NCBI GenBank assembly: GCA_013360195.1
Contig: JABWCQ010000008.1
Coordinates: forward strand, 1-64,000
Length of the DNA: 64,000 bases
From: a bacterium
GTDB taxonomy: Bacteria > Electryoneota > RPQS01
Direction of reading: 5' to 3'
This document shows, in pieces, positions 1 to 64,000 of the stretch. Below the pieces are notes generated by a model. It made no database searches and was not told the origin of the DNA. It was given only the letters and a program-made list of their open reading frames with translations. The position numbers were made by a program, and so were the translations under genes. Each line of letters opens with the position of its first letter. Within the stretch, counting starts at the first letter, position 1.

Positions 1-900
1 AATCTGGCTTATGATGTTACCTATTACTGGCGCATCGATTCCCGTAATGTCTCCGGTGTCACAACAGGTGCGCTATGGGCATTTCATACTCAGCTCGAAC
101 CGCCTGAAGCCGCCGTAAACTTGACACCGTTGAACGGCGCAACAGATATTCCGGTGAACGGAGTCCTGACGTGGACACAAGGCTTACGCACAACTTTCGA
201 CCGCGTACACTTCGGGACGTCCAATCCGCCGCCGTTCCTCATACAGAATAACCTGCACGGCACTTACGACCCGCCGGGAAACTTGCAGTATGAGCAGACT
301 TACTACTGGAGAATTGACGAAATGAACAACGGCGGCATCACGACGGGACAGACATGGAGCTTCACAACCGTGGAGTTTGTCGCGCCGCCGGGTATGCCTG
401 CGAATCCGGTGCCCGCCGATGGAGCTGTGAATGTTCCGACACACACAACACTCGCGTTCTCACCCGGAGTTGGAGCAGTCTCGCACCAGCTGTGGATCGA
501 AGATCCCGAATGGGGGTACTATCAAATCTGGCAAGGTACGGACACCATCATTCCAGAGCCTGTCATCAGTCCGCTGACGCCCTTTACGACGCTGTATTGG
601 AGAATATACGAGATCAATTCGGCCGGTACTACCATGGGACCGCCGTGGAGTTTCACGTCCGGTGAATTTGTGCCGACCGGCTCAGCTTCCGACTTAACCA
701 TTCGGATTACACCGGCCGGTGCCGAGTTGCGCTGGGTGCCTGCTGCGTACGGATACTGGTACTACGTCCAGAGGTCGGCGAATATAGATTTCAATCCTTA
801 CAGCACTTTCGGCACGGTTTGGGACACGATGTTCGTGGATACCACGATTTTCAGCTCGCCGGACGAAATTCGCTATTACCGGGTCGTTGCCGGGCCATAG
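1..900 (+). CDS. Fibronectin/Ig-like repeat protein, 3' part
   Basis: The reading frame is open from the first base of the window, so the start lies outside. The visible ~299 residues contain repeated ~100-residue beta-domains. Each ends in a recognisable phrase: TYYWRIDEMNNGGITTGQTW, then TLYWRIYEINSAGTTMGPPW, with an earlier copy at the very start (VTYYWRIDSRNVSGVTTGAL). This is the pattern of fibronectin type III-like or Ig-like modules in large exported proteins of FCB bacteria. The last ~70 residues form one more, more divergent beta-domain ending RYYRVVAGP. There is no YPNPFN sorting domain at the end. A terminator hairpin follows. The function of the whole protein cannot be told from this fragment; an extracellular adhesive or scaffold role is inferred. 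Confidence 0.75.
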   Translation, partial: NLAYDVTYYWRIDSRNVSGVTTGALWAFHTQLEPPEAAVNLTPLNGATDIPVNGVLTWTQGLRTTFDRVHFGTSNPPPFLIQNNLHGTYDPPGNLQYEQTYYWRIDEMNNGGITTGQTWSFTTVEFVAPPGMPANPVPADGAVNVPTHTTLAFSPGVGAVSHQLWIEDPEWGYYQIWQGTDTIIPEPVISPLTPFTTLYWRIYEINSAGTTMGPPWSFTSGEFVPTGSASDLTIRITPAGAELRWVPAAYGYWYYVQRSANIDFNPYSTFGTVWDTMFVDTTIFSSPDEIRYYRVVAGP

Positions 901-923
901 TCGGTAGAGGCCAAGATTTCTCA

Positions 924-958
924 AGCGGCAGTCCAAATCGGGCTGCCGCTCTTTGTCT
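924..958 (+). terminator. Rho-independent terminator
   Basis: An 8-bp stem (AGCGGCAG at 924-931 pairs with CTGCCGCT at 943-950) is followed by a T-rich tail. It lies just after the stop of the Fn3-repeat gene and ends that transcription unit before the DUF1499 operon. Confidence 0.7.
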
Positions 959-1011
959 TGCTGAAGTGGCAGGAAATCGTTATCTTGGAGGACTAATAGT
1001 GAGATTTCACC

Positions 1012-1515
1012 GTGAAAACGAACTCCAGAACTTTGACCATTCTTGCCCTGATTGCCGTGCTGTTTCTGGCTCTTGCCGTGGGGACGCGCATGTCCATCAA
1101 AGCGATGTCGCCCGTGCCGACCAAACTTGGCGTGTTTTTCGGGTATTTCAAGCCTTGCCCGGACACTCCGAATTGTGTTTCCTCGCAGGCGACTCGTGCC
1201 GGGCAGAAAATTGACCCAATATCCTTTGCAGGTGTGGACAGAGCCATTGCCTATCAGGTGCTGAGCGAAGTCATAGCCGAAATGCCGCGTGCGGAAGTGC
1301 TCGTCAGCCGGATAGATTACATCCACGTGGAGTTCCGGTCGTTCGTTTTCGGGTTTCTGGATGACACCGAGTTCGCCTTGAATGATACTGCCGGACGCAT
1401 CGAAGTGCGTTCCGCGTCACGGCTGGGAAAAGGGGACGGCGGCACAAACCGCAAACGTGTCGAAGAGATTCGCACCAAGTTCAATGCCAAAATCAACGAT
1501 TTATTGAAACGATAA
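1012..1515 (+). CDS. DUF1499 family membrane-anchored protein
   Basis: A 167-residue protein with one N-terminal membrane segment (residues 7-24), followed by the DUF1499 domain. The diagnostic phrases are CPDTPNCVSSQA (about residues 46-57), YIHVEFRSFVFGFLDDTEFA and RSASRLGKGDGGTNRKRVEE. The biochemical function of the family is unknown; members are widespread and usually exported or membrane-bound. A GTG start at 1012 is chosen because it gives the full membrane segment. A GGAGGA sequence lies about 20 bases upstream, rather far, so the start is tentative. It is the first gene of a tight four-gene run, with 15 bp to the DUF2141 gene. Confidence 0.85.
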   Translation: MKTNSRTLTILALIAVLFLALAVGTRMSIKAMSPVPTKLGVFFGYFKPCPDTPNCVSSQATRAGQKIDPISFAGVDRAIAYQVLSEVIAEMPRAEVLVSRIDYIHVEFRSFVFGFLDDTEFALNDTAGRIEVRSASRLGKGDGGTNRKRVEEIRTKFNAKINDLLKR

Positions 1516-1530
1516 AGTTCAGGATGTTCC

Positions 1531-1947
1531 ATGAAGACATTGCTTTTATCCCTGCTGCTGGTCTCCTTTGCCTATGCCCAGTCGGGCACCAAACTCACCG
1601 TGAAGATCAGCGGCTTAGAGTCTGACAAGGGGCAGTTCATCGTCTCGGTTTGGCCGGGAGAACAGGCGTGGAAGGACAAGCAGCCCATCGGCAGGTTTCC
1701 GGTGCAAATTGTCAACGGCGGGGCGGAGTTTGTGCGCGAAAATCTGGCCGAGGGTGACTATGCCGTGACCGTCTACCATGACAAGAACTCGAACGGCAAG
1801 ATGGACCGCCACTGGTACGGCCCGCCGAAAGAAAAAGGCGCGGCCTCCAACGGCGCGAGAGCGCAAACGTTCGGGCCGCCGAAGTGGGAAGACATGAAGT
1901 TCCCGTTGTCGGGTACGGAGCAGACCATCGAGATTAAATTCGATTAA
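1531..1947 (+). CDS. DUF2141 family secreted protein
   Basis: A 138-residue protein with a clear signal peptide (MKTLLLSLLLVSFAYA, cut before QSG). The rest matches the DUF2141 family: a small exported beta-sandwich with the phrases DYAVTVYHDKNSNGKMDRHW and a GPPKEKGAASN segment, then FGPPKWEDMKF. The HDKNSNGKMD stretch looks like an acidic calcium-binding-type loop. The role of the family is not established. An AGGAT sequence precedes the ATG. It ends 3 bp before the methyltransferase start, so the two are probably co-translated. Confidence 0.85.
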   Translation: MKTLLLSLLLVSFAYAQSGTKLTVKISGLESDKGQFIVSVWPGEQAWKDKQPIGRFPVQIVNGGAEFVRENLAEGDYAVTVYHDKNSNGKMDRHWYGPPKEKGAASNGARAQTFGPPKWEDMKFPLSGTEQTIEIKFD

Positions 1948-1950
1948 TAC

Positions 1951-2571
1951 ATGGGACTGTGGCGGGAGAGACTGTGGCCGTCATTGTGCCACAAGGCCAT
2001 GCAGGCCGAGCGGCATGAACGGTATCGAGCATCATCGGTTGTTCGTGCGAAGGGCAGTGTTCTCGAAATCGGTTTCGGTTCCGGACTGAACCTTGCCCAC
2101 TATCCCTCTGCAGTGACACAGGTCACCGGCATCGAACCCAATCCGGGACTGAGAAGAGTTGCCGTAAGGGTCATGCATGAGTATTCCTTTCCCGTGACGC
2201 TGCTCGACATGGACGCGCAGCGCATGAGCTTCGACGAGAACGAATTTGACACCGTCGTTTCGACGTGGACGCTTTGCAGCATCCGCAATCTCGATGCTGC
2301 GCTCGCTGAAGTCAGGCGCGTCCTCAAACCGAACGGCGAGTTCATTTTCTTCGAGCACGGGCTCGCTCCCGACCCTGAATTGCAAAAGTGGCAGAGACGG
2401 TTAAGCAAAGTGACCAAACATGTCTTTGACGGCTGCACCGTGGACAAACATATTGCCGAGCGCGTTTCGCAGGCGGGACTGGAAATCGTTGAACTGCGCA
2501 ACTTCTTCGCCGACGGTATGCCGCGCACCGAAGGCTACATCTATGCCGGTGCCGCGCGAAAACTTGCATGA
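1951..2571 (+). CDS. Class I SAM-dependent methyltransferase
   Basis: 206 residues, the usual length of a single Rossmann-type methyltransferase domain. Motif I (SAM binding) is VLEIGFGSGLN at about residues 36-46; the acidic end of beta-2 is GIEPNPG. The post-I and motif IV region reads FDTVVSTWTLCSI, and VLKPNGEFIFFEHG follows. The EHG...WQRR...DGCTVDKHI tail resembles METTL7/UbiE-like phospholipid or small-lipid methyltransferases. The substrate is unknown. The start is 3 bp after the DUF2141 stop, and the stop overlaps the ABC ATPase start by 4 bp (ATGA), so it belongs to the same operon. Confidence 0.85.
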   Translation: MGLWRERLWPSLCHKAMQAERHERYRASSVVRAKGSVLEIGFGSGLNLAHYPSAVTQVTGIEPNPGLRRVAVRVMHEYSFPVTLLDMDAQRMSFDENEFDTVVSTWTLCSIRNLDAALAEVRRVLKPNGEFIFFEHGLAPDPELQKWQRRLSKVTKHVFDGCTVDKHIAERVSQAGLEIVELRNFFADGMPRTEGYIYAGAARKLA

Positions 2572-3251
2572 GCATTCTCTCCACCATTAAACTCTCAAAG
2601 TCCTACACGCTCGGCAAGGTCAGCGTGCCGGTGCTGCATGATGTGAATCTTGCCATCGGCGCAGGAGAACAGGTCGCGCTGGTCGGGCCCTCCGGTGTGG
2701 GGAAAAGCACACTCCTGCATCTGCTCGGAGCATTGGACAGAGCCACGTCCGGTGAAATCGTGTGCGACGGTCAGCACTATTCCAAACTCTCCAGCGATGA
2801 ATTGGCTCAGCTGCGCAGCCGCAACATCGGCTTTGTTTTTCAGTCGCATCATCTCTTGCCTGAGTTTACCGCGCTTGAAAACGTGCTGATGCCTGCGCAG
2901 CTATCGAGGCTTGCCGACTCAAACTCGGAGAGTCGCGCGAAGCATCTGCTTGAACGGGTCGGTTTGGTGCACCGTCTTGCGCATCGTCCCGGTGAACTTT
3001 CGGGCGGAGAGTGTCAGCGAGTGGCCGTTGCCCGCGCATTGATTAACTCCCCCGCCGTCGTTATCGCCGATGAACCGACCGGTAATCTCGATGGTGAGGC
3101 CGCCAAGTCCGTGCAAGAGCTCCTGCTGTCCCTTGCGCGTGAGCACAGCACGACCCTCGTCATTGCCACGCACAACTTGGAACTGGCGCACTCGATGCAA
3201 AGGATATTGAGAGTGCATGACGGAACGGTCAATGAGCACTCAAGCCGTTGA
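2568..3251 (+). CDS. ABC transporter ATP-binding protein, LolD/MacB-like
   Basis: 227 residues, a single nucleotide-binding domain. Walker A is GPSGVGKST (about residue 40), the Q-loop lies in FVFQSHHLLPEFTALENV, the signature is LSGGECQRVAVARAL, Walker B is VVIADEPTGNLD and the H-loop is ATHNLE. The SHHLLPEFTALENV phrase and the 'EPTGNLD' Walker B place it in the LolD/MacB/FtsE clade, which works with FtsX-fold permeases (lipoprotein release, antibiotic or peptide export, cell division). The start overlaps the methyltransferase stop by 4 bp. No FtsX- or LolC-type permease is found anywhere in the window, so its partner must be encoded elsewhere. Confidence 0.88.
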   Translation: MSILSTIKLSKSYTLGKVSVPVLHDVNLAIGAGEQVALVGPSGVGKSTLLHLLGALDRATSGEIVCDGQHYSKLSSDELAQLRSRNIGFVFQSHHLLPEFTALENVLMPAQLSRLADSNSESRAKHLLERVGLVHRLAHRPGELSGGECQRVAVARALINSPAVVIADEPTGNLDGEAAKSVQELLLSLAREHSTTLVIATHNLELAHSMQRILRVHDGTVNEHSSR

Positions 3252-3257
3252 TTCAAC

Positions 3258-3286
3258 TTGACTTTAGTGAAAAAATGTTATAGATT
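3258..3286 (+). promoter_or_regulatory. Probable sigma70-type promoter
   Basis: TTGACT (3258-3263), a 17-bp spacer and TAGATT (3281-3286); the overlapping ATGTTATAG also resembles an extended -10. It sits just downstream of the ABC gene stop and about 80 bp before the ATG of the first small lipoprotein gene. Confidence 0.5.
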
Positions 3287-3367
3287 TGGTTACTATTGAG
3301 AACACCCCTGATTTATCATAATCTTAAGTTTTTGTTTAATATACACAAAGAACACCCGGAGGTGAAT

Positions 3368-4012
3368 ATGAAGCGTGGATGGATAACCCTGCTTCTCGTC
3401 GGTACTGTGACCCTGTTTTTGATGGGTTGCTCGTCGCCGATGAAGGAAGCGCAGAAAATGATGGATGCCGGTCAATATGAACAAGTGATTCAAAAATTCG
3501 GCAACAATCCTGAATTGGCTTCCATCGTGCAGATGGCCAAGGACAAGATTGTCGAGAAACTCTTTAACGAAGGCAAGTACAACACGATTCTCGAGATGTA
3601 CGCTGACCATCGTATGGCCAAGGACGCGAAGAACAAGCTTGCCGACGCATTGCTTGCGGAAGGCAAGCTCGATGAAGTGATTGCCAAGTATCCCGATACG
3701 CCGGCCGCGATTCAGGCCAAGCTGCAGCAGCAGCAAATGATGAACGACTCACTCGCCGCCGTTGCTGATTCCGCCGGCAAGAAGCTGACCGAAACTGAAA
3801 AGAAGGTCAAGGACACGCAGAAGCAGGTCGAGAAGGCAAAGGACGAAGCGCAAGAGATGGCCGCGCTCGCCGCGGAGAAGGAACTCAATCGTATCATGGC
3901 GATTAAGGTTCCCGCTCTGAAGAAGAAAGCTCTCCAGGAGTTTGTCGGCAAGGCCGAATACAAGGGCACCGACGCCGCCAAGAAGGCCGCCGAAGAACTG
4001 GCCAAAATGTAA
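3368..4012 (+). CDS. Lipoprotein with C-terminal helical/coiled-coil region
   Basis: 214 residues from the ATG at 3368, chosen because CGGAGGTGAAT precedes it at the right distance and because it begins a lipoprotein signal (MKRGWITLLLVGTVTLFLMGC, lipobox LMGC). The frame is open further upstream, but that part has no export signal. After the lipid-modified Cys comes a short-repeat helical region (DAGQYEQVIQKF, NEGKYNTILEMY, AEGKLDEVIAKY), which resembles tetratricopeptide-like helix pairs. A long Lys/Glu/Ala-rich coiled coil follows (about residues 125-195). Probably an envelope scaffold lipoprotein; the precise function is unknown. The next lipoprotein gene follows after 37 bp. Confidence 0.75.
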   Translation: MKRGWITLLLVGTVTLFLMGCSSPMKEAQKMMDAGQYEQVIQKFGNNPELASIVQMAKDKIVEKLFNEGKYNTILEMYADHRMAKDAKNKLADALLAEGKLDEVIAKYPDTPAAIQAKLQQQQMMNDSLAAVADSAGKKLTETEKKVKDTQKQVEKAKDEAQEMAALAAEKELNRIMAIKVPALKKKALQEFVGKAEYKGTDAAKKAAEELAKM

Positions 4013-4049
4013 TCGTAACAGCCCACAGAATTTTCAGGAGAAATAATAG

Positions 4050-4508
4050 ATGAGCAAGAAGCTGCAGGCCATTATTCTGGCCCTTGGTTTGTCCGTAGTA
4101 ATTTTCGGTGTCGGCTGCTCCGACGACGATGACGACGATAATCCCTCCGGTCCGACCACGCAAGAGCGTCTCGTTGGATTCTGGGATGCCACGAATCCCG
4201 AAGCTCTCACCGGCGGATTGGGATATGTGGAATTTGACTTCAACGACAACAACACGTTCTCGCTCGTGATTGCCGCAATCACCGGTCCGCTCGACGACAC
4301 CGTCGCCGTGACCTACACCGGAACCTATGAAGCTTTGAGCAACGGCAATCTGCACATGACCGATATCGAGCTCGACGGCGAGCCGCAGGAAGAAACCTAT
4401 CACTGGCCGTTCGGTCTGTATGCCGACGATGATTCGCTCGACTGCACTCACACCGGCCTGTCTGACGACGAAGTTCACTACCTCAACGTGACTCCGCCCG
4501 CCCGCTAG
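4050..4508 (+). CDS. Small lipoprotein, lipocalin-like beta protein
   Basis: 152 residues. A lipoprotein signal (MSKKLQAIILALGLSVVIFGVGC) is followed by a run of six Asp (SDDDDDDNPSGP), a common linker after the lipid-modified Cys in FCB lipoproteins. The remaining ~115 residues begin ERLVGFWDATNPEAL, the opening of lipocalin-like domains, and continue as alternating beta strands. The ATG is preceded by AGGAGAAATAATAG. The ligand is unknown. A strong terminator follows at 4530. Confidence 0.7.
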   Translation: MSKKLQAIILALGLSVVIFGVGCSDDDDDDNPSGPTTQERLVGFWDATNPEALTGGLGYVEFDFNDNNTFSLVIAAITGPLDDTVAVTYTGTYEALSNGNLHMTDIELDGEPQEETYHWPFGLYADDDSLDCTHTGLSDDEVHYLNVTPPAR

Positions 4509-4529
4509 GCAGACTCTTATTCGTGAAAA

Positions 4530-4558
4530 AAGGCGACTCGACTGAGCCGCCTTTTTTT
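4530..4558. terminator. Bidirectional Rho-independent terminator
   Basis: A 10-bp stem with one mismatch (AAGGCGACTC at 4530-4539, GAGCCGCCTT at 4544-4553) with A-runs on the left and T-runs on the right. It can therefore stop both the lipoprotein transcript (+) and the convergent peptidase transcript (-). Confidence 0.85.
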
Positions 4559-4575
4559 ATTCGCACGCGTTGCCG

Positions 4576-6639
4576 CTATTGCGCGGGCTGCGCGGGCATC
4601 GGGCCGGGATCGCCCAATACATACTTCTTTACCCACGCGATATCCCATGCAAGCTTCGCTTTACGGAAGGTATATTTCGTCAATCCGTGACCTTGCTTGG
4701 GATAGACCACTAATTCTGTCGGCACGTTCAGATACTCCTTCAATCCGCGGTGCAGCATTTTCGCATGCGCGGCAGGCACACGCTCATCACCTTCACCGAC
4801 ATGAATCAAAGTCGGAGTCTTTATCTTGTCCATATACCACGACGGCGATGATTCAAGATATTCCTTCTGATTCTCCCACGGCAGCCCCTTCATGTAGTTT
4901 ATCACATGTCCGGGCGTGTCCTCGACTCCCCATTGCGTCATCATGTCCATTACTCCGGCTCCGCTCGATGCGGCCTTGAAGCGAGTCGTCTGCGATATCA
5001 CCGCATTGGTCAGAAACCCGCCGTTGCTCCAGCCGCCGACGGCAAGCTTGCTCGAATCGGCTATGCCCGCCGCAATCAGGGCATCCACGCCGGAGAGAAT
5101 GTCCTTCACATCAATATCATTTTCGCGCCCAATCAAATCCGTCATGAACTTATCTCCAAATCCCGTCGAGCCGCGGTAGTTCGGACAGAAACAGGCCCAG
5201 CCCATTGCCGGCCAAAGAATGCGCCCGTAAATCCAATACTCGAAGCGGTACTTGTCTGAATCCGTCGGCCCTCCGTGCAAACTTACAAATGTAGGCAGCG
5301 GTCCGGAACCCTTCACATAATCCGGCGGCAATTCGAGAATTCCCTCAACCGGTGTTCCGTCGGGAGCAATCCACGTGAATATCTCCATCTGCGGTAATTT
5401 CCACTCGGCCATCTGCGGATTGATGTCGGTTATCGCCTTGAAGTTCGTTCCCGCGCTCGAACCGACGTAAATCTCGCCCGGTGACTGCGGTGTGTCCCGT
5501 TCGACCGCGAGCGTCTTGCCGTCTTTGCTGAAGCTGTAACTGTCAACAACAACGTCTCCCAGTGTCAAAATCTTGTGCGCGCCTTGACCGGTGCGAGTGA
5601 TATTGTCTATTCTCATCAGCCGCACGCGCGCATGGTCATCGTGAGGAACAATGAGGCTGTTGCCTTGCCAGCGCAGCGTTCCCTCCGAAACTTCGATTTC
5701 ATTCGGTCGCGTGAGTTTTGTGATGACCGTGTCATTGCCAAGATGAGCCACATAAAGCTCCGACGGATAACCGTCCCACGTACAGCGAAAGACGAGTTTC
5801 TTGCCGTCATCCGACCACGCCGGCCCTTCGAGCCAGCCGTAGGGTGAGCTTGCCTGTTCGCGCCATAGATTGTCTTCCAGCACCGCGGTCACGCCCGTTT
5901 CGCGGTTCAGCAGCTCGATGTTACTCTGACCTTCGTTGTGTATCAACTGCTCCGTCTTGACCGTCACCAGCGCAACGCTTTTTTCGTCATCGGAAACGGC
6001 ATAGTCCACAATGTGCTTCGGCTCGTCGTACACTTTCTCCGTCCGCCATGTCGCCAAGTCGAGACGGTGCAGCGTCTTCTTGCTGAACTTCCCGTGACCG
6101 TACGTCACGCCGTCATGCTCTTTGCGCAGACTCTTCCATTCGTCCTCCTCATACTCGTCTTTCGCCGTGAGGTAGTAAACGGCGCGGGTGTCATCCGAGA
6201 GTTTGAAGGAGCTGATGCCGTCTTTGATGCGCGTGACGGGAACCGGCTCTCCGCCCGCCGGGGATATCCGCCAAATTTGTGTCGAGCCGTCGTAGGGTAC
6301 TTCGGCATTATCTCCGAGCTCGTAATCGGCCGTGAAGTAGATCCACTTTCCATCCGCGCTCCACTGGGGACTGCTCTCCGTGGCACCATCAAACGTCAGT
6401 CGCTCCGCTCGCTTTGTGGTGACCTCCACTACCCACAAATCATGATTGCGCTCCTCCTGCGGTGGCTCCCAGCGCATTTCGACATAGGCGACCCACTTCC
6501 CGTCCGGAGAAATGGCCGACCCATTGATGTAAGCCTGAGTGAAATAATCCTCAACCGTGATGTCCCGCTTCGTTGCGCCAAAGGCAATGCTGCAGCACAG
6601 ACTTGCCAGCACGAACAATATTTGCGTCAGAAAACGCAT
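4576..6639 (-). CDS. Secreted S9 family peptidase (prolyl oligopeptidase/acylaminoacyl-peptidase type)
   Basis: 687 residues from the ATG at 6637-6639. This start is chosen over an upstream one because CAGGAG precedes it and it begins a signal peptide (MRFLTQILFVLASLCCSIAFG). Domains: an N-terminal seven-bladed WD40-like beta-propeller (about 30-400; phrases SPDGKWVAYV, SADGKWIYFTAD, SDDGKKLVFR) and a C-terminal alpha/beta hydrolase (about 420-687). The catalytic triad is visible: Ser in GGWSNGGF, Asp in GEGDERVP, His in KQGHGLTKY. It cleaves short peptides, probably in the periplasm. It stands alone on the minus strand, convergent with the lipoprotein operon and divergent from the FG-GAP gene. 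Confidence 0.93.
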   Translation of the reverse strand: MRFLTQILFVLASLCCSIAFGATKRDITVEDYFTQAYINGSAISPDGKWVAYVEMRWEPPQEERNHDLWVVEVTTKRAERLTFDGATESSPQWSADGKWIYFTADYELGDNAEVPYDGSTQIWRISPAGGEPVPVTRIKDGISSFKLSDDTRAVYYLTAKDEYEEDEWKSLRKEHDGVTYGHGKFSKKTLHRLDLATWRTEKVYDEPKHIVDYAVSDDEKSVALVTVKTEQLIHNEGQSNIELLNRETGVTAVLEDNLWREQASSPYGWLEGPAWSDDGKKLVFRCTWDGYPSELYVAHLGNDTVITKLTRPNEIEVSEGTLRWQGNSLIVPHDDHARVRLMRIDNITRTGQGAHKILTLGDVVVDSYSFSKDGKTLAVERDTPQSPGEIYVGSSAGTNFKAITDINPQMAEWKLPQMEIFTWIAPDGTPVEGILELPPDYVKGSGPLPTFVSLHGGPTDSDKYRFEYWIYGRILWPAMGWACFCPNYRGSTGFGDKFMTDLIGRENDIDVKDILSGVDALIAAGIADSSKLAVGGWSNGGFLTNAVISQTTRFKAASSGAGVMDMMTQWGVEDTPGHVINYMKGLPWENQKEYLESSPSWYMDKIKTPTLIHVGEGDERVPAAHAKMLHRGLKEYLNVPTELVVYPKQGHGLTKYTFRKAKLAWDIAWVKKYVLGDPGPMPAQPAQ

Positions 6640-6844
6640 CGTAAACTCCTGATTTTCGGTAAAATTCAAATCTGCCTCCTGAAATTTAGCCATTCTTGCC
6701 TGGAGTTGCAACGTTGTTCTCATGGATTTTCAACAGAAAACACCAGCCTGTGAATTTTACTCATTTTGTCCGAATCTCTTCCGATTCCGCCGAAATATGG
6801 CTATATTCATGAGCTAAGTTTATTATCCTGACAACGGTGAACCA

Positions 6845-9800
6845 ATGATGAATCTGCTGCGCGCAATGCTGTGTCTGTCTGTTTCTTCCGCACTCTTCGC
6901 CACACCTGTCAAATTCTGGTGGACGGGCGACCGCTCGCAGGACGGACAGATGACCATGTTCAATCCCTCTGCAGAAGACGGAGACACGGGAATTCCGGTT
7001 AATGCTGCCGATATCGACGGAGATGGTCGCATGGATGCCATTCTCTCTGCTATCACGGGCGATGGCCGCAACAACAACCGCTCCTCGTGCGGCGAATTGC
7101 ATGTGCTCTTCGGTGTGGACACGATTCGCGGTCTCGTGGATTTTCAATATTACGACGGAGTGTACGAAAACCTCTTCACCATCTGGGGACGGGCTGCACG
7201 CGACTATCTTGGCTCCATGCATTGCGCCGCGGATTTGGATAACGACGGCATTAAAGACCTTGTACTCGGCGCGGCGTGGAGTGACACGCCCGGTCGTGTG
7301 AACGGCGGTGAAGTCTATTTGATTTGGGGCGGCCCGCATTTGCGCGGACTCTTCTCCGATGTCGCCTCCGCAAGCGACATGGCCACGCTGGAAACGACAA
7401 TCATTAAAGGCGCTGAAGCGGACGACAAGCTCGGCATTTGGGTGGCGGCAGGTGACGTGGACAACGACGGCAACAACGATATCCTGCTCGGCGCCCCGCG
7501 CGCGAACGGAATTGACAACGATGCCGCGCATGACCAAACCGGCGAGTGCTATTTGCTGTACGGCCCCTTTGCCCGTAACGATACGATTGACCTTGCCAAT
7601 CCCGGTGACCAGCGCATGACCGTCATCTTCGGAATCGACCCCAATGACCAGATGGGAAACACGCTGCAAATCGGCAATCTGAACGGTGACGAATATGACG
7701 ACATGGTGATCGGCGCGGGCGCGCAAGTGGTGGCAAGACTCGGTGACACCGATGTGGATTATCCCTTCGAAACCGGAGGAGCCGGAGACGGACCTGACAA
7801 CGACAGACCTGCCGCAGGCGAGGCCTACATTCTATTCGGAGCTCCCGATTTGCCCGATACCATCAATCTTGCTGCAGGTATGCCCGCGAACTCTACCATT
7901 ATTTGGGGGGCGCATGGCATTGAAAACGCGGGTGAAGTCGGAGGCGATGAGCTCGGCGAGGAAATCACGCTTGCGGACATCAACGGCGACGGCATTCAGG
8001 ATGTGATGATTGGAGCTTTTCGTGCGGACGGTCGCTACAACGATATTTTCTGGGCGGGCGCGAACTTTCTCTTTTACGGCCGCCACAATTGGCCTGCGGA
8101 AGTGGATTTGCTTTACGGCCTGCCCGACTCGACCACGGCAATTTACGGCGGCGGCATCGACTGGCTGCTCGGTGACTCGACTCCGCTCGGTGATTTGAAC
8201 GGCGACGGTTTCTTCGACATGATGTTCGGCTGTGTTCACGATGCGGGACCCTACGGAATCTTCAAAGCAGGCACCGTGCGCATTATTCTGGGCGGACCGA
8301 ATCTGCTTCCGCCTGTTGTTGATTTTGCCGACATGCCCGACTCCATTCATGTCACCGTTATTCAGGGAGCCGAAGTCTCTGACTTGCTTGCCTATTGGGC
8401 CACCACGGGCGACTTCAACGGCGACGGCTATTGGGATGTGATTCCCAACGTTATGCACGGTGACGGTCCCAACAACGAGCGCAACAACGCGGGCGATTTT
8501 CACATCATCAGCGGTGAGTGGATTACCAATCATCCCGGCCAGCCGCGATTTCTGGCCGCAGACCCTGACGTGGACAGAGTGGATTTGCGCTGGCACGACA
8601 ATCAGGAGCTCGGCACCGATGCACATATCATCTACCGTCGAAACTATCCTGCAGGAACATTTGACTCCGTGGGATTCGCGCCCTTTCCGCAGTTAAGTTT
8701 CACCGACTTGACAGTAACTTCCGGTCAGACGTACGAATATAGAATCGTCGCCGTTAATCCGGAGGGATATCGCTCCAATCCATCCTATCCCGTGCTTGCC
8801 GCCGTCGGACTTGCGGTCAATCCGAACGGCCTGCCGCTGATTGTCAACGGCTGCCGCTGGGCAACGTATGGTCAAGAGCTCATCAGTTTCTATGAGAATG
8901 AAGTGCTGCTGGGAGCCGACGTGCCCTTTGAGTTTTGGGACCTGTTCACCACCAACAACTATCCCAACAACGTCACGCCGATTGGATTTGACATCGACAG
9001 CCTTGATGAGGAAATTTTCGAACATCCGATTGTGTTGTGGATGCTGAATGCTTTTGATCCCGACAACCCGAACAATCATGACGGTCACAAATTCCGCGCG
9101 TTCGGCCCCGTGCTCAGTCAATACATGCAGGGCGGCGGAAAGCTCGTTGTGATTGGAAAGGAAATGGGCGACTGGGTTGAAGACCAATTTGAAGCATCCT
9201 ACTATCACACGGTCAACTGGGGCTTTCAGGTGCAGGTTACGGCGACCAACGAACTGACACCGCTCTATCCCGGTTTGGGAAACATCGGCCGTGAAGGGAC
9301 AACCAACATTCCCAATCTTGAGCCATTTTCCATTGACGATTCCGGCTGTCCGCTGCTGCTTTACACCTACAACAATTCGGATTATCAATGGATGGGAGCG
9401 ATGTCGCGGCCTTCCGTTCCCGATTGGTACAATCTCTGTTATCTCAGCACTCGTCCCTATCGTGCCGATCAGGCGGAGTTGCGTGCCTTCATGAGCTTCA
9501 TGCTTGAGAATCTCATGGACCACTATCCGAAGATTGAAAGCGTAACGGCGTCCGCGCCGACGCCCGGCGTAATTGAAGTGAATTGGTCGGAGTCCGTCGC
9601 GGAGAACGAAGTTTCCTACATGCTGTATCGCCGCTTGGCTTCGGGAGGAAACGTGGATACGCTGGCTGTGCTGGCTGCGCCGGCCACGAGCTATCTGGAC
9701 ACGGTCGAGAGTCCGCTTTCGAGCTATCACTACTGGGTTGTCAGTCAGCATGCTGATGGCCGCGAGTCCCTTCCCTCCGATACAGCGACGGGTTTCTCTC

Positions 9801-10729
9801 CGCCGTTTGTGGACAACGGCACGATGCTCATTGTCAACGGTCTCGATTGGGCAACCTACGGCCAAGCCGTGTATGACTTATATGACCAGCGCGTACTGCA
9901 GGGAAATCGCGCCTTTCGCTTCTGGGATTTATTCGCGACAGGAACACGTCCTCCCGGTTACACACCCGTCGGCACGGGACTAAACGGACTCGTTGACCAG
10001 CTCTGGCAGGCGGGTACCGTCATCTGGGTTTTCAACGGATTTAACGGCGACGAGACCATCTTTCAAACGCTGCAGCCCAATCTTGAATCCTATCTCGACC
10101 TCGGCGGAAAGCTTGTGCTGATTGGCAAAGAGTTGAATCTCTACTTGACTCCTTCCATGCGCGCGCGTTTGGGCATCGAGAGCTTCGGCACTTCCCTTGA
10201 TTGGGCGGAGAATGATTCGTTGTGGGCGGAGCATCCCTCACTGGCAACCATTAGCAAACAAACCGGTGTCGCGATGTCGCTCTGTCCTGAATTTATTCCT
10301 CGCGACGCTCCCGAAGTTTATCCGCTCTATCGTATGGCCGGAACGGATGATTCTTACTACGGAGTCTTGAGTGCTGACAGTGCAGGTCAGCCCTATGACG
10401 CGCTCTACCTTTCGATGCGTCCCTATCGTGCAAACTATCCGGCTCTCGCCGCTGCGATGGACACCCTGCTGACGGATTTCCTCGGACAAACGCTCGATGA
10501 GTCCGTGCAAAGTGTGACCATTAACAATCCGCCCGGAACGAACAACAATGTCCTGCGCTGGAGCGCTTTGCCGGGTGTGACAGGCTACCGAATCGTTCGT
10601 CGGATTGGCGAAAATACTCCGCCCCATGCCGGGACGGTTATCGGCACAACAACCAACACGACTTTCACGGATTCTACAGTCCAACCCGCAGGCGTCGTCG
10701 TCCACTACTCAATCTACCCGGTCTGGTGA
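6845..10729 (+). CDS. Exported FG-GAP repeat protein with duplicated GATase1-like/Fn3 modules
   Basis: 1294 residues with signal peptide MMNLLRAMLCLSVSSALFA. Residues ~40-570 carry seven FG-GAP/integrin-alpha-type repeats with calcium-binding DxDxDG loops (DIDGDGRMD, DLDNDGIKD, DVDNDGNND, LNGDEYDD, DINGDGIQD, DLNGDGFFD, DFNGDGYWD), predicting a seven-bladed propeller. After an Fn3 domain come two homologous ~230-residue modules. They start LIVNGCRWATYGQE (about residue 663) and LIVNGLDWATYGQA (about 994), each with FWDLF and a GGKLVxIGKE strand resembling a class I glutamine amidotransferase-like fold without an obvious catalytic Cys. Each is followed by an Fn3 domain. There is no YPNPFN sorting domain. 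Likely a cell-surface adhesin or ligand-binding protein; the ligand is unknown. Confidence 0.85.
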   Translation: MMNLLRAMLCLSVSSALFATPVKFWWTGDRSQDGQMTMFNPSAEDGDTGIPVNAADIDGDGRMDAILSAITGDGRNNNRSSCGELHVLFGVDTIRGLVDFQYYDGVYENLFTIWGRAARDYLGSMHCAADLDNDGIKDLVLGAAWSDTPGRVNGGEVYLIWGGPHLRGLFSDVASASDMATLETTIIKGAEADDKLGIWVAAGDVDNDGNNDILLGAPRANGIDNDAAHDQTGECYLLYGPFARNDTIDLANPGDQRMTVIFGIDPNDQMGNTLQIGNLNGDEYDDMVIGAGAQVVARLGDTDVDYPFETGGAGDGPDNDRPAAGEAYILFGAPDLPDTINLAAGMPANSTIIWGAHGIENAGEVGGDELGEEITLADINGDGIQDVMIGAFRADGRYNDIFWAGANFLFYGRHNWPAEVDLLYGLPDSTTAIYGGGIDWLLGDSTPLGDLNGDGFFDMMFGCVHDAGPYGIFKAGTVRIILGGPNLLPPVVDFADMPDSIHVTVIQGAEVSDLLAYWATTGDFNGDGYWDVIPNVMHGDGPNNERNNAGDFHIISGEWITNHPGQPRFLAADPDVDRVDLRWHDNQELGTDAHIIYRRNYPAGTFDSVGFAPFPQLSFTDLTVTSGQTYEYRIVAVNPEGYRSNPSYPVLAAVGLAVNPNGLPLIVNGCRWATYGQELISFYENEVLLGADVPFEFWDLFTTNNYPNNVTPIGFDIDSLDEEIFEHPIVLWMLNAFDPDNPNNHDGHKFRAFGPVLSQYMQGGGKLVVIGKEMGDWVEDQFEASYYHTVNWGFQVQVTATNELTPLYPGLGNIGREGTTNIPNLEPFSIDDSGCPLLLYTYNNSDYQWMGAMSRPSVPDWYNLCYLSTRPYRADQAELRAFMSFMLENLMDHYPKIESVTASAPTPGVIEVNWSESVAENEVSYMLYRRLASGGNVDTLAVLAAPATSYLDTVESPLSSYHYWVVSQHADGRESLPSDTATGFSPPFVDNGTMLIVNGLDWATYGQAVYDLYDQRVLQGNRAFRFWDLFATGTRPPGYTPVGTGLNGLVDQLWQAGTVIWVFNGFNGDETIFQTLQPNLESYLDLGGKLVLIGKELNLYLTPSMRARLGIESFGTSLDWAENDSLWAEHPSLATISKQTGVAMSLCPEFIPRDAPEVYPLYRMAGTDDSYYGVLSADSAGQPYDALYLSMRPYRANYPALAAAMDTLLTDFLGQTLDESVQSVTINNPPGTNNNVLRWSALPGVTGYRIVRRIGENTPPHAGTVIGTTTNTTFTDSTVQPAGVVVHYSIYPVW

Positions 10730-10851
10730 GGATTTGGTCACAATTTTGCAAATCAAAGACTGTGTAATCCCCAGCGCAGTTGCAAACTGCTGCACTTGAA
10801 TTTTCTTCACTTAGCGGGTCAGGACAATTTCAAATATTTTGCACTAACCCC

Positions 10852-10880
10852 TTGACAAGGGGGGGGGGGTATGTTATTAT
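10852..10880 (+). promoter_or_regulatory. Near-consensus promoter with poly-G spacer
   Basis: TTGACA (10852-10857), exactly 17 bp, TATTAT (10875-10880). The spacer is occupied by an 11-base G run (10859-10869). Predicted transcription starts about 60 bp before the ATG of the Cys-rich gene at 10948. Any change in the G count changes the -35/-10 spacing, and with it the expected promoter strength. Confidence 0.75.
10859..10869. repeat. Poly-G homopolymer tract (11 G)
   Basis: Eleven consecutive G on the plus strand, entirely inside a promoter spacer. I noticed no other comparable G or C run in the window. Tracts of this kind slip during replication, and sequencing errors also concentrate there. 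Confidence 0.9.
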
Positions 10881-10947
10881 ATTGGTGGTGAAGCTCGGCT
10901 GCATACTGTTTGTGGCGGGGCACACCACTCAAGCCGGAGGTCGGATT

Positions 10948-11385
10948 ATGGGATGGAAATTCACTTTCGCAACTTCACTCGCCGTGCTTCTTCTCTTCGC
11001 GGCGCCAAGCAAATTGTTTGCACAGTGTACTTGGTGCACAACACTTGTAGAAGTCTGCTGCGATGCGGACACAAACGGCTCACAGATTGAGCTTCCGTGT
11101 AACACTACCGAGATTTGGGCCCACTTTGATCACTCCAGTCTGAATAGGATTTGGGTAGAAGTGAAGAATCTTGACACAGGCACGATAATAGCAACCTCGC
11201 TCTTGAATTGTGATTGTGATCGCAAGCAAGTCTGGAGTGGAGGGACTTTGTCGTCCGGAACAAATATTGGATTCAGAGCAAAGTGCTATCCTTGCAGCGG
11301 TTCTGATTGCGGACTTGGGAATGCACATGTAAAGTTCTTTTCGCCTTCGTCAAACACATGCGCACCAAATTGTTCTGGCAGCTGA
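10948..11385 (+). CDS. Small secreted Cys-rich protein (copy 1)
   Basis: 145 residues from the ATG at 10948, preceded by GGAGG at 10936. The frame is open further upstream, but that part crosses the promoter and is not plausible coding. The signal peptide ends ...APSKLFAQ. The mature part (~115 residues) has 12 Cys, starting QCTWCTTLVEVCC and ending NTCAPNCSGS, which suggests a disulphide-stabilised exported protein. It shares a layout with the gene at 26028: a beta stretch (VEVKNLDTGTIIATSLLNC here, VYLKDAGGNVLGAAHSSC there) followed by Cys pairs. Both genes lie directly upstream of a beta-helix gene, here by 4 bp, so they are probably co-transcribed. I do not recognise a family. Confidence 0.7.
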   Translation: MGWKFTFATSLAVLLLFAAPSKLFAQCTWCTTLVEVCCDADTNGSQIELPCNTTEIWAHFDHSSLNRIWVEVKNLDTGTIIATSLLNCDCDRKQVWSGGTLSSGTNIGFRAKCYPCSGSDCGLGNAHVKFFSPSSNTCAPNCSGS

Positions 11386-11389
11386 GACT

Positions 11390-13099
11390 ATGAAACGCGG
11401 CTTCTTATTCTTCTTGATAACTGCATGGGCCACATTGGCTCATGCTGTAATTCATTTTGTTCCCGACGATTTTATGAACCTGCAAGAGGCGTTGGACGAG
11501 AGTAGTTCAAACGACACTATAATCTGCCGAAACGGGACCTACTTTGGCCCGTTTTTCATTTGGGCGCGAAATGTCACAATTGCGAGCGAGTATATATTAG
11601 ATCCCGACCCCGGTCATATTACAAATTGTGTGATCAGACCGCAACACGGTGACAGAAATCATCGCTGCTTTCTGACACAGGAGGCAATTTCAACAAATAC
11701 TATGTTGAGACTCGTTGGTTTGACCATTGCATTGGGCCGCGCGGTAACAGAAGCTGAAAGTTCCGGCGGAGGCATCTATCTTCGTAATCGAACTGCGGAA
11801 ATCAGTCACTGCATTTTCAAGTCAAACGCCGCTTTGAAAGGGGGTGCTATTTATGCCGACTCATCAATTGTCCGGATACGCAGGACCTACTTTGAAGGCA
11901 ACTCAGCTGCCAGCCGTGGCGCAACATTCTATGTCAAGCGAAGCGAAATGTCACTTGATTCATGTGACATTGGGCCAAGCGCCGAGATTCTCCCAATCGA
12001 CGCCTATCTCGGAGAATTTCATCTTGACGCAGGAAATGTATCCCTTTGCAACTCGCTCATTCATGACATTGGCCAGACAGCACCGGGATCAAGAAACATT
12101 TTCTGGTGTTTTGAGAGCTTTTCATCGCGTCAGGTAAGGTTGAAAGGGTGTACAATTGAGAACTGCAACCTTCGAACTTTGGCCGAAGGAGCAAGTAATG
12201 TCAGTATTTTTGATCTGCGAATGGATTCGTGTCTGGTACGGAACAATGTGATCTGGTGGGGATTCTTCTTGCCATGGATGAATCCTCGAATGCAGTTTGC
12301 ATCGGTAACTCGAAACTGGTTTGAGAATAACTCTTACCAGCCCGGAACAGGTGGAAACGGCCTGCTCTTTTTTGATCAAGACAACCGCAATTTCCTGTGC
12401 GAAGAGAACTATTTTCTGAGGAACAACTTGTACTCGTACGCCTGCTTGGGTCTGCGTACTCTGAGCAACGCGTTGCTGGGTAGAGCCCAGAGGAACTACT
12501 TTGTCGAAAATACAAGTGATGGATATCCTTTTGATGCGGGAATTACAGTAATGCTTGATCGGGTCCAGGACAGTGTGTTTGAATACAATGCACTTATTGA
12601 AAATGAAGGCTACGGTGTCTTCAGCCTTGATTGGTTTTCCCCCACCTCCTACGCCCTTCATAACTTCTGGGGTGATTCTACCGGCCCATACGAAGTAACA
12701 CGCAACCCCGGCGGATTGGGTGACACAACGAATGCCGCGACGATCTATGACGAATGGCTGTTAAGCGAAGATGAAATTCCCGATACAAGTTTGTTTCCCC
12801 CGCCGAATGCTGCTGATGATCGTCGTTGGACCGTCCCAAGTACATGGTTCATCTCAAGCATCTATCCCAATCCTTTCAACAGCGGGTTTAGAATTGAATT
12901 GGACGGCATGACCGGAGCTGATTTTGAAGTTCGGTTGTATGATCTTTTGGGCCGCGAAGTTGCCCTTTTGCACTCGGGCAGAACCCTGCGCGGGGCGCTC
13001 AGTTTCTCTGCTCCCGCCAACCTCGCCGCCGGAATCTACTTCATCTCGGCCCACGACCGTTTCTATTCCGAAACCAGGAAGGTCCTGTACCTGAAATAA
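11390..13099 (+). CDS. Right-handed parallel beta-helix protein with T9SS sorting domain
   Basis: 569 residues; signal peptide MKRGFLFFLITAWATLAHA. The body opens with the typical beta-helix start (HFVPDDFMNLQEALDESSSN, then DTIICRNGTY) and continues as NosD/pectate-lyase-like coils (GGGIYLRNRTAEISHCIFKS, GGAIYADSS, ENYFLRNN). It ends the helix with NFWGDSTGPYEVTRNPGG. The last ~80 residues, from SSIYPNPFNSGFRIELDG to KVLYLK, are a Por/T9SS type A sorting domain, so the protein should cross the outer membrane and be anchored or released there. Such helices bind or cleave polysaccharides; no catalytic residues could be assigned. The start is 4 bp after the Cys-rich gene; no strong ribosome site is visible, suggesting translational coupling. 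Confidence 0.85.
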   Translation: MKRGFLFFLITAWATLAHAVIHFVPDDFMNLQEALDESSSNDTIICRNGTYFGPFFIWARNVTIASEYILDPDPGHITNCVIRPQHGDRNHRCFLTQEAISTNTMLRLVGLTIALGRAVTEAESSGGGIYLRNRTAEISHCIFKSNAALKGGAIYADSSIVRIRRTYFEGNSAASRGATFYVKRSEMSLDSCDIGPSAEILPIDAYLGEFHLDAGNVSLCNSLIHDIGQTAPGSRNIFWCFESFSSRQVRLKGCTIENCNLRTLAEGASNVSIFDLRMDSCLVRNNVIWWGFFLPWMNPRMQFASVTRNWFENNSYQPGTGGNGLLFFDQDNRNFLCEENYFLRNNLYSYACLGLRTLSNALLGRAQRNYFVENTSDGYPFDAGITVMLDRVQDSVFEYNALIENEGYGVFSLDWFSPTSYALHNFWGDSTGPYEVTRNPGGLGDTTNAATIYDEWLLSEDEIPDTSLFPPPNAADDRRWTVPSTWFISSIYPNPFNSGFRIELDGMTGADFEVRLYDLLGREVALLHSGRTLRGALSFSAPANLAAGIYFISAHDRFYSETRKVLYLK

Positions 13100-13156
13100 C
13101 CCCATCGGCAACTTTAACATGCTATAGCAGGCAAACCCTGCCGACAAAAAACACAT

Positions 13157-13187
13157 AGCGGCCGCCCTCGTAAGGAGAGCGGCCGCT
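13157..13187. terminator. GC-rich hairpin after the beta-helix gene
   Basis: A perfect 9-bp stem, AGCGGCCGC (13157-13165) with GCGGCCGCT (13179-13187), plus three inner pairs. The T-run after it is weak, so it may be a terminator or an mRNA 3'-end structure. The 316-bp gap 13100-13415 holds this hairpin, a second clear terminator at 13251 and a candidate promoter at 13303, and no gene. Confidence 0.5.
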
Positions 13188-13250
13188 TGTATTACCGGCG
13201 GGACCCATGATCGCCGTTGAATATAAGATAATACAACTCTCGCGCGTTGT

Positions 13251-13273
13251 AAAGGGGCAAACAGCCCCTTTTT
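13251..13273 (+). terminator. Rho-independent terminator
   Basis: AAGGGGC (13252-13258), a short AAACA loop and GCCCCTT (13264-13270), then T-rich sequence. It ends the Cys-rich/beta-helix transcript. Confidence 0.8.
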
Positions 13274-13302
13274 CATTTTTTCCGTGCCCCCGGTTCTACA
13301 AA

Positions 13303-13314
13303 ATGTTATAACAT
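13303..13314 (+). promoter_or_regulatory. Candidate extended -10 element / palindrome
   Basis: ATGTTATAACAT is a perfect 12-bp palindrome containing TGTTATAAC, an extended -10-like sequence. No good -35 box lies 16-18 bp upstream. It is about 100 bp before the giant gene. Confidence 0.3.
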
Positions 13315-13415
13315 CCTGAGTCGTCCATGCGCGATTGTTAGAGACCCTGTCGAATAGTGGTCCAATGTTTGAGTTAGCTCTGCTCCGAGGTCTTGTGAAC
13401 AACAACGGGCATAGC

Positions 13416-16400
13416 ATGACATCGGAACGCTATTGTAAGAAAAATCATTTCTTTAAGCACTTCGCAGCGGGGTGGCTGTCGATATTTCTGTTTGCAGGCA
13501 GCATGTGGGCGCAAAACAGCGCGTTGCAACCTGCCGACCAGCAGGTTGATGCCTTCTTGCGGTTTCAGCAAGCCGACTCGGCCTACCGGACCGTGTTCAA
13601 CCCCGACTCCAGTCCCGGAAAAGGCATGGGCTGGAAGCCATACAACCGCTTCGCATGGTTCTACGGCCAGCGGCTGACCCCGGGTCTCAACGTCGATCCG
13701 GTCGTTCTGCGCATGGAGGCTTGGCAGCAAAAGCAAGCCAGCCGCGAGCGCAACCGCTCCCTCGATGAAAACTGGATGAACATTGGCCCGTCCAACTACT
13801 CGGGACGGATTCTTGACATCGCCTGGCATCCCACGAACACCAATATCATCTACGTCGGTTCCGCTTCCGGAGGTCTCTGGAAAACGACCAACGGCGGCAC
13901 GTCGTGGACCCCGCTGACGGACGATTTGGCCAGCCTTGCCATCGGCTCGGTCGCCCTCGACCCCACTGATCCCAATATCATCTACATCGGCACCGGTGAA
14001 GGCTCCTTCAATGTGGACGCGGTCTTCGGCGCTGGCGTGTTCAAATCCACGGACGGCGGTGCGACATGGAACACAACCGGCTTGTCGTGGACGCAGTCAC
14101 AGAATCGTGCCGTTAACAAAATTGTTATTGATCCGACCAATACTCAAATCATTTATGCCGCCTGCAACAGTTCCGTCGGCGGAATCTATAAGTCGACCAA
14201 CGGCGGAACGACGTGGACCCTCTATCACACCGGAGATGTCAAAGACCTTGAGATGCACCCCGATTCGTCGAACGTGCTTTATTGTGCGAACGGCTATCCG
14301 TGGGGCGGTGCCTCCAACGGTATCTACAAATCCACCAACGGCGGACTGACGTGGACTCAGTTAACGTCCGGACTGCCCTCAGGCACGAACTTCGGCCGTC
14401 TCGAAATTGACATCAGTGAGAGTTCGCCGACAACCGTTTACGCCGGTATCTCTCAGACCATCTCCAACGGCGCCGGACTCTACGGAATTTATCGTACCAC
14501 GAACGGCGGTGCCACGTGGACACTGCAAGCCACCTCTCCAAACATGTATGCCGGACAAGGCTGGTACAACCTTGTTGTCAAAGTTCATCCGACCAATCCC
14601 AACGAAGTCTGGTCGAACGGGCTTGATGCATACAGGTCAACCGACGGCGGTGTCAATTGGACGCGCATGACGCTGTGGACTGCTTCTGAAGGCAATTCGC
14701 AGTATGCCCATGCGGACCATCATGCAATGGCCTACATGCCCGGAACGCCGTCCACCATTATTCTCGGAACGGATGGCGGTCTATTCAAGTCCACCAACAG
14801 CGGCGTGGCGTGGTCGGGCTTGAACAGCGGCCTGATTACCTATCAGTATTATGCCATCTGCAATGACAACCTGCAGCCAAATGTGGCTTACGGCGGCACG
14901 CAGGACAACGGCACCAACAAATACAACAACTCCAATACGCACACACGCGTGCTCGGCGGTGACGGCGGTTACTGCAATGTGGACTTCACGAATTCAAATA
15001 ATGTGTATGCCACGACGCAGCGCGGAAACCATTACAAATCCACCAACGGCGGCACGTCCTTCAGTTCGATACAGAACGGTATTACCGGCGCAGGCGCGTG
15101 GGTGACACCGCGGGTGATGGATCCGTCCAATCCGAGTATTCTCTACACCGGCACGAACATCGTTTATAAGTCGACCAATGCCGGCGCCTCATGGACGGCG
15201 ATTTCAACCGCGCTCGATGCCTCCTATATCAGCCATCTGGCCGTCGCGCCGTCCGACCCGCAAACAATATACGTGTGCTATGAGGGCTACGACGGCAAGG
15301 TTTTTAAGACCAATAACGGCGGCACGAACTGGACCAATATCGAATCCGGTATTCCCGAGCGCTATCCGACTCACCTCGCGGTTGACCCGCTGAATCGGGA
15401 CATCGTCTATTGCACCGTATCCGGGTACGGTTCCGGTCACGTTTACAAATCCACCAACGGCGGAACATCGTGGAGCAACAGTTCGAGCGGCTTGCCGGAT
15501 ATTCCGGTAAACTGTCTGGTGATTGACCAAAGCAACGGGCAGAAGCTCTATGTCGGAACCGACCTCGGTGTTTATTATTCGTCGGACGGCGGCGCAAGCT
15601 GGAGCGATTTCTCGACCGGCCTGCCCAATGTTGTTGTAGATTTCCTCGCGTTGCATCCGTCGAGCGGAAAGCTGCGCGCCGGTACGCACGGCCGCGGTAT
15701 GTGGGAAACTGAAACCGTGGCACCTGCGCTGACGGTTTTGACACCGAACGGCGGGGAAAGCTGGTCTGCCGGTTTCTCCAACACGATTACGTGGGGCACC
15801 GGTGGTTTGGGCGGCAACGTCGCCATCGAAGTCAACCGTACCTATCCGAACGGAAGTTGGGATACGATTATCGCCTCGACGGCCAACGACGGCTCGCACT
15901 CGTGGCTGGTGACCGGACCCGCGACCACAACCGCCCGCATTCGTGTCCGCCACTTGACGCAAGCGGAAATGACCGACGAATCCAACGGCAACTTCACGAT
16001 TGCGTTTCCGTCCATCACGGTTCTTGCTCCGAACGGCGGGGAAAACTGGACGGTCGGAACTCAGCAGACCATTCGCTGGACCAAAACGGGAAACATCTCC
16101 AATGTTCAGGTGCGCATCAAGCGTGATTATCCGAACGGAGTTTGGGAATATCTCACGCTGACATCCGACACCTTCTACACGTGGACTGTCTCCGCGCCGA
16201 CGGAAACCAACTGCCGGATTCTCATCTATCAGGATTCCAATCCGTCCGTCGGTGACACCAGCAACGCGGATTTCACTATCAGCGGACCGTGGCTGACGGT
16301 CACGCAGCCGAACGGAAGCGAGATTCTCACACCGGGTCAAAGCTACACGATTCGCTGGAACAAATACAACTTCAGCGGCAACTGCCGGGTTGAAATCAAC

Positions 16401-19400
16401 AAGACGTATCCGAGCGCGTCGTGGACGACATTGGCTGCTTCCGTCGGACCGGATTCGCTGGTCTGGAATGTTGACCACGTCGGCAGCACGACTGCTCGTA
16501 TTCGCGTCACGTCGCTGGACTATCCGGCGGCATCCGATACATCCAACGCGAACTTCGCGATTCAGAGTCCGTTCCTGCAAGTCACCTCGCCGAATACTGC
16601 CGTCACCTGGCTGACCGGAACATCGCAAAACATCACCTGGTCGCATTCGAACATCAGCGGCCCCTTTAATATTCTCGTTAACCGCGCCTACCCGACGGGT
16701 GAATGGGAATTACTCGCCGTGAATGTCACCGGCACGTCATGGTCGTGGGTCGTGAGCGGGCCGACGTCAACCACCGCGCGCGTGCGTTTGCAGCCGGTGA
16801 ATCTGCCCAACTACTATGATGAATCAAACACCAATTTCACCATTGGCGACGGTTCACCCGGCATCACCGTAACTGCTCCCAACGGCGGCGAAAGCTGGCA
16901 GGTCGGCAGCAATCAAACGATTACATGGTCACGCAATCTGGCGGACGGCGCCGTGACAGTTGCGCTGAATCGCAACTACCCCACGGGAGCATGGGAAAAC
17001 ATCACCACCACCAACACCGGCAATAGTCAGGGTTGGACGGTGACCGGTCCCGTGACGAGTGCTGCGCGCATTCGAGTGACTCTCAACAGCAACGGCGCTA
17101 TCACCGACGTTTCGAACGCGAACTTCACGATCGTTCAGCCTTCGCTGACCCTCTCTGTTCCCAACGGCGGCGAATCCTACAACGTCGGCGCGACGGTTCC
17201 GATTACGTTTACCCGCACAAACGTTACGGGCAATGTGACAGTTCAACTGATGCGCAATTATCCCGGAGGAACGTGGGAAACTCTGAGTTCCACCGTGAGC
17301 ACGTCGAGCCTGAACTGGACGGCCACAACACCCGGAACAACAACTGCGCGTATCCGCGTCTATTGGAACAGCGACAACACCGTCGGTGACACGAGCGCGG
17401 CCAACTTCACGATTGTGCAGCCGAGCCTGACCTTGCTTCAGCCCAACGGCGGCGAGGCGTGGAATCTCGGCACGACACAAACGATTCGCTGGAGCAGGCA
17501 GAATGCCGCAGGCAACGTGCGTGTGATGCTGAACCGCGACTACCCGACCGGCTCATGGGAGCAGCTTGCCGCATCCGTGAGCACCGACTCCGTGCAGTGG
17601 ACTGTCGCCGGAGCAGTTACGAACGCCGCGCGCGTGCGAATCTACGTTATCAACGATGCTTCGCTGGCCGATACAAGTGCCGCGAACTTCACCATCAATA
17701 ATCCCGGCCTTGTACTCTCCGCTCCCAACGGAGGAGAGAGCCTGCTGCTCGGAGCACCCAATACCGTTCGCTGGACTCGCAACAACGCGCCCGGCAGCGT
17801 GACGGTGCAGTTCATGCGCAACTATCCGGGCGGAACGTGGGAACAGCTTGCCAACAATGTTGGTGTGGACACGTTCTCGTGGACTCCGTCCGGTGCCGCC
17901 AACAGCGCGACTCGTGTGCGCATTTTCCTGACGACACAAACGACGGTTGGCGATACCTCCAATGCGAACTTCGCGTTGGTAACGCCCGCGATTACCGTCA
18001 CCGCTCCCAACGGCGGCGAGCAATGGCCTATCGGCAGCACACAAGTTGTGCGCTTCTCGCGGCTCTTCGCGAGCGGCAATGCGACCGTTCAACTGAACCG
18101 CAATAACGGCAGCGGTGCGTGGGAAACACTCACAACAAACTGCACGGCGGACACCTTCGCCTGGACGGTCAGCGGCACGGCCTCAACGACGTCGCTCATT
18201 CGAGTGAGACTGACTTCCGACACCACCGTGACGGACAACTCCAATGCGGTGTTCTCGATTGTGCAGCCGTCGTTCACCGTGACATCGCCCAATGGCGGCG
18301 AGCAAATTACCATCGGCGGCACGCATACGATTCGCTTCACACGCAACTTCGCTTCGGGTGCGGCAACGATAAAAGTGAATCGCAGTTATCCGGGCGGCGC
18401 ATGGGAAACGCTGACCACCAATTGCACAGCGGATACGTTTGTGTGGAACGTCACCGGCGCGGCTTCGACGACCGCAAGAGTGCGTGTTGAACACACCTCC
18501 GGGAGTGCGACGGCGGACGAATCCAACGCGAACTTCTCGCTGATTCAGCGCACGCTCGCGCTCACGTCGCACAACAACGGTACCTATTTCGTCGGTACCG
18601 TGAGTCCGATTACGCTGTCGCGCACGAACGCTGACGGCAATGTGACCATTGAACTCAACCGCAACTATCCGAACGGAAACTGGGAAACCATCGCGTCGAA
18701 CGTGACGACGAACAGCTACAACTGGACGGTCAGCACTCCGGTGAGCGGCAATGCGCGGCTGCGCGCTGTGCATCAATCCTATCCGTGGGTGGGCGACAGC
18801 TCGGACGCGAATTTCGCCATTGAAAACGCTTCGCTGTCGCTGCTTGCTCCCACAAGCGGTGCGCTGTGGGCTATTAGTTCGCAGCAGAATATCGCGTGGA
18901 CAAAGTCCGGCACGACATCGCCTGTGCGAGTCGAGTTCATGCGCAACTATCCCGGCGGCACGTGGGAAACTCTCTCCGCGTCCGAAACGGACACGCTGCA
19001 CACCTGGACGGTGACGGGACCCGCAAGCACGACTGCGCGTATTCGAGTGGTCGCGACTGCGAACGGCGCGCTGGCCGATACGTCGGACGCCGTGCAAATT
19101 GCGCAGCCGACCTTGACGATTACCTCTCCAGCGGACAACAGCGTTCTGCTGGCCGGATTCACGCAGACGTTCCGCTTCGCGCGCTATCTCGCAAGCGGAA
19201 ATGCAACCCTGCAGCTTAACCGCAGCTATCCCGGCGGAAGCTGGGAGACGCTCGGCAGCACCAGCGCCGATTCTCTCGTTTGGACAATCACCGGACCGGC
19301 AACAAGCAGTGCGCGCTTCCGTGTCTATCTCGACAATCAAAGCACTATCGGTGACACGACCGGAAATGAAAACATCGTCATTCCGTCTCTCACCTTGACG

Positions 19401-22400
19401 GCGCCCAACGGCGGTGAACAGATTCGTCAAACCACGAACACGACTGTGTCGTGGACACGCAGCAATTTGACGGGGGGAGTGCGCGTGGAGTTTACTCCAA
19501 GCTATCCGGGTGCAAACTGGACGACTCTCGCCTCCGGCCTGACCGGAAACAGCTACACGTGGACGGTGACGCAGGAGCCGACAACCACCGCGCGCGTGCG
19601 CGTTGTGTTTGAAAGCGTGCCGGCCTACGCGGATACTTCAAACAGCAACTTCACGATTTTCCGTCCCGAGTTGACGATAGTCTCCCCGGCGGGAGGCGAG
19701 CAGTGGGTGACCGGAACAAGTTATCCGATTCAACTGACTCGCGTAGATCACGGGCAGGGTGTGACGGTCGCGCTTAACCGCAACTATCCCAACGGCAACT
19801 GGGAAACCATCGCGACCAACGTCACCACAAACTCCGTGAACTGGACGGTGTCCGGTGCGGCGGCGTCCAATGCGCGCCTGCGGCTCGTGAGTTCAGTCTA
19901 TCCGACTATCGGTGATACGATGGCTGCGAACTTCTCCATTGTCAATCCCGGCGTGACGTTGATTTCTCCGGACGGCGGTGAAACTTTTGCGGTCGGTCGT
20001 GCCGAGACGATTCGCTTCCAGCGCATTCAGGTTGCCGGCGTGGATGTGCAGCTCAACCGCAGCTATCCGAACGGCAACTGGGAGACTCTCGCGAGCAATG
20101 TGCAGGCCGATTCCTTTGTCTGGACGGCCACGGTGCCGACCTCCGCGACGTGCCGTATTCGCGTGCAGAACACGAGCAACTCGTCACAATCCGATGTCTC
20201 GGCAAACAACTTCTCGATTCAACAGCCGCTGCTGACATTGACGACTCCCGCGCCGGGCGATACGCTCGCGATTGGAGTTTCCAATCCCATTGCCTTCACG
20301 CGCAACGGAGCGGCAAGCGGAAATGTGCGCATTGATGTCAATACAAACTATCCGTCGGGTGCGTGGCAGCAAATCGGATTGACCACGGCCAGCGACTTCC
20401 TCTGGAATCCATCCGGTCCGCCGAACAGCACGACTCGCATTCGAGTTGTCCTCACGGCAATTCCGAGTGTCGGCGACACGCTCGACTTCAACGCGGTCGT
20501 GGATTATGCGTCCCTCGTGCTTACGACACCTTTGACTTCTGACAGTTTCCAAGTGGGAGATATTCTGCCGCTGGCGTGGACGAGAACGCGTGTCGGACCT
20601 GGTGCGAATATCTACATCAACCGCAGTTATCCGGCGGGCGCGTGGGAACTTCTTGCAGGCAATGTGCAGACGGACAGCTATAACTGGACTGTGACGGGTC
20701 CGCGCAGCACGACAACGGTTCTGCGTGTGCTGTCGTCGCGCAATGCCGCACTCGGAGATTCGACTCCGGTGCAGGCGATACTTGTGCCGTCCTTGACATT
20801 GACGTCGCCCAACAGCGGTGTCTTCGGTCTGGGAAACACCGAGACCGTGACCTTTACCAAGACGGACTTCACGTCGCCGGTCGCATTGGACATCAACTTC
20901 ACCTATCCGAACGGTGCGTGGCAGACGGTGGCCTCCGGAATCACCGGCACAAGTTATAACTGGCTGGTGAGCGGCAATGAATCCGGTGTGGCGCGGCTGC
21001 GCGTTCGCTCCGAAGAGTTCGGAGTGCTCGACCTGTCGGACAACAATCTCACGCTGGTCACGCCGAGTATCAACGTTTCGTCGCTCAATACCGCAGCGCT
21101 GTTCTCCGTCGGCGAGCAGGCGCAAATCGTGTGGACGAAGAACGGTGTGCCCGGTGGAGTGGACGTCGCGCTCAACCGCGATTATCCCGGCGGGGTATGG
21201 GAATCGCTGGCGACCAATGTCACGCAGAACACGCATACCTTCACCATTACAAATCCGGGATTCGCTCACGGACGAGTGCGGGTTTCGATGAACGGACGGA
21301 GTGAAATTTTCGATGTGAACGACGCCGACTTCGGAACGTTCCTGCCCGCGCTTCAGCTTACGACGCCTAATGGTGGTGATACTCTCATTCTGGGCCGGTC
21401 GCATACGATTCGCTGGAACCGCAACGGCGCCTCAGGAGCGGTGCGCGTGCAGCTTAACCGCGATTGGCCGAACGGTTCATGGGAAAATCTCGTTGTGCAA
21501 ACGCAAGCCGATACACTGGTATGGAATATCTCCGGCTCGAGCACGACGAGTGCGCGGGTGCGTGTGCAGATGGTGTTCGACAATAATGTCTACGACATCA
21601 GCGACGAGAGTTTCGCCATTCTGCCCGAATCCGTCGTGCTGCTGAATCCCGAATCAGGCGATTCGATTGCTATCGGCGACACGGTGACCTTCTCGTGGCG
21701 GAGAATCGGCATTCAGCCCGGTGTCACGGTGTATGTGAAACGGAACTATCCGTCCGGTCAGTGGTCGGTGCTGGCCAATGCCGTGCAAGCGGATTCCTTT
21801 GTGTGGGTGGCTTCGGGTGACCCCGCGCCGAATGCGCATTTCAGAATTCTCTCGTCGTGGAACTCGTCGCTGGGGGATACCGCCGGAGCCTGCCCATTGG
21901 GCACGCCGGTGCTGACGATTACGCAGCCGTCTGCAAGCGATACGATGATTGCCGGAGCAACCGAAACGATTTCCTGGACTCGCAGTTTTGCACCGGGACC
22001 GGTGAACGTTGAATTGTCACGTAACGGTATCACCGGACCGTGGACGCAAATCGGTCAGACGAACGAATCGAGTTTCAACTGGCTGGTCACTGCTCCGGCG
22101 ACGACGGCGGCGCGCTTCCGTGTCTCGCTCGCCAACAAGCCGTGGGTGCAGGGAGCGGTCGGGTTCAACAGTTTGATTGTAATACCGCAGCTTGAGCTGG
22201 TTTCGCCTGAGGCGGGTGATACACTGGCGGTTGGCCGCGATGTGATTGTGGCTTGGGAACGCACGTATGTGAGCGACCCCGTTGACGTGCTGATTGACCG
22301 CGGCAATCCGACGAGTGAAGTGGAAATACTGCGCGAGGAGGTTGCAGGCGATTCGATTCACTGGACAGTGACGCCGCCGCTGACTCCCAATTCCAGATTT

Positions 22401-22739
22401 ATTCTCCGCACCTCCTCGGGCGTGTTCGTGGAAACGAACGGCGACACGAGTTATGTCGTGGCCGAACCTGTGTTGACGGTGCAGCAGCCGAACGGCGGAG
22501 AATCGTGGATTGTCGGACAGAACGTGACCATCAGTTGGACGCGCGCGGCGGTCAGCGATCCGGTGCGGGTCGAGCTGAATCGCAATTATCCGTCCGGCGG
22601 CTGGGAAACGCTGGCGAACAATGTCGCAGGCAACAGCTATGTCTGGACAGTGAACGGCGGAGGAACCACGACTGCGAGAGTGCGCGTCACTTCTACGGTA
22701 GACGGAGGATTGACGGATTTGTCGAATGCACCATCCTGA
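13416..22739 (+). CDS. Giant sortilin/BNR-type surface protein with tandem beta-domain array (first part of a broken frame)
   Basis: 3107 residues from the ATG at 13416, chosen because it starts just before the only export signal (AAGWLSIFLFAGSMWAQ); no strong ribosome site is visible. Residues ~100-765 form a VPS10/sortilin-like BNR propeller with many copies of the phrase KSTNGGTSW/KTTNGGTSW and Asp-box-like strands (DPTDPNIIYIGTG). From about residue 768 follow 25 tandem ~94-residue domains opening like LTVTAPNGGESW, with LNRNYPxGxWE in the middle and ARxRV near the end. They resemble the Kre9/KNH-like Ser/Thr-rich domains common in FCB surface proteins. The frame stops at TGA 22737, inside a domain; the array continues in the next frame (22738 onwards). 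Original product over 4100 residues. Probably a T9SS-exported adhesin or hydrolase. Confidence 0.85.
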   Translation: MTSERYCKKNHFFKHFAAGWLSIFLFAGSMWAQNSALQPADQQVDAFLRFQQADSAYRTVFNPDSSPGKGMGWKPYNRFAWFYGQRLTPGLNVDPVVLRMEAWQQKQASRERNRSLDENWMNIGPSNYSGRILDIAWHPTNTNIIYVGSASGGLWKTTNGGTSWTPLTDDLASLAIGSVALDPTDPNIIYIGTGEGSFNVDAVFGAGVFKSTDGGATWNTTGLSWTQSQNRAVNKIVIDPTNTQIIYAACNSSVGGIYKSTNGGTTWTLYHTGDVKDLEMHPDSSNVLYCANGYPWGGASNGIYKSTNGGLTWTQLTSGLPSGTNFGRLEIDISESSPTTVYAGISQTISNGAGLYGIYRTTNGGATWTLQATSPNMYAGQGWYNLVVKVHPTNPNEVWSNGLDAYRSTDGGVNWTRMTLWTASEGNSQYAHADHHAMAYMPGTPSTIILGTDGGLFKSTNSGVAWSGLNSGLITYQYYAICNDNLQPNVAYGGTQDNGTNKYNNSNTHTRVLGGDGGYCNVDFTNSNNVYATTQRGNHYKSTNGGTSFSSIQNGITGAGAWVTPRVMDPSNPSILYTGTNIVYKSTNAGASWTAISTALDASYISHLAVAPSDPQTIYVCYEGYDGKVFKTNNGGTNWTNIESGIPERYPTHLAVDPLNRDIVYCTVSGYGSGHVYKSTNGGTSWSNSSSGLPDIPVNCLVIDQSNGQKLYVGTDLGVYYSSDGGASWSDFSTGLPNVVVDFLALHPSSGKLRAGTHGRGMWETETVAPALTVLTPNGGESWSAGFSNTITWGTGGLGGNVAIEVNRTYPNGSWDTIIASTANDGSHSWLVTGPATTTARIRVRHLTQAEMTDESNGNFTIAFPSITVLAPNGGENWTVGTQQTIRWTKTGNISNVQVRIKRDYPNGVWEYLTLTSDTFYTWTVSAPTETNCRILIYQDSNPSVGDTSNADFTISGPWLTVTQPNGSEILTPGQSYTIRWNKYNFSGNCRVEINKTYPSASWTTLAASVGPDSLVWNVDHVGSTTARIRVTSLDYPAASDTSNANFAIQSPFLQVTSPNTAVTWLTGTSQNITWSHSNISGPFNILVNRAYPTGEWELLAVNVTGTSWSWVVSGPTSTTARVRLQPVNLPNYYDESNTNFTIGDGSPGITVTAPNGGESWQVGSNQTITWSRNLADGAVTVALNRNYPTGAWENITTTNTGNSQGWTVTGPVTSAARIRVTLNSNGAITDVSNANFTIVQPSLTLSVPNGGESYNVGATVPITFTRTNVTGNVTVQLMRNYPGGTWETLSSTVSTSSLNWTATTPGTTTARIRVYWNSDNTVGDTSAANFTIVQPSLTLLQPNGGEAWNLGTTQTIRWSRQNAAGNVRVMLNRDYPTGSWEQLAASVSTDSVQWTVAGAVTNAARVRIYVINDASLADTSAANFTINNPGLVLSAPNGGESLLLGAPNTVRWTRNNAPGSVTVQFMRNYPGGTWEQLANNVGVDTFSWTPSGAANSATRVRIFLTTQTTVGDTSNANFALVTPAITVTAPNGGEQWPIGSTQVVRFSRLFASGNATVQLNRNNGSGAWETLTTNCTADTFAWTVSGTASTTSLIRVRLTSDTTVTDNSNAVFSIVQPSFTVTSPNGGEQITIGGTHTIRFTRNFASGAATIKVNRSYPGGAWETLTTNCTADTFVWNVTGAASTTARVRVEHTSGSATADESNANFSLIQRTLALTSHNNGTYFVGTVSPITLSRTNADGNVTIELNRNYPNGNWETIASNVTTNSYNWTVSTPVSGNARLRAVHQSYPWVGDSSDANFAIENASLSLLAPTSGALWAISSQQNIAWTKSGTTSPVRVEFMRNYPGGTWETLSASETDTLHTWTVTGPASTTARIRVVATANGALADTSDAVQIAQPTLTITSPADNSVLLAGFTQTFRFARYLASGNATLQLNRSYPGGSWETLGSTSADSLVWTITGPATSSARFRVYLDNQSTIGDTTGNENIVIPSLTLTAPNGGEQIRQTTNTTVSWTRSNLTGGVRVEFTPSYPGANWTTLASGLTGNSYTWTVTQEPTTTARVRVVFESVPAYADTSNSNFTIFRPELTIVSPAGGEQWVTGTSYPIQLTRVDHGQGVTVALNRNYPNGNWETIATNVTTNSVNWTVSGAAASNARLRLVSSVYPTIGDTMAANFSIVNPGVTLISPDGGETFAVGRAETIRFQRIQVAGVDVQLNRSYPNGNWETLASNVQADSFVWTATVPTSATCRIRVQNTSNSSQSDVSANNFSIQQPLLTLTTPAPGDTLAIGVSNPIAFTRNGAASGNVRIDVNTNYPSGAWQQIGLTTASDFLWNPSGPPNSTTRIRVVLTAIPSVGDTLDFNAVVDYASLVLTTPLTSDSFQVGDILPLAWTRTRVGPGANIYINRSYPAGAWELLAGNVQTDSYNWTVTGPRSTTTVLRVLSSRNAALGDSTPVQAILVPSLTLTSPNSGVFGLGNTETVTFTKTDFTSPVALDINFTYPNGAWQTVASGITGTSYNWLVSGNESGVARLRVRSEEFGVLDLSDNNLTLVTPSINVSSLNTAALFSVGEQAQIVWTKNGVPGGVDVALNRDYPGGVWESLATNVTQNTHTFTITNPGFAHGRVRVSMNGRSEIFDVNDADFGTFLPALQLTTPNGGDTLILGRSHTIRWNRNGASGAVRVQLNRDWPNGSWENLVVQTQADTLVWNISGSSTTSARVRVQMVFDNNVYDISDESFAILPESVVLLNPESGDSIAIGDTVTFSWRRIGIQPGVTVYVKRNYPSGQWSVLANAVQADSFVWVASGDPAPNAHFRILSSWNSSLGDTAGACPLGTPVLTITQPSASDTMIAGATETISWTRSFAPGPVNVELSRNGITGPWTQIGQTNESSFNWLVTAPATTAARFRVSLANKPWVQGAVGFNSLIVIPQLELVSPEAGDTLAVGRDVIVAWERTYVSDPVDVLIDRGNPTSEVEILREEVAGDSIHWTVTPPLTPNSRFILRTSSGVFVETNGDTSYVVAEPVLTVQQPNGGESWIVGQNVTISWTRAAVSDPVRVELNRNYPSGGWETLANNVAGNSYVWTVNGGGTTTARVRVTSTVDGGLTDLSNAPS

Positions 22740-25350
22740 GTTAATCGCTTCGAATATCAGCGCGGGCAGCTTCAACTGGACGCCAAGCGGCGCGGCAAGC
22801 GCGCAGGCCAGGCTGAAGGTGCAGAGCAATTCGCTGCCGCAGGTGTTCGCCGAATCCAATTCATTCGTGCTGGCTCAGCCTATGCTGACGGTGAACTACC
22901 CGCAAAGCGGAGAGGCGCTGACCATTGACCATGACTACGTGATTCGCTGGAGCCGCAACGACCATCCGGGTGCCGTGCAGATTGAGCTCGACCGCAGCTA
23001 TCCGTCGGGATGGGAAATTCTCGCGAGCAATGTGAACGCCGATTCATTCGTGTGGACCGCGAGCGCTCCGGCCACAAACTCCGCGCGTGTTCGTGTGGTG
23101 TCCGCCGTAAACGGAAGCTGGTCGGACATCGGAGACGCGAACTTCACGTTGATTCATGCCGGAGTGGACATAACGTCACCGAATGAGAACAGCGAGTGGC
23201 TGATTGGTTCGCCGGTTTCCATCGCATGGCAACGAACGGGCTGGAGCGGTGCGGTGTCGGTGAGCCTGAATCGAGTCGGCGGAAGTTCAACGGTTATCTC
23301 GTCATCGAGCTCCGCCGACAATCTTGACTGGACTGTAAGCGGAGAAGAGGCGAATTCCTCGTGGCTGGTGGTGCGCTCGGTTGCCAATCCAAACGTGGCG
23401 GACAGCATTGCTGTGCCTGGACCGCATCTTCCGGAACTCGAAGTGCTGTCTCCCGAGGAGAACGCGCGCTGGATTCTCAGTCAGCCTCAGACCGTGAGAT
23501 TCACGAGAAATCATGTTGGCGGAGAAGTCGCAGTCTACTTGCAGGGAAGCAACGGGCTGAATCTGGTCGGCATGACGACAAGCGACAGTCTGGTGTTTGT
23601 GCCGGGCGGAAATGAATATCCAACGGCGCAGGTTCACGTGCAGTCGGTCGAGCGCACTGATGTGGCGGACACGAGCGGCGGTTTCAGATTGGTGCAGCCG
23701 CGGATTCTATTCAGCGACGTTGTGGAAACGGAATTGCGCGCGGGCGGCGGTCCGACGACTTTCTCGTGGGAAGCCCACGAAATTATCGGACCAATGGCAC
23801 TCGAACTGTCACGCAACGGACTGGACGGGCCATGGGAAGTGCTCTATCAAGGCATTGAAACGAACTTTCAATGGTGGCCGACCGTGCCGGAGAGTGACAA
23901 TGTGCGGATTTGCGTGCGCAGCTTACTTGAAGGTCAATTCAGCGACACACTTGATCAGGTGCTGAGCATCTATCAACCGACGCTGAGTGTCGAACGGATT
24001 CCGGCGGATGACGTGCTGTATGTCGGACAGACGGTGCAGCTAAGTATTACGGGTGAACACATACTTCAACCGGTGATTGTGGCGCTGAACCGCAACGGTG
24101 AACTCGAGCCTCTTGGCGAAACGAGTGTGCCGTCGGATTATGTCTTCATTCTGTCCTCGCAGCCGGAGGAGAATTCGTCCTTCGTCGTGTATGTGCCAGG
24201 TGACGAGGAATTAAACGTGAGCACGACTCCGTTCGCGCTGCGGCTGCCGACCATAGAGTGGGTGACTCCGCCGCCCTCAGAAGTGCATGCGGGTGATTTG
24301 GTGCCGCTCGCGTGGAACTTTGAAGGCATTCAAAATGCGCTCGAACTGGTGCGGATTGATCAAAACGGTGAAAGCACGTTAGCGCAGAATCTCCTTGAAG
24401 AAACATGGCTGTGGAATGTCGAAGCGATGCGCGGCGAAGCGAGACTCATTTTGCGAGTCATGGATTCGCCGGAGTTTGCCGACACGACCGAGCCGTTTAT
24501 GCAGTATGTTCCTGAACTGACGTGGCTGTTGCCGAGCGAAACGGGAACGGACAGCGCGGGGCAGACACTTGACCTTGCGTGGAGCGCAGTGGACGGAGCG
24601 TCGCCGGTGAATCTGCTGATTTCGTATGACGGCGGAGCTTGGCAAACAGCAGTGACGGGGCTTGCCGATACAACATATTCCTACGCGCTGCCGTATCTGC
24701 AAGCGGAGACGATGCAGTTCCGGGTTGTATCGGTCGAGCATTCCGCTGTCATGGCCGAGTCCCCGCTGCGCACGTTTGTGCCGCGAAGCTTGACGATTGA
24801 CACCGGCCCGGACAATGTCTGGTACGTCGGTGAACAGAGATGGATTCGGTTTACGCGGCAGAACGCGGACGGCGAGGCCGAGATTGAAGTGAACTACGGC
24901 GACCGCGCGGAAGAGAACTGGCAGGACGTCGCGGTGACGGTGCTGGATTCGTTCCTGTGGACGGTTGAAGGTCCTGAGACGGAGTTCGCGGCTCTGCGCG
25001 TGCGTTTAGCCGGCGAGCCGATGCTCCATGACACGACGGATTCGCCGATTACGATACGTGTGCCGCAAGTGACTGTGATTGAGCCGAACGGCGGCGAAAG
25101 TTGGGACACCGGTCAGACGATTCGTGTGCGGTGGACAAGTGACGGCGTAAGCGGAAACGTGCATATCGGAGTGTGGCGCGGCGCGCCGGTGAATTCGTTT
25201 GATACGTTATTTGTCGCGACGGAAAACGACGGCGACGAAGAGTGGTTGATCACTGGTCCTGCGAGCGACAGTTGTTACATTGTGATTGCTTCCGCGGCGG
25301 ACACGTCTGTCCATGATATTTCGGACGCGCCATTCAGAATCACAGGCGGA
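15720..25350 (+). repeat. Tandem array of ~35 protein-level repeats (~280 bp each)
   Basis: By hand count there are 25 complete repeats up to 22.73 kb, one headless repeat at the junction and nine more up to about 25.35 kb. Early copies (15.7-18.5 kb) are most alike, while those after about 21.6 kb lose the PNGGE opening (for example NPESGDSIAIG, QPSASDTMIAG). The final copy (from 25.06 kb) is again close to consensus: EPNGGESWDTG. This is a protein domain repeat, not a CRISPR or satellite. Confidence 0.85.
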
Positions 25351-25647
25351 ACAAATGTGAATCCGCGGGATATCGGAGTTCCGACGGAGTTGGCGATGGG
25401 CTTGCCCTATCCGAATCCGTTCAACGCGATGCTGACGGTGCCGTTTGAACTGCCGCAGATGGCGCATGTGAAGATAACGGTGTTTGACGTTCTGGGACGC
25501 GCGATTGCGGAGTTGTTGAATGAACAGCGGCCCGCAGGATTCCTGCGCGTCGGATGGGATGCGTCGCGTGCGCCGAGCGGAACATACTTTGTCAGAATGG
25601 AAGCGCCGGACTTTGTGGAAGTAAAGCGCGTCATGCTAATCAAGTAG
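22726..25647 (+). CDS. C-terminal part of the giant surface protein, with T9SS sorting domain
   Basis: Up to 973 residues in the +1 frame relative to the upstream part. Homology to the repeat array begins at 22738 (ELIASNISAGSFNWTPSG), which corresponds to the second half of a repeat. Nine further repeats follow, then a linker and the sorting domain (LPYPNPFNAMLTVPFEL ... DVLGRAIAELL ... KRVMLIK). There is no signal peptide and no convincing ribosome site at the ATG 22726, so it is unlikely to be an independent exported protein. It is best read as the displaced C-terminus of the 13416 gene, separated by a small deletion plus frameshift (natural or an assembly collapse). Confidence 0.8.
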   Translation: MHHPELIASNISAGSFNWTPSGAASAQARLKVQSNSLPQVFAESNSFVLAQPMLTVNYPQSGEALTIDHDYVIRWSRNDHPGAVQIELDRSYPSGWEILASNVNADSFVWTASAPATNSARVRVVSAVNGSWSDIGDANFTLIHAGVDITSPNENSEWLIGSPVSIAWQRTGWSGAVSVSLNRVGGSSTVISSSSSADNLDWTVSGEEANSSWLVVRSVANPNVADSIAVPGPHLPELEVLSPEENARWILSQPQTVRFTRNHVGGEVAVYLQGSNGLNLVGMTTSDSLVFVPGGNEYPTAQVHVQSVERTDVADTSGGFRLVQPRILFSDVVETELRAGGGPTTFSWEAHEIIGPMALELSRNGLDGPWEVLYQGIETNFQWWPTVPESDNVRICVRSLLEGQFSDTLDQVLSIYQPTLSVERIPADDVLYVGQTVQLSITGEHILQPVIVALNRNGELEPLGETSVPSDYVFILSSQPEENSSFVVYVPGDEELNVSTTPFALRLPTIEWVTPPPSEVHAGDLVPLAWNFEGIQNALELVRIDQNGESTLAQNLLEETWLWNVEAMRGEARLILRVMDSPEFADTTEPFMQYVPELTWLLPSETGTDSAGQTLDLAWSAVDGASPVNLLISYDGGAWQTAVTGLADTTYSYALPYLQAETMQFRVVSVEHSAVMAESPLRTFVPRSLTIDTGPDNVWYVGEQRWIRFTRQNADGEAEIEVNYGDRAEENWQDVAVTVLDSFLWTVEGPETEFAALRVRLAGEPMLHDTTDSPITIRVPQVTVIEPNGGESWDTGQTIRVRWTSDGVSGNVHIGVWRGAPVNSFDTLFVATENDGDEEWLITGPASDSCYIVIASAADTSVHDISDAPFRITGGTNVNPRDIGVPTELAMGLPYPNPFNAMLTVPFELPQMAHVKITVFDVLGRAIAELLNEQRPAGFLRVGWDASRAPSGTYFVRMEAPDFVEVKRVMLIK

Positions 25648-25692
25648 GATTGCCCGGACCTGCTTCTTGCCCGGAGCAGGTTCACTTGCCCA

Positions 25693-25720
25693 GGTGCGTC
25701 GGAAGCCCTCCCGGCGCACC
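25693..25720. other. Strong hairpin after the giant gene
   Basis: A 10-bp stem (GGTGCGTCGG 25693-25702 with CCGGCGCACC 25711-25720, one G-U pair) and an 8-base loop, 45 bp after the stop. No T-run follows directly. It is probably an mRNA 3' structure acting together with the terminator at 25736. Confidence 0.55.
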
Positions 25721-25735
25721 GCCCTATATAAGAGG

Positions 25736-25775
25736 AGAGCGGATTCGAGCGATCGGTCCGCTCTTCTTTGTTTCT
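25736..25775 (+). terminator. Rho-independent terminator
   Basis: AGAGCGGA (25736-25743) pairs with TCCGCTCT (25757-25764), followed by TCTTTGTTTCT. It ends the giant-gene transcript. The 380-bp gap 25648-26027 otherwise holds the hairpin at 25693, an AT-rich stretch and the promoter at 25857. Confidence 0.75.
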
Positions 25776-25856
25776 GGCCTCGCAAAATCTGACGATAATA
25801 TAAGCACAAAAGTTTCGTTTGTCAAGTTTTTGTGCTATTTATTGAATATATTGAAT

Positions 25857-25885
25857 TTGTGAACACATGTTCAAAATGGTATGAT
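25857..25885 (+). promoter_or_regulatory. Promoter with palindromic operator in the spacer
   Basis: TTGTGA (25857-25862), 17 bp, TATGAT (25880-25885, with TGG just upstream giving an extended -10). A near-palindrome TGAACACATGTTCA (25860-25873) overlaps the -35 and spacer, a natural place for a repressor. It fits the shape of a Gram-positive-type LexA box (GAAC-N4-GTTC), but no damage-response gene is nearby. Predicted start about 135 bp before the Cys-rich gene. Confidence 0.45.
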
Positions 25886-26027
25886 TGTTCTTGTGGAATT
25901 TGCTTTTGGAGTTGCAAATCCGGCATTTGGTGAAGAGAGGAATAGGGGCATTTTTTTTTGTGCGAAGTGGCCAACAAGGGTTGCTAAATAGGCAACAAAG
26001 TGGTTTCTTACTTTTACGGAGGTGTCC

Positions 26028-26537
26028 ATGAAAACTCTTAAGTTCTTGCTATTGGCGGGATGTGTGCTTGGGTTGGAGTTGGGATCGGCCTTGGGACAGG
26101 AAGCACCGGAAATTTGCACACAATGTATTTGTGTGGCGGATGCAAGTTGCGGCACCGAAAGCGGGTGCTCGAGTGGAGATCAGACAGGGTGTGCCAGCAC
26201 AACATTTACTGCATCTTGCGGCGGAACGTACACTCTTAGATACAGCTATAGTTGCAGCGGAGACGAGTGCGCACGTTGCTACGCTTGCGTGTATTTGAAA
26301 GACGCGGGCGGGAACGTATTAGGGGCTGCACATAGTTCGTGTGCGGCTGGTAACTGCACGGCAAATGGTGACACGCCAACATTGACCGCCGGAAACAGTT
26401 ACACACTTTTTGTTTGTAAGCGCTCCTGCGGGAATAGTTGTGGTAAGTGCCCTGCAGAGTGTATTGCACGGGGATACGCGTTTATCGGCGGCACCTACGA
26501 GACAGTTTGCAGCAGTATTCCATCATGCAATCCGTAG
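26028..26537 (+). CDS. Small secreted Cys-rich protein (copy 2)
   Basis: 169 residues from the ATG at 26028, with GGAGG 5 bases upstream; a GTG two codons earlier overlaps that site and is rejected. The signal peptide is MKTLKFLLLAGCVLGLELGSALG. The mature part holds 20 Cys, opening ICTQCICVADASC and ending CSSIPSCNP, rich in Gly, Ser and Thr. Layout and Cys pairs parallel the gene at 10948, though identity is low. It precedes a beta-helix gene by 8 bp, the same arrangement as copy 1. It is likely an extracellular disulphide-rich protein. I do not recognise a family. Confidence 0.7.
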   Translation: MKTLKFLLLAGCVLGLELGSALGQEAPEICTQCICVADASCGTESGCSSGDQTGCASTTFTASCGGTYTLRYSYSCSGDECARCYACVYLKDAGGNVLGAAHSSCAAGNCTANGDTPTLTAGNSYTLFVCKRSCGNSCGKCPAECIARGYAFIGGTYETVCSSIPSCNP

Positions 26538-26545
26538 AATTTAAT

Positions 26546-27817
26546 ATGAGAGCCGTAACGAGAGTTGCGGCTTTGCTACTCTCAACGGTTGGGTTCGGGA
26601 CAGTAGTTCATGTTCCGACTGACGTGCCAACCATTCAAGCCGCATTAGACTCTATTTCCGAGAGCGATACGATCCTTGTGAATCAAGGGGTATATACCGA
26701 GGAACTAACGGCACCTGCATTTGGGTTTTCCCTCATAGGGGATGTTGTGCCGGACACTGGCCTTTATCTAAGACCCATTATTGACCCTTCCGAATTAGAT
26801 TCGCCGACTACTCGGACCTGCTTAGAGACCATAACAGGGAATGTTGTCATCGAGCAAATGTGGTTTAAGAACGGCGCGGCGATGCATCCGCACGATAACA
26901 ATACTGTCGGAGGCGTTAGAAACTCTGCGGCCAATCTTGTGATACGAGACTGCGTGTTTGATTCAACGTATCGAGGGGTCGTTTCGCCTTTCCTCGTTAC
27001 ACTTGAACGATGCATCTTTCGCGCATCCAAGCGAAACTGTATTTATATGGCGAACGCGACGCTGAGGGCATTTGATTGTGATTTCGAATGCATAGAAACG
27101 GAATGGGCGGCGATTATCGCGTCATCGGGGACAGTTGTAACGAGATGTCGTTTGCACGGGAGCATGGGCAACGATTGGGACTGGTGGTTCAACGTTTATG
27201 GCGAATCCTGGCTTGTTCGTGACAATGTCTTCGGTCCCGGAGGCGGATCAGCTCGGCTAATACAGGTTGGCGGGACGGGCGGAGTGTTTGAAAATAACTT
27301 GATTACCGAGTGTCGTACCCGAGGTGCCCTAATGGGGGTGGGACCAGAATGTGAAGGACTGATAGAAATTCGCAATAACACGTTTTTACGCAACATAATC
27401 CAAGGTGAAGAGTGGAGAGGAACTTTGTGCTTATCTGTGTCCGCACAATCTGATTCCTTTTCCACGTGTTCAGAGGTATTGGTTACTGATAACGAGTTCA
27501 TTGAAAATGAAGGAGGTAGCATAGTCAAGGGGATATTAACCAGCGGACACGACATCATCACTCGGAATTCGTTTCGCGGACTCCTGCCCGATAGTCAATG
27601 GACAGTTTTAGCTTTCTACAATGACCCCTTGATTAGAGACAACATGTTTTTTGACAACGGGAAGGCCGTTAGACCTGAAACTGGGCGTGGTATCCATGCA
27701 GAGTACAATTGGTGGGGCCACGAGACAGGACCATACCATCCGACCCTGAATCCAGTTGGACAAGGTGATGAAGTTGGTATCCTAATCCGTTTAATTCGGT
27801 GGCGACGATTAAGCTGA
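26546..27817 (+). CDS. Right-handed parallel beta-helix protein, C-terminus broken
   Basis: 423 residues from the ATG at 26546 (signal MRAVTRVAALLLSTVGFG); upstream in-frame codons overlap the previous gene. It opens VVHVPTDVPTIQAALDSISE and DTILVNQGVYTEE, the standard beta-helix start, with coils such as NLVIRDCVFDSTYRG, VFENNLITECRTRG and EIRNNTFLRN. It reaches the typical helix end NWWGHETGPYHPTLNPVGQG. The frame then runs into unrelated ILIRLIRWRRLS and stops, while a YPNPFN sorting domain continues in another frame from 27778. Compared with the 11390 protein, about 45 linker residues are missing at the junction. Probably a disrupted T9SS cargo; without the sorting domain it would be exported to the periplasm only. 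Confidence 0.75.
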   Translation: MRAVTRVAALLLSTVGFGTVVHVPTDVPTIQAALDSISESDTILVNQGVYTEELTAPAFGFSLIGDVVPDTGLYLRPIIDPSELDSPTTRTCLETITGNVVIEQMWFKNGAAMHPHDNNTVGGVRNSAANLVIRDCVFDSTYRGVVSPFLVTLERCIFRASKRNCIYMANATLRAFDCDFECIETEWAAIIASSGTVVTRCRLHGSMGNDWDWWFNVYGESWLVRDNVFGPGGGSARLIQVGGTGGVFENNLITECRTRGALMGVGPECEGLIEIRNNTFLRNIIQGEEWRGTLCLSVSAQSDSFSTCSEVLVTDNEFIENEGGSIVKGILTSGHDIITRNSFRGLLPDSQWTVLAFYNDPLIRDNMFFDNGKAVRPETGRGIHAEYNWWGHETGPYHPTLNPVGQGDEVGILIRLIRWRRLS

Positions 27818-28023
27818 CGGTGCCGCGGGCGATGATTGCGCGGATTGAGCTGTTTGACGTGACGGGGCGAAGGGTGAAGGAAGTGTGGAGTGGGGCAGTG
27901 GCGGACACAAAGACGGTGACGTGGCAGGCAGATGATTTTGCCTCGGGACTATATTTTGTGCGGGCCTGGGACACGCTGGGGAACAGGCCAATGGCGCTGG
28001 CTAAGGTTGTGCTGTTGAGGTAG
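27778..28023 (+). pseudogene. Frame-shifted T9SS sorting domain remnant
   Basis: From 27778 the frame reads YPNPFNSVATIKLTVPRA, then IELFDVTGRRVKEVWSG and ASGLYFVRAWDTLG, ending ALAKVVLLR: a complete type A sorting domain. It has no start signal and lies out of frame with the beta-helix gene. Its codons are G/C-rich (CGGGCGATG, GTGGCGGAC), unlike the A/T-richer beta-helix just upstream. That hints that the two parts had different origins and were joined at the YPNPFN sequence. Confidence 0.7.
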
Positions 28024-28057
28024 GGTTTCCTCCGGTTTTGGATATGGATATCAGAAT

Positions 28058-28082
28058 GGCCGCCATTTGCGGCTTTTTTTGT
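28058..28082 (+). terminator. Rho-independent terminator
   Basis: GCCGC (28059-28063), a 5-base loop and GCGGC (28069-28073), followed by seven T. It ends the Cys-rich/beta-helix transcript. Confidence 0.75.
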
Positions 28083-28230
28083 TGTTTTGAATAGAGTTAA
28101 ATAAAGAGAAAATGTGACATTTCGGTCGAAAGGGGAGTTGCGGAGCGGCAACGTATGGCTTAAATTGTAAAGCTATCCTCGGAGTACGTCTGAACCCTGA
28201 ATTGGTTTGGTTCTTGCGCCGTGGTGACCC

Positions 28231-31026
28231 ATGACTATGACCCAAAGTTTGCGATTTTTCGGAGTGCTGCTGATTCTGCTGGGAGGCGGAGTAGCTTCGG
28301 CCCAAGTGTATTGGGAACCGTTGCTGCGCCGTGAAAATCTGGCAGAACCATTGGCCTATGAGCGCATCGAGTGCTTTTCGAGCAGCGGAACAGGCATCAC
28401 GAATTTGGACCGCGGCAACTATCTTGGCCGCGATGAGTTCGAGTGGAATATCCTGTGCGACCTCGAAGGCCCGGGAGTTTTGACGGAGTTCGGCTGGACA
28501 CGGCGGAACCCGGGCGACCAACTACGGTTCCGGATATTTGCCGATGACACGACGGTGTGGGATGTGCAGGCACGCGCAGATTCGCTGTGCGGACGAGTAT
28601 CGCCGTTCCTGCCGCCGCTGGCCGATTCCTCAGCGGGTTGGTATTGGAATTACGCGCCCGTGCCGTTTCAGGAGCGACTGCGCATCACGTATGTGGGCAA
28701 CACGATGGCCTACCACGGATGCGCGCAGATATATGACGACGGCGTCAGTTTCGCATCGTTTCGCTTGCCTGTGCCGCTCCCGTATTTTTTGAAGCTCGAT
28801 ACCATGCAGTCGGTGTGGTCGCAGCCGGCACGCCCGGCACTATGGAACCGAAGCGCGGAGAGCCTGTTCACGGATTCAACATTAGCGGCTTACGCGACAG
28901 CGGAGATGCTGCAGTTCGAGGGAGCGGGAGTCGTGCGCAGACTGTGGCTGATTCCGCAGGACACGACACGGAGTTATCTCGACCGCACGGTTGCGAAAAT
29001 CTACTTCGACCACAATCCGGAACCGGCGATATCCGCGCAACTGGGAATGCTGTTCGGCTGCTCGGAGGGGGTGACAAGCTATGCGTCGGCATTCACAGGC
29101 CGAATCGGTGACACGCTGTATTTTCAGCCGGTGATGCCGTTTTCGACGGAGTTTCGAGTGGAAATTCAAAACAATGTCGTCACTCCGAATACGAACCGGA
29201 TTCGCATCGGCGCGGAAATTGTCGAACTTGAATCGGATGATTTGCCCGAATACCGTTTGAGCGGCAACGTGCTGAGTAACGTGCCGACGCGCAGATACGA
29301 CGGATTTCGCGCGGCCGAGTTTTCCGGCCGCGGAACATTTATCGGCACGTTTCTCGAAATTGACAATACGACCGGCGCGGTGCTCGAAGGGGATGAGACG
29401 CTGACTGCCGACGGAGTGGTGGTGCGCGCAGGTGTCGGGACGCCGGAGTATTTCAACGGCAGTTACAATTGGCTTGCTCCAAACGGACAGCCGGCGCTGG
29501 CGCGGCACTACGCACACGGCGTCGTGACGGTGACGAACAACGACTTCGCGGCCTACCGGTATCACGTGAGCGATGCGGTGCCGTTTGACTCTTCGCTGAC
29601 GCTTGATTTTGAAGTGGGTGCGTGGGGACACTTGAGCGGAAATTACCGCAGTCTGTCCCTGGCGTATGTCGAACCGCCGCGCTACGCGGTACGAGATCAG
29701 GATTCGTCGCGGAGTTCCGTCGGCGGAGAGATTCTTGCGATATTCGGCAGAGGACTTGTCAACGGCCGTGTGCTCAATCGGGTTCTGTGGAATGAGATGC
29801 CGCTTGAAATTGTGAGCGGCGGCGGTGCGGTTGCGGATTCCGTGTTGTTCGTTCGGGTGCGCGCGCCGTTCACTTCCGAGGGTATCGCCCCGCTGGTGGC
29901 GGAATTCAACGACGGACGGGAGACGATTGACCCGTCGTGGATGCATCGCGCCGTGCCGAACGTTGAGTTTCGCGTGCTGCGCGATGAGATTGACGGCTTC
30001 GCGTTCGCGGGTGACACGCTATCCATTGTGCTGCGCGGCTATCCGCAGGGCGAAAGTGCGCGCATCATTTTTGAAGGAGTTGTGCTGCCGTGGGCAGGAG
30101 TCACTCCGACTGCGGATGGGAACGGAATCATTCGCGGACTTGTGACCATGCCGCCTGAACCGGAGCTCTTGCCTGAGGCGCGTGCCAGGCTTACTGCCGA
30201 GGCGGTGTCCGTGGAGGGATTTCCGGACGCTCTGTCGGACGAGTATCTGACATCCGTGCGGCTGCTGCGAGTGGAAATCGAGCGAATGCCGGTCGTCGCG
30301 GTGCAGGGAGGAACGGTGACTGAAGTGTGCGCGACAGACCATTCATCGCCGGACAGTCTTGACCCGTGGGGCAGAATGCTCGCGATGTATATGGCGTGTG
30401 ATACGGCGGGCGAAAACGTCAGCTTCCGGTTCATCGTGAATACGAGCGGCAATTACCGCTTGAATTACTTTTTCGGGGAGTCGCACGACGCGGGATATAT
30501 CCGCATCAAGGTCAACAACACTCCTGACGGGGACAGCATCCTCGTGCAGGAATTCGCTCTGCCGGACGGCGTGTGGGAGCGTTCGGACACTGTGCGCGGA
30601 CAGTGGCGTTTTCTTGAGGCGGACACGCATGTCGTGACGTTCTCAGCGTTCCCGCGCTTGCAGTCGCAGACGATATTCGAATTGATTCTCGACCAGATTA
30701 TTATCGAATCGGAATTTCATCAGGAGATTCCGTCCTGGGGTGAGGCGCGGCCGGAGGTTATCGCAAACGCGGAACTTCTGCCTCCCTATCCGAACCCGTT
30801 TAACGCGTCGGCGAGGTTGAAATTTGTGCTCGACAATCCGGCGCAGGTCAGGCTGGAGGTGTTTAATCTGCTTGGACAGCGGGTGCTGACGCTTGCGGAC
30901 GAGTTTCTTGCCGCCGGAGTGTATGAACGTGAATTTTCGTGCGCGGAATGCGCGAGCGGGCTGTATCTGGCGCGGTTAAGTTTGCCGAATGTGGTGATGA
31001 CTCGGAAAATGCTGCTGATAAAATAA
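28231..31026 (+). CDS. GH172/DUF2961-like secreted protein with T9SS sorting domain
   Basis: 931 residues; signal MTMTQSLRFFGVLLILLGGGVASA. Residues ~30-480 match the DUF2961 (glycoside hydrolase family 172) double beta-jelly-roll: GPGVLTEFGWTRRNPGDQLR with FADDTTVWDV, NYAPVPFQERLRI, then in the second half AKIYFDHNPEP, EGDETLTADG, GTPEYFNGSYNW and YRYHVSDAVPFDSSLTLDFE. Characterised members act on fructofuranose or arabinofuranose glycans; this substrate is unknown. Then follow an IPT/TIG-like Ig region (about 485-690), a carbohydrate-binding-like beta-domain (about 695-830) and a T9SS sorting domain (PYPNPFNASARLKF to KMLLIK). The heparinase-like gene starts on the very next base, so the two form a transcription unit. 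Confidence 0.75.
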   Translation: MTMTQSLRFFGVLLILLGGGVASAQVYWEPLLRRENLAEPLAYERIECFSSSGTGITNLDRGNYLGRDEFEWNILCDLEGPGVLTEFGWTRRNPGDQLRFRIFADDTTVWDVQARADSLCGRVSPFLPPLADSSAGWYWNYAPVPFQERLRITYVGNTMAYHGCAQIYDDGVSFASFRLPVPLPYFLKLDTMQSVWSQPARPALWNRSAESLFTDSTLAAYATAEMLQFEGAGVVRRLWLIPQDTTRSYLDRTVAKIYFDHNPEPAISAQLGMLFGCSEGVTSYASAFTGRIGDTLYFQPVMPFSTEFRVEIQNNVVTPNTNRIRIGAEIVELESDDLPEYRLSGNVLSNVPTRRYDGFRAAEFSGRGTFIGTFLEIDNTTGAVLEGDETLTADGVVVRAGVGTPEYFNGSYNWLAPNGQPALARHYAHGVVTVTNNDFAAYRYHVSDAVPFDSSLTLDFEVGAWGHLSGNYRSLSLAYVEPPRYAVRDQDSSRSSVGGEILAIFGRGLVNGRVLNRVLWNEMPLEIVSGGGAVADSVLFVRVRAPFTSEGIAPLVAEFNDGRETIDPSWMHRAVPNVEFRVLRDEIDGFAFAGDTLSIVLRGYPQGESARIIFEGVVLPWAGVTPTADGNGIIRGLVTMPPEPELLPEARARLTAEAVSVEGFPDALSDEYLTSVRLLRVEIERMPVVAVQGGTVTEVCATDHSSPDSLDPWGRMLAMYMACDTAGENVSFRFIVNTSGNYRLNYFFGESHDAGYIRIKVNNTPDGDSILVQEFALPDGVWERSDTVRGQWRFLEADTHVVTFSAFPRLQSQTIFELILDQIIIESEFHQEIPSWGEARPEVIANAELLPPYPNPFNASARLKFVLDNPAQVRLEVFNLLGQRVLTLADEFLAAGVYEREFSCAECASGLYLARLSLPNVVMTRKMLLIK

Positions 31027-34000
31027 ATGACGATGACTATGAGATTGCTGAAACGTCTGTGTTTGGTGCTGGTGGTGATGCTGTTCGCTCATGCGGCGGC
31101 GGCGCAAAGCGTGCTGCTGATTGCGTCGTCGCATAACAAGGGCACGGGACCGTTTACGTCCACGATTCAAACTCCGCTGACGATTGCGGGCTACACGGTG
31201 CGCGTGTGGGACCAGTTGACGCTGGGCTGGCCGCCGATAGACACGCTGTGGGCTTACAATTGCGTATTCTTCCACGGTTCGGAACGGCGCGCGACGGGGA
31301 CGATAGACTCCGTGTTGACGGCTTATGTGGAGCAGGGCGGACGGTTGGTGATTGAAGGTTCAAATATCGCGAGCTACGGCGGCGCCTATCCGGAGTTTGA
31401 AAAGAAGACAATTCACGCCGACTGGCAGCGCGCGAAGCAGACCGCGTTCACGCATCAAGTTGTGAACGCGGCACATCCCATCGCGGCGGGATTGCCCGCT
31501 ACATTCGCAGCATCCGGCTACTCCGGCGGAGGGTCGCCAGACCGAGTGCTTCCGGCACACGGCGGCACTCTGGTGATACAATTTCAAAGCAGTCCCGGAA
31601 CTGCGGCAGTGGTGGCCGCGCCAAGGCTAGCGTTTGTGTGCGGTTCGCTGCAGCGCGTGACGACCGCAAGCGGCGTCCGCAATACATTGATTACGAATCT
31701 CGTCAACTGGGTTCTGCAGGACGCGGACGATACCGGACTCATTGACATGGGATACGGCTTGGGGACTTCGGTCGGTCAGGTCTGTCCGGTGTGGGCGCGC
31801 GTGAGGAATTACAGCAATGCAGACAGCGGTCAGGTCATTTTGCAGGCTTCAACGGATTCAAGCACATGGTCTGATATTGACACGGCGTTCTTTGACGCGG
31901 CGGGGTATGAGACGGATTCACTGCTGTTCTCATGGACACCGGCATCAGAAGGGCGTTACTATCTGCGAGTCCTCTTGAGCGTGGACGGCAGCGACGCTTA
32001 CGCGGCGAACAATGCGACGGGCATGCTCGTGACGACCTTTGACAATGCGGTCCACCCGAAGCTGTTTTTCACTGCGGCGCAGATTCCGACTTTGCAGGCG
32101 CAAGCGCTCTCATCACATCTTGCCATCTATCAGCAGCTCAACACGCGTGTCCTGCAGGATTTAAGCTATACACCATTGCCTCCCGCGCAATGGGAAGATG
32201 TCAACTTCTCCGAAATGGCGCGCATGCTCAGCATCGCATCACTGAAAGCCGTGTTGACTCCCACCTCCACGTTCCTGAACAATGCGAAGAACAAGGCGAT
32301 GGCATTGTGCCGCTACCCGCATTGGGAGACGGGCAACGTGGATATGGACATTTACTCCGGCCGCTGCTGCTTTGCGCTGGCTCTCGCTTACGACTGGCTG
32401 TATCCGCATTTCTCAAAGGCGCAGCGGGACACCGTGCAGACGAAGCTGCGCGAACAGATGCAGCGATTGGCCGCGGCCGAGCCGAAGTGGATTTGGTGGC
32501 CGGATGCTTATGTTCATAACCATAACATCAATGCCATGAGCTATATGGGCTCGGCTTGTTATGCGCTTTATGAGGAAGTGCCCGAGGCGCTGATTTGGGA
32601 AGAGATGGCGATTGAGAATCTCGACAGTATCATGGAGCTATACGGTCCGGTCACGGACGGGTCATGGTATGAAGCGATGAACTATTGGGGATTCATTTCG
32701 TGGACGATGCTTCCGCACCTCTGGCTTCTGCGCGAACAGAGAGGAATTGACTATTTTGACACGCCGTGGATTGAATCCATGGCCGACTATCGTATTTACG
32801 GCTCGCATCCGATTCCGACTCAAATGCCGATGATTAATGAAGCGCAGCCGGATGAGTGGTACGGTCCGGATGACCAGCTGGCGCTGTTCGCGCGGCAGTA
32901 TAACAACACGCACGCGCAATGGATGCGGCAGCAGGTTGTGAACAGGCTGGGCTACAGTCTGGACGGTCCGCTGGGCTTCTTTTTTTATGATCCGACAAAG
33001 TCGCAAACGATTCCGACGGATTTGTCGTGGATAGCGACCGACCAGGACACCTATTTCGGGCGCAGCGCATGGAACGACACGACTTCAACGTATGTGACCT
33101 TGAAATGCGGTCTGCCGTGCGGGCGTCACGCCTACGAGAGATATTGGGGGGAAGGCTCGGTCGGTGGTTGGGAACCTTCGCACTTCCTGCCTGAACAAAA
33201 CGGATTCACGCTTTCTTACGGCCGGGACTACTTCGTGCAGCCGGCGGGCTTGCAGTCACCTCTGCACAGAACCTACAACACAACGACGATGCTCGTCAAC
33301 GGGCAGGGACAGATTGGCGACAGCACAAAGGGCTCGTGGACGCTTCCTGTTGACGAACTTGCGATGAACCCGCATTTGGCCGATACGTTCATGCTCAAGA
33401 CGGTGGACTATATCGTGGGCGATGCGACATCCTCTTATCCGGCGGCGCTTGGACTGACAAGATTTCACAGGCATCTGCTGTATCTCAGACCCGACCTCGT
33501 GGTTGTGCTGGATGATATGCGTTCGAGTGTCCCATCGACGTACACATTTATCATTCGCAATCCCGGCGAAATCTTCGACAACGACTCGAGCAAGATATAC
33601 ATGGATGGTTCGGCCAGCGATGCCGATATGCACATGCTTGCTCCTGCCAATCGCGCGTATCAGTACAGCTTTGACTGGTATTACAAGACCGATTGGGGCG
33701 GATGGGGGCAGCGAATTTCCAACGCGACTCCGGATACGTGTGTGCAGTTTGTGAATGTGTTTTATCCGCGTACGCCTGCATCGGCGACGGCGCAATTGCT
33801 CTTCGGTGACAAGAACCTGACCGTATTGCGGGTTGAAGCGGACGACGGCTATGAGGCGACCTGCGCCGTTACGCATGGCCATCAAAGTTTTATTGACGTG
33901 GATTCCATTCGCACCGACGCGTCGCTGAATGTGGTGGTGCGGGATTCCGACACGGGCGATTTCACGTTCGGGGCGATGCGGCAAGGAACCTTCTGCGACT

Positions 34001-34542
34001 GGGGTGACCCGGCAATCAGACTCTTAGATTCTCCGACTCCGGTGGACGTGGAGTGGAAAAGGAGCGGAGACACGTTGTGGGTAGACGGGCAAGTCGGGGA
34101 CTGGGCGAGAATCTACGCGCCGGATATCGTCTTTGTGTGGGTGAAGGGCGTCGCGGAACCGTATTATCAGAATGGGCCGATGATTGAGATTGGAGACTTG
34201 GAAAATGTCCCGGATGGCAGAATCGTTGACCTGGTGATTTTTTTCGACGAAGAGCAGATCAAACTGGATTGGAGCCGCCCTACATTTTATATAAACGGCG
34301 TAGTCACCTATCCGGACTTCTATGATGTTTATACCGCCGACAGTCCGGACGGGCCGTGGACGTTGTACGAGTCAATTGACGCGCAGGACGACAGGTATGT
34401 GTATGATCGTTCCGAACTTGTTAAGTTCTTCCGCGTTGTTGCCCGACTTGAGCCAGCGTCCAGCGCTGAAACGCCCGGAGGTGGGAGTCAGGTAAGCACC
34501 ATGACCTCTGAACCGTCTTTAATAGAGGAGAGGCAAAAGTAG
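31027..34542 (+). CDS. Heparinase II/III-like polysaccharide lyase family protein
   Basis: 1171 residues; signal MTMTMRLLKRLCLVLVVMLFAHAAAA (an internal Met at codon 3 or 5 could also be the start). Order: a GATase1-like domain (about 27-235; VLLIASSHNKGTGP ... YVEQGGRLVIEG), a CARDB-like Ig domain (about 240-335), a DUF4962/alignate-lyase-type alpha/alpha toroid (about 345-650; HPKLFFTAAQIPTLQ, AYDWLYPHFSKAQRD, HNHNINAMSYMGSACYAL, DGSWYEAMNYWGF) and a heparinase II/III beta-sandwich (about 680-960; YFGRSAWNDTTSTYVTLKCG, YLRPDLVVVLDDM). C-terminal Fn3-like strands follow. The Asn/His and Tyr residues in the toroid phrases are candidate catalytic positions. It probably cleaves uronic-acid polysaccharides outside the cell. 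There is no YPNPFN domain. Zero-base gap after the GH172-like gene. Confidence 0.8.
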   Translation: MTMTMRLLKRLCLVLVVMLFAHAAAAQSVLLIASSHNKGTGPFTSTIQTPLTIAGYTVRVWDQLTLGWPPIDTLWAYNCVFFHGSERRATGTIDSVLTAYVEQGGRLVIEGSNIASYGGAYPEFEKKTIHADWQRAKQTAFTHQVVNAAHPIAAGLPATFAASGYSGGGSPDRVLPAHGGTLVIQFQSSPGTAAVVAAPRLAFVCGSLQRVTTASGVRNTLITNLVNWVLQDADDTGLIDMGYGLGTSVGQVCPVWARVRNYSNADSGQVILQASTDSSTWSDIDTAFFDAAGYETDSLLFSWTPASEGRYYLRVLLSVDGSDAYAANNATGMLVTTFDNAVHPKLFFTAAQIPTLQAQALSSHLAIYQQLNTRVLQDLSYTPLPPAQWEDVNFSEMARMLSIASLKAVLTPTSTFLNNAKNKAMALCRYPHWETGNVDMDIYSGRCCFALALAYDWLYPHFSKAQRDTVQTKLREQMQRLAAAEPKWIWWPDAYVHNHNINAMSYMGSACYALYEEVPEALIWEEMAIENLDSIMELYGPVTDGSWYEAMNYWGFISWTMLPHLWLLREQRGIDYFDTPWIESMADYRIYGSHPIPTQMPMINEAQPDEWYGPDDQLALFARQYNNTHAQWMRQQVVNRLGYSLDGPLGFFFYDPTKSQTIPTDLSWIATDQDTYFGRSAWNDTTSTYVTLKCGLPCGRHAYERYWGEGSVGGWEPSHFLPEQNGFTLSYGRDYFVQPAGLQSPLHRTYNTTTMLVNGQGQIGDSTKGSWTLPVDELAMNPHLADTFMLKTVDYIVGDATSSYPAALGLTRFHRHLLYLRPDLVVVLDDMRSSVPSTYTFIIRNPGEIFDNDSSKIYMDGSASDADMHMLAPANRAYQYSFDWYYKTDWGGWGQRISNATPDTCVQFVNVFYPRTPASATAQLLFGDKNLTVLRVEADDGYEATCAVTHGHQSFIDVDSIRTDASLNVVVRDSDTGDFTFGAMRQGTFCDWGDPAIRLLDSPTPVDVEWKRSGDTLWVDGQVGDWARIYAPDIVFVWVKGVAEPYYQNGPMIEIGDLENVPDGRIVDLVIFFDEEQIKLDWSRPTFYINGVVTYPDFYDVYTADSPDGPWTLYESIDAQDDRYVYDRSELVKFFRVVARLEPASSAETPGGGSQVSTMTSEPSLIEERQK

Positions 34543-34577
34543 ATCGGCGAAGTGAATCAAGTCGAGAGGAATTGGCA

Positions 34578-34605
34578 CGCCCGGTGGAAACCACCGGGCG
34601 TTTTT
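34578..34605 (+). terminator. Strong Rho-independent terminator
   Basis: A perfect 10-bp stem (CGCCCGGTGG 34578-34587, CCACCGGGCG 34591-34600) with an AAA loop and TTTTT. It ends the GH172/heparinase unit. The 428-bp gap 34543-34970 holds this terminator, an AT-rich stretch and the promoter at 34773, and no gene. Confidence 0.92.
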
Positions 34606-34772
34606 GCTGTGCTTAGGGATGAGAGGATGTTTCTCTCCATTTTCTAATGTTAGAGAATGCGCTTGTTTATCAACAATTTGACGCTATCGGGTCGGTTTGG
34701 TTGCTCAGAGAGTTAGGAGGCTCTTCTTGTTTTTTCAGGCCTTTAATAGTCGCTTTTTCAGTCCTTTTTTCG

Positions 34773-34801
34773 TTGCGTCCAAATAGGAGAAATGTTATAT
34801 T
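34773..34801 (+). promoter_or_regulatory. Candidate promoter of the act-cox operon
   Basis: TTGCGT (34773-34778), 17 bp, TATATT (34796-34801) with an extended TG (ATGTTATATT). A second weak option is TTGACA at 34800 with TCTAAT 19 bp later. Either gives a leader of 130-165 nt before actA. Confidence 0.4.
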
Positions 34802-34970
34802 GACACGAATTTAGATAAAAAGCGTCTAATTCCCTCCAAACCGGTCTATCTGTCGTACTCTCCCAGACCGTTAATCTCATGAATTTTCTTAGCTTGTCCT
34901 ACATGAACTTGCCCCGGACATGTAGCCGGGACGGGTTTGCGAAATTTTTCACCAACTCTGAGGACATCCT

Positions 34971-35477
34971 GTGAGCCGAAAGGTCCTCGGCCTGCTTTAC
35001 ACCGTTGCTGCACTGGTGTTTGGCTACAACCTGTTCATGTGGTCGTGGAGTAATCAGGGATTTGCGCCGACCCAGCCGATCCCGTTTAGCCATAAGATCC
35101 ATGCGGGGGATAACCATATACCGTGTATGTATTGTCACAGCTCGGTGGAAAACTCCAAGCATGCCACGGTGCCCGCGCTGAACGTGTGTATGAACTGTCA
35201 CAGCGTCGTCGCCGTTGACAAGCCAAATATCATCAAGCTTACCGAAGCTTACAACACCGGCAAACCAATCGAGTGGGAGCGCATACACGCCCTGCCCGAC
35301 CATGCTTTCTTTTCGCACCAGTGGCACATCCGCAAGGGATTTGACTGTGCAGAATGCCACGGGCCGGTGGAAACGATGGACAAAGTCTATCAATACCGTA
35401 AATTGAACATGGGCGATTGTCTCCAATGCCACCGCGACAACGGTGGTCCCACTGACTGCAACGCTTGTCACCAATGA
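34971..35477 (+). CDS. actA: ActA, pentahaem cytochrome c subunit of Alternative Complex III
   Basis: 168 residues; GTG start with GAGGA about 7 bases upstream. One N-terminal membrane anchor (residues ~5-27) is followed by five CxxCH haem sites: CMYCH, CMNCH, CAECH, CLQCH and CNACH. The FSHKIHAG phrase supplies extra His ligands. This is the ActA layout of ACIII, the quinol:electron-acceptor oxidoreductase that replaces the bc1 complex. It carries electrons on the periplasmic face. Its stop overlaps the actB ATG by 4 bp. The next five act genes follow in the standard order, so the assignment is firm. Confidence 0.95.
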   Translation: MSRKVLGLLYTVAALVFGYNLFMWSWSNQGFAPTQPIPFSHKIHAGDNHIPCMYCHSSVENSKHATVPALNVCMNCHSVVAVDKPNIIKLTEAYNTGKPIEWERIHALPDHAFFSHQWHIRKGFDCAECHGPVETMDKVYQYRKLNMGDCLQCHRDNGGPTDCNACHQ

Positions 35478-38400
35478 GCCGGGAATCAGACATGAAACAA
35501 ACGGCGAATAAAGACACGGCAGCCAAACTTCGTCATTGGACGACGCTTGGTGAGCTGCACGGTGACGAAGCGGCGCTGGCCGTCAAGCACTCCGAGTTTT
35601 ACTCCAAACCCGAAGAGTTTTTCAATCAGGAGCAGGCCACCAAGTTCTCGCTGACGGGTGACGCTACTCTGATTTCAGAAGCGGCCGGGTTTGTCGAACT
35701 CAAAGTCAAGCAGAACGGCGGCGACTCCAAGGGCATGTCGCGGCGCGACTTCCTGAAAATTTCAGGCGCGGCGATGGTGTTTGCCACGGCGGGATGCAGC
35801 CTGCGTCCGGCGCAAAAAATCATTCCGTACATCAACCAGCCCGAGGAAATCATGCTCGGCGTGCCGAACTATTATGCGTCGGCAACGGGCGGCTCGCAGG
35901 GCAACGGTGTACTGATTAAGACGCGCGAAGGCCGTCCCATAAAGCTGGAAGGCAATCCCCAGCATCCGCTGACAAAGGGCAAGCTCGACGCGCGCGGACA
36001 GTACGATATTTTCAATCTCTACGATCCCGATCGCCTGACCGGTCCTGTCGTGATGGCAAACGGTCAGCCGGCGGTTATCTCGTGGAGTGCGGCGGACGGT
36101 GAAATCGCGGAGAAACTCAAAGCCGCTCGCGGACGCATCGCAGTGCTGACCGGCACGGTGCATGGTCCGGCGCGCAAGAAAGTCATCGCTGATTTTTGCC
36201 AGAGCTTCGGTGCGATACACTACAGCTACGACGGCTGGACGCGCGAAGCGGCGCGCAAAGCCAATGAGCTGAGCTTCGGCAATGCGGTGCTGCCATCGTA
36301 TCACTTCGACAAAGCCGATTACATTCTGTCACTCGACGGTGATTTTCTTGGCACGGGTTATTCCGCGCTCGAATGGCAGGCCGGATTCGGCGCGAAGCGT
36401 CATGTCAAAGACCACAAGCTGAACAAGCTCGTCTCGGCGGACTGTGCAACGACTCTGACTTCGTCCAACGCCGACGAACGCTTCCGCATGAAGCCGGGAC
36501 TGAGTGTCGCTTTCGGTTTGGCCGTTGCAAACAGCCTGTCGAGCATGGGACACAGCGTGATTTCGCTCGACAGCACGGCGAACTCGAATATCTCGAAATT
36601 CAGCGCCTCGCAAGTGGAAGGCATGGCCGGACTCAAGCAGGGTACGATTGACCGCATCGCCGGTGAGCTGTGGGAAAACCGCGGCAAGAGCATCGTGTTC
36701 GGCGGTGAGTCGCTTGACCATCAGCTGGTCGCATGTCTGCTCAACGCGATGCTTGGAAACGATGGTGTCACCGTTGACGGCAACGGCGCTCCGTCGCAGC
36801 AGGCGTCCGGTTCGCTGACGGGATTGCTGGAGCTGCTGAACCGGTTGAACAGCGGCGAGATTGACGTGGTCATTACATTCGGAACCAATCCGGCGTATTC
36901 ACTTCCTGAATCGGCGGGAGTTGCAGCGGCTTTCGGTAAGGCTTCGACGGTGATTCATCTGGGTGACCGTGCCGATGAGACTGGACGGCTGGCGAACTAT
37001 CTGCTGCCCGGACTGCACTGGCTGGAAAGCTGGGGCGATGCCGAGCCGCAAGCGGGACTCTATTCGGTGATTCAACCGAGTGTGATGCCGCTTCATGATT
37101 GCCGCGCGGCCGAAGAGTCGCTCATTAAGTTTGCTCAAACCGCTCAAGTCGAAGGACTGGGCATGGTGACCGGCGGCTGGCATGAGTATGTGATGGAAAC
37201 GTGGCGCACGGCAGTTTACAGTGCTGATGTGTTCGCCGGTGACTTTACGAGCTTCTGGAACAGCGCGCTGCGCGACGGATTCGTGGATTTGCGCAAGAGC
37301 CCGACTCCGAGACCCTATTCGGGAATTGGACTGAACAACATTCTGATTCCGCAGCAGGGTGACGAACTGCAATTGGTTGTGCTGCCTTCGCCGCATCTGA
37401 CCGAAGACGGTAACGGCAATAACGCGTGGCTGCTTGAACTTCCGCATCCGGTGGGACGTGTATCGTGGACGAACTACGCGAACTTCGCGCCTAAAACCGC
37501 GAGCCGCCTGGGAGTGCGCGATGGTGACTCTATAAAGGTTACGGCAAACGGCGCAACCATTGAAGTACCCGTTCACGTACAGCCGGGTGATGTGGAGAAT
37601 GTCATCACGATTGAAACGGGATGGGGACGCAAAAACGTTGGACGTGTCGGCAATGGTGTCGGCGGTAATGCGTTTGCATTGTGTGCGGTCGAGAATAACG
37701 CGCTGCGCACGGTGCACGCCGTGTCCATCGAAAAGACGGGACGTTGGGAAGAGTTGCCGGATGTGCAAGGTCACAACTACACCGAAGGTCGTCCGATTGT
37801 CGCCGAAACGCCGTTTGAGCAGTACCTGAAGAATCCGGAATCCGGCAAGTGGCACGAGCATGAGTTAATGTCCCTTTGGCCTGAGCATGAATACAAGGGC
37901 AACAAGTGGGGCATGGTGATTGACCAGACCGCCTGTATCGGCTGTAATGCTTGTATGGCGGCCTGCTCGGTGGAGAACAACATTCCGGTCGTGGGTGTTG
38001 GTCAGATTCGATTGGGACGAGAGCTGCATTGGATTCGTGTGGACCGCTACTACAGCGGCGATGAGCACGAGCCGGAATTCACCTATCAGCCGATGCTTTG
38101 CCAGCACTGCGACAATGCGCCGTGCGAAACAGTCTGTCCGGTTGTGGCTACGATTCACAGCGAAGAGGGCCTGAACATGCAGGTCTATAACCGTTGCGTC
38201 GGTACGAGATATTGTTCGAACAACTGCCCCTACAAGGTGCGCCGCTTTAATTGGCACGAATACACGTTTGCGGCTTATGAACCGCATCCGCTGCAGCTCG
38301 TGCTGAACCCCGAAGTGACGGTGCGCGAAAAGGGCGTGATGGAGAAGTGCACGTTCTGCCAGCAGCGTATTCGCGACGGCAAGGAACGCGCCAAGGAAAT

Positions 38401-38692
38401 GAACCGCCCGGTGACTGATGCGGATATCAAGACGGCTTGTCAGCAGACCTGTCCGACGGACGCCATCAGCTTCGGCAATACGAATAACCCGGATAGCCAG
38501 GTTTCACATATGAAGAAAGACCCGCGCGCGTACAACGTGATTGCCGAAGTCAATACGCGTCCTGCGGTGACCTATTTCACGAAACTGCGCAACCGGCCGA
38601 CACGCGACACCGACCTGCATCTGGGCGGACACGGTGACGGTCACGGCGGTCACGACGACGCGCACGCAACTGAGGGAGGTCACCACTCGTGA
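35474..38692 (+). CDS. actB: ActB, iron-sulphur/molybdopterin-like subunit of Alternative Complex III
   Basis: 1072 residues from the ATG at 35474 (4-bp ATGA overlap with actA; ATG 35492 is a possible alternative). A Tat-like signal lies inside the protein (SRRDFLKISGAAMVFATAGC, about residue 88), as usual for ActB after an N-terminal extension. Residues ~130-780 are a molybdopterin-oxidoreductase-like domain. From about residue 820 come four Fe-S binding Cys groups: CIGCNACMAAC, CQHCDNAPCETVCP, CVGTRYCSNNCP, and CTFCQQRI with CQQTCP. One group has the wider spacing typical of a [3Fe-4S] site. ActB of characterised ACIII binds no Mo cofactor. The C-terminal tail is His/Gly-rich (GGHGDGHGGHDDAH). 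The stop overlaps the actC start (GTGA). Confidence 0.95.
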   Translation: MSRESDMKQTANKDTAAKLRHWTTLGELHGDEAALAVKHSEFYSKPEEFFNQEQATKFSLTGDATLISEAAGFVELKVKQNGGDSKGMSRRDFLKISGAAMVFATAGCSLRPAQKIIPYINQPEEIMLGVPNYYASATGGSQGNGVLIKTREGRPIKLEGNPQHPLTKGKLDARGQYDIFNLYDPDRLTGPVVMANGQPAVISWSAADGEIAEKLKAARGRIAVLTGTVHGPARKKVIADFCQSFGAIHYSYDGWTREAARKANELSFGNAVLPSYHFDKADYILSLDGDFLGTGYSALEWQAGFGAKRHVKDHKLNKLVSADCATTLTSSNADERFRMKPGLSVAFGLAVANSLSSMGHSVISLDSTANSNISKFSASQVEGMAGLKQGTIDRIAGELWENRGKSIVFGGESLDHQLVACLLNAMLGNDGVTVDGNGAPSQQASGSLTGLLELLNRLNSGEIDVVITFGTNPAYSLPESAGVAAAFGKASTVIHLGDRADETGRLANYLLPGLHWLESWGDAEPQAGLYSVIQPSVMPLHDCRAAEESLIKFAQTAQVEGLGMVTGGWHEYVMETWRTAVYSADVFAGDFTSFWNSALRDGFVDLRKSPTPRPYSGIGLNNILIPQQGDELQLVVLPSPHLTEDGNGNNAWLLELPHPVGRVSWTNYANFAPKTASRLGVRDGDSIKVTANGATIEVPVHVQPGDVENVITIETGWGRKNVGRVGNGVGGNAFALCAVENNALRTVHAVSIEKTGRWEELPDVQGHNYTEGRPIVAETPFEQYLKNPESGKWHEHELMSLWPEHEYKGNKWGMVIDQTACIGCNACMAACSVENNIPVVGVGQIRLGRELHWIRVDRYYSGDEHEPEFTYQPMLCQHCDNAPCETVCPVVATIHSEEGLNMQVYNRCVGTRYCSNNCPYKVRRFNWHEYTFAAYEPHPLQLVLNPEVTVREKGVMEKCTFCQQRIRDGKERAKEMNRPVTDADIKTACQQTCPTDAISFGNTNNPDSQVSHMKKDPRAYNVIAEVNTRPAVTYFTKLRNRPTRDTDLHLGGHGDGHGGHDDAHATEGGHHS

Positions 38693-40056
38693 GCGCTCCG
38701 GCGACGGAACAATTTCTCTCCCGCGACATTCGCTTAGGACAAGTCACCCGCGACGTTATCGCTCCGACCGAGCGCATGCCGTCCATCGGATGGTGGATTG
38801 GATTCCTGATTGCTTCGGGCATGCTCGGTATCGGCGTCATCGTCGTCTACATATTGTTGACGCGCGGACAGGGTATCTTCGGTCTCAGCCATCCCTACGG
38901 CTGGGCCTTTGACATTACGAACTTCGTGTTCTGGATCGGTATCGGCCACGCCGGCACGCTGATTTCGGCGATTCTCTTCCTGCTCAGACAACGGTGGAGA
39001 ACTTCGATTAACCGCTCGGCAGAAGCGATGACAATTTTCGCCGTGATGACCGCATTAATCTTCCCGTTGCTCCACACCGGACGGCAGTGGGTGGCCTATT
39101 GGCTTGTCCCGCTTCCCAATGACCGGTTGCTGTGGGTGAATTTCCGCTCACCGCTGTTGTGGGACGTGTTCGCGGTTTCGACGTATTTCACCATCTCGCT
39201 CTTGTTCTGGTACACAGGTCTTGTGCCCGACTTCGCCTCGATGCGCGACAAGGCCAAGAACTTCCTGCGCAAGAAAATTTACGGCGCGCTGTCGCTGGGC
39301 TGGACGGGCTCGATGCGCGACTGGACACATTACGAAAAGGCATATTTGCTGTTCGCCGGAATGAGCACGGCGCTTGTGCTGTCCGTGCATACGGTTGTGT
39401 CGTACGACTTCGCGACGTCAATTATCCCCGGCTGGCATACCACCATCTTCCCGCCTTACTTCGTCGCCGGCGCTATCTTCTCCGGCTTCGCGATGGTGGT
39501 GACGCTGCTGGTGTTCATGCGCACGGCGTTTAAGCTGGAACATTATATCACTATCCGGCACATGGAGCTGATGAACAAAATCATCCTCCTGACCGGCATG
39601 CTCGTCGGTTACGCGTATCTGACCGAGTTCTTCATCGCGTGGTACAGCGAAAACCCTTTCGAGCGCTATGTGTTCATGAACCGTCTGACGGGACCTTTCT
39701 CGTGGGCGTTCTACATCATGTTCTTCTGCAACGTGGCCGTGCCGCAAATCTTCTGGTTCAAAAAGGCGCGCACGTCCATTCCGATCATGTTCGTGGTTTC
39801 GATTCTCGTCAATATCGGTATGTGGTTCGAACGGTTTAACATCATCGTGTCGTCGCTGCACCGCGACTTCCTGCCCACCAACTGGGACAACTTCGTGCCG
39901 ACGATTTACGACTTCGGCTGGACCATCGGCGCATTCGGCCTGTTCCTGACCTTGTTCCTGCTGTTTGTGCGCGTGTTCCCCACAGTCTCAATTGCCGAAA
40001 TCAAGCACACGCTGCCGAAACCGGCGGATTCGTCGAAGGAGGGCGTCCATGGCTAA
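38689..40056 (+). CDS. actC: ActC, NrfD/PsrC-like quinol-binding membrane subunit
   Basis: 455 residues with about ten hydrophobic segments, the NrfD/PsrC fold. Phrases such as WVAYWLVPLPNDRLLWVNFRS, FATSIIPGWHTTIFPPYFV and WDNFVPTIYD are typical of ActC. It is one of the two membrane subunits of ACIII that bind menaquinol and may couple proton movement. The GTG start overlaps the actB stop by 4 bp, and the last 8 bp overlap actD. Confidence 0.94.
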   Translation: MSAPATEQFLSRDIRLGQVTRDVIAPTERMPSIGWWIGFLIASGMLGIGVIVVYILLTRGQGIFGLSHPYGWAFDITNFVFWIGIGHAGTLISAILFLLRQRWRTSINRSAEAMTIFAVMTALIFPLLHTGRQWVAYWLVPLPNDRLLWVNFRSPLLWDVFAVSTYFTISLLFWYTGLVPDFASMRDKAKNFLRKKIYGALSLGWTGSMRDWTHYEKAYLLFAGMSTALVLSVHTVVSYDFATSIIPGWHTTIFPPYFVAGAIFSGFAMVVTLLVFMRTAFKLEHYITIRHMELMNKIILLTGMLVGYAYLTEFFIAWYSENPFERYVFMNRLTGPFSWAFYIMFFCNVAVPQIFWFKKARTSIPIMFVVSILVNIGMWFERFNIIVSSLHRDFLPTNWDNFVPTIYDFGWTIGAFGLFLTLFLLFVRVFPTVSIAEIKHTLPKPADSSKEGVHG

Positions 40057-40555
40057 GCATCCTGCGCTTATCGGAGTCTATTCCGATCCTGACGTGTTGC
40101 TGGAAGCGGCGGACGGAGCGCGCCAGAAAGGGTGGAAGCATCTCGATGCCTACACTCCGTATCCCATTCACGGACTCGACAAGGCACTCGGTATCGGTCA
40201 CTCCTGGGTACCGTGGGTCACGCTGGCGATGGGCCTGGGCGGAGCGTTGGGCGGTTTCACGCTTGAATACTGGGTGCACGTCATTGAATGGCCGATGAAC
40301 GTCGGCGGCAAGCCACTCAATTCATGGCCGGCGTTCTTCCCGGTGATGTTTGAAAGCGGCGTGCTGATTGGCGGTATCTCCACGTTCATCGCGATGTGGG
40401 CGGCCTGCAAGTTGCCGACGAGCAAGCCGGTGATTCACGACGAACGCTTTACCGACGACAAGTTCGGTCTGTTGATTCCGCTTGACGGAGTTTCACCTGC
40501 CGATGCCGAAGCTTATCTGAAATCCAGCGGCGCCGAGGAGGTCAAGCATGTCTAA
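40049..40555 (+). CDS. actD: ActD, DUF3341 membrane subunit
   Basis: 168 residues from the ATG at 40049, chosen for the GGAGG just upstream and the conserved opening (ALIGVYSDPDVLLEAADGAR). It has two membrane helices (about residues 52-70 and 98-122) flanked by soluble parts; PYPIHGLDKALG is the typical DUF3341 phrase. A structural ACIII subunit without cofactors. It overlaps actC by 8 bp and actE by 8 bp. Confidence 0.94.
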   Translation: MAKHPALIGVYSDPDVLLEAADGARQKGWKHLDAYTPYPIHGLDKALGIGHSWVPWVTLAMGLGGALGGFTLEYWVHVIEWPMNVGGKPLNSWPAFFPVMFESGVLIGGISTFIAMWAACKLPTSKPVIHDERFTDDKFGLLIPLDGVSPADAEAYLKSSGAEEVKHV

Positions 40556-41177
40556 ATTCGCTGTGCTTGCACTTACCGCGCTGTTGATTGCCTCCTGCGG
40601 CAAAAAAAGTTTCCCGACTCTGGAATACATGCCCGACATGTACCGTCAGGCGTCGATGAAGGCACAAGAGTGGGACCCGCATTCACCAAACGGCGTGGGC
40701 ATGCGAGTTCCTCCGGCGGGAACGGTTCCTGTCAACTATGAACCGTACACCATTGCGCTGCTCGACACGCTCGCGGCAAACGCGCTGGCGAATCCCCTGA
40801 CTCCGACGGAAGATGTGCTCGAAGCGGGACGCAAGTACTACAACACCTTCTGCGTGGTCTGCCACGGCGTGACGGGTGACGGCAAAGGCTACATTGTGCC
40901 GAAATTCACCATGCCGCCGTCGCTCTTGAGTGAAAAACTTCTGGCGTGGCCGGACGGGCGAATCTATCATACAATTATGATGGGTCAGGGACTGATGCCG
41001 AGTTACAAACAGCAGGTGCCGGCAGACAAACGCTGGGCAATTATCCATTACATTCGCGCGCTGCAGCGCGCCGCACATCCGCAGCCGCAGGACAGCGTTC
41101 TGATGGCTACAGGTCGTTACAACTTCATGGACGATGCGCCGGACACGGCCAAGGCCGTGCTCTGGCCGAAGAGGTAA
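40548..41177 (+). CDS. actE: ActE, monohaem cytochrome c lipoprotein
   Basis: 209 residues; lipoprotein signal MSKFAVLALTALLIASC. One haem site, CVVCH (about residue 101), with Met ligand candidates in MGQGLMPSY, and a class I cytochrome c fold. The N-terminal YMPDMYRQASMKAQEWDP phrase is characteristic of ActE. It probably hands electrons from ACIII to the next carrier. It overlaps actD by 8 bp. The usual actF does not follow directly; a barrel gene is inserted 6 bp downstream. Confidence 0.93.
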   Translation: MSKFAVLALTALLIASCGKKSFPTLEYMPDMYRQASMKAQEWDPHSPNGVGMRVPPAGTVPVNYEPYTIALLDTLAANALANPLTPTEDVLEAGRKYYNTFCVVCHGVTGDGKGYIVPKFTMPPSLLSEKLLAWPDGRIYHTIMMGQGLMPSYKQQVPADKRWAIIHYIRALQRAAHPQPQDSVLMATGRYNFMDDAPDTAKAVLWPKR

Positions 41178-41183
41178 ATTCAG

Positions 41184-42080
41184 ATGAAGTTCATTGCGCT
41201 GGTGGGGGTTTGGCTGGCGTTGGTACAGGCAACCGGTGCCTGTCCGATGTGTGCGAGCGGCGGACCCGCCGATTATGTGAAATTCGAGGACAGCGAAGAT
41301 GTTGTGATGACTCCGGGCAAGCTTCGACGCTGGTCGGTCACGCTTGACACCCGCACTGTCGAATCGTCTGAAGGTGACGAGGTTGAGGAGTCACATGGAC
41401 AAACTCAACTGGGATTTTCCGCAGGCTATCGTCCCAATGCGAAGTTGCTGCTTCTTGCCCGCGTGCCTTATGTGCGCGCAACGCTGCGCGAAGATAATGA
41501 AGAGCATGTCAACAGCGGCATCGGTGACGCGGAAATCATGGCTGCATTTGAATTCAAGAGAGGTGCCGCGAATTGGTGGCCGGCGTTGACCGCCGTTGTC
41601 AAATTGCCTACGGGTGATAACGATGTTCAGGCCGATGATTCAGATGCCGAGTTTACGAGGCTCGAAGAACACGGTCAAATCGGCACGGGCGCGGCGGACG
41701 CGATGCTGATGGGACATCTGCGGCACGCCGGAGTTTATCGCGTTGCAGCGACTCTCGGTTACCGCTTTAACGGTCAAAATGACTTCGAATACCAGTACGG
41801 CAGTGTAGCATGGCTGGATGTTGATGCGAATCGTTCCGTGTATGGCAGTTTGTGGGCTGGCGGAGTTCTACGGGTTCGAAATTCCGACCGCCATCTTGAC
41901 AACGGAGAAAATGTTGAGGATTCCGGCGGCACCATTCTATTACTCATGCCGGAAGCAGGTGTTTCAATCGGCAGTAATCTGAATCTGTTCGTTCAAGGTA
42001 TTGTTCCAGTAATCAACCATTTGAACGGCACACAGGAAGAAAAGGTCGGCTTTTCAGTCGCTTTGACGCAGTCCTTTTAG
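41184..42080 (+). CDS. Outer-membrane beta-barrel-like protein inserted in the act operon
   Basis: 298 residues; signal peptide MKFIALVGVWLALVQATG, then the mature start ACPMCASGGPADYV, with a CxxC pair next to the cleavage site. The rest consists of alternating amphipathic strands (GQTQLGFSAGYRPNAKLLL, ATLGYRFNGQNDFEYQYG) ending in a terminal strand with Phe (VGFSVALTQSF), as in outer-membrane barrels. It resembles the 'MetA-pathway of phenol degradation' transporter-type family. The start is 6 bp after actE and 55 bp before actF, on the same strand, so it is co-transcribed. The CxxC suggests metal or redox contact; the role in respiration is unknown. Confidence 0.65.
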   Translation: MKFIALVGVWLALVQATGACPMCASGGPADYVKFEDSEDVVMTPGKLRRWSVTLDTRTVESSEGDEVEESHGQTQLGFSAGYRPNAKLLLLARVPYVRATLREDNEEHVNSGIGDAEIMAAFEFKRGAANWWPALTAVVKLPTGDNDVQADDSDAEFTRLEEHGQIGTGAADAMLMGHLRHAGVYRVAATLGYRFNGQNDFEYQYGSVAWLDVDANRSVYGSLWAGGVLRVRNSDRHLDNGENVEDSGGTILLLMPEAGVSIGSNLNLFVQGIVPVINHLNGTQEEKVGFSVALTQSF

Positions 42081-42135
42081 TCTGATTCCAAAAAGAAATT
42101 ATCGGTCGTGGAAATAGGAGGCAACTCCGTCTCAT

Positions 42136-43335
42136 ATGCACGCTACAGTAACACATATTGACAATCCGGGGCCGCTCAGCCTCGCCAAACCGCTTAGCAA
42201 TCTGTTCATGGCGATGATTGCCATCGGCGGACTGGCTTTTATCGGCGGCGTGATTGCCGACCCGACCCGGGCCTGGCAGAACTACATCATCAACCTGTAC
42301 ATGTTCACAGGTTTTGCTCTGGGCGGTTTTGCTTTCGTCACCATTAACCGCGCCGTAAACGCGTACTGGGCTGTTGTCCCGCGCCGCCTGGCCGAAGCCT
42401 TCATGAGCTTCCTGCCGGTCGCGTTCGTGCTGTTCATTCCTGCGCTGGTGGGAATCATGATGACCGGTGACAGCATCTATTCGTGGATGGGTGACAATTC
42501 CCGCATCCACAGCCCGACCAAGCATGCATGGCTGTCGTACAATTTCGTGGCCATCAGGAATGTTCTGTTCTTCATTATTTGGATTCTGCTGGCGAGAAAG
42601 CTCATCAGCTACTCCGTCGGACAGGATAACGGTCAGAATCAAGACAGCCGTCCGGCCGCGGCACGCTTCTCCATTGTCGCTCTGCTGCTGTTCGCTCCGA
42701 CCTACGCGTTCTTCTCCTACGACCTGATTATGTCGATGGAGCCGAAATGGTTCTCGACCATGTTCACGGTCTATACGTTTGCCGGAATCTTTCAGAGCAC
42801 CATGGCGCTGATGACCATCGTGTTCGTTAAACTGAAGCAGAATCAGCTCAAGCACGTCGCCACACCTTCGCATGTGAAGGACCTCTCAGGCCTGCTGTTC
42901 GCGTTCACGGTGTTCATGTGCTACGTGGCATTCTCGCAATTCATGCTCATCTGGTACGCGAACCTGCCTGAAGAGACATTCTACTACATCAAGCGCTCCG
43001 AAGGCGGCTGGGTGGTTATCGCGTATTTTACATGGTTCCTGAAGTTCATTCTGCCCTTCTTCGGTCTGCTCGGACAGGGACAAAAGAAGCATGACCGCTG
43101 GTTGATGATTGTCTGCGGCGGCGTGCTGCTCGGACAATATCTTGACCTCTATTGGATGGCCGTACCGTCGCAGAATCCGACGCTCGTACCGATTGCGTGG
43201 ATTGAAATCGGCACGCTGGCCCTGTTTGCCGGACTGTTCGGTCTGTTTGTGTCGCGGTGGATGAGCAAACATAATTTGATTCCGGTCGGTGACCCGTATG
43301 TTCTGGCCAGCGCTAACTGGAGGTTCTGGGAGTAA
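42136..43335 (+). CDS. actF: ActF, second NrfD-like membrane subunit
   Basis: 399 residues with about ten hydrophobic segments, homologous in fold to ActC but shorter, as in other ACIII clusters. Typical phrases are YDLIMSMEPKWFSTMFTVY and YWMAVPSQNPTLVPI. It forms the other half of the membrane domain of ACIII. An AGGAGG sequence lies about 15 bases before the ATG. The following cytochrome gene begins at the base directly after its stop. Confidence 0.93.
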   Translation: MHATVTHIDNPGPLSLAKPLSNLFMAMIAIGGLAFIGGVIADPTRAWQNYIINLYMFTGFALGGFAFVTINRAVNAYWAVVPRRLAEAFMSFLPVAFVLFIPALVGIMMTGDSIYSWMGDNSRIHSPTKHAWLSYNFVAIRNVLFFIIWILLARKLISYSVGQDNGQNQDSRPAAARFSIVALLLFAPTYAFFSYDLIMSMEPKWFSTMFTVYTFAGIFQSTMALMTIVFVKLKQNQLKHVATPSHVKDLSGLLFAFTVFMCYVAFSQFMLIWYANLPEETFYYIKRSEGGWVVIAYFTWFLKFILPFFGLLGQGQKKHDRWLMIVCGGVLLGQYLDLYWMAVPSQNPTLVPIAWIEIGTLALFAGLFGLFVSRWMSKHNLIPVGDPYVLASANWRFWE

Positions 43336-44265
43336 ATGAGTAAATACAGCCCAAAGAACAGCAGCGTCTTCCTGTATGTCCCGATGGTCGTTCTCGCCAT
43401 CGTCTTGGTTGCGCTCGTCTTCCGCTGGCAATTCAAGGGCGGAGAAGAAATCGGAGCATCGCTCCCGCCGCCCAAGAAAGAAGTGGAAGCCTCCAAAGTG
43501 GTTAATCACCGTGCCCTTGCCAAGGACACCGGTCTCGCCGCCGACGGCAAGATGCTTTATCAAATCAACTGTGCATCCTGCCACGGCAATGACGGTCAGG
43601 GCGACGGACCGCGTGCAACAGGCCTGAACCCTGCGCCGCGAAACTACAAGACTGAAAAATTCAAGTTCGGTGACGATGTCGTCGGTATCTACAATACCCT
43701 GATGAAGGGCTCGCCGGGAACGTCTATGCCGTCGTTCTCGCTTCTGCCTGCGCGCGATGTGTGGGCAATGGTGCATTATGTCCGCACGCTGATTCCCAAT
43801 CCGACGCCGACCGATGACGCGATAATCGCGCAGCTTCCCGAAGCTCCCGCCGGCGGAACAGCCGATGCAGGCGGCGCTGCTGTTGCCGAAGAAACGTCTA
43901 ATGAGGGACGCATTCCGATTTCACTCGCGATGCAGCAAGTGCAGAAGGCAGGGTATCCGTCCGATAAAATGGCGCGCCAAATTGATGTCTCGTCCACCGG
44001 TGCGCAAATCTACCTTGCGCGCTGCGCGAAGTGTCACGGACAGCACGGCGAAGGCATGGCGAATGCCGTGCTGGGCGGCGCGCCATACCGCTACACAACC
44101 ACGCAGCCGCTGTACGCGCGCAACGCACCGTGGCTGACTGACCGCGCCGTCTTCGACAATATCGTGGTCAAGGGACTGGGACGGGCGCATCCGGGGCACG
44201 GCACCCTCACCAAATCGCAGGTTGACGCGCTGTACGAGTTCGTGCAAAGTCTGGCAACGAACTGA
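43336..44265 (+). CDS. Membrane-anchored dihaem cytochrome c
   Basis: 309 residues. An N-terminal membrane anchor (residues ~10-30) is followed by two class I cytochrome c domains: CASCH (about residue 80, Met candidate in GTSMPSF) and CAKCH (about residue 232). An Ala/Gly/Pro-rich linker (about 165-190) joins them. Zero-base gap after actF and 39 bp before coxB. Because coxB here lacks its own cytochrome c domain, this protein is the obvious carrier between ACIII and the oxidase (inference from context). Confidence 0.9.
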   Translation: MSKYSPKNSSVFLYVPMVVLAIVLVALVFRWQFKGGEEIGASLPPPKKEVEASKVVNHRALAKDTGLAADGKMLYQINCASCHGNDGQGDGPRATGLNPAPRNYKTEKFKFGDDVVGIYNTLMKGSPGTSMPSFSLLPARDVWAMVHYVRTLIPNPTPTDDAIIAQLPEAPAGGTADAGGAAVAEETSNEGRIPISLAMQQVQKAGYPSDKMARQIDVSSTGAQIYLARCAKCHGQHGEGMANAVLGGAPYRYTTTQPLYARNAPWLTDRAVFDNIVVKGLGRAHPGHGTLTKSQVDALYEFVQSLATN

Positions 44266-44304
44266 TTTTTCTCGACACTATTCAATAGGGTTACAATCCC
44301 CCCT

Positions 44305-45078
44305 ATGTTCAAAAGAAAACTACCCTGGCTTGCTTTGGCGCTTGTGCCGGCGGCTGTGTACGCGAGCGAACCGCTGACCTCTTGGCTGTTCAATCCCGTC
44401 ACACCCGTTGCTCACGACGTCCGGGAAACGTTCAAAATCATGCTCGGCTTGACGCTGCCGTTTCTGCTCTTGCCGCAGATTCTGCTCGCCTACGCCATCT
44501 GGAAATTCAATGAAAAGCGCGGTCACCAACCCGCGACGTTTCATGAAAACGTGCCGCTCGAAATCGTGTGGACAGTCGTCCCTGCGCTCGTGCTGGTTGC
44601 GATTGCCATTCCGGCGTACAGCACGCTGAAGAAAATTGAAGTCCCGCCCAAATCCGATCTCGTCGTCGAGGTCATCGGTCACCAGTTCTTCTGGGAGTAC
44701 CGTCTGCCGCGCTACGACATCGGATATGCCAATGAGCCGCTGGTGGTGCCTGCCGACAAGATTATCACGCTCAATCTGACCTCGGTGGACGTGATTCACT
44801 CGTGGTGGGTGCCAAGCTTCGGTGTCAAGCAGGATGCCAACCCCGGGCGCATCACGCACGCCTGGTTCAAGGCGCCCGAAGGTCATTATAAGGGTCAGTG
44901 TGCCGAGCTGTGCGGACCTCTGCACGGCGAAATGTGGATTGATGTTGAAGTCGTCTCCGAACAGGAGTTCGAGAAGTGGTTGGAGGAGAGAATGGGAAGT
45001 GCCGCGAGTGCGCCGCCGGACAGCGCGCACAGCATGATGTTGTCGCCTGAACCGGAAAGCGAGGTCGTGAATGGCTGA
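44305..45078 (+). CDS. coxB: Cytochrome c oxidase subunit II
   Basis: 257 residues: two membrane helices (about 5-22 and 45-65; another hydrophobic stretch lies at 90-110), then a cupredoxin domain with the CuA ligands in VIHSWWVPSF and CAELCGPLHGEM (Cys-x3-Cys, His, Met). The protein ends ~50 residues after the CuA site, so it is aa3-type with no fused cytochrome c, unlike the caa3 enzymes often paired with ACIII. It overlaps coxA by 8 bp. Confidence 0.95.
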   Translation: MFKRKLPWLALALVPAAVYASEPLTSWLFNPVTPVAHDVRETFKIMLGLTLPFLLLPQILLAYAIWKFNEKRGHQPATFHENVPLEIVWTVVPALVLVAIAIPAYSTLKKIEVPPKSDLVVEVIGHQFFWEYRLPRYDIGYANEPLVVPADKIITLNLTSVDVIHSWWVPSFGVKQDANPGRITHAWFKAPEGHYKGQCAELCGPLHGEMWIDVEVVSEQEFEKWLEERMGSAASAPPDSAHSMMLSPEPESEVVNG

Positions 45079-46642
45079 GAAAAAGCAATCGCTCTTGCTC
45101 CGCTACATGTCCTCAACCGACCACAAGGAGATCGGGATCATGTATCTCATCTTCGCGCTGGTCATGGGCATCGTCGGCGGATTTCTGGCCGGAATGATTC
45201 GCATGCAGCTCTGGGAAGCATCGGGCGGCGTTGTGTCTCCGGAACTCTACAATCAGATCGTGACGATGCATGCCACGATCATGATCTTCTTCGTGATAAT
45301 TCCGGCCATGGCCGGATTCGGCAACTATCTTGTGCCGCTGATGATTGGCGCGCGCGATATGGCCTTCCCGAAGTTGAACGCCTTTTCCTTCTGGCTGCTG
45401 ATTCCCGCGGCAATTATCGGTATCGCCAGCTTCTTTGTTGAAGGCGGTGCCGCAGCTGGAGGCTGGACGAGCTATCAACCGCTCACGAGCGCGCAATACT
45501 CCGGAACTCCCGGAGTTGATATGTGGATTATCGTTGTTCACCTGACCGGTGCATCTTCGATACTGGGCGCGATCAACTTCATCGTTACGATTTTCAACAT
45601 GCGCGCCCCCGGCATGGGCTTCATGAAAATGCCGCTCTATGTCTGGGCGTGGCTGACCAACGCCTTCATGATTCTCGTCGGCACTCCCGTGCTTGCGGGA
45701 GCGGTGACGATGGTGCTGTTCGACCGTCACTTCGGCACCGGTTTCTTTCGTCCGTCTGAAGGCGGCGACCCGGTGCTTTATCAGCACCTATTCTGGTTCT
45801 ATTCGCATCCCGCCGTGTATATCATGATTGTGCCGGGATTCGGCGCCATCAGCCATATTGTCGCGGCGTTTTCGCGCAAGAAAGTGTTTGGCTATCACGG
45901 CATGGTGTACGCCGTGGCCGGTATCGGAGTCCTGGGCTTTATGGTCTGGGCACACCACATGTTCACGACGGGGCTTTCGCCGGCTGTGCGCGCGTTCTTC
46001 GCCTTCATGACGATGCTTATTGCCGTGCCGACCGGTGTTAAAATCTTCTCGTGGCTGGCCACGATGTGGGGAGGAACCCTCAAGTTCACCGTCGCCATGA
46101 AGTTTGCGCTTGGCATGATTTCGCTCTTCGTCATCGGCGGTATCTCCGGTGTCTGGCTCGGTAACGTGCCTGTGGATATTCAGCTGCACGACTCCTACTT
46201 CGTCGTCGCCCATCTGCATTACGTGCTCTTCGGCGGTTCGGTGATGTCGCTTCTGGGGGCCGCGTATTTCTGGTTCCCCAAGATGAGCGGCAAGTACCTC
46301 GATGAGAAGCTCGGTAATATTGTCTTCTGGTGTATGTACATCGGAATGTCCATGACCTTCCTGCTGATGCACTGGACGGGCATGGAGGGCATGGCGCGCC
46401 GCACCTACGTTTACCGCCCGCAGTTTGAAGGCATGAATCAAATTATGTCGTTCGGTTATGTCTTCATGCTCCTCGGCGGTATTCTCTTCTGCTGGTCGCT
46501 CGTCAAAGCTATCCGGAAGCCGGTGACGACTCCGCTCAACGACGACCCGTGGAATGTCAATGACATTCAGGGTTCCCTCGAGTGGAAGACCAGCTCTCCG
46601 CCGCCCAAGGAGAACTTTAAGACGATTCCGGTCGTCCCCTAA
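45071..46642 (+). CDS. coxA: Cytochrome c oxidase subunit I, A2 type
   Basis: 523 residues, about 12 membrane helices. Haem and CuB ligands: His in TMHATIM (low-spin haem), SHPAVY and WAHHMFTTG (CuB), and HDSYFVVAHLHYVLFGG (haem a3 and haem a). Helix VI reads FYSHPAVYI (residues ~243-251): the position of the proton-channel Glu of A1 enzymes is Ala (about 248), and Tyr-Ser precedes the His. This is the YSHPxV motif of A2-type haem-copper oxidases. It reduces O2 to water and pumps protons. A long AT-rich inverted repeat follows before ctaA. Confidence 0.96.
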   Translation: MAEKKQSLLLRYMSSTDHKEIGIMYLIFALVMGIVGGFLAGMIRMQLWEASGGVVSPELYNQIVTMHATIMIFFVIIPAMAGFGNYLVPLMIGARDMAFPKLNAFSFWLLIPAAIIGIASFFVEGGAAAGGWTSYQPLTSAQYSGTPGVDMWIIVVHLTGASSILGAINFIVTIFNMRAPGMGFMKMPLYVWAWLTNAFMILVGTPVLAGAVTMVLFDRHFGTGFFRPSEGGDPVLYQHLFWFYSHPAVYIMIVPGFGAISHIVAAFSRKKVFGYHGMVYAVAGIGVLGFMVWAHHMFTTGLSPAVRAFFAFMTMLIAVPTGVKIFSWLATMWGGTLKFTVAMKFALGMISLFVIGGISGVWLGNVPVDIQLHDSYFVVAHLHYVLFGGSVMSLLGAAYFWFPKMSGKYLDEKLGNIVFWCMYIGMSMTFLLMHWTGMEGMARRTYVYRPQFEGMNQIMSFGYVFMLLGGILFCWSLVKAIRKPVTTPLNDDPWNVNDIQGSLEWKTSSPPPKENFKTIPVVP

Positions 46643-46740
46643 GAAATTTGAAATAGGAAATTAGAAACAGGAATACGGATTAACATTCGCGTGCTTCCGC
46701 CTTCTTCTTTCTAATTTCACATTTCCTATTTCCTATTCTT
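46641..46740. repeat. AT-rich imperfect inverted repeat between coxA and ctaA
   Basis: The left arm (46641-46675, containing GAAATAGGAAATTAGAAA) is largely complementary to the right arm (46705-46740, containing TTTCTAATTTC and ATTTCCTATTTC), around a ~30-base GC-richer centre. It fills nearly the whole gap. It could be an mRNA structure lowering expression of the assembly genes relative to coxBA, or a palindromic repeat element inserted here. Confidence 0.65.
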
Positions 46741-46744
46741 AATT

Positions 46745-47767
46745 ATGACTGACATATCGCCTGCGCGCAGGCTGGCCTCATGGCTGCTGTTTCTCTCCAT
46801 GCTCATCACCATATTGATGTTGTGGGGAGGTTTTGTGAGAATATCCGGCTCAGGACTTTCAATTCCGGATTGGCCGTTAATAAATGGAAGTCTTCTGCCG
46901 CCGTTTTCAGAAGAAGGTTGGCAGGCGGTCTTTGACGATTACAAGCAAGCCTATCCGGCGCTGACGGACGGCATGAGCCTCGGCACCTTCGAGACTCAAT
47001 TCGCGATTGAATATTTCCATCGCTTCCTCGCCGCGCTTGTCGGTATCGTGCTGCTCGCCATCATCATTCGCGCACGCAAGCATCCCGAAGTCTGGGCGGT
47101 ATCGAAAAGACCCCTGCTATGGTCGGGAGGATTGATACTGGTGCAGGCCATTCTCGGCGGCATGGTAGTCAAACTCGATTTAGCTGCCGCTGTGCTCGCG
47201 ATTCATCTGGGCATGGCCTATGTCATCTTTGCAATTCTGTTCTGGCAGGCGCTGAAGCTGTCACGACTGGGAGATCCGCTCAGAGCGGGACACGAAAAGG
47301 CGCAGCGTTTCGGAAAAGAAGCTATCGCCGCCACGCTCATTCAAGTCATGTCCGGCGGACTGGTCGCAGGGACAGGCGCGGGATTGGTGATGAACACATG
47401 GCCGAAAGTCGGAGACCACTGGATTCCGCCGCTGTCCGTCATGTGGGGCGATTTCTATTCGCCGGTCTGGGCAAACCTCTGGCAAAACCAGATTCTGATT
47501 CAGTTCTTTCACAGATGGTGGGCATTCATCGTCGCCGGAGCTGTAATTCATCTCATTATCAAAGCGATGAAGATGAATCTTTCGCCGCGCGGCAGGCTCG
47601 CGCTGCGTGCCACCGCCACCATCCTTGTGCTGCAAATTCTGCTCGGCATCGGAAATCTGCTGATGAAGGTGCCGCCGTACATGGCCATACTGCATCTCGC
47701 CGTTGCGTTTCTGCTCTATATGGTCTTGATTATCGTGACACACGAAGTGGCGTACGAACCAGCGTAA
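46745..47767 (+). CDS. ctaA: Haem A synthase (CtaA/COX15)
   Basis: 340 residues, eight membrane helices in two four-helix halves. Conserved phrases: GGFVRISGSGLSIPDWPLI at the first loop and the four haem-ligand His in EYFHRF, AIHLGMA, QFFHRWW and ILHLAVA. It oxidises the C8 methyl of haem O to the formyl group of haem A, the cofactor of the oxidase encoded just upstream. The ATG follows the inverted repeat; ctaB starts 11 bp after the stop. Confidence 0.95.
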   Translation: MTDISPARRLASWLLFLSMLITILMLWGGFVRISGSGLSIPDWPLINGSLLPPFSEEGWQAVFDDYKQAYPALTDGMSLGTFETQFAIEYFHRFLAALVGIVLLAIIIRARKHPEVWAVSKRPLLWSGGLILVQAILGGMVVKLDLAAAVLAIHLGMAYVIFAILFWQALKLSRLGDPLRAGHEKAQRFGKEAIAATLIQVMSGGLVAGTGAGLVMNTWPKVGDHWIPPLSVMWGDFYSPVWANLWQNQILIQFFHRWWAFIVAGAVIHLIIKAMKMNLSPRGRLALRATATILVLQILLGIGNLLMKVPPYMAILHLAVAFLLYMVLIIVTHEVAYEPA

Positions 47768-47778
47768 CGAAGTTCATC

Positions 47779-48633
47779 ATGTCTCAATTCCGCGATTACA
47801 TTAACCTCATGAAGCCGTCCATTATGCTGCTGGTGCTGCTCACCGGCGCGGCGGCGCTCATGCTTGAAGGTTCGTTCGGCGCGGGGAATTGGGAGTTCTG
47901 GGCGATATTGCTCGGATTAATGCTCACGGGCGGATGCGCCAACGGACTGAATCAGTATTTCGAACGCGACATTGACGCGCAGATGGGTCGGACCAAGAAC
48001 CGCAGACCGCTCGCGCTGAGGAAGATGGAGCCGAAGCATGCCCTTGTGTTTGTCGTCTCCTGCGGTGTGATTGCGATTCTGCTCTTCGGCCTGCTGTTCA
48101 ACTGGCTTTCCGCCGCCGCAGCGTTCGCCACGATTGTCTTCTACAGCTTCTACTACACGCTTTGGCTGAAGCCGCGCACGCACTTGAACATCGTTATCGG
48201 CGGCGCCGCCGGAGCCATGGCGCCTATCATCGCGTGGATTGCCGCGACCGGAACACTTTCGTTCACGCCGTGGCTGCTGTTTCTGATTGTATTCTTCTGG
48301 ACGCCGCCGCACTTCTGGGCGCTGGCGCTCTGTGTCAAGAAGGACTACGCGCGCGTCTCGATTCCGATGCTCCCCGTTATCAAGGGCGACCACGAAACGC
48401 GCCGTCAAATCCTGCTCTACACCTTTGTGCTCGTGGCCATTTCGCTTTTGCTGCATGCCGGATTGCTGTACATGACCGCCGCGCTTGTGCTCGGCGGATT
48501 GTTCGTCTATAAAGCCTGGAAACTCTTGAAGGGAGCCGAGCAGAACTACGCCTGGGGTCTCTTCAAATACTCGATTGTCTATCTCACCGCGCTGTTTGTG
48601 ATTATCATGGCCGACGCGGCCATCACCAAGTAA
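47779..48633 (+). CDS. ctaB: Protohaem IX farnesyltransferase (haem O synthase)
   Basis: 284 residues from the ATG at 47779; the frame is open further upstream, but that part overlaps ctaA and is not membrane-like. UbiA-type prenyltransferase with the Asp-rich diphosphate-binding motif NQYFERDIDAQMGRTKNR and the second motif KKDYARVSIPMLP, and about eight membrane helices. It attaches a farnesyl group to haem B to give haem O, the substrate of CtaA. Confidence 0.95.
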   Translation: MSQFRDYINLMKPSIMLLVLLTGAAALMLEGSFGAGNWEFWAILLGLMLTGGCANGLNQYFERDIDAQMGRTKNRRPLALRKMEPKHALVFVVSCGVIAILLFGLLFNWLSAAAAFATIVFYSFYYTLWLKPRTHLNIVIGGAAGAMAPIIAWIAATGTLSFTPWLLFLIVFFWTPPHFWALALCVKKDYARVSIPMLPVIKGDHETRRQILLYTFVLVAISLLLHAGLLYMTAALVLGGLFVYKAWKLLKGAEQNYAWGLFKYSIVYLTALFVIIMADAAITK

Positions 48634-48663
48634 GCGGCGCACGTCCGTGAAAGGTTTCCGAAC

Positions 48664-49269
48664 GTGGAAACGCAAGAAGAACTGAAATCGGCTGAAACAA
48701 AGCGCAAGAACAAAAAACTTGCCCTGCTGCTGCTTATTCCCGTGGTCGTGCTGATGTTCGGCTTCACCTACGCACAGGTGCCGCTGTTCCGCATGTTCTG
48801 CCAGAAAATCGGCATCTCGATTTCGCCGCTCAATGAAGTCGAATATGCGAGCACAGGCCGCATGTGCAAGGTGCTCTACACCGGTGTGACCGCCGGCACC
48901 CTGCCCGTTTATTTCAAGCCGAAGGAATCCGTGCAGACCGTCGAAGTGGGACAGCCCTTCAAGAACAGCTACCGCTTCGTCAATATGTCCAAGGACACCG
49001 TGCATTTCCGTCCCGTGCACTCGATTCTGCCCGAAGGCGCCGCGACCAAATTCACCATGACAAAGTGTTTCTGCTTTGATGACCAGACCATGGCCCCGGG
49101 TGCCGAGCGCGAGTTTGAAGTCGTTTCGGTCTTAAGTGCCGATATGGATGCGTCCATCGAGCAGGTGACGCTGCACTACACGCTGTTTGAAAAAGACCCC
49201 GAGACGATGGAGAAAAACCGCGAGATTCCCAATATCGCTTCGGGGACCGCGACGGGAGGGAGCAACTGA
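48664..49269 (+). CDS. ctaG: CtaG/Cox11, CuB-site copper chaperone
   Basis: 201 residues; GTG start at 48664. A single N-terminal membrane helix (LALLLLIPVVVLMFGFTYA) leads into VPLFRMFCQKIG, where the Cys is conserved in Cox11. The periplasmic Ig-like domain contains the copper-binding KCFCFDDQ motif (CFCF) and MAPGAEREFEV. It inserts copper into the CuB centre of CoxA. It shares its last base with the start of the small ORF (TGATG). Confidence 0.93.
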   Translation: METQEELKSAETKRKNKKLALLLLIPVVVLMFGFTYAQVPLFRMFCQKIGISISPLNEVEYASTGRMCKVLYTGVTAGTLPVYFKPKESVQTVEVGQPFKNSYRFVNMSKDTVHFRPVHSILPEGAATKFTMTKCFCFDDQTMAPGAEREFEVVSVLSADMDASIEQVTLHYTLFEKDPETMEKNREIPNIASGTATGGSN

Positions 49270-49418
49270 TGCATTCACAGCCGTTACCGCCTGAAGTCAG
49301 AACCCGCAACAGAAAAGCCGTGATGTGGATTGTCGGAGTCGTTGGCGTCATCACAATTCTATCGCTGCTCTATCTCGTCAAATTCGGCGTCAATTTTCAA
49401 CGCCACGGCTTTCACTGA
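49269..49418 (+). CDS. 49-residue single-helix membrane protein
   Basis: ATG at 49269 overlaps the ctaG stop by one base (TGATG). The product has a charged N-terminus (MHSQPLPPEVRTRNRK), one membrane helix (AVMWIVGVVGVITILSLLYL) and the short tail VKFGVNFQRHGFH. The overlap, the clean helix and the position between ctaG and coxC support a real gene. Small one-helix proteins next to ctaG occur in other bacteria as oxidase assembly factors; the same role here is inference. Confidence 0.65.
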   Translation: MHSQPLPPEVRTRNRKAVMWIVGVVGVITILSLLYLVKFGVNFQRHGFH

Positions 49419-49518
49419 CAAGCCGGACACGCGACCCATTGCGCTGACGCCGGCGCATCTGTTTTACCCGTTATTCCGATATTGAACATTGGAATCCGCA
49501 AACTGAAACATCTTTAGT

Positions 49519-50319
49519 ATGTCCCACACCGCATCTCACGGGCACGACGCCCATCACGATCACATTCATCTGCCGCCGCCCAGCTACTGGCCAATCTTCA
49601 CGGCCATGTCGGTCGGACTGCTCCTGACGGGCGTTCTGATGTGGCTCTGGGAAGCGTCCATGAGCATGTCCGCCATTTTTATCGGCGCATCTCTGTCCGT
49701 TTTCGGAATGATGGGCTGGTGTCAGGCGCTCATCAAGGAAAACGCCGATATCCCCAACATCCTCGAAGACGACAAGTGGATGAAGATGGGACTGAAGCTC
49801 TTCCTGGTTTCGGAAGCGGCCATCTTCGGTGCGTTCTTCGGGCATCACTACTACACCCGCTTCGATTTCCCGCAGTGGCCCCCTGTCGGCGCGCCGCATC
49901 TCGATACCACTCTGCCTGCTATCGCCACGCTGATTCTGATGACGTCATCCGTGACCATGGAGTATTCGCACCATCTGCTCAAGCACGACAAGCGCGAAAA
50001 GTCCCGGCTGTGGCTTGGCATCACCTTCATTCTGGGTATCGTCTTCTTGGGCTTCCAAGGGCATGAATACGGCTTCCTCAAAGCCTATGATCAGTTCACG
50101 CTGTCCAGCGGCATGTTCGGCTCGCACTTCTTTGCCATGACCGGATTCCACGGAGCCCACGTTGCCACCGGAATCATCATGATGGCCATTGTCTGGCTCC
50201 GCATGAGACTGGGTCACTATACCCCTGAACGGCACTTCAGCTTTGCCGCCGCCTCGTGGTACTGGCACTTTGTGGACGTTATCTGGATTTTCCTGTTCTT
50301 CACGATTTACCTGTTCTAA
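49519..50319 (+). CDS. coxC: Cytochrome c oxidase subunit III
   Basis: 266 residues; His-rich start (MSHTASHGHDAHHDHIH), then about seven membrane helices. Typical phrases: the lipid/proton-path Glu region LFLVSEAAIFGAFFGHH, FILGIVFLGFQGHEYG and MTGFHGAHVATGIIMM, ending WYWHFVDVIWIFLFFTIYLF. It stabilises subunit I. 100 bp separate it from the small ORF. No subunit IV gene was seen after it. Confidence 0.94.
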   Translation: MSHTASHGHDAHHDHIHLPPPSYWPIFTAMSVGLLLTGVLMWLWEASMSMSAIFIGASLSVFGMMGWCQALIKENADIPNILEDDKWMKMGLKLFLVSEAAIFGAFFGHHYYTRFDFPQWPPVGAPHLDTTLPAIATLILMTSSVTMEYSHHLLKHDKREKSRLWLGITFILGIVFLGFQGHEYGFLKAYDQFTLSSGMFGSHFFAMTGFHGAHVATGIIMMAIVWLRMRLGHYTPERHFSFAAASWYWHFVDVIWIFLFFTIYLF

Positions 50320-50339
50320 TTTCCCGGCATTTGATTGGA

Positions 50340-50368
50340 AACGGCGGTCACGGTTGGCCGCCGTTTTT
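50340..50368 (+). terminator. Rho-independent terminator of the respiratory operon
   Basis: AACGGCGG (50340-50347) pairs with CCGCCGTT (50358-50365), followed by T. It lies 20 bp after coxC and ends the ~15-kb act-cox run. Confidence 0.85.
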
Positions 50369-50658
50369 GTTGCCGCCGGTGCGCAATTTCCCACACACCG
50401 AATACTTGCAAAAATTATCCAAAAACAAAGAGTTGCGTATGTGTCTGGATTATTCAACGAGACTCCTGCCATGCCTCTGATTCGGCGGTCAAACTGCGTT
50501 CGTGCCCTGTTACGTCATATCTAAAGCGATAATTTGACGACTCATAAATTTCGTCCAACCGGGTGACGGAAATTGTATTTGACCGCACGATTCTATTGCA
50601 TTCCCAATAAGCCTGACGTATCTTTGTCACAGTGCCAACCCGAAACTCAACTTCATCC
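50369..50658. other. Intergenic stretch without a gene
   Basis: Between the coxC terminator and the redoxin-like gene I see no convincing ORF or RNA and no promoter of good quality. TTGACC at about 50579 is a -35 candidate without a matching -10. Confidence 0.5.
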
Positions 50659-51453
50659 ATGTCAAAATCCGCGAATTTGTGCCGATTTGCGATTCTCTTG
50701 ACCTGTCTGCTTGGACTGCGGATGGACGCAGCCGCGCAGCCCCTTGTCGGCTCGGCGGCTCCCAATTTTACACTCAATTTCAGCAACGGCGGCAGCTTCA
50801 CCCTGTCCAGCCTGCTGGGCGAAGTCGTGCACCTCAACTTCTTCGGTGCCACCTGCGGTGACTGTATTGCCGACGGGTTGCTGTCCGAGGAAATCTATGA
50901 CCTGTTCGCAACCAACACCGCCTTCAATATCATTGGCATAGATGTCTGGAATCTCCCTGCGGCGTATGTCAACACAACCTTCCGCACAAACTCCGGCATC
51001 ACCTATCCGCTGCTGGTGCAAGGCCGTAACACGGCCATTGCCTACAACATGGAGGTCAACCCTGTTCCCTCCACGACGGATATCGAGCACCGCGGTCACG
51101 TCATCATTGACCAGCAGGGAATCATCCGCTATTACGCGATCTACAATCCCTTCGATGAAACACAGCAGGCGGAGATGATTTGCGTCATCAAGAACCTGCT
51201 CGGCATCGCGCCGCCGCCGCCGCAGAATGCGGCCATCATCCGCATGGATGAATTCGGACCCTTGAAGCTTTGCTGGCAGCCTGCAGTTGAACCGGAGGGC
51301 TGTGACATGAGGTATCTGGTCTTCAAGTCCTTCGCCGGTGATTGGAGCGACGAGGAGTTTGTCACTTCCACATTCGAGACGGCCATCATGCTGACTTCCT
51401 TTCCCGATTCCACGTGTATCTTTCACGTCGTCGCAGAACGGCAAATGCCCTGA
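50659..51453 (+). CDS. Exported thioredoxin-like (TlpA/redoxin) protein
   Basis: 264 residues from the ATG at 50659; signal CRFAILLTCLLGLRMDAAAQ. A thioredoxin-like domain follows: PLVGSAAPNFTLNFSNGG, then LNFFGATCGDCIADG with the active-site pair Cys-Gly-Asp-Cys, and a peroxiredoxin-like second half (GHVIIDQQGIIRYY). From about residue 200, after a Pro-rich linker, comes a beta-domain of Fn3 type. It could reduce disulphides or cytochromes in the periplasm. It is not a SCO protein (no CxxxCP). It follows the oxidase operon but has its own unit with a terminator at 51478. Confidence 0.8.
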   Translation: MSKSANLCRFAILLTCLLGLRMDAAAQPLVGSAAPNFTLNFSNGGSFTLSSLLGEVVHLNFFGATCGDCIADGLLSEEIYDLFATNTAFNIIGIDVWNLPAAYVNTTFRTNSGITYPLLVQGRNTAIAYNMEVNPVPSTTDIEHRGHVIIDQQGIIRYYAIYNPFDETQQAEMICVIKNLLGIAPPPPQNAAIIRMDEFGPLKLCWQPAVEPEGCDMRYLVFKSFAGDWSDEEFVTSTFETAIMLTSFPDSTCIFHVVAERQMP

Positions 51454-51477
51454 GCGATGCGCGTTTGACCCAAAGCA

Positions 51478-51503
51478 AAAACCCCGCGATGTGCGGGGTT
51501 TTC
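51478..51503. terminator. Bidirectional Rho-independent terminator
   Basis: AAAACCCCGC (51478-51487) pairs with GCGGGGTTTT (51493-51502) around a 5-base loop. It lies between convergent genes and serves both. Confidence 0.9.
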
Positions 51504-51528
51504 TCGTCTATGCAGGTATTGAATCGCT

Positions 51529-52470
51529 TCAGCCCGCAATCACTCGATAAGGAATAGACCAGCCGGATGCGTCATAGGGAGCTTCGTCGTCGTAAATCGT
51601 CTGGTCGTCAATGAAGTCCAGTCCGATGTGATGAACTCCCCGGCGCTGAGCGGCCACATAGCTGCCCGAATAAATTCCGTCACCCGCCACATCATCGGGT
51701 GCAATTCCGTCATCCTTCAGCGGCAGCCGCGGCAGTCTTCCTCCGCGATATACATTCGGCCTCAACATGCCAATCGGAGCCGGAAGATTGCCTTCCACTT
51801 CGACATACACCGTCACCGTCTCTCCCTGATACACATAGGGCAGGCTCTCGCGGTCAAAGAATGTGCGCAGCGGATTATCCAGCTCAACGATGATGTCGCC
51901 TCTGCCGTCCACCGCAACCATGCTTAAAATGCCCACGGAATTCGGATTCGGCTCCACACTCTCCATGGTCTCGGGAGTAATGGCTTCGATGCGCCAATTG
52001 CGGCGGGGATAGGGCGAATTGTCTATCCTGACCGCGCGCGCCTTCCGCACCAAATCGTTGAACATCGGCTTGTCAATCGTCTCCATCTCATCGTCTGTCA
52101 ATTCAGTTAATAAGCGGAAACTGCCGTCGAAACTGCGCACGCGTGTCAGCACCGCATGATTGCGGTCAATGAACTCCACGCTTACCCGTTCGCGTTCACG
52201 GTGGCCGATTCTCCACCAACCCAGCGGCTCTATCTCTTCATCCAGGCCGCGCAGTTCAGCTGCATTTATCCCCTCCGAGCCGTCCTGCCACACCTCCGGG
52301 TCCTCCACGTCATAGTCGGACAGAAACAGCTCCTGCAGCGCCTCCTCGTCCGTAATGTCCGTTGAATAGTCGTCATGATAGTAGTGCTGATCCATTTCGC
52401 AGCCGAAGAAGAACAGCGCAAGCGATGCGCTCATCGCTAACTTCGTGAGCAAGCTGATTTTGCCACTCAT
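51529..52470 (-). CDS. Lipoprotein of unknown function
   Basis: 313 residues from the ATG at 52470, preceded on its strand by AAAAAAGGAC; the upstream in-frame codons carry no signal. Lipobox FFFGC after a hydrophobic stretch. The acidic mid-part (about 45-180) has no recognised domain. The C-terminal third has an Ig-like region ending in DDGIAPDDVAGDGIYSG, an acidic turn common in 'choice-of-anchor'-type envelope proteins. It is the last gene of the minus-strand cluster, 87 bp from the barrel gene, so it may or may not share its transcript. Confidence 0.65.
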   Translation of the reverse strand: MSGKISLLTKLAMSASLALFFFGCEMDQHYYHDDYSTDITDEEALQELFLSDYDVEDPEVWQDGSEGINAAELRGLDEEIEPLGWWRIGHRERERVSVEFIDRNHAVLTRVRSFDGSFRLLTELTDDEMETIDKPMFNDLVRKARAVRIDNSPYPRRNWRIEAITPETMESVEPNPNSVGILSMVAVDGRGDIIVELDNPLRTFFDRESLPYVYQGETVTVYVEVEGNLPAPIGMLRPNVYRGGRLPRLPLKDDGIAPDDVAGDGIYSGSYVAAQRRGVHHIGLDFIDDQTIYDDEAPYDASGWSIPYRVIAG

Positions 52471-52557
52471 AGCATGTCCTTTTTTGTTGTGTTTCTCATC
52501 ATCTTGCCTCAGGCTTTCAGAAGTTTGACACAACCGACCTGCAGAGGTTTAATTGCG

Positions 52558-53079
52558 CTAAAATCCTACCGTCAGCGCAGCTCCGGCACGCTCAAACCAT
52601 ATCCACAGCGCCGAAACACCCCAGCCCTGACCGGAATCGAAATTCAGCATCGCGTGCGGTTTGCGTCCGTCGTTCATCAACAAGGTGCTGAAGTTTTTCG
52701 ACAGTTTTACCGTCGCGCCGAAGGGAAACGTGAATCCTTCCTCCCACTCGCTGTAGTTGACCGACACATAGGGCGATACGGGAAGCTTTTGAATCGTCTT
52801 GGCTGCCGTCAAATAGTAACATTGCGTGCCCTCCGGGGAACCTATGCGGTCGCTTGATGTGCCCAATGACAAATTGGGCTTGAAGCGTGACTCGTCCAGA
52901 ACGCGAATGTTCCCGCGAATCCCGACTTCCGACACGCCGGGATTGAATTCCAACCCCGCATTCACGCGCGGATGAAACAGGTAATCCGCTGTGAACCGCC
53001 AGCGGGGACGATCTATTTCCGTATCTACAAATCTTCCGCTGAAAGAGAACCGTCTTAAGCTGCTCGAACCGAGCAGCAC
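52558..53079 (-). CDS. Outer-membrane barrel-like protein, possibly truncated
   Basis: About 173 residues with alternating beta strands (RFTADYLFHPRVNAGLEFN, VSPYVSVNYSEWEEG, FPFGATVKLSKNF) and a terminal GAALTVGF typical of outer-membrane barrels. The start is uncertain: GTG at 53079 is the best, but no signal peptide is encoded, unusual for a barrel, so the N-terminus may be lost. 21 bp after the small YHS-like gene. Function unknown. Confidence 0.5.
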   Translation of the reverse strand: MLLGSSSLRRFSFSGRFVDTEIDRPRWRFTADYLFHPRVNAGLEFNPGVSEVGIRGNIRVLDESRFKPNLSLGTSSDRIGSPEGTQCYYLTAAKTIQKLPVSPYVSVNYSEWEEGFTFPFGATVKLSKNFSTLLMNDGRKPHAMLNFDSGQGWGVSALWIWFERAGAALTVGF

Positions 53080-53100
53080 ACCCTCGCCGGGTCACCCCGT

Positions 53101-53367
53101 TCAGGACGGCACCAGCGAGACAATGCCGTCCGGTTCAGGTTCGTCACTCCAATTCAACCAGACTTCCGGGTCGCGCAGAAACGCGTCGCGGTGTGCTTCC
53201 GTGTCGAAGGCGTATACCTTGCCGTTGTATTCCGCGAAATGTGACAGCACTTTCGCCGTCGAATCGTCGTCCAGAATATCGCACATCATGCACGGCAGAA
53301 ACAGCAGAGGCTTCTGCGCGAAAGCCGTTGCTGCTGCAATCAGAAGTGCTGCGATAACTCTCGTCAC
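53101..53367 (-). CDS. Small exported YHS-like protein
   Basis: 88 residues, GTG start; signal MTRVIAALLIAAATAFAQ. The mature part has PCMMCDILDDDS (a CxxC pair) and a YHS-like stretch HFAEYNGKVYAFDTEAHRD followed by AFLRDPEVWL. Classical YHS domains bind copper or other soft metals through Cys; here the Cys pair sits upstream instead. 21 bp from each neighbour, so within the same operon as the TonB receptor. Confidence 0.65.
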   Translation of the reverse strand: MTRVIAALLIAAATAFAQKPLLFLPCMMCDILDDDSTAKVLSHFAEYNGKVYAFDTEAHRDAFLRDPEVWLNWSDEPEPDGIVSLVPS

Positions 53368-53388
53368 GTACCGATCCTGCCAATTGCT

Positions 53389-54453
53389 TTATCCATTCAG
53401 CTCCCGCAAGACAATACCATTCGGCCTGTGGCCGACAGACACGTCCGTAATTTTGGCACGGGACGCGGTATCAACAACGGAAACCGTACCCGCTCCTTGG
53501 TTCGTAATGTAGGCCTTTACACCATCAGACGTAAAGGCAATCGCGTGAGCATCCGCGCCGGTCGCAATCTCCGCGACACGCGACCAGCCGGAATCGGATT
53601 GCTCAAATATGACGACTTTTCCTGAATCGGCGTTTGACACCCACAGTTCGTTGCGTGCGGTCAGCAGGGCCGCGTATCCGGGCTTAAAGCCGAGGTCAAT
53701 CGTGGCCGACACCGAAGACGAGTCGTGATGAAACACGGATATTGTGCGGCTGTTTTCGTTGTCCACGTACATCCAACCGTTCCCACCGGGCCATGCCCCA
53801 ACCGGATTCTCGCCAACAGGAATTGTTCGCAAGTACTGCCGGCTGGCGACGTCATACACAGTCACATCTGCGGAGGCGCCGTTGGCCGCGAAAGCAAGAT
53901 GTCCGTCGCTTGAAAACGTCACTTCAGCCGGTTCGTCTCCGGCGGGAAGCGTGGCGATACTCTGCAGCGTCTCGCTGTTGACCACATGCACTTGTCCGCT
54001 ATCACTCATCTCAGCAAACCATAGCGTTGTGCCGTCCGGTGAAAATGCGACGTTATGTATCCCAGATTCGGTGTCGCGGGATGCGATCGTTGCACCGGTG
54101 ACGGCATTCACGACCACCGCCGATCCGCCTGCGTCTCCATGTCCCCCGTGCCCGCCGCTGAGATCCGCGCCTACCGCGCCCACCGCTATTCGTGCTTTGT
54201 CCGGACTGAGTGAAACATGGTGCGGCCACGAGACAGCCAGGCGGTTCATCTTGCGCAGCGGCAGTGCGCCTGCAAGCTGATCCGTCCGCAAATCAATTAC
54301 TGCAAGACTTCCCTGTTCACCCATCACAACATACGCAGCTGGAAAATCCACCACCAGGGAGGCTGAGGTAGTGCTGTCACTGTCCGAGCAACCGCTATAC
54401 AACAGAACTGCGGCAAGCAGCGCAGGCGCGATCACGAGTTGGAAGATGCTCAT
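53389..54453 (-). CDS. YncE-like beta-propeller lipoprotein
   Basis: 354 residues; lipoprotein signal ending LLYSGCSDSDS. A seven-bladed YVTN/YncE-type propeller: SLAVIDLRTDQLAGALPL, HHVSLSPDKARIAVGA, GIHNVAFSPDGTTLWFAE, PAEVTFSSDGHLAFAANG, AYITNQGAGTVSVVD. One loop is His/Gly-rich (GGHGGHGDAGG), a possible metal site. In E. coli yncE neighbours the TonB-dependent receptor gene yncD, and the same pairing is seen here. The start is 3 bp after the tandem YHS-like gene. Confidence 0.8.
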   Translation of the reverse strand: MSIFQLVIAPALLAAVLLYSGCSDSDSTTSASLVVDFPAAYVVMGEQGSLAVIDLRTDQLAGALPLRKMNRLAVSWPHHVSLSPDKARIAVGAVGADLSGGHGGHGDAGGSAVVVNAVTGATIASRDTESGIHNVAFSPDGTTLWFAEMSDSGQVHVVNSETLQSIATLPAGDEPAEVTFSSDGHLAFAANGASADVTVYDVASRQYLRTIPVGENPVGAWPGGNGWMYVDNENSRTISVFHHDSSSVSATIDLGFKPGYAALLTARNELWVSNADSGKVVIFEQSDSGWSRVAEIATGADAHAIAFTSDGVKAYITNQGAGTVSVVDTASRAKITDVSVGHRPNGIVLRELNG

Positions 54454-54456
54454 GCG

Positions 54457-54972
54457 CTACTCCTTTGTGTCGGATTCCTTGCTTGCTTCGGCAGGCTTCG
54501 CCGCCGCGTCAATCATCGCCAGATACTTGTCAGGGTCCTTTTCAAACGTCGCAATGCAGTTCCCGCAGCAAAACTTTACGATGCGGTTCTTGTAATTATG
54601 CACCACCGGTTCGCCCATGCCGCCCAGCTTCTCGCCGCTCACGACACACGTCTCAAGCGGATAGCTCGCGCTCTGAGCCTCGGCAATCTTCCTGTCCAGA
54701 ATTTTCATCGAGCTGGCAAGGTCCTTCTCAAAGGTGCCGATGCAGTTCGCGCAGCAGAACTTCACCTCGCGTCCCTCGTAGACCTTTGTCACCGGCTCGC
54801 CCATGCCGCCCAACGTTTCACCGCTCACCGGACAAACGGTCAACGGATATTTGTTCGCGGCGCTTACTTCAGTTGCTGTCGCTGCTTCGGCCTTCACCAT
54901 TGTCGCGTTATCTTCAGCGAAGGCTGCAAGGCTCATGCACATTGCCAGTGCGGCAATCATCATCTTCTTCAT
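54457..54972 (-). CDS. Exported protein with two tandem YHS-like metal-binding domains
   Basis: 171 residues; signal MKKMMIAALAMCMSLAAFA, with GGGAGAA upstream of the ATG. Two near-identical ~55-residue domains: TVCPVSGETLGGMGEPV ... VKFCCANCIGTFEKD and ETCVVSGEKLGGMGEPV ... VKFCCGNCIATFEKD. Each keeps four Cys (C..SG and FCCxxC), as in YHS/TRASH domains that bind Cu, Zn or similar ions. The C-terminus is Lys/Glu-rich. 31 bp after the TonB receptor stop. Likely a periplasmic metal carrier or sensor. Confidence 0.8.
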   Translation of the reverse strand: MKKMMIAALAMCMSLAAFAEDNATMVKAEAATATEVSAANKYPLTVCPVSGETLGGMGEPVTKVYEGREVKFCCANCIGTFEKDLASSMKILDRKIAEAQSASYPLETCVVSGEKLGGMGEPVVHNYKNRIVKFCCGNCIATFEKDPDKYLAMIDAAAKPAEASKESDTKE

Positions 54973-55003
54973 CGTTGTTATTCTCCCTTTTTGTTGTTAC
55001 TGT

Positions 55004-57199
55004 CTATGCACCATAGCGCCAGGTCAGCGCCAGTGAAAAAGTGCGCCCAAGCTGCGGGCCGTAAATCAAACTTGAATCCAATAGCAGCCTGCCGTTTTCA
55101 TCCCGCAGATACGGGTCATCCGGCTGAGTCCAATCGAATAGGTTATTCACCGAACCGGATACACTTAACTGCTTCCATGACTTCGTCAATCCGAAATTCC
55201 ATATCGCGTAGGCCGGTGACTTGTCACGATTGCGGCCTTCAGGCAAATACTGCGGACCGAAGATGCCCGTGCTGAGTTCAGTCGTGATACCCTTCTGCGC
55301 GAATTTCTTCGTCAGACTCGCGTTGCCCGAATACACGCTTTGAAACTCCGCATTGCGGAACGTGCCCGTCCCGTCGTCATAGCGCACCTTCGACACGCGT
55401 CCGCCCAAATCCAATCCCCAGCCCGATGTCAGACTGAGACCCGTTTGCACTTCGGTCCCCAGACTGTAGGCCTCCGGCGAGTTGGCATAGACCGTTTCAC
55501 CGTGATGCTCTCCGTAATGCAGCACAACCTTGTCGTCAAAATGCGTATAGAACACCGACACGTCGCTCGTGACCGCGTAATCCGTGTTCACCCACTGACG
55601 ATTAACGGCAAACGATCCCGCCGTGCTGCGTTCAGGCGCGAGCTCCTTGGGCACGATAACATTTTCAAACCCCGCGTGCGCCGCTTCTTCCAAACTGAAT
55701 ATCGAAACGGGACGGAACCCCGCGCCGCCCGAGAGTCTGAAACCTGTCGCAACGTTCGGGCGATAGACCAATGAGCCGCGCGGAATGAACTGCACGCCGT
55801 GGTCGCGCCAGGCTTCCACCTTCGTGCCGCCCTGCACTGTAAACTTCTCACTATCATCCAGATGAATCGTGTGCTCTACGGTCGCGCCCGGTGTGTTGTA
55901 AAGCAAATCCGTCTCCACCGGCAGAACGAGATTGTCCGTGTAGTTCTGATGGTTGAAGAACAGCTCTACATGCGAGGCATGACGCTTGTTCCATTCACCG
56001 CGCGCCGAGGCCTTGCCCAAAAAGAGCTGCTGCTGCGCATCGTAATAGGTCGCGCCGTACCACGATTCCTGCTCGTGATTCACAAACGCGCCTTCAACCG
56101 CGCCGCTGAACTTCCCCTTCAGCGGGAACTCATACTTCCCTGAGGCCTCTTTGCGGTCGGTCAGAATGTCACGGCCGTACACTTCCGTGCCGCCGCGAAG
56201 TCCCGTATGCCAGTTCGTCTCGCCCGCGTAACGATGCTCATTGTAATAGCGCGCGCCAAGTTTCAAGCTGCCTTTGGCAAGTCTCGGGTCTATGCCGTAA
56301 TTCAAATTCAATCTGCGGTATTTCGGAGTGTCCGTCAAGCCGTCGTCGTCGTGGTCAACATACTGCGGCTCCGCCGAGTGCATTACAGATAGCCGCATCG
56401 GAACTCTGCCGGTCAATCCGCTGGCGCTGGCCGACACCGTGCTCTTGCCGTTGTTGTCGATGGACATATTCGTGAGGATTCGCGGAGTCAATGACGCCCG
56501 CGCACTCACCAGATTCACCGCTCCCGCAATCGCACCGCTGCCAAACAGCGACGAACCCGAGCCCTTGGTGACCTGCACCTCTTTGACGTCGCTCACCGAA
56601 AGTCCGTCCAGTCCATACAACGTGCCCAGTCCCGACAAAACCGGCAAACCGTCCACGTTCACTTCCGTGTAGGACGGGTCAAGCCCCTGCAGCCCGATTC
56701 CCGCCGAACCGCACAGCGCGCACGGCTTGGTGCGCAAGCCCGTCTTATTGGTCAGTGCCGACAGCAAACCGCCGTCCTTGCTCTTGGTTTGCAATTCGGT
56801 GGCCGTTATCACTTCCCGGCGCACGGTGGATGTATTGTCCAATCCCGACTTCTGCCGCTCTGTCTCAATGACCACCTCTTCACCTTCCAGCGCCGACGGA
56901 GCGAGTGCCAGATGCAGCTCCAGCGTGTCGCTCTGCGGTATCGTAACGTCCTTCGTCAGCGATTCGTACCCGAGCATGGAAACTTTCAGCGTGTAATTGC
57001 CCGCCGCCAAGTTTGCAATCGTAAACCATCCTTTGGGATTCGTCGCGGCACCGCGCTGCGTTCCGTCCAGAACTGCCGTCGCGCCCACCAGCACATCCCC
57101 CGTATCCTGATCGTGAATCATCCCCCGCAGAACTCCCGCGAACAACTGCAGCGGAAGTGCGAGCGCGATGATGGCGATGATAATTTGTCTTGTCTTCAT
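55004..57199 (-). CDS. TonB-dependent outer-membrane receptor, probable metal uptake
   Basis: 731 residues from the ATG at 57199 (GAGGAAG upstream; an earlier in-frame start lies within the hairpin and is rejected). Signal peptide, then a carboxypeptidase-regulatory-like domain (VLRGMIHDQDTGDVLVGATA, PKGWFTIANLAAGNYTLKVS), a plug (about 105-230; GLQGLDPSYTEVNVDGLPVL, VTKGSGSSLFGSGAIAGAVN) and a 22-strand barrel ending FSLALTWRYGA. The plug holds TKPCALCGSAG, a CxxC pair found in a subset of FCB receptors. The neighbours (YHS-like, Cys-rich, YncE-like) point to a soft transition metal rather than a siderophore or sugar. Confidence 0.88.
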   Translation of the reverse strand: MKTRQIIIAIIALALPLQLFAGVLRGMIHDQDTGDVLVGATAVLDGTQRGAATNPKGWFTIANLAAGNYTLKVSMLGYESLTKDVTIPQSDTLELHLALAPSALEGEEVVIETERQKSGLDNTSTVRREVITATELQTKSKDGGLLSALTNKTGLRTKPCALCGSAGIGLQGLDPSYTEVNVDGLPVLSGLGTLYGLDGLSVSDVKEVQVTKGSGSSLFGSGAIAGAVNLVSARASLTPRILTNMSIDNNGKSTVSASASGLTGRVPMRLSVMHSAEPQYVDHDDDGLTDTPKYRRLNLNYGIDPRLAKGSLKLGARYYNEHRYAGETNWHTGLRGGTEVYGRDILTDRKEASGKYEFPLKGKFSGAVEGAFVNHEQESWYGATYYDAQQQLFLGKASARGEWNKRHASHVELFFNHQNYTDNLVLPVETDLLYNTPGATVEHTIHLDDSEKFTVQGGTKVEAWRDHGVQFIPRGSLVYRPNVATGFRLSGGAGFRPVSIFSLEEAAHAGFENVIVPKELAPERSTAGSFAVNRQWVNTDYAVTSDVSVFYTHFDDKVVLHYGEHHGETVYANSPEAYSLGTEVQTGLSLTSGWGLDLGGRVSKVRYDDGTGTFRNAEFQSVYSGNASLTKKFAQKGITTELSTGIFGPQYLPEGRNRDKSPAYAIWNFGLTKSWKQLSVSGSVNNLFDWTQPDDPYLRDENGRLLLDSSLIYGPQLGRTFSLALTWRYGA

Positions 57200-57212
57200 G
57201 TCTTCCTCAATG

Positions 57213-57239
57213 AAAAAGGCCGCTGTCGGAACAGCGGCC
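57213..57239 (-). terminator. Terminator/attenuator hairpin before the TonB receptor
   Basis: Read on the minus strand, GGCCGCTGT (57239-57231) pairs with ACAGCGGCC (57226-57218), then TTTTT (57217-57213): a perfect intrinsic terminator. It lies only 14 bp before the receptor ATG, covering the region just upstream of its ribosome site. A second hairpin (CTCTCC/GGAGAG type, about 57262-57284) lies upstream. It either ends the Cys-rich gene transcript or attenuates receptor expression. Confidence 0.75.
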
Positions 57240-57306
57240 ATCTCGTTAGTTTGGTTACCGTTCTCTCCACATACAGGAGAGCACCGGACGGAGTTCTCCT
57301 GCTAAT

Positions 57307-57753
57307 TTATGCGGAGAAGACTCGAGGAGGCTGAGGAATATAATCGGACAACTCAATCCCCGTATCTATCGCGCTGACCGGAGCCAGCATTGCCACCGGA
57401 TACAGCGAAGCAATGCTCATCACCGGAGCGAGCACATAGGGCATCGCGGCTATCTTGCAGCAGCCCGTCGGACACCCGCCCGCGCAGGAATTATCGGACA
57501 ACGGCTGCTGTTCATCGCTGGATTGAATTCCGCCGCCACCGCAGCAGTCGCTATCGTCCGCCGCTTGAATCGTCACCGGCTGAGTGATTTCGCTGCAGCA
57601 GCTTGGAACATGCTCCGTCTGCTTCTGCTCCACCTGATGCTTCGAGCAGCACCACCCCGTCGAGCAATAGAACGGCACCGATGCAGCCAGAACGACTGCA
57701 ACCAGTGTGAACGTTGCCAACAGGCGAAGGGCTATTTTCGGGCGGTGTCGCAT
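57307..57753 (-). CDS. Cys-rich membrane/exported protein
   Basis: 148 residues from the ATG at 57753. A hydrophobic N-terminal segment (ALRLLATFTLVAVVLAASVP) is followed by 11 Cys, many in pairs: FYCSTGWCCSKHQ, VPSCCSE, DSDCCGGGG, GGCPTGCCK. A second hydrophobic stretch (YVLAPVMSIASLYPVAMLAP) and an IPQPPRVFSA tail end it. Small proteins with such a Pro-Pro-Arg tail occur beside metal-related TonB receptors in FCB genomes. Probably a metal-binding or metal-sensing membrane protein, upstream of the receptor in the same direction but separated by the hairpin at 57213. Confidence 0.65.
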   Translation of the reverse strand: MRHRPKIALRLLATFTLVAVVLAASVPFYCSTGWCCSKHQVEQKQTEHVPSCCSEITQPVTIQAADDSDCCGGGGIQSSDEQQPLSDNSCAGGCPTGCCKIAAMPYVLAPVMSIASLYPVAMLAPVSAIDTGIELSDYIPQPPRVFSA

Positions 57754-57967
57754 CAACAGACAATATACTCCATAATTCGGCTGAATTCAAGGGGTTTCTT
57801 GCAGTCCCCCATTTTGGCCGTCAATCGTTGAACAACGGTGAATCCGGAGAGGTTCCCAATGCCTCTCTTTTGTCCTCTTCGAGGCTTCTAACATGGAAGT
57901 TCGACTGTTGACAAATTCTGCGAAATCAGCGTTCAACAATTTGTAAGCTTATTAAAAACAAACTCAC

Positions 57968-57996
57968 TTGACAACTGAACAAATGTGCATTATCTT
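57968..57996 (+). promoter_or_regulatory. Strong sigma70-type promoter
   Basis: TTGACA (57968-57973), 17 bp, TATCTT (57991-57996), about 65 bp before the ATG at 58064. The 310-bp gap 57754-58063 also holds inverted short motifs (GTTGAAC at about 57827, GTTCAAC at about 57934) that could be operator half-sites; no gene is seen in it. Confidence 0.6.
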
Positions 57997-58063
57997 GTCT
58001 TTCCCCGTTCGGCACCCCCGATCGACCTGCCATTTCCAACCCACCCGAAAGGAGTTTTTTGCT

Positions 58064-58732
58064 ATGACTCGTGGCTTTGTTAAGCTGCCCCGTGCCTTCT
58101 TCAATTGCCCGCTGTGGACGGGCGACCCTCGTCGGCGGACGAACGCCGAGGCCTACTTCGACCTGCTCCAGCGTCAGGCCTTCCACAATACGTCGGTGCC
58201 GTTGCCGACAGGACATGTGGACCTAAGAGCCGGACAACTGTTCATCTCCACCCGCAAATTGTCGGATGAGTGGCGCTGGCAGCCGAGGCAGGTCAAGGAT
58301 TTTCTGGAATACCTCCGCGACCTCGGCATTGCCCGCCTGGAAGAAATGCAAGCCGGTTATCGCATTACACTTTACGAGCCCAAAGAGGACCCTTCTAAGA
58401 ATCTCTTTGAAAATTTCTCTTCTCCGAAAGAGTCTCCGGAGAATTCTTTCCAAGAAAAAGAAGAAACAAAGAGTTCTAAGAACTACGACCTCAACAACCT
58501 GCCGGAATCGGCATCCATGCGCGAAATCCGTGAACTGCATGAGGAATTCCCCGGAGTTCTTGCCAGTGTCGAGTTCATCCAGTTCAAGGAGAAGAAGCGA
58601 CTCGAACAGCGCCGCCCGATAGAGTACGGGCCGAAGAAGTTGCGGGAGTTGATACTCGAATTCCAAGCCCTGAAGAGTTCCGCCGAAGGTCGCGAAACCG
58701 CAACATCGGAAAATTCTGAAACTGCCGGCTAA
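58064..58732 (+). CDS. Orphan phage-replisome-organiser-like winged-helix protein
   Basis: 222 residues from the ATG at 58064 (AAAGGAG upstream). Residues ~1-105 match the N-terminal winged helix of phage replisome-organiser/DnaD-like proteins: GFVKLPRAFFNCPLW, AYFDLLQRQAFHN, LRAGQLFISTRKLSDEWRW and VKDFLEYLRDLGIARLEE. The C-terminal half is charged, Lys/Glu/Ser-rich and helical (ELHEEFPGVLASVEFIQF). In phages and plasmids such proteins help load the helicase at the origin. No other phage or plasmid gene is near, so it may be a domesticated remnant or a transcription regulator. Confidence 0.65.
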   Translation: MTRGFVKLPRAFFNCPLWTGDPRRRTNAEAYFDLLQRQAFHNTSVPLPTGHVDLRAGQLFISTRKLSDEWRWQPRQVKDFLEYLRDLGIARLEEMQAGYRITLYEPKEDPSKNLFENFSSPKESPENSFQEKEETKSSKNYDLNNLPESASMREIRELHEEFPGVLASVEFIQFKEKKRLEQRRPIEYGPKKLRELILEFQALKSSAEGRETATSENSETAG

Positions 58733-58805
58733 GCCTTGCAAGAGTCAGGGGAGAAGGAGTAACTTATGATGTCATGGATTCAATTGATAAATAGGATGAC
58801 CTCTC

Positions 58806-60326
58806 ATGAATCGAATGCTTACACTTCTCCTCGCTCTTGCGCTGGCGGGCGCCGCGAACGCCCAAACCACCGTCCGGATTGCCACCGGACTGTCCCGGCC
58901 TCTGTACGTCACCCACGCCCCCGGTGACTTCGAGCGCATCTTCATTCTCGAACAGCACGAAGCACGCATCCGTGTCTTCAACCTTACCAGCAACACGCTG
59001 GAAGCGGCGCCGTTTCTCGACATTGACTCCATCGTCACGAGCACCGGCAACGAACGCGGTCTCCTCGGGCTGGCGTTTCATCCGGACTATCAAAGCAACC
59101 GCTATTTCTATGTCAGCTACAACGACAACAGCGGCACCAGCGTGCTGGCGCGCTTCACTGCGTCGGACGACCCTGACAGCGCCATTGCGACGTCGCGCTT
59201 CAACATTCTGACACAAGCGCAGCCGTTTGAGAATCATAACGGCGGCTGCATTCACTTCGGGCCCGACGGCTATCTGTATTTCGGTTTCGGTGACGGCGGC
59301 AGCGGCAACGACCCGCAGGGAAACGCGCAAAACACCAATACGATGCTCGGTAAAATGATTCGCATCGACGTGGACAGCACCGAGCCGCCGCTCAATTACG
59401 CCATTCCCGATGACAATCCGTTCGTTGGCGTGCCGGGGTATCGCGAAGAAATCTGGGCTCTCGGTCTGCGCAATCCGTGGCGCTGGAGCTTTGACCGGCT
59501 CACCGGAGATATGTATATCGCCGACGTGGGACAGAATGCGTGGGAAGAGGTCAATGTCGTCGCGGCCAGCGATACCGGCGGTCGAAACTACGGCTGGCGA
59601 TGCATGGAAGCCTACACCTGCACCGGACTGTCGGGCTGCACCTGCAATGCGCCCAACCTTACCCGGCCCGTCACCGCGTTTGACCACGGCCTCGGCTGTT
59701 CCGTCACAGGCGGTTATGTCTATCGCGGCTGTGCGATTCCGAGTCTCTATGGAACATACTTCTACGGTGATTACTGCAGCGACCAAATCTGGAGTTTCAA
59801 CTGGGATGGAGCAAACGGCACAACCGACTCCACAAACTGGACTGTTGCCTTTGATCCGCCGCTCGGCAATGTTGAAAACATCTCAAGTTTCGGTGAGGAC
59901 GCTTACGGCGAATTCTACATCTGCGATTTGAACGGCGGCGAAGTCTTCAAAGTGATTCCAAACACGCTGATTGACTGCAACGGCAACAGTATCGCCGACG
60001 CGTGCGATATTCAATTCGGCAACTCATTGGACATTGACGCGGACGGAATTCCCGACGAGTGCGACGATTGTTATCATCTGCCCGCACAGGACGTGGGACT
60101 TGCGGCCGGTCCTGACAGTGTGTATTTCTCTTGGAACAATATCGGCGGCGAGGCGGCGAGTTACACACTCTGGCAAACGCAGGACGCTGAAGCCGAATTT
60201 CCCGCCGGATGGCTGCCGGTAGCCTCCGGAATTTTCAGCGGCATGGATAACCGTGTGAGCTTCACGATGGCCACGGCGTCATTGCCCGAACTGGGATTCT
60301 TCAAAGTCGTGACGGTGTGCCCATGA
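58806..60326 (+). CDS. Secreted PQQ-dependent sugar dehydrogenase-like protein
   Basis: 506 residues; signal MNRMLTLLLALALAGAANA. Residues ~20-385 are a six-bladed glucose/sorbosone dehydrogenase-type propeller: GLSRPLYVTHAPGD, NERGLLGLAFHPDYQSNRYF with YVSYND, NHNGGCIHFGPDGYLYFGFG, EIWALGLRNPWRWSFD and GWRCMEAYTCTG. The conserved NHNGG and GLRNPWRWSFD stretches are as in Asd-type quinoproteins. After it comes a calcium-binding segment of the type DCNGNSIADACDIQFG and DIDADGIPDECDDC, then an Fn3-like C-terminus. It would oxidise a sugar in the periplasm or outside. The stop overlaps the next start by 4 bp. Confidence 0.85.
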   Translation: MNRMLTLLLALALAGAANAQTTVRIATGLSRPLYVTHAPGDFERIFILEQHEARIRVFNLTSNTLEAAPFLDIDSIVTSTGNERGLLGLAFHPDYQSNRYFYVSYNDNSGTSVLARFTASDDPDSAIATSRFNILTQAQPFENHNGGCIHFGPDGYLYFGFGDGGSGNDPQGNAQNTNTMLGKMIRIDVDSTEPPLNYAIPDDNPFVGVPGYREEIWALGLRNPWRWSFDRLTGDMYIADVGQNAWEEVNVVAASDTGGRNYGWRCMEAYTCTGLSGCTCNAPNLTRPVTAFDHGLGCSVTGGYVYRGCAIPSLYGTYFYGDYCSDQIWSFNWDGANGTTDSTNWTVAFDPPLGNVENISSFGEDAYGEFYICDLNGGEVFKVIPNTLIDCNGNSIADACDIQFGNSLDIDADGIPDECDDCYHLPAQDVGLAAGPDSVYFSWNNIGGEAASYTLWQTQDAEAEFPAGWLPVASGIFSGMDNRVSFTMATASLPELGFFKVVTVCP

Positions 60327-62746
60327 TGAGGATATTGCTGCTGCTATGGTGTGCCGTGCCGCTCTTTGCTCAGCCCGCTGAATGGCAGGCACGCGGGCGC
60401 GGCGGAGGCGGAGGTCAATTCAATCCGAGTATCTCGCCGCACAATTCCGACGAGTTTTACATCGGCTGTGACATGAGTGAGTGGTTTCACACCACCGACG
60501 GCGGACAAACTTTCGACGTTGTGGACTTCCGCCAACTGTCATCCAGTCCGCTCTGTGTCGTTCGCTTCACCAACGACCCGCAGATTCTGTATGCGCTCGA
60601 CCAGAACTTCGGTGCACGGCCCTACAAATCGACGGACGGCGGTGTGACGTGGTTTCCCATCAGTGACCCGACCGATGAAGACGCATACAATCTGTTCGTG
60701 GACTACAACAATCCCAGTCGCGTGATTGTGAGCTCCTATACGAACCTGTATTTTTCGAGCAACGGCGGCACGAGCTTTTCGTCTCGCTACAGTGATTCCA
60801 ACGGTCTGCATTTGGCTGGCGCGTTTTTTCATGCGGATACGATTTATGTTGGCACGGACCTCGGTCTGCTGCGCTCGATAAACGGCGGGCAGGTATTTGC
60901 TCCGATGTCGACCTTTGGGATTTCCGCAGGTCAAGCAATGATTTCCTTTGCCGGAAGCGTCACCGGTTCGACCGTGAGATTTCTGTGTACGACCGCGCCG
61001 CAGGCAGATGTCTATCCCGGCATCGGCGGAGCGGATTTTGAAATCACGGAAGGGCTCTACACCTACACACTCGGCGACCCGAACTGGGTGAATCGCTTGG
61101 CAAGTCTGCCTGCGGGTTCAATTCCGTTTTATGTCGGCATGTCGATAAATGAAATTGATACCTTGTGGGCGGCCGGAACCAATCCGCCGTTTTATCATCC
61201 GCACATTCTGCGTTCAGCAAATGGAGGCACCTCGTGGCAAAGCGTCATGCAGACGGTGAACAACGTGAATGTGCAGACCGGCTGGTGCGGACAAGGCGGA
61301 GACGAAGGCTGGGGCTGGGCGGGCAACGCGCTCGGATTCACCGTCGCGCCGAACAATCCGTGGCAATGTATTATTACCGACTATGGATTTCCGCACATGA
61401 CCACCGACGGTGGACAGACATTTCGCGCACTGTATGTGCATCCCGACGACTTGAATCCGAGCGGAGCCAACACGCCGCAGGGATTATTTTATCGCTCCAA
61501 CGGTCTCGAACCGACGAGCGTATGGCACCTGCACTGGTCGAGCCCGACACGTCTGTTTGCCAGTTGGACGGACATCACCGCAGGCTACAGCATCGACGGC
61601 GGCGAGACGTGGGGAAGACCGAACATTGACAACAACAACGCCTACTCGGTGAACACCGTTTATCACGTCGTGCAACATCAGAACGGTATGATGTACGGCG
61701 CGGCAAGCTCTGTTCACGACCTGTATCAGAGCACTTATCTGACCGATGCGCGCATTGACGGCGGTGACGGACAAATTTGGATGTCCGGTGATTCGGGAAG
61801 CACGTGGACGATGATGCACAATTTCACCTATCCTGTAATCTGGCTCGCGCTCGACCCGACCAATCCCGAGCGGATGTACGCGAGTGTCGTGCACTCCACA
61901 CAGGGCGGCATCTTCCGCACGAACAATCTCTCGGCGGGAGCAGGCTCGTCGTGGACGCGCACCGCCATTCCGCCGCGCACGGAAGGGCATCCCTACATTG
62001 TTGAGGTGCTGAACGACGGCACGGTGGTCTGCACTTATTCCGGCAGACGCACGACGCAATTCACCTACAGCTCGGGCACGTTTGTCTCCACCAATCAAGG
62101 CACGAGCTGGACCGACCGCTCCGACTCGATGATGGTTTATTGGACCAAGGATGTCGTGATTGACCCGCATGATGACACACAAAACACGTGGTATGTGGCT
62201 GTGCATCGCGGTTGGGGCGGTCCGCCCAATGACCGCGGCGGAGTCTTCCGCTCCACCAATCGCGGGGTCAGTTGGACACGAATTTGTGATGAACTCTACA
62301 GCGAGTCTATTGCCATTCATCCCGACAATCCCGACATTGCCTATGTGACGACCGAAGAGAGCGGATTGTTTTACACGGAGAATTTGAGCGACGCGGCTCC
62401 CGACTGGATTCAACTGTCCGAATACCCGTTCATGCATCCCCAGCGCGTGTTCTTTAGTCCGTACAACTCGAACGAGGTGTGGGTAACGAGCTTCGGCAAC
62501 GGCATGAGAAAAGGAACCACAGGCGGGCTTGATGCGCCGCAAAACTTGACGATTACCGCAGTCGGCGACTCGCTCTCCTGCAGATGGCAGGCTGTCCCCG
62601 GCGCGGCGAACTACTTCATCTGGTCAAGCGACAACCCGGGCGCTCCGTTTGAAGATTACACGCTCGAATTAAGCACATCGGCGGTGTCGGCGATGCTCGC
62701 GCTGCCCGCAAATTATCAACGTGTCTATGTGGTTACGGCTGAGTAG
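60323..62746 (+). CDS. Secreted BNR/sortilin-type propeller protein
   Basis: 807 residues from the ATG at 60323 (ATGATGA overlap; a GTG two codons upstream is possible); signal MMRILLLLWCAVPLFAQ. Repeated BNR-like strands (HTTDGGQTFDVVDF, KSTDGGVTWFPIS, RSANGGTSW, STNRGVSWTRI) form a sortilin/GH74-like double propeller across residues ~25-735. The last ~70 residues are an Fn3-like domain (APQNLTITAVGDSLSCRWQA). Glycosidase activity is possible but no catalytic pair can be assigned. It overlaps the chitinase start by 20 bp. Confidence 0.75.
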   Translation: MMRILLLLWCAVPLFAQPAEWQARGRGGGGGQFNPSISPHNSDEFYIGCDMSEWFHTTDGGQTFDVVDFRQLSSSPLCVVRFTNDPQILYALDQNFGARPYKSTDGGVTWFPISDPTDEDAYNLFVDYNNPSRVIVSSYTNLYFSSNGGTSFSSRYSDSNGLHLAGAFFHADTIYVGTDLGLLRSINGGQVFAPMSTFGISAGQAMISFAGSVTGSTVRFLCTTAPQADVYPGIGGADFEITEGLYTYTLGDPNWVNRLASLPAGSIPFYVGMSINEIDTLWAAGTNPPFYHPHILRSANGGTSWQSVMQTVNNVNVQTGWCGQGGDEGWGWAGNALGFTVAPNNPWQCIITDYGFPHMTTDGGQTFRALYVHPDDLNPSGANTPQGLFYRSNGLEPTSVWHLHWSSPTRLFASWTDITAGYSIDGGETWGRPNIDNNNAYSVNTVYHVVQHQNGMMYGAASSVHDLYQSTYLTDARIDGGDGQIWMSGDSGSTWTMMHNFTYPVIWLALDPTNPERMYASVVHSTQGGIFRTNNLSAGAGSSWTRTAIPPRTEGHPYIVEVLNDGTVVCTYSGRRTTQFTYSSGTFVSTNQGTSWTDRSDSMMVYWTKDVVIDPHDDTQNTWYVAVHRGWGGPPNDRGGVFRSTNRGVSWTRICDELYSESIAIHPDNPDIAYVTTEESGLFYTENLSDAAPDWIQLSEYPFMHPQRVFFSPYNSNEVWVTSFGNGMRKGTTGGLDAPQNLTITAVGDSLSCRWQAVPGAANYFIWSSDNPGAPFEDYTLELSTSAVSAMLALPANYQRVYVVTAE

Positions 62747-64000
62747 CATTCTGCTTCTGTGTTTGACAGCTCATGCAGAACATATTGTCGGATATTATCC
62801 GAGTTGGGCTATCTACGCGCGGAACTATCTGGTGACCGACATTCCCGCCGAACATCTGACGCACATCAACTACGCGTTTGCCAATATCGTCAACGGAGAG
62901 ATTGCGCTCGGTGATTCGTATGCCGACATTGACCGCTTCTACCCCGGCGATTGCTGGGACCCGGGCTGTGAGCGCGGCAACTTTCATCAACTGCGCATTT
63001 TGAAGCATCAGCATCCGCAACTGAAAACGCTGATTTCCGTCGGCGGTTGGACATGGAGTGAGAACTTTTCCGATGCCGCTGCCACTCCCGCCGCGCGTGA
63101 GCTGTTTGCCAACTCGTGCGCCGAGTTCATCATGGAGCACGGCTTTGACGGCGTTGACCTCGATTGGGAGTATCCTGTGTTCGGCGGTGATTGGGATGTC
63201 GAGCATCGCCCCGAGGATGGCGCAAATCTGACGCTGCTGTGCAATCGCATTCGCACAAAACTCGATTCACTCGAAGCATTGAACGGACGACCGTACTTAC
63301 TCACGCTCGCCACGTCCGCCGGCGGCGAGCACATTGACGACCTCGAACTGCCGCAGCTTTCGAATGCAGTGGACTTTTTCAATGTGATGACCTACGATTT
63401 CCAAGGCGCGTGGAGCGCCTTCACCGGATTCAACGCGCCGCTCTATGCCGATCCCGATGATCCGTTTGCCGAACCGGAGCACTCGACGTTCAATTTGCAC
63501 GCTGCCATGCAGCACTATGTCGCCGACGGTGTGCCGCGCGATAAGCTGAATGCGGGGCTGGCATTTTACGGCAAGGGCTTCGGCAACGTTAACGATGCCA
63601 ACAACGGACTGTATCAGAGCTTCAGCGGCCCGTCGCCAAACGGCACGTGGGAGCCGGGAGTGTTTGACTATTGGCAGCTTGCACAAAGCTACGTCAATCA
63701 GAACGGCTACTCACGCTTCTTTCATCCGGTTTCGCGGGTTCCGTATTTGCACAATCCGGCGGCGAATATCTTCATCAGCTACGACGACACGGCATCTGTT
63801 CGCGAAAAGTGCGAGTACATTCTAACAGAGAATCTTGGCGGAGCGATGTTCTGGGAACTGGCTGCAGATCGCGACGGTGAACTACTGACAACGGTTCACA
63901 ACGCGTTTGAAAACGCCAATCAACTCGCCGCCCCGCAGGCTTTGACCGTCACGCGCATCGGCGACTCGCTCTCCTTCAGATGGCAGGCCGTCTCCGGTGC
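62727..64000 (+). CDS. Secreted GH18 chitinase, cut by the window end
   Basis: At least 424 residues, open to the last base. The ATG 62727 lies inside the previous gene (20-bp overlap); signal MWLRLSSILLLCLTAHA. A GH18 barrel follows: EHIVGYYPSWAIYARNY, THINYAFANI, LISVGGWTWSENFSD and the catalytic DGVDLDWEYP (DxxDxDxE, acid Glu at about residue 153). Then come VMTYDFQGAW, LAFYGKGFG and GGAMFWELAAD. It hydrolyses chitin or related GlcNAc glycans by substrate assistance. After it an Fn3-like domain begins (APQALTVTRIGDSLSFRWQA), nearly the same as the tail of the upstream protein. Confidence 0.93.
   Translation, partial: MWLRLSSILLLCLTAHAEHIVGYYPSWAIYARNYLVTDIPAEHLTHINYAFANIVNGEIALGDSYADIDRFYPGDCWDPGCERGNFHQLRILKHQHPQLKTLISVGGWTWSENFSDAAATPAARELFANSCAEFIMEHGFDGVDLDWEYPVFGGDWDVEHRPEDGANLTLLCNRIRTKLDSLEALNGRPYLLTLATSAGGEHIDDLELPQLSNAVDFFNVMTYDFQGAWSAFTGFNAPLYADPDDPFAEPEHSTFNLHAAMQHYVADGVPRDKLNAGLAFYGKGFGNVNDANNGLYQSFSGPSPNGTWEPGVFDYWQLAQSYVNQNGYSRFFHPVSRVPYLHNPAANIFISYDDTASVREKCEYILTENLGGAMFWELAADRDGELLTTVHNAFENANQLAAPQALTVTRIGDSLSFRWQAVSG

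Follow-up and report, generated by a model that had tools for sequence, protein, structure and literature searches.

A guanine tract between the promoter boxes of a secreted-protein operon

The window, a stretch of 64,000 nucleotides (C8:1-64000) of the draft genome G000 (3.23 Mb in 46 contigs), carries on its forward strand a two-gene operon behind a candidate promoter with a long guanine tract. The first gene (10948-11385) starts at an ATG preceded by the ribosome-binding site GGAGG (10936-10940) and encodes a small secreted Cys-rich protein of 145 amino acids, whose signal peptide was recognised by reading and whose family counts 12-13 members in the genome. No match to this protein was found in Pfam or NCBIfam, and a single-sequence structure prediction (seven strands, mean pLDDT 48) was of too poor a quality to be used. 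The second gene (11390-13099) encodes a right-handed beta-helix protein of 569 amino acids that ends in a T9SS type A C-terminal sorting domain, with Beta_helix and Por_Secre_tail / TIGR04183 matches above cut-off (PF13229, PF18962, TIGR04183; the last at 27.7 bits versus a cut-off of 23). The original prediction that the controlled unit consists of two exported proteins is borne out by the signal peptide on the first product and the beta-helix with its sorting domain on the second. Both products are presumably secreted, the second as a surface protein, and one might guess at a role in adhesion or polysaccharide contact.

The -35 hexamer TTGACA (10852-10857) fits a genome-wide TTGACA-N17-TATATT class. 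It is followed by a single A (10858), a homopolymer of eleven G's (GGGGGGGGGGG, 10859-10869) proposed to be a slippage tract, and the stretch TATGT (10870-10874), which joins the tract to a first candidate -10 hexamer, TATTAT (10875-10880), at a spacer of exactly 17 bp. A second candidate, TATATT (10878-10883), is the hexamer that the genome prefers, normally at a spacer of 17, and lies here at 20; the two overlapping boxes, 3 bp apart, are both contained in TATTATATT. With 11 of 12 positions agreeing with the E. coli consensus, TTGACA-17-TATTAT is the top promoter-like site in 10600-11450, so that the letters confirm both the near-consensus promoter and the 17-bp spacing with its eleven G's that had been read at this place. 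Farther upstream lies the block CTTAGCGGGTCA (10810-10821; L001 1459-1470), whose start is 42 bp from the -35 box and which is common to the window, to the copy C17b and to a copy at the end of contig C14. Because they have this block in common, the promoters of C8 and C17 are related by descent. A near-palindrome, CCCCTTGACAAGGGG (10848-10862), contains the -35 box, and the same shape is seen at a 16S rRNA promoter in genome G018; it is probably due to chance.

An open reading frame started by TTG (10780-11385) shares the frame of the Cys-rich protein and includes the tract, and slippage could in principle shift this frame and act as a translational switch. We regard this as barely credible: the signal peptide and GGAGG indicate that translation begins beyond the tract, at ATG 10948, and in the paralogs the tract is part of the promoter and of no conserved reading frame.

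Tracts of this length are rare. By a first-order Markov model, 64 kb would contain about 0.012 runs of G or C of length 11 or more; apart from this tract, the longest runs in the window, of G and of C alike, are of 6, as the claim that no comparable run occurs elsewhere in it requires. Genome-wide (3.23 Mb) there are 28 G or C runs of at least 8, four of them of at least 11. Four of the 28 fall within TTGACA promoter intervals, where about 0.02 would be expected with the interval length estimated as 90 sites of 29 bp and with paralogs counted that are not independent. Occurrences of TTGACCCCCC elsewhere in the genome proved not to be spacer tracts, those in C34 and C37 excepted.

Recurrence at sister operons and in relatives

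The gapped pattern TTGACA-G5+-TATTAT occurs at five places in the genome, and its reversed control at none. All five precede operons of the same build, in which the gene for a small secreted protein, mostly Cys-rich, comes ahead of one for a beta-helix protein that usually ends in a T9SS tail. The tracts differ in length: G11 in the window and in C3, G8 and G9 in two neighbouring copies on C17 (C17a and C17b), and G5 in C5. A search of the genome with a profile of the small protein gives 13 matches, including a fragment at a contig end, and adds members with upstream tracts of G6 (C17c) and G5 (the end of contig C9); the end of contig C14 also lists the same promoter string as that of C9. Altogether, spacer tracts of 8-11 G's stand before at least four such operons, and homopolymers of at least 8 thus lie between recognisable -35 and -10 boxes. 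Several divergent paralogs lack the tract and show TTGACA followed at a spacer of 17 by TATCTT or TAAATT.

Two further observations concern the small-protein genes. In C17b (L037 near 4700), the copy with G9, the small Cys-rich gene has a frameshift directly after its signal peptide. At C6:8800 (L041:5801), a G10 run precedes the gene of a further small Cys-rich secreted protein by about 100 bp; it adjoins the 5' side of a TTGACA box and is not inside it.

Among 40 related genomes searched, the same architecture is found as TTGACA-AATAC-G12-TAG-TATATT in G001, of the same genus, and as TTGACA-AATA-G12-TCAT-TATATT in G006, of the same family. Both promoters precede a small secreted protein and a beta-helix protein, and in G001 runs of at least 10 G's occur in two places only, one of which is this promoter. 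The small open reading frame of G001 stops right after the signal peptide and, as read from the sequence, may be broken. The tract is therefore kept in three genomes from two genera of one family, with differing lengths and neighbouring bases. The original prediction had looked for the tract before homologues in related genomes, where both relatives indeed carry G12, and had held that a tract absent from close relatives with the promoter kept would speak against it. For the architecture as a whole this is not what is seen; it does apply to some of the divergent paralogs, which are tract-less at a fixed spacer of 17, as are two in the same-genus genome (spacer 17 to TATGCT or TATTTT). The strict pattern is present in only 2 of 10 same-genus or same-family genomes searched, and this, together with the tract-less paralogs, counts against a switch.

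Homopolymers are error-prone in sequencing, and the 46-contig draft breaks within this very repeat family (the ends of C9, C14 and C25), so that the tract lengths might be products of sequencing or assembly. We consider this very improbable: homologous promoter positions carry tracts in the independently assembled G000, G001 (7 contigs) and G006, and a tract would be present whatever its exact length. In G002, another genome of the family, most long G runs stand in other contexts, which likewise counts against a switch; one of them, a run of 29 G's near TTGACAATGTTGA (G002:C7 ~51080, L272), is possibly a read artefact.

When one genome for each of 84,980 species was scanned with TTGACA-N1-6-G8-N1-10-TATATT, 118 stretches were found. 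Their spacing peaks at 17 (24 cases), which is what real promoters would give, and longer tracts spread to 18-24. Matches in G018 and G025 were rejected as members of the operon family; one is the promoter of a 16S rRNA (G6), and the other two are promoters with tracts of G6 and G8.

The preferred -10 box and the length that would be ON

Which of the two overlapping boxes serves as the -10 element? In the genome TTGACA-N13-23-TATWWT has 110 matches versus 13 for the reversed control, and among the 100 sites listed, 50 have TATATT at exactly 17 and few have it at other spacings. TATTAT at 17 occurs among these 100 only at the tract loci of C3 and C8, the C17b site being hidden by an overlapping shorter match. 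TTGACA-17-TATATT is also read in a 16S rRNA promoter of the same phylum, and the promoters set aside in G018 and G025 are all at the canonical 17 to TATATT and support the rule. The genome's preferred -10 is thus TATATT at a spacer of 17. The boxes are ones that the organism uses at a preferred spacing, and the peak at 17 suggests that their activity is sensitive to it. Several tract-less paralogs keep 17 as well, which, like the peak, speaks for the switch proposed below.

At the tract loci, TATATT stands at 20 in C8, C3, C17b, G001 and G006, at 19 in C17a and at 15 in C17c, and the C17 copies carry a second TATATT nearer the -35 box, at a spacing of 14-15. TATTAT stands at 17 in C8, C3 and C17b and is absent from this position in G001 and G006. 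If TATTAT is used, the assembled G11 is the ON length; if TATATT is used, the ON length would lie three G's lower, at G8, and the G11 of the assembly would be an OFF or weak state. Since the two relatives do not have TATTAT at 17, the reading with TATATT is favoured. The other is kept open because the repeated spacing of 20 is slightly more regular than free slippage would give: all five loci have it, a uniformity greater than predicted and a point against free slippage. The original prediction of a strength that depends on departures from 17 thus stands in its homopolymer-spacer design; its spacing of exactly 17 to TATTAT may not be the functional one, as the genome prefers TATATT, and the assembled G11 may be OFF or weak.

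MerR-type activators act on spacers of 19-20 bp by remodelling DNA. That TATATT stands at exactly 20 at five loci, which belong to three genomes, would suit a spacer of that length made functional by such a regulator, or by a structure of the G-tract itself (an A-form-like helix or a two-layer quadruplex). We hold this to be highly unlikely, since the tract fills the spacer and leaves no dyad for a MerR-type dimer, and since C17a has the box at 19 and C17c at 15.

Tract variation and a putative phase-variable promoter family

Tract lengths, as assembled, can be compared between paralogs, not strains. From the -35 box onward, C17a (G8) and C17b (G9) align over 141 columns with four mismatches, and the sole indel is in the tract. 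Similarly, a poly-C tract after TTGA, of 9 C's in C34 and 8 in C37, holds the sole indel in 249 columns. Its promoter, read as TTGACC..TACATT with a spacing of 18 and 17, precedes operons of a small secreted and a beta-helix protein (L039:2150, L040:2268); the call is weaker than for the G-tract promoters, as neither hexamer is perfect. In C34 a stop comes directly after the codon at which translation is expected to start (ATGTAA, versus ATGAAA in C37). No other indel separates these near-identical copies, so the tract changes faster than the flanking sequence.

Long G runs are also found within genes. Three adjacent FG-GAP T9SS genes on C6 (L042:6175, 8467, 10378) have coding tracts of G11, G9 and G10 at comparable positions, and as assembled only the G10 is in frame. 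A T9SS gene on C11 (L034:6519) has a G13 immediately ahead of the sorting domain; the assembled tract keeps the frame, and one G more or less would end the protein before that domain. Coding poly-G tracts are thus present in four T9SS genes, two of them out of frame. At least 150 T9SS sorting domains are encoded in the genome, perhaps an estimated 10-15% of its length, and about 7-8 of the 10 runs of at least 9 lie inside or directly before surface genes or operons of these kinds. Such runs are enriched there, with a binomial probability of about 1e-4 at an assumed share of 15%.

Homopolymers of such length slip, and sigma-70 promoters work best near 17 bp. We propose that the promoter is of sigma-70 type and phase-variable, that its variable element is the G11 tract, and that it belongs to a family of such promoters. 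Slipped-strand mispairing during replication would add or remove single G's, the distance from TTGACA to the -10 box would change with them, and transcription of the operon for the small secreted protein and the T9SS-exported beta-helix surface protein would be switched or graded; TATTATATT may allow both -10 boxes. We put the probability of this reading at about 0.77. The recurrence of tracts of varied length at sister operons and in relatives, and their standing as the only indel between near-identical copies, speak for the homopolymer-spacer switch of an exported-protein operon that had been predicted here. Slippage in living cells, its effect on transcription and the ON length we infer from the sequence.

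Could the promoter instead be fixed, with a G-rich spacer of ancestral origin, TATTAT at 17 as the real -10 and slow divergence between copies in place of switching within a population? The descent shown by the shared CTTAGCGGGTCA block and the recurrence of TATTAT at 17 in C8, C3 and C17b would agree with it. It is nevertheless unlikely: the tract changes faster than its flanks, 8-12 G's persist in two genera of one family though such homopolymers are mutable, G001 and G006 do without TATTAT at 17, and the frame-breaking tracts in T9SS genes suggest the same process.

The phase-variable promoter that we favour has known counterparts. In Neisseria meningitidis porA, a poly-G tract between the -35 and -10 boxes sets expression by its length (PMC3639595), a design that the window promoter shares, and single-G changes alter the level of the outer-membrane protein (PMC3639595; van der Ende 1995, as cited in PMC7864442). 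The original prediction had pointed to homopolymer-controlled surface genes in Neisseria. Both promoters have about 9-11 G's in the spacer, switching in the window being suggested by the sequence. porA is, however, a single porin locus. The present case comprises several T9SS surface operons of one family, in an uncultured environmental lineage, and its TTGACA/TATATT promoter has two overlapping -10 boxes set 3 bp from each other. In Treponema pallidum, tp0126, encoding an OmpW homologue, likewise has poly-G in the -35/-10 spacer and is transcribed best at a distance of 17 (PMC7864442); it is a single locus of another phylum and has no gene family in common. Contingency loci with poly-G in the coding frame, such as lgtG of Neisseria, resemble the FG-GAP trio on C6 and the T9SS gene on C11, and are another device than the window's tract, which is in a promoter.

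A comparable array lies in the complete genome of the betaproteobacterium UKL13-2 (CP012157.1 ~856-880 kb; L217, L153, L149), where nine near-identical promoters of the form TTGACAAGTAT-G9..16-(TTA)AC-TATATT stand mostly before short peptides with double-glycine leaders (MRELSVNEVGFVSGG..., bacteriocin-like). It is not mentioned in the genome paper (PMC5248499), and a Rhodocyclaceae MAG (L127) has the same promoter. By its sequence it looks like a phase-variable peptide array. It shares with the window's family the TTGACA-polyG-TATATT promoter repeated before a gene family with varied tract lengths, differs in sequence and in the genes downstream, and is probably of independent origin.

A wider reading, which we advance with considerable doubt, is that of a whole poly-G phasome for T9SS surface proteins, in which the double -10 of TATTATATT gives two productive lengths three G's apart. 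If so, an operon family with slipping promoter spacers would stand beside T9SS genes with slipping frames, and expression would be periodic instead of plainly on or off. This kind of switch is already known; what is new is its occurrence in this lineage, across several operons and in connection with T9SS surface proteins. The literature search gave no paper in which homopolymers, T9SS and phase variation are joined and, for the terms used, none about contingency loci of metagenomes; nor did we find a prior report of such a switch in this lineage. Poly-G promoter switching is known mainly in host-adapted pathogens, with immune evasion as the usual explanation. The design yields concrete ON and OFF predictions for tract lengths, and a multi-locus T9SS version in an uncultured lineage would suggest other pressures, such as phages, grazers or attachment.
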